Source: a bacterium (GTDB lineage Bacteria > UBP7 > UBA6624). Taken from it: 11,748 bases of DNA. Positions within the stretch are counted from its first letter, which is position 1; each line of letters opens with the position of its first letter. Location: the NCBI GenBank assembly GCA_014384545.1, contig JACNFQ010000009.1, forward strand, positions 1-11,748, written 5' to 3'. The translations under genes were made by a program, and so were the position numbers. The notes under the pieces are model-generated. The model ran no database searches, was not told where the DNA came from, and saw only the letters and a program-made list of their open reading frames with translations. Shown piece by piece: positions 1 through 11,748 of the stretch.

Positions 1-598
1 CTAACCACTTATCTCGAGACGATCGCAAGGGGCTAATCTCCTTCCTAACCCTATCCACAAGAATCTCTGCGCCGGCACCGGGCATGCTCTTATACCCTGC
101 CTCTTTCATGGCGCCAAAAACCTCTCTATAGGTCATCCCTTCCTTCTTTGCCACCCATTCAATCTCTGCCGAGGACAAACTGTGGATATCTACTGTGGGG
201 AATTGGGTAGAAACAGCTTTGAAGATGCGTAGATAATCCCTTAGTCTGTATTGGGGATTGACGCCTCCTTGCAAAAGAAGTTGGGTACCGCCCTCTGCAA
301 CCAACGCCTCTACACGTTCTAAGATCTGTTCAAGGGTGAGGTCGTATGCTTCTGGTGTTTTAGGAAGAGTATAGAAAGCACAGAACTTACAAAGTACATT
401 ACATACATTGGTGTAGTTTAGGTTTTCGTCCACGACAAAGGTGCCTAGGTTTTCAGGGTTGTGGCGTAGACGCGCTTCATTCGCCAATAACCCCAGAACA
501 GGAAGGGCGGCATCCGCAAACAGAGAGATACCCTCCTCCCAGGAGAGTCGATACCCTTCTTGGGCACCTCTTACAGCCTCTTCTAATAGAGAGCTCAT
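1..598 (-). CDS. mqnC: Cyclic dehypoxanthinyl futalosine synthase MqnC, 3' part cut off by window edge
   Basis: This is a radical SAM enzyme that cyclises dehypoxanthine futalosine to the cyclic form, in the cytoplasmic futalosine route to menaquinone. The first 199 residues are visible, in one open frame to the left edge. The SAM iron-sulfur motif is CNVLCKFC (Cys66, Cys70, Cys73), set in NYTNVC...CAFYT, which is typical of MqnC. LLLQGGVNP (about 108-115) and SMPGAGAEILVDRV (about 171-184) are further family blocks, and ISPLRSSRDKWL closes the visible part. The family is usually about 350-380 residues, so roughly half is missing. The ATG overlaps the TGA of mqnA in an ATGA tetranucleotide, which indicates translational coupling. 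It is the last visible gene of the ubiX-mqnE-mqnA-mqnC operon. MqnE is the closest relative but is present separately, so the assignment is secure. Confidence 0.93.
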   Translation of the reverse strand, partial: MSSLLEEAVRGAQEGYRLSWEEGISLFADAALPVLGLLANEARLRHNPENLGTFVVDENLNYTNVCNVLCKFCAFYTLPKTPEAYDLTLEQILERVEALVAEGGTQLLLQGGVNPQYRLRDYLRIFKAVSTQFPTVDIHSLSSAEIEWVAKKEGMTYREVFGAMKEAGYKSMPGAGAEILVDRVRKEISPLRSSRDKWL

Positions 599-1374
599 CC
601 CTTTCTCTTTGCTATCCGTCTAAGAATCGGAGAGGCCGCCTCTTTAAAGTGATGCCAGCCATCCTCTTCCTCTCCCGCCAACTTGACTTGATACGACTTG
701 AGATACTGCTTGACGATTCGGGGCCCCACTCCAGCAACACTCTCTATAGCTTTCGCTACATCACTGGGATTCGATTGTCCCCATTCCCAACTTGCCCAAA
801 GTGCCTCTTCTACTTCTCCAGCCCGTGCGTGAGCATCTGAACGATCTCTTAGACACCAAAATGCAAAGGGCATCGCGGTGCCTGTTTCAGTAGCCCATCG
901 CGTTCCCAAGTCCTCAAAGAATGGGAACCTGCCCTCTTCACGCCACCGCAACGCCTGGTCGCCAATCGCCAACACACTGGGTGCCTTTCTGGGGTCGCCT
1001 GGAGATAACAGATTAGGCTCTCTTCCAAATGCCTTTTCCCATAAGACACGAAGTAATAAGGGCGTCGTTACGCCTGAAGAGAGATTCCGAATGGGGTGCC
1101 GCCCCAAGGCACTCCAAGGGCGATCGCTAAAGACCCCCACACTCATTACAGGTCCTCTAGCAGAAATCCCCCACCCCATCAAGGGTTGGGCATAGGGCAT
1201 ATCCAAAAGTGCCCCCACCGAAAGCAACCCCGCATCAAAGAGACCCTTTTTCCAACCACGTGCAATCTCTCGGGGGGTACCCACCACAGTTTCAAAGGGG
1301 TGGTCAACCTCCCCTCTCTCTAACCCCAAAGTAAGGGGATAGCGGTTGGCAAATCCAATAAGGCTTGTTCGCAC
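595..1374 (-). CDS. mqnA: Chorismate dehydratase MqnA (menaquinone futalosine pathway)
   Basis: MqnA removes water from chorismate to give 3-enolpyruvylbenzoate, the entry step of the futalosine pathway. The 259-residue protein has the usual length and the periplasmic-binding-protein-like fold of the MqnA/MqnD family. The N-terminus has FANRYPLTLGL, followed by GISARGPVMSVGVFSDRP (about 69-86), the block LAIGDQALRW and then FEDLGTRWATETGTAMPFAFW. The last two are typical of MqnA rather than MqnD. The start is GTG at 1374. An in-frame TAG lies only four codons upstream (1384-1386), so no longer start is possible. An overlapping ATG at 1376 is in the wrong frame. A TAGAAT hexamer ends 6 nt before GTG and no Shine-Dalgarno sequence is seen, which suggests a leaderless transcript in addition to read-through from mqnE 39 nt upstream. 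The 3' end overlaps mqnC by 4 nt. Confidence 0.92.
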   Translation of the reverse strand: MRTSLIGFANRYPLTLGLERGEVDHPFETVVGTPREIARGWKKGLFDAGLLSVGALLDMPYAQPLMGWGISARGPVMSVGVFSDRPWSALGRHPIRNLSSGVTTPLLLRVLWEKAFGREPNLLSPGDPRKAPSVLAIGDQALRWREEGRFPFFEDLGTRWATETGTAMPFAFWCLRDRSDAHARAGEVEEALWASWEWGQSNPSDVAKAIESVAGVGPRIVKQYLKSYQVKLAGEEEDGWHHFKEAASPILRRIAKRKG

Positions 1375-1380
1375 ATCCCC

Positions 1381-1386
1381 ATTCTA
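1381..1386 (-). promoter_or_regulatory. Leaderless-type -10 element of mqnA (TAGAAT)
   Basis: On the minus strand, TCTAGAAT is followed by exactly 6 nt and then the GTG of mqnA. The same hexamer and spacing recur at ubiX and ubiD. No TTGACA-like box is seen at the expected distance. Instead that position is occupied by the short palindrome CCCCTTTAGGGG. Transcription from this site would start at or next to the start codon. The hexamer also contains the in-frame TAG that fixes the mqnA start. Confidence 0.6.
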
Positions 1387-1398
1387 GAACTGGTACAT

Positions 1399-1410
1399 CC
1401 CCTAAAGGGG
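1399..1410. repeat. Short palindrome CCCCTAAAGGGG between mqnE and mqnA
   Basis: Four G-C pairs flank a TAAA loop, in the 39-nt gap just after the mqnE TAA stop. It lies over the place where a -35 box for the mqnA -10 element would sit. It could be a small operator or a weak hairpin after mqnE. No T-tract follows on the minus strand, so it is unlikely to be an efficient terminator. Confidence 0.35.
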
Positions 1411-1413
1411 GTC

Positions 1414-2577
1414 TTATAGGGGGGAAAGGAGGGAAGCAGATGCTTGCTTCAGGACTTGACGAGAAGGGGCAGGATTGTAGATGCTGTCTACAGGTGTCGC
1501 CTCACGCCCTGCCTCGGCAAGGAGGCGCGCCAAGTGGCTAGCTGTAAATGCATTGTCGGAGTAACCCGCCGCCTCACGAGCGATCTCTTCATCTAAGCTG
1601 GCTCCGCCAATGTCATCCACGCCATAGGAGAGGAGTGTTTGGGTCATGCGGGGTCCTTGATAGGTCCAGAGGATGCGGATATGTGGAAAATTATCCAGAA
1701 AAATCCGTGAGAGGGCAAAGATGCGTGCGTCGTAAGTGCCTGTGGTGCCGTGAACTTTCCCTTCTAGCTTCGTGTTGGCGGGGAGGAATGCTAGGGGGAT
1801 AAGGGCAAGGAACCCCCCCGTTTCATCTTGGGCGTTTCGGAGCATATCCAGATGATGCACAATCTCGTGGGGCTCTTCTAGGGTTCCGTACAGCATCGTG
1901 GCGTTGCTATGTAGCCCCATTCGGTGGGCCGTTTGGTGAATCTCAATCCACTCTTCAGCACTCTCTTTGTTCTTAGCGATGAGGTTGCGGACTCGGGGGT
2001 GGAAGAGTTCCGCTCCTCCACCAGGAACGCTACCTAATCCCCACGTTTGGAATTTCTCTAATAGTGCATGGGGGGTAAGACGGTGGAGTTTGGCGATGTA
2101 GCGAATCTCAATGGCGGTAAACCCCTGAATAAAAATGTGGGGTGCCCGATCGCGAATCGTCGTAAGCAACCATTCGTAATACCCCAAGTCAAGCCTAGGG
2201 GTAATGCCCCCCACGATGTGAATCTCCCATGCGCCTTGGCGAACCGCTTCATCAATACGCTTTATAAGATCATCTCCTTCTACGACATAAGCTTCGGGGT
2301 GCAGGCGTTTGGGTTGAAAAGGGCGCTTCCAAGCACAGAGGTCGCAGTCTAAGATACATTCGTTGGTGTGGTTGATGTTGGCACTGTTACCGTAGAACGC
2401 CTTTCCCCCCCATCGTTTTCTTCGGGCATAATCTGCCATCATTCCCAAAGCAGAAAGGTCGCCCTCGCAGATTAGCCTGACCCCTTCGTTAAGGGTCAGT
2501 CGCTCACCCGCACGAACTTTCGTCCAAGCCCACCCATCTGGGTGGTTTTTCAGGAGCAAGTCAATCGTATTAGGCAT
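1414..2577 (-). CDS. mqnE: Aminodeoxyfutalosine synthase MqnE
   Basis: MqnE is a radical SAM enzyme that joins the adenosyl part of SAM to 3-enolpyruvylbenzoate, giving 6-amino-6-deoxyfutalosine. The cluster motif is CILDCDLC (Cys74, Cys78, Cys81) inside NINHTNEC...CAWKRPF. The blocks IHIVGGITP, ALLEKFQTWGLGSVPGGGAELF and HSNATMLYGTLEEPHEIVHHL are all characteristic of the MqnE/MqnC group. GGGAELF followed by NATMLYG, with a 387-residue length, fits MqnE. I place the start at ATG 2577 (MPNTIDLLL), which overlaps the ubiX stop in ATGCCTAA (8 nt). A longer reading to 2655 would add 26 residues lying entirely inside ubiX in another frame, with no family resemblance. AAAGG abuts the ATG too closely to be a normal ribosome-binding site, so coupling to ubiX termination is likely. 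Using MqnE implies that a deaminase/hydrolase step (MqnB or MTAN) is encoded elsewhere. Confidence 0.92.
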   Translation of the reverse strand: MPNTIDLLLKNHPDGWAWTKVRAGERLTLNEGVRLICEGDLSALGMMADYARRKRWGGKAFYGNSANINHTNECILDCDLCAWKRPFQPKRLHPEAYVVEGDDLIKRIDEAVRQGAWEIHIVGGITPRLDLGYYEWLLTTIRDRAPHIFIQGFTAIEIRYIAKLHRLTPHALLEKFQTWGLGSVPGGGAELFHPRVRNLIAKNKESAEEWIEIHQTAHRMGLHSNATMLYGTLEEPHEIVHHLDMLRNAQDETGGFLALIPLAFLPANTKLEGKVHGTTGTYDARIFALSRIFLDNFPHIRILWTYQGPRMTQTLLSYGVDDIGGASLDEEIAREAAGYSDNAFTASHLARLLAEAGREATPVDSIYNPAPSRQVLKQASASLLSPL

Positions 2578-3184
2578 CCTTTGAAATCTCGGTGGGCAAA
2601 CCCCAAGGAGGGAGCAGAGAGTGGACAATCCCAAGGGCATCCAAGACGCGTGCAACGACGCTATCTACCAAGTCCTCCACACTTTCCACCCCTTGGTAGA
2701 ACGTTGGGTTGGCATCCACAATTGTGGCGCCAAACCTAGAGAGCGTGAGGAGGTTTTCTAGGTGGATGGGCGATAGGGGGGTTTCTCGTGGGACTACCAC
2801 CAAAGGTCGACCCTCTTTAATCGTGACATCAGCAGCACGGTGAAGCAAGTTTGCCGTAACACCATGGGCGATATGCCCTAATGAACCCATAGAACAGGGA
2901 ATTATCACCATTCCTTGTGTCTTGTGGGTGCCACTGGCGATTCCTGCCGACATATCTGTAGAAGGTTGCCAAGTAAGATGAGGACCATACCTAGCCCTGA
3001 GGGTTTCTTGGGGGGATTTTCCCAGCTCAAGACCCAACTCGTGGTTTAGGAGATACCGCCCCCACTTACTAGCAACTACAGGAGAAGGAATCTTTGCTTT
3101 ACCCAAATGGCGAAGCAACCGATCGGCATATAGGGCACCAGAAGCACCCGTAATCCCAACGACTACAGGGAGGGAGTCTCTCAT
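2570..3184 (-). CDS. ubiX: Flavin prenyltransferase UbiX (MqnM role)
   Basis: UbiX attaches dimethylallyl phosphate to FMN to make prenylated FMN, the cofactor of UbiD-type decarboxylases. Here it probably serves the UbiD homologue at 9962-11413. The 204-residue protein has the nucleotide loop GITGASGALYA (10-20), VVASKWGRYLL (about 36-46), the PCSMGSLGHIAHG block (96-108) and LLHRAADVTIKEGRPLVVVP followed by RETPLSP (114-139), all signatures of the UbiX/Pad1 flavoproteins. The C-terminus carries about 15 extra residues after the usual end. It heads the operon ubiX-mqnE-mqnA-mqnC and overlaps mqnE by 8 nt. A TAGAAT hexamer ends 6 nt before the ATG and no Shine-Dalgarno sequence is present, so its mRNA is probably leaderless. 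The menaquinone role is inferred from the neighbours; the enzyme family itself is clear. Confidence 0.93.
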   Translation of the reverse strand: MRDSLPVVVGITGASGALYADRLLRHLGKAKIPSPVVASKWGRYLLNHELGLELGKSPQETLRARYGPHLTWQPSTDMSAGIASGTHKTQGMVIIPCSMGSLGHIAHGVTANLLHRAADVTIKEGRPLVVVPRETPLSPIHLENLLTLSRFGATIVDANPTFYQGVESVEDLVDSVVARVLDALGIVHSLLPPWGLPTEISKDA

Positions 3185-3190
3185 ATCAGG

Positions 3191-3196
3191 ATTCTA
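3191..3196 (-). promoter_or_regulatory. Leaderless-type -10 element of ubiX (TAGAAT)
   Basis: TCTAGAAT lies 6 nt upstream of the ubiX ATG on the minus strand, matching mqnA and ubiD base for base. A TTGAAA occurs 15 nt further upstream and could act as a somewhat close -35 box. It lies downstream of the terminator that ends the thioredoxin-like transcript, as expected for a new transcription unit. Confidence 0.62.
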
Positions 3197-3250
3197 GACT
3201 TAGCTCGCCTATTTCAATCCCTTTCCCCCTCCCCAACCCCGAACACCAAT

Positions 3251-3289
3251 AGAGAACAAAAGCGTGGAACCCCCCGACACATACCACGC
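3251..3289 (-). terminator. Intrinsic terminator after the thioredoxin-like gene
   Basis: Read on the minus strand, GCGTGG (3289-3284) pairs with CCACGC (3267-3262) and is followed at once by TTTTGTT (3261-3255). It sits 33 nt after the thioredoxin-like stop codon and before the ubiX promoter. The loop of 16 nt is longer than usual and contains one arm of a second stem (see the neighbouring entry). Confidence 0.55.
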
Positions 3290-3311
3290 CTTGCCATATG
3301 CGGGGGGTGGT
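3269..3311 (-). other. Alternative hairpins competing with the terminator
   Basis: Two further pairings overlap the terminator. ACCCCCCG (3308-3301) pairs perfectly with CGGGGGGT (3276-3269). ACCACCCC (3311-3304) pairs with GGCGTGGT (3290-3283) at 7 of 8 positions and would hide the 5' arm of the terminator stem. The second is laid out like an antiterminator hairpin. Whether it functions is unknown; GC-rich tracts are common in this window, so chance pairing is a real alternative. Confidence 0.3.
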
Positions 3312-3322
3312 GCCGCAGCGGG

Positions 3323-3847
3323 TTAAAGAGCAGCTTGAATAGCGGCTGCCATTTCTGCAGCAGACATGCCCGGGGCTAAACGCGCAACGACTTCCATCGT
3401 TTCAGGATCTACAACGATGGCGTATCCCGTACCCACTGCATTCTCCATATAAACCTGCCATAGGCCCATTTCTGCCACGGATTCTTCGGCACGGGCTGTC
3501 GTCTTTTCATTCGTGAGGTCCAGATCCAAGAAATGAACTCGTTCGGGGAAGTCTGCTGCCATCGCAATGCGTAAATCGGGTTCCATCACCTTACATAGGG
3601 TGCACCAATCTGCCTTGTAATAAAGTGTTACCAATGCTGGGGGCAACAGCTTGGCGGCACCTACTGTCTGGGATGTGGTCGTTTGAATAGGGGGTGGGGC
3701 TGGGGGTGGACTGGACGGATTTGAAGAGGACTTCCAGAGAAAGAACCCCCCGCCTAAGAAGAGTAGGAGTAGCCAAACAGGGCTCCTAAACGATGGGCAA
3801 AAGAGGCATGGTCGTGTGGTCGTTCTTGGGGAGTCTTCGTGGGTCAT
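3323..3847 (-). CDS. Membrane-anchored thioredoxin-like protein
   Basis: The 174-residue protein has a short N-terminal tail (1-22) and one hydrophobic segment (about 23-38, VWLLLLFLGGGFFLW). A Ser/Pro/Thr-rich linker (39-65) follows, then a thioredoxin-fold domain to the end. The active-site-like motif is YKADWCTLCKVMEP, with Cys82 and Cys85. The anchor and linker suggest the domain faces the periplasm, where it could reduce or shuffle disulfides. Two things are odd. The loop before the fourth strand reads AVGTGYAIVVD and lacks the cis-proline that thioredoxins normally have there. A second CxxC (Cys14-Leu-Phe-Cys17) precedes the membrane segment. It starts 44 nt after the PNGase-like gene ends, with its own TAGTGT element 6 nt before the ATG. 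A redox job for its cysteine-rich neighbours is inference. I cannot name an exact subfamily (DsbD C-terminal-like or TlpA-like are possible). Confidence 0.75.
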   Translation of the reverse strand: MTHEDSPRTTTRPCLFCPSFRSPVWLLLLFLGGGFFLWKSSSNPSSPPPAPPPIQTTTSQTVGAAKLLPPALVTLYYKADWCTLCKVMEPDLRIAMAADFPERVHFLDLDLTNEKTTARAEESVAEMGLWQVYMENAVGTGYAIVVDPETMEVVARLAPGMSAAEMAAAIQAAL

Positions 3848-3853
3848 GGTGCT

Positions 3854-3859
3854 ACACTA
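3854..3859 (-). promoter_or_regulatory. Leaderless-type -10 element of the thioredoxin-like gene (TAGTGT)
   Basis: TAGTGT ends exactly 6 nt before the ATG at 3847. It keeps the TA...T skeleton of a -10 box, and no Shine-Dalgarno sequence lies between it and the start. It is a weaker match than the TAGAAT of the menaquinone genes. A small inverted repeat GTGAT-N4-ATCAC (3882-3895) overlaps the upstream stop codon. Confidence 0.45.
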
Positions 3860-3891
3860 ACGCGAAGTTTCAGGGGGGTGTGTGATTCGTA

Positions 3892-5388
3892 TCACGATGG
3901 GTCAAGTTCGGTCCACAAGATTAGCCAACTGTGCAGATTGATGGATGCCTGGAAATCGTTCCCATCTACCAAAGGGACAGGTTGGTAAGGTTTACTCTTG
4001 TACAACGCATGGTACGAGAATCTGTTGAGTCCCCTGACTAGATAAGGGGTGGCATCAATACTGAAGGGGGGTAAATCCCAACCTGGGCACCAGTACGCTC
4101 TACCATAGGGCCATGTCCCAAACTGGTTGGGCACCACACCCTCGCTAACGAGATTGTGACACCCCAAATCTGTCCCTGCTTTGGGATCTTCCAACAGGGG
4201 GAGAGCATTCCCGTTTATCTCAAATTGGTGTTGATGATTGCAAAACTCGGCACAGTTCGCTTCGTCATCCCCAAAGCCATGTCCCGAAAGCAACCCTACA
4301 ACCTTGGCTCGGCGGAACCCATCAGGAACCGAAAAGATCTTCAGGGGTTGGCTGGGGTTGTAGCCCCCATGGAACGCGCCGCCGGTCCATAGGGGTATCG
4401 CTTCTGTAGGACGTGGTCCTTCCACCGTAGATAACCGAAACTTCAAGTTAAGAATATAGGCAGATTCGCCTGTGGGTACCTTGAAGCGGAAACGTCTTTC
4501 CCCCCCCTCTTTTAAGAAGGCAAGCATCGGTGTAATATCGCTTACCCATCTGCCGCGACGATGGTACGTGGATATCCAACGCGCAAGAGGTTGGTTGCAG
4601 GGTGCATCTTGTTCTAGACTACAGAGGAAGAGGTTTGTGGTGTGGTCCCATTCGGGGCAACCCGCATCTGAATTTCCTGGGCAAGCCATCTCTAGATCCA
4701 CTTCCAAATGGTTGTAGTTCATCAATATTTCGGTGGGGGGAAAGATCGCAGTGCCCTGAATCTCTGAACCCCATCCCCCACGAATCTCATCACCTTCAAA
4801 AAGAGGTACGACTTCAACGCCCTCTTCCCCATCAAGCCGAGCATCCAACGCATCCTCCCAAAGGAAATGCGCCCACTCCTTGGTAACGAGCCGCCACTCG
4901 GGACCCGATTCGGCAAAGGGAATCAAGAGCAATCCGGGTTCCCGTAATCTCCCCTGCCCATCAACGAGGAATCCCGCCTTGCCAGCACGCCACGCTAACC
5001 CTGCGGAAAGAATCTCACTTGCCGCTCCTTCCCATTGGGCGCCAGCGACCGCAGAAAAATGGATACGACCTTTCCATTCAGCCGCGATGGTGGGGGGCAT
5101 CTCATTGAGACTTTCCTCTATCCGTTCTTGAATCCCCTCCATCGCGGCTTCCCAATCTGGCCCATCCGCTACAAAGAGGAGCTGAACATGGGGAGGGGCA
5201 TTCTCTAGAAGGGGAAGGACGGGGGATTCCCAAAGTTGGGTAAGTCTCTCATCCTCTGTTTGGGTGCGTAGTACAGTTAGCCATTTAGCCTCTCCCTCTG
5301 CAAACCTAACCTCGCCTGATGTGGTTGGAAAGAAAAGTTCAGGCGCTTGTTGAAACCAAGATAGCAAGGCAAGAACGAAATAGACCAC
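3892..5388 (-). CDS. Secreted PNGase F-like protein (peptide-N-glycosidase F family, N- and C-terminal jelly-roll domains)
   Basis: PNGase F hydrolyses the bond between asparagine and N-linked GlcNAc. The 498-residue protein has a short signal-like start (MVYFVLALLSWFQQA), an extra N-terminal region (about 25-200), then the two PNGase F domains (about 205-345 and 350-495). Compared from memory with the flavobacterial enzyme, the catalytic Asp60 corresponds to Asp248 in CPEWDH and Glu206 to Glu381 in NCAEFCNHQH. All three disulfide pairs have counterparts: Cys236/Cys244, Cys379/Cys383 and Cys410/Cys434 (GTWPYGRAYWCPG). The position of Glu118 appears to be non-acidic (FKVPTG region) and Arg61 is His249, so substrate or rate may differ. 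The extra region contains LLFVADGPDW and FLVDGQGRL, reminiscent of a thioredoxin or peroxiredoxin fold, but has no cysteines. The start is GTG at 5388, 9 nt after the TAG of the upstream gene and in the same frame. No Shine-Dalgarno sequence is seen, so reinitiation is likely. Confidence 0.8.
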   Translation of the reverse strand: MVYFVLALLSWFQQAPELFFPTTSGEVRFAEGEAKWLTVLRTQTEDERLTQLWESPVLPLLENAPPHVQLLFVADGPDWEAAMEGIQERIEESLNEMPPTIAAEWKGRIHFSAVAGAQWEGAASEILSAGLAWRAGKAGFLVDGQGRLREPGLLLIPFAESGPEWRLVTKEWAHFLWEDALDARLDGEEGVEVVPLFEGDEIRGGWGSEIQGTAIFPPTEILMNYNHLEVDLEMACPGNSDAGCPEWDHTTNLFLCSLEQDAPCNQPLARWISTYHRRGRWVSDITPMLAFLKEGGERRFRFKVPTGESAYILNLKFRLSTVEGPRPTEAIPLWTGGAFHGGYNPSQPLKIFSVPDGFRRAKVVGLLSGHGFGDDEANCAEFCNHQHQFEINGNALPLLEDPKAGTDLGCHNLVSEGVVPNQFGTWPYGRAYWCPGWDLPPFSIDATPYLVRGLNRFSYHALYKSKPYQPVPLVDGNDFQASINLHSWLILWTELDPS

Positions 5389-5397
5389 TAGGGTTGC

Positions 5398-7467
5398 CTA
5401 GTCTACCAACCACTCTTTCTTGATAAGGATGCGCCACGAATCATCGGTTGATGAATTAGAGGGTTGGTCGGTCATATCAAAGACAACGAAAGTGGCATCG
5501 CCATCCCGGGGGCGAAGTTCCCACCGGGCATTCAACAACCAAAGATCAGTACTACTGCTCTGTTGAATGACGATTTTTGCCAATTGGAAGGGTGTGGGTG
5601 TCCACGAAATATCGAAGGACGCTGTCAAGGATTGGTCGGTAGACCCTTCACGTTCTACCCTGTCCCAGTTGATTGAGGGGCCAAAAGAAAAGGTGTCGGT
5701 GACCTTCCAATTGATCCAATTGTTGAGATTAATCCGGTCTGCGTCGTACCACTCACCCACAGAAACTCTCCCCATAAAGACCCACTTGTAGTTCTGGAAA
5801 TGACCAAAGAGACTAAGCCCCACTTCGGTCCATTGATGATTCCCCGCTGGAATGGTGATGTCTGGTAGAGAGAAAGGAGTAAATGGATTGTCTAGATTTG
5901 CCTCATTAAGGGTAATTGTGGGCGTCCAGCTCCAACCACTATCCATCTCCAAGCCCCAAGGCTTAAACTCCAAGGTGGATTCAATAAGATCTCCATCTCC
6001 GTCAACCAACTGGCTATATTCCGACTCATGAGAAAATCGGCGCACACCTTTCCATGGCGCATCCCAAACATATGAAGCTTCACCATCCATAACCCCTATT
6101 GTTCCCTGTCCACCATACCGATAAAACCCCACTTGAGGATCAAATCCACTATCGGCACTCAAGTAGCTAATAGAGAAAGAAAAGGGGTCGCTATGCCGCT
6201 TAGCTTTGACCGCCCAAGCCGAACCTGTTTCACCAAGGGCATCTGTGTTCTGAACCCAACCTGCGGTTTGCCAACGGGTGCCGTCGACGTCATTCCGTCT
6301 CCAATCCCAATCCGCACCTGTCGTTGAATGGTCTGTGCCACCAGAGCGAGCGATCTGAATAACCCCAGCAGTTAGGCTGGGCGAGAGATTGTGTCGCAGG
6401 CGCAACACCGAAAAAAGGGCATCGTTCGTTTCGTCCACAAACGCTGTAAGTAGTCCCGCTTCTGTTGAGCCCTCCCTCCCTGTAAGTTTTACACCTAACC
6501 GAAGAGGTGCCGGGTTTCCGCCACTATCTAGCCCCACACGGCGGCTGTGGAAAGCTTGTGCTACCCGCGGTTCGCCAAACTCGAATAAGCCAGCATTTTC
6601 TAGGAAAAAGTCACGCTTTTCAGGAAAGAAGAGGCTGAATCTAGTTAGGTTGCTTTGTTGCGAGTCGGCTTCGGCTTCTCCGAAATCGGCGTTGATGACA
6701 GCCGCCACACGCCAATCTTCTTTGGGGGAACCCAAAATGTCCAACCCAATCTGTCCTTGGGTGTGGGTTTCATTTTGTCCTGTGATCTTGCCAAGAACGA
6801 AAGGGAGAAAGGTCCATGCGCTCGTTGGGGATAAGCCCGCCATTCCTGAAAGTGACCCTGCTTGCGAAAGGTGACTAAGCTGGTTGGGGCGTTCCCATCC
6901 CGACCACCTAGCATCTTCTCGACCTCCATTCCACCAATACTTGATATTGAAACCCCAATCATCTCTATCGGGGTCTACCGAAAGTGTCCAGAAAGGGATG
7001 CGCACTTCGGCACTCCACCCCTCTGGGGTTAATCTGCCCGCGCCCTCCCAAAATCCATCCCAATCAATATCTGCTCGCCCTTCATCAGTAATGGTGCCGT
7101 CAACACGAGAGCCATTCGCATTGATTCCAAAATAATACCCATTTCGCCCATCGTTATGGGGGGATAGAACGATCTCTACCTTGTCGTCGTTCCATAGGCG
7201 TTGGTCTCGTTTTTGGTAACTGTGCAGGACTTCCGATGTCTCCATCTCAAAACCCAGATAAAACGCCTCATGGTCTTTCCAAAGGTAGGCGCGAACAGGT
7301 ATCGTGCCCGACTCCCCTTCGTTAGGCTGTTGTTGGGTCCAATGGGAGATAATCGCTGCATGCTTCCACACCTCTTCATCTAAGTTGCCATCCAAAACCA
7401 GATTGTCAAGGAGGGTGGGGAGTGGGAGGGTGGGAGCGACGAGGGCAAGAAGAAGGAAAGAGAGCAT
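5398..7467 (-). CDS. CBM9-like / DUF5916 outer-membrane beta-barrel protein
   Basis: The 689-residue protein begins with a signal peptide (MLSFLLLALVAPTLP). A carbohydrate-binding family 9-like domain follows (about 20-205), including LDGNLDEEVWKHA, FYLGFEMETSE, DDKVEIVLSPHNDGRNGYYF and GWSAEVRIPFWTL. The rest (about 215-689) is the DUF5916 region, a predicted outer-membrane barrel rich in alternating aromatic strands. Its hallmark lies at about 260-297 (ADFGEAEAD then LTRFSLFFPEKRDFFLENAG, GLFEFG). In this family the ligand is generally unknown; a role in binding or passing carbohydrate at the cell surface is inferred from the CBM9-like domain. It is followed at 9 nt by the PNGase-like gene in the same frame, so the two almost certainly share a transcript. 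A TAGGAT element ends 6 nt before the ATG. The divergent lipoprotein gene lies 93 bp away. Confidence 0.82.
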   Translation of the reverse strand: MLSFLLLALVAPTLPLPTLLDNLVLDGNLDEEVWKHAAIISHWTQQQPNEGESGTIPVRAYLWKDHEAFYLGFEMETSEVLHSYQKRDQRLWNDDKVEIVLSPHNDGRNGYYFGINANGSRVDGTITDEGRADIDWDGFWEGAGRLTPEGWSAEVRIPFWTLSVDPDRDDWGFNIKYWWNGGREDARWSGWERPNQLSHLSQAGSLSGMAGLSPTSAWTFLPFVLGKITGQNETHTQGQIGLDILGSPKEDWRVAAVINADFGEAEADSQQSNLTRFSLFFPEKRDFFLENAGLFEFGEPRVAQAFHSRRVGLDSGGNPAPLRLGVKLTGREGSTEAGLLTAFVDETNDALFSVLRLRHNLSPSLTAGVIQIARSGGTDHSTTGADWDWRRNDVDGTRWQTAGWVQNTDALGETGSAWAVKAKRHSDPFSFSISYLSADSGFDPQVGFYRYGGQGTIGVMDGEASYVWDAPWKGVRRFSHESEYSQLVDGDGDLIESTLEFKPWGLEMDSGWSWTPTITLNEANLDNPFTPFSLPDITIPAGNHQWTEVGLSLFGHFQNYKWVFMGRVSVGEWYDADRINLNNWINWKVTDTFSFGPSINWDRVEREGSTDQSLTASFDISWTPTPFQLAKIVIQQSSSTDLWLLNARWELRPRDGDATFVVFDMTDQPSNSSTDDSWRILIKKEWLVD

Positions 7468-7473
7468 TTGACT

Positions 7474-7479
7474 ATCCTA
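7474..7479 (-). promoter_or_regulatory. Leaderless-type -10 element of the DUF5916 gene (TAGGAT)
   Basis: TAGGAT ends exactly 6 nt before the ATG at 7467 on the minus strand. There is no Shine-Dalgarno sequence in the 6-nt gap and no convincing -35 box. It would drive the DUF5916/PNGase-like pair, back to back with the lipoprotein promoter in the same short divergent region. Confidence 0.5.
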
Positions 7480-7518
7480 TGGCGGTTTGAATGTTGCCTT
7501 CTTGGATTGGGTATGTGG

Positions 7519-7547
7519 TATCATTCTCCTATTCGAATCTGAGGAGG
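7519..7547 (+). promoter_or_regulatory. Promoter and Shine-Dalgarno sequence of the lipoprotein gene
   Basis: TATCAT (7519-7524) matches the -10 consensus at five of six positions. TTGCCT (7494-7499) could be a -35 box, with a long 19-nt spacer. A strong Shine-Dalgarno sequence GAGGAGG (7541-7547) follows, so this mRNA has a real leader, unlike the minus-strand genes. The Shine-Dalgarno lies 1 nt from the ATG at 7549 and 13 nt from the ATG at 7561; neither distance is ideal. Confidence 0.5.
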
Positions 7548-7560
7548 AATGGAACTAGGT

Positions 7561-8943
7561 ATGAAACTCTTGAGACAGCTCTTTATGGCGGTGTTATTTA
7601 TTGCACTAGCGACAGCGTGTGGTGGTGGAAGCAAAAACAATTCTTCTTCTAGTAACTATTTTGGGAGCCAATCTCCCGGCGATGCTTGGGATTGGACGAT
7701 TGGTTCTACCACATGGTCAGCCGAAAACACCACTCTATCTTTGGACTATTCAGGTACTTACACCACTCTGCCTAGTGGGTTCTTGAAGTTGATTGTGACG
7801 GCTTCAACTGATCTCGATTTGACCTCAGATATCAGTGCGGGTGATTACCCTGAGGCTTATGCGTTGGAATACCCCGATACGATGTTGCTTGTGGCTCCCC
7901 CCGAAAGTGACGAGGGTGTCATCGTGGCTACATCCCAAGATAGTTGTTTGGCGGATGGGTCATACGACTACAACTGGATCAACATTCCCCATAGTAGTTG
8001 GACGATTACAGATGAAGCGTATGGTACAGCTACGGCGTTGTTTACGAACAGCGGTGCTGATGTGGACTTTACGATCACTATGAATGATATAACGGGCGCC
8101 TCACTTGGACCCTCTTCTTCATCCCTTGGTCATGACTGTGCCAGTGGCTTGATTACTCATCCAGTAGACACAAGCATTTTTGGCATTGCCACTTCGGGCG
8201 TGATTATTGGCGACAACGGACCAGGTGAAGGTGGTGTTGCTGGTATGTTGGCTCCTTCTTCCGATATAGACTTGGCGGCTTTGGCTGCTGTTGAGTTCCG
8301 CGGGGTTCTATTTGATTCGGGTGGATTTGACGCTTGGTGTGATGGGTACGCTGGCATAACAGAACCAACAGATGAAACGTCTTGTACCACTGATGGTGGC
8401 ACTTGGTATATCGAGGGTGATGATTCCGAACCAGTGGGTACCGAAGCGTATGTGGCAGTGGGAACCGAGCCAACTTGTGCAGTGGGTGCTTCTTGCTTGA
8501 GGGGATATAGTTTTGCCGATGTAGGTTGCCACGGTTTTTCGGGCATGACCGAACCCACTGATTCAGTTTCTTGTATCGCTGATGGTGGCACATGGTTTTC
8601 ACAACATGGTGTTGAAACGGATGATAGAACACCTGATGTTTGTGGCTCGACCTTTGACCAAGCTTGTGGCGTGATGATTGAGTTTACGACACAAGCCACG
8701 CCGGGGGTAATCAATGCCAATCTTTACTCCCTTAACGACGAGGGGTCTGATGAACAGATGGTGTTCACTGCGAATGTTTTAGGTGGAAAATATGTCATTT
8801 TCGGATTCGGGGCTTATCTTGAAACCCACTGCGACGGCTATGGTGGTTTAACAGAACCAGCAGATGCAACGGCTTGTGCCTCTGATGGTGGCGTTTGGGT
8901 TGAGGATCACGAGTCCTATACTTTTGCGCTCGTAGAGAACTAA
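7561..8943 (+). CDS. Cysteine-rich lipoprotein with three CxGYxG...TEPxD...DGGxW repeats
   Basis: I do not recognise the family. The 460-residue protein has a lipoprotein signal (MKLLRQLF...LATAC, lipid Cys20) followed by GGGSKNNSSSS, a flexible Ser/Asn tether. The rest is acidic and rich in Thr, Ser and Gly, and looks beta-structured. Twelve cysteines follow the lipidated one; most sit in or beside three 23-residue repeats at about 260-282, 323-345 and 424-446. Each repeat starts C-x-G-[YF]-x-G-x-T-E-P-x-D and ends with a second Cys, then x-x-D-G-G-x-W. The even cysteine number suggests disulfides in the periplasm or at the cell surface. The start at 7561 is chosen because MKLLRQ is a normal lipoprotein start; an in-frame ATG at 7549 would add MELG. 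It is the only plus-strand protein gene, divergent from the DUF5916/PNGase-like pair and convergent with ubiA. Confidence 0.8.
   Translation: MKLLRQLFMAVLFIALATACGGGSKNNSSSSNYFGSQSPGDAWDWTIGSTTWSAENTTLSLDYSGTYTTLPSGFLKLIVTASTDLDLTSDISAGDYPEAYALEYPDTMLLVAPPESDEGVIVATSQDSCLADGSYDYNWINIPHSSWTITDEAYGTATALFTNSGADVDFTITMNDITGASLGPSSSSLGHDCASGLITHPVDTSIFGIATSGVIIGDNGPGEGGVAGMLAPSSDIDLAALAAVEFRGVLFDSGGFDAWCDGYAGITEPTDETSCTTDGGTWYIEGDDSEPVGTEAYVAVGTEPTCAVGASCLRGYSFADVGCHGFSGMTEPTDSVSCIADGGTWFSQHGVETDDRTPDVCGSTFDQACGVMIEFTTQATPGVINANLYSLNDEGSDEQMVFTANVLGGKYVIFGFGAYLETHCDGYGGLTEPADATACASDGGVWVEDHESYTFALVEN
8338..8406 (+). repeat. Cys-TEPTD-GGTW repeat 1 in the lipoprotein
   Basis: This copy encodes C-D-G-Y-A-G-I-T-E-P-T-D, then ETSC, then TTDGGTW. 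The unit spans 23 codons, in frame. Synonymous positions differ freely from the other two copies, so the protein sequence rather than the DNA is conserved. Confidence 0.8.
8527..8595 (+). repeat. Cys-TEPTD-GGTW repeat 2 in the lipoprotein
   Basis: This copy encodes C-H-G-F-S-G-M-T-E-P-T-D, then SVSC, then IADGGTW. It begins 63 codons after repeat 1. Confidence 0.8.
8830..8898 (+). repeat. Cys-TEPAD-GGVW repeat 3 in the lipoprotein
   Basis: This copy encodes C-D-G-Y-G-G-L-T-E-P-A-D, then ATAC, then ASDGGVW. It begins 101 codons after repeat 2 and lies close to the C-terminus. Confidence 0.8.
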
Positions 8944-8955
8944 GGGTTATGACTT

Positions 8956-8987
8956 GGAAGATCGCCCCATGGGCGGTCTTCCTCATT
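8956..8987 (+). terminator. Probable terminator of the lipoprotein gene
   Basis: A 12-bp stem with a 3-nt CAT loop starts 13 nt after the stop codon. GGAAGATCGCCC (8956-8967) pairs with GGGCGGTCTTCC (8971-8982), with one U-G wobble. Only a weak U-run (TCATT) follows, so termination may be partial. On the minus strand the same hairpin lies after ubiA, but no T-run follows there and the wobble becomes a C-A mismatch. Confidence 0.6.
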
Positions 8988-9016
8988 CCAGTGCGGCTCG
9001 TCCAAGTACTAGGGGC

Positions 9017-9904
9017 TTATTGTGCAGCAAGCCACGCTGCAACACCCAATACTATACTCAACCATCCATTCGCAGCAAAGAACGCCGCGTCAAGCCGTTC
9101 TAGGTTGCGCGGTCCCACAATACGGTGCTGATAGACCAGAAGGGCACCAGCGATTCCACACCCTAGCCACCAAGCGATTCCCCAGCCCACCACACCACCA
9201 AATCCCACAAACCCCAAAAGGGCGAATGCATGGAAAGTGCGTGCAATCACAAACGCTTTTGTTTCACCCCAAAAAACGGGAATGCTCTTTAGGTTGTTCT
9301 CCTTGTCAAAGGGAAGATCCTGAAGGCTGTAGAGGATATCAAACCCTGCTACCCAAAACATGATACCCACCACAATCCACCACAAGGCATCACCCCATCC
9401 ACCCGCTACAGCGATCCACCCGCCAGCTGGGGCACATGCCAATACAGCTCCTAACCAAAGGTGGCACCACCATCCCCACCGCTTGGTATAAGGGTAAAGG
9501 GCAAGGAGGGCAACCGCTAAGGGTGCTAGGCGCAATGCAAGGGGAAGATCTTCGTCTAAGGGGTTCAATAGCCGGGCGCAAAACCCCAGCAGAACCAACC
9601 CACCAAAGACCAATCCCCAAGCGTCTCGTTTTCGCACCTTCCCCGAGGGGAGTTCCCACTTGGAGGTGCGGGGATTCTTTGCGTCAAGGGGTAGGTCGAT
9701 AAGGCGATTGAGTGCCATCGCTGAAGTGCGTGCACCCACCATGGCGCCGAGGATCAGCAAAACGGTTTGGGGTGAAGGCCAACCCGCCCCAGCAGCGATA
9801 GCACCCACAAAGGCAAAGGGGAGGGCGAAGAGGGTGTGTTCAAACTTGACGAGACGAAAAAGATCTCGGGTAGAAGACATCATCTGTTTGTTATGGGGTG
9901 ACAT
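9017..9904 (-). CDS. ubiA: UbiA-family aromatic prenyltransferase (MqnP role)
   Basis: This integral membrane enzyme attaches the polyprenyl chain to the aromatic acid; in a futalosine-pathway organism the acceptor is expected to be 1,4-dihydroxy-6-naphthoate. The 295-residue protein has about eight or nine hydrophobic segments. It carries both Asp-rich motifs of the superfamily: NRLIDLPLDAKNPRT (Asp70, Asp74) and DILYSLQDLPFD (Asp189, Asp196, Asp200). The N-terminal LVKFEHTLFALPFAFVGA is typical. The start is uncertain. The frame stays open to a GTG at 9928; ATG 9904 lies 15 nt after AGGAGG (9925-9920); the ATG pair at 9883 and 9880 best matches the family N-terminus. No leaderless-type -10 element precedes any of them. 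It follows ubiD by about 57 nt and is probably co-transcribed with it. Convergent with the lipoprotein gene. Confidence 0.9.
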   Translation of the reverse strand: MSPHNKQMMSSTRDLFRLVKFEHTLFALPFAFVGAIAAGAGWPSPQTVLLILGAMVGARTSAMALNRLIDLPLDAKNPRTSKWELPSGKVRKRDAWGLVFGGLVLLGFCARLLNPLDEDLPLALRLAPLAVALLALYPYTKRWGWWCHLWLGAVLACAPAGGWIAVAGGWGDALWWIVVGIMFWVAGFDILYSLQDLPFDKENNLKSIPVFWGETKAFVIARTFHAFALLGFVGFGGVVGWGIAWWLGCGIAGALLVYQHRIVGPRNLERLDAAFFAANGWLSIVLGVAAWLAAQ

Positions 9905-9919
9905 TCGGACTGAACGAGA

Positions 9920-9926
9920 CCTCCTC
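9920..9926 (-). promoter_or_regulatory. GAGGAGG Shine-Dalgarno-like site upstream of ubiA
   Basis: GAGGAGG on the minus strand lies 15 nt before the ATG at 9904 and overlaps the GTG at 9928. The spacing is long for a normal Shine-Dalgarno sequence. It supports translation of ubiA from a polycistronic ubiD-ubiA message, not from a leaderless one. Confidence 0.4.
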
Positions 9927-9961
9927 ACCCATGGAAAGAAGAGAACGCCTTGAATGGGGGT

Positions 9962-11413
9962 TCAAGATATTAGACCGAGTTTTTTCAAGAGGGGTTGGAG
10001 GCGCTCGGTCACCTTAGGGTCCATATCCACCTGCCCTGGCCAAGGGCGAACCAAATTCTCCCCTTCCATCCCCCGCGTAGCATCAACGCCCACTTTCCCC
10101 CCAAATCCTTCTACGGGCGTGGAATGGTCTAGCACATCGATCGCACCGGTATCCACGATCAAATCCCGAGCCGCATCGGTGTTTGCCAAAGCATGGAAAA
10201 CCGCCTCGCTGGGGTTTTGTACGTCAATATCACCGTCCACCACCACCACCAGTTTGGTCATACTGAGCATCCCAATGCCCCAAATGGCATGAATGACCTT
10301 CCGTGCCTGCCCTGCATACTCTTTGTTGATGCTAACTAGGAGTGCATTATGAAAAACACCTTCAGGTGGAAAATGCCAATCCACAATCTCAGGCACCAAA
10401 AGCTGAATCAATGGGAGGAAGAACCTCTCTGTTGCATACCCCAAGAACCAATCTTCCTGCAAGGGTTTCCCCACCAAGATATGGGGGTAAATGGGGTTCT
10501 TTCGGTGGGTGATTGCAGTGAGATGTAGGACGGGGTAGGGTCCCGGATGGCTGTAGTAGCCGGTATGGTCGCCAAAGGGACCTTCAATCCGCGTCTCTTC
10601 AGGGTCAACCCACCCCTCAATGATGTATTCGGCACGGGCAGGTACTTCCAAATCTACGCTCTTCGCCTTGACCATTTCTAAGGGGGAATCTTGGAGGAAA
10701 CCTGCAAAAAGGTATTCGTCAATCCCAGGGGGTAAAGGCGCAGTCGCTGCATACATCGCGGCGGGTGGTCCACCCAAGGCAACAGCGACCTCCATCCGTT
10801 CACCTCTCTTCTTTGCACCTTCCTGATGCCGTTTCCCGTCCTTATGGAGCTGCCAGTGCATCCCCAAGGTCTTATCGTCAAACTTCTGGAGTCGGTAAGC
10901 TCCTACATTTCGTGTGCCCGTTTCTGGATCTTTCGTTATAACTTGAGTAAAGCAGACAAAGGGGGCGGCATCCCCAGGCCACATCGTGGGGATGGGGAGG
11001 ATATCTAGTGTGGCATTCTCTCCTTCTAAGACAACCTCTTGACAAGGAGCCTTACGAATCGTCTTGGGAAAGAACCTCTTCGCGTGGGCTATCTTCCCCA
11101 AAATACCCAGTGCCTCCCCCAGCCCAGCTCCGCTGGGGGGTTTGAGGTAGCCACGAAGACGGTCGGCAATCTCCTCCAAGTCCTCCACCCCCAATGCTGA
11201 CGCCATCCTCTCCTTGGAGCCAAAGAGATTCAACCCAACAGGCGTGGTGTGCCCCCTAGGGGATTCAAAAAGGAGGGCGGGTCCACCTTGGCGGGTCGTC
11301 TGTTGCCCAATCTCGGTCATCTCTAGATGGATATCTACTTCATCCTCAATCCGTAATAGATCGCCCTTGTTCTCCATCAAGGCTAAAAAGTCGCGCAGGT
11401 CTTTTGGTGCCAT
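9962..11413 (-). CDS. ubiD: UbiD-family prenylated-FMN decarboxylase (MqnL role)
   Basis: UbiD-family enzymes decarboxylate aromatic acids using prenylated FMN made by UbiX; here the likely substrate is the prenylated dihydroxynaphthoate of menaquinone synthesis. The 483-residue length is typical. The motif ETRIEGPFGDHTGYYS carries Glu272 and Glu277, spaced like the catalytic glutamates of Fdc1/UbiD. NVGAYRLQ (Asn169, Arg174), MHWQLHK (His186, His190) and DEYLFAGF (Glu233) match cofactor and metal ligands by analogy. The N-terminal MAPKDLRDFLALMENKGDLLRI is the usual family start, supporting ATG 11413. A TAGAAT hexamer ends 6 nt before it, with no Shine-Dalgarno sequence, so the mRNA is probably leaderless. 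It precedes ubiA in the same direction. Other UbiD clades act on different acids; the menaquinone role is inferred from ubiA, ubiX and mqnACE nearby. Confidence 0.93.
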   Translation of the reverse strand: MAPKDLRDFLALMENKGDLLRIEDEVDIHLEMTEIGQQTTRQGGPALLFESPRGHTTPVGLNLFGSKERMASALGVEDLEEIADRLRGYLKPPSGAGLGEALGILGKIAHAKRFFPKTIRKAPCQEVVLEGENATLDILPIPTMWPGDAAPFVCFTQVITKDPETGTRNVGAYRLQKFDDKTLGMHWQLHKDGKRHQEGAKKRGERMEVAVALGGPPAAMYAATAPLPPGIDEYLFAGFLQDSPLEMVKAKSVDLEVPARAEYIIEGWVDPEETRIEGPFGDHTGYYSHPGPYPVLHLTAITHRKNPIYPHILVGKPLQEDWFLGYATERFFLPLIQLLVPEIVDWHFPPEGVFHNALLVSINKEYAGQARKVIHAIWGIGMLSMTKLVVVVDGDIDVQNPSEAVFHALANTDAARDLIVDTGAIDVLDHSTPVEGFGGKVGVDATRGMEGENLVRPWPGQVDMDPKVTERLQPLLKKLGLIS

Positions 11414-11419
11414 CGGGTG

Positions 11420-11425
11420 ATTCTA
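11420..11425 (-). promoter_or_regulatory. Leaderless-type -10 element of ubiD (TAGAAT)
   Basis: TCTAGAAT is followed by 6 nt and the ubiD ATG on the minus strand, identical in motif and spacing to ubiX and mqnA. The expected -35 region is purine-rich (AAAAGAGAGAGAAG) with no TTGACA-like box. Confidence 0.62.
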
Positions 11426-11689
11426 GATTGACCCTTCTCTCTCTTTTCTACGATTCAGCGAGGCTATTCGAGAGCGGGAACGATTCCTACGAATCATCTG
11501 AAACGGTGGTGATATCTGCACCTATGGTAAGAAGGGCAGGATAGGGTGGAAGGGAGACAGGGCAGGTCGCCTACCCTCCAGCCCCTCCCCATAATCCCAA
11601 TGCCCCCTCCCAAAGAATCTGCCCTTTCTTGGTGCTTGTGGTCACCCATGGCTGCGGCTAGGCTCCGCCCCCGCCGGCGCGAGGTCAAT
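11426..11689. other. Intergenic stretch without a convincing gene
   Basis: Between the ubiD promoter and the tRNA promoter I see no credible protein gene; a 64-codon minus-strand frame (11494-11688) has no recognisable features. The stretch contains a short inverted repeat GATTC-N4-GAATC (11482-11495) and four GGG runs on the plus strand (11534-11562) followed by a C-rich tract (11571-11612). Confidence 0.6.
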
Positions 11690-11719
11690 ATGAGACGCCA
11701 CTTCGGTGTGTGGGATAAT
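11690..11719 (+). promoter_or_regulatory. Promoter of the tRNA-Leu gene
   Basis: GATAAT (11714-11719) matches the -10 consensus at five of six positions, and ATGAGA (11690-11695) matches the -35 consensus at four of six, with an 18-nt spacer. Transcription would start near 11726, about 5 nt before the mature tRNA 5' end. Confidence 0.5.
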
Positions 11720-11742
11720 ACCCCCCCACAGCCGAAGTGGCG
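11696..11742. repeat. Inverted repeat joining the promoter spacer to the tRNA 5' end
   Basis: CGCCACTTCGG (11696-11706) is the perfect reverse complement of CCGAAGTGGCG (11732-11742), which is nucleotides 2-12 of the tRNA. An inner pairing TGTGGG (11709-11714) with CCCACA (11725-11730) extends it. The left arm lies upstream of the expected transcription start, so the full hairpin would form only in read-through RNA or extruded DNA. No T-run follows on either side, so it is not a standard terminator. Confidence 0.7.
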
Positions 11743-11748
11743 GAACAG
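11731..11748 (+). tRNA. 5' end of a probable tRNA-Leu gene, cut off by the window edge
   Basis: The last 18 nt, GCCGAAGTGGCGGAACAG, read as the acceptor 5' strand (GCCGAAG), T8, then the start of the D arm with A14. This is the typical start of bacterial tRNA-Leu (usually continued by GTAGACGC). A promoter lies at the correct distance upstream. The anticodon is outside the window, so the isoacceptor is unknown. Confidence 0.72.

Follow-up and report, generated by a model that had tools for sequence, protein, structure and literature searches.

TAGRAT-type −10 elements set 6 or 7 nucleotides before start codons predict widespread leaderless initiation in a poorly sampled bacterial family

Leaderless genes have been predicted in 21.6% of bacterial species; in Actinobacteria ∼20% of genes, and in Deinococcus-Thermus 40%, are of this kind, with a −10 element adjacent to the start codon. 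The −10 consensus of HrdB-type promoters in Streptomyces is TAGRRT, usually listed together with a −35 element, TTGACR. In Deinococcota, TANNNT occurs about 6-7 bp before the open reading frame in roughly a third of genes, alongside a ribosome-binding site (RBS) motif, and experiments showed it to act as a −10 region, mqnE being among the genes tested (Zhong et al. 2025, PMC12340547; Zheng et al. 2011, PMC3160421). Mycobacterium tuberculosis combines a TANNNT −10 element with the lack of a conserved −35 element, many leaderless mRNAs and a pyrimidine before +1 (Cortes et al. 2013, PMC3898074). Across bacterial groups, TANNNT is found in those of high GC content and TATAAT in those of mid GC content (Zheng et al. 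2011, PMC3160421). Finally, symmetric −10 elements of E. coli support divergent transcription from one short element (Warman et al., PMC12825309).

The window analyzed here, a stretch of 11,748 nucleotides, is contig C91 of a MAG (G000) of 1.39 Mb in 107 contigs that is 79% complete. Three genomes of its GTDB phylum, all belonging to one family, were compared (G000, G001 and G002). The window genes and their predicted promoters are as follows.

595-1374, minus strand: mqnA (VitK2_biosynth, PF02621; Pfam E 1.9e-32), GTG start
1375-1386, minus strand: mqnA promoter, predicted leaderless; TAGAAT at 1386-1381, discriminator GGGGAT at 1380-1375 (6 nt), GTG at 1374
1414-2577: mqnE, downstream of ubiX with an 8-nt overlap, without a box of its own
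2570-3184, minus strand: ubiX-type flavin prenyltransferase
3185-3196, minus strand: ubiX promoter, predicted leaderless; TAGAAT at 3196-3191, then CCTGAT and ATG
3323-3847, minus strand: thioredoxin-like protein (PF00085), membrane segment at the N terminus
3848-3859, minus strand: promoter of the thioredoxin-like gene, predicted leaderless; TAGTGT at 3859-3854, then AGCACC and ATG
3892-5388: PNGase-F-like gene abutting the DUF5916 gene in the same transcription unit, without a box
5398-7467, minus strand: DUF5916/CBM9 outer-membrane-type protein
7468-7479, minus strand: promoter of the DUF5916 gene, predicted leaderless; TAGGAT at 7479-7474, then AGTCAA and ATG
7540-8943, plus strand: lipoprotein-like gene, included as a contrast; Shine-Dalgarno (SD)-led, with GAGGAGG at its start and no TANNNT at spacing 6 or 7
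9962-11413, minus strand: ubiD-type menaquinone decarboxylase (TIGR03701, 585.6 bits, cut-off 495.9)
11414-11425, minus strand: ubiD promoter, predicted leaderless; TAGAAT at 11425-11420, then CACCCG and ATG

In line with a previous sequence-only reading, five minus-strand genes share a −10-like hexamer that is separated from the start codon by exactly 6 nt. The region upstream of ubiX is an exact match to TCTAGAATN6ATG (C91:3182-3198), while TAGTGT of the thioredoxin-like gene is the weakest of the five boxes. The architecture, described in that reading as uniform, is so at the starts of transcription units; mqnE, the PNGase-F-like gene, ubiA/mqnP (which has GAGGAGG near its start) and the plus-strand lipoprotein-like gene lack the box. 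The reported absence of an SD sequence applies to four of the genes; in the DUF5916 gene, TAGGAT holds AGGA at an SD-like distance.

To place these boxes in a genomic context, 1.14 Mb (82%) of G000, taken as stretches, was analyzed. A dicodon model that ignores upstream sequence called 907 genes; their start codons are thus ab initio predictions, made on a MAG of 79% completeness. TANNNT was then counted at every spacing upstream of the 303 divergent or well-separated genes. It is present at spacing 6 in 44/303 and at spacing 7 in 29/303, against a background of 4.15 per position, which corresponds to an 8.8-fold enrichment at these two spacings only (73/303 genes; P 8e-43). Spacing is therefore 6 or 7 across the genome rather than constantly 6 as in the window. 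The same pipeline gave 0/85 for E. coli K-12 and a 7.3-fold enrichment for the D. radiodurans MP1 plasmid. Exact patterns agree: TAGAATN6ATG occurs 31 times against 3 for the reversed-pattern control, and TCTAGAATN6ATG 10 times against 0.

An unsupervised EM analysis with three components (−10, SD and none) and a flat initial spacing converged, whether seeded with TAGAAT or TATAAT, on the same motif, TAGRAT (T 93%, A 96%, G 77%, A/G 58/38%, A 86%, T 98%), placed 6 nt (43%) or 7 nt (27%) before the start codon. The −10 component took up about 24% of all genes, its share being 56% among divergent genes and 11% among those internal to operons. The SD-like component received about 70%, an upper estimate since weak purine-rich matches were absorbed. 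Both the spike and the EM result support the earlier proposal that leaderless initiation is widespread, with the refinement that it would apply to about one gene in four, most of the others appearing SD-led. The preference for TAG as first half of the box is also borne out: position 3 is G in 50/73 TANNNT matches at spacing 6/7 versus 48/137 elsewhere.

These observations would be explained if the window motifs are −10 elements (TAGRAT) of promoters read by the housekeeping sigma factor. A hexamer ending 6-7 bp from the start codon would lie at the normal −10 to +1 distance, so that transcription would begin on the A or G of the start codon and yield an mRNA without a 5' leader. Translation would then start at the 5'-terminal start codon without SD pairing. 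This mode would serve about a quarter of genes, mainly those first in their transcription units, with SD-led initiation for most others. Taken as a whole, we hold this explanation, in which a TAGRAT promoter places +1 at the start codon in about a quarter of genes, with high confidence.

Compared with the systems above, G000 resembles Deinococcota in that TANNNT at 6-7 before the open reading frame coexists with RBS/SD-type genes, although the preferred hexamer is TACACT in Deinococcota and TAGAAT/TAGGAT in G000. The TAG first half and the purine at position 4 recall Streptomyces HrdB, yet no −35 element is detectable in G000. With M. tuberculosis, G000 shares a −10-only TANNNT element, many leaderless genes as predicted from sequence, and a pyrimidine before the predicted +1; the middle of the hexamer is free in M. 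tuberculosis, whereas G3 and A5 are favored in G000. At 52% GC, G000 has an information-rich TAGRAT, unlike the TATAAT of mid-GC groups (Zheng et al. 2011, PMC3160421). Leaderless −10-only architecture is already known; what G000 adds is a poorly sampled lineage and a box sharper at G3 and A5 than is usual at mid GC. With this family of three genomes, a further lineage would be added to the bacteria in which a large part of the genome is expressed from leaderless mRNAs, and TAGRAT at 6/7 nt provides a sharp motif for correcting start-codon annotation in it.

The −10-adjacent habit is common to the family, as judged from sequence conservation, with a slightly looser spacing in G002. EM on the AT-rich G002 (34% GC), with either TAGAAT or TATAAT seeds, found no −10 motif and drifted into A-rich background, and this genome was assessed by an orthologue test instead. 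TANNNT at 6-8 nt was present in 25/53 G002 orthologues of leaderless genes versus 24/268 others (P 5e-10), and in the G002 ubiD orthologue TAGAAT lies 9 nt upstream of the ATG. A screen of the phylum with a two-box pattern gave no matches, the pattern having been badly chosen.

It had been suggested that the three menaquinone promoters, being the most alike, may form a regulon; the extended TCTAGAAT would then be its operator or regulon site. TC does precede TAGAAT in the promoters of all three window menaquinone genes, and it precedes 17/47 leaderless TAGAAT boxes versus 3/45 TAGGAT boxes. However, TCTAGAAT, accounting for those 17 of 47 TAGAAT leaderless promoters in G000, is not restricted to menaquinone genes: it is also found upstream of functionally unrelated genes encoding YqeY, methylmalonyl-CoA mutase, TatD, a Band-7 protein, a molybdopterin oxidoreductase, an amidase, an SIS protein, NAD(P)H-hydrate dehydratase, XdhC and IspH. 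Moreover, TC precedes 46/188 TAGAAT genome-wide in any case, and in G002 the ubiD box is preceded by TT. The regulon proposal is accordingly abandoned, and an operator function of TCTAGAAT for menaquinone genes seems very unlikely.

Alternatively, TAGRAT could be a translation signal on leadered mRNAs, either an SD variant or an AT-rich ribosome-binding element, as TAGGAT has AGGA at an SD-like distance and 6-7 nt is a plausible SD spacing too. This is contradicted by untranslated genes that carry the identical box. A perfect TAGRAT lies within 80 nt upstream of 20/28 tRNA/tmRNA units, mostly 9-18 nt from the gene, compared with 3 units for TAGRAT on the opposite strand, 0 for TATAAT and a shuffle expectation of 3.7%. 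In addition, the box is depleted in operon-internal genes, TAGAAT is equally frequent without an SD core, and T1, A2 and T6 are near-invariant. Nor does the AGGA within TAGGAT cause the spike, since T..T flanks on NAGGAN are specific to spacing 6/7 (35/79 versus 8/188 elsewhere; P 1e-14) and the spike persists without TAGGAT (31 and 24 versus about 4). Some TAGGAT genes could nonetheless be SD-led rather than leaderless. No 16S gene from which to read the anti-SD was found in G000, G001 or G002. Finally, a pyrimidine occupies −1 in 44/61 (72%) spacing-6 leaderless ATG genes versus 109/297 (37%) SD genes (P 4e-7), which fits transcription beginning on the start codon itself, with a pyrimidine at −1 and a purine at +1. 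Use at tRNA/tmRNA genes, the bias toward transcription-unit starts and the −1 pyrimidine, three independent lines, identify TAGRAT as a transcription signal, and we consider a role in translation highly improbable. That five short, degenerate matches were simply picked by eye can be dismissed, for although TANNNT is a common 3-letter motif, the window probability is ∼1e-7 (for 5/9 window genes with a box, ∼7e-8 at the intergenic background rate and 2e-10 at the internal-codon rate) and the genome-wide P is ∼1e-42 with positive and negative controls.

Several tRNA-Leu genes (at the start of L107 and with upstream regions in L070, L099 and L115) share GATAAT some 12 nt upstream in place of TAGRAT, which may be a −10 variant of its own for the tRNA-Leu family. 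The window itself ends, at 11701-11748, in an apparent 5' end of a tRNA-Leu gene (GCCGAAGTGGCGGAA...).

With TAGRAT read as a −10 element, the remainder of the promoter was searched for a −35 element through per-column information, enriched k-mers and matches to TTGACA, and nothing was detected in G000: between −32 and −1, counted from the hexamer, no column exceeds 0.06 bit, and TTGACA matches at the canonical distance are no better than at other upstream positions. T (0.24) and G (0.22) at −3/−2 of the hexamer are both at background level, giving no sign of an extended −10 (TGN) element. G000 promoters thus conform to neither the canonical sigma-70 nor the extended −10 type. Consistently, TTGACA-N16-18-TANNAT is rare in the three family genomes (9 versus 1 for the reversed pattern in G000, 12 versus 8 in G002, 6 versus 8 in G001), while other genomes reach up to 143 versus 4. 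A further genome, of 3.8 Mb (G018), has both a strong excess of TAGAAT-N6-ATG (28 versus 2 in the control), so that it is probably leaderless too, and some TTGACA-17-TANNAT promoters (18 versus 2).

Among upstream 6-mers ATTCTA is the most enriched; it is TAGAAT read on the opposite strand and stems from divergent promoters. Both starts were assigned to the −10 model in 20/69 divergent pairs, 13 of which have an intergenic gap of 16-50 bp, and in three pairs the boxes overlap, for example in the palindrome ATTCTAGAAT.

Short divergent leaderless pairs: L124:11850-11865, L067:6348-6372, L112:9610-9635, L061:5509-5538, L133:8593-8626, and others

As TCTAGA is the core of ATTCTAGAAT, such palindromes probably account for part of the TC preceding TAGAAT. 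The palindromic pairs share a symmetric −10 with the bidirectional promoters of E. coli, but in G000 both transcripts are predicted to be leaderless coding mRNAs, with starts 16-50 bp apart in 13 pairs.

The primary sigma factor of the family is itself unusual.

L185:847-2292, minus strand: RpoD orthologue of G000 (contig C55), region 3 interrupted midway by ∼88 extra residues
L184 and L183:1039-2478, plus strand: further loci of the housekeeping sigma factor with the region-3 insert

The ∼88-residue insert splits region 3, both halves of which align around it; it occurs in each of the three family genomes and in 0/113 others, and no relative was found in Pfam or PDB. A second insertion, of 6 residues in the turn of the −35-reading helix-turn-helix of region 4.2, is confined to G000, and the linker between regions 2.4 and 3.0 reads QGNIVRRPVHM in the family versus QARTIRIPVHM in aligned SigA chains. 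No paper describing both a sigma insertion in region 3 and leaderless genes was found in the literature. A causal tie between the insert and −35-free promoters is speculative, and the insert is not necessary for −10-only promoters, since M. tuberculosis, too, has no −35 consensus. A broader scenario, which we regard as rather unlikely, would have the housekeeping polymerase drifting to −10-only promoters, the sigma inserts replacing −35 recognition, fixing TAGRAT and permitting divergent leaderless firing from 16-40 bp, even from one palindrome (ATTCTAGAAT). The divergent leaderless pairs at 16-50 bp and the sigma insert may be more novel than the leaderless architecture itself, and −35-free promoters combined with an unusual primary sigma factor offer a natural case for testing the role of the −35 contact.

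Lastly, the intergenic region at 3274-3316 of the window contains a repeat around CCACGCCTTGCCA, not seen in the G002 stretches examined, which also occurs in L053, L058, L075 and L078, dispersed over several contigs, and which is followed a few bases further on by GGGG(C/G)(G/T)GG.
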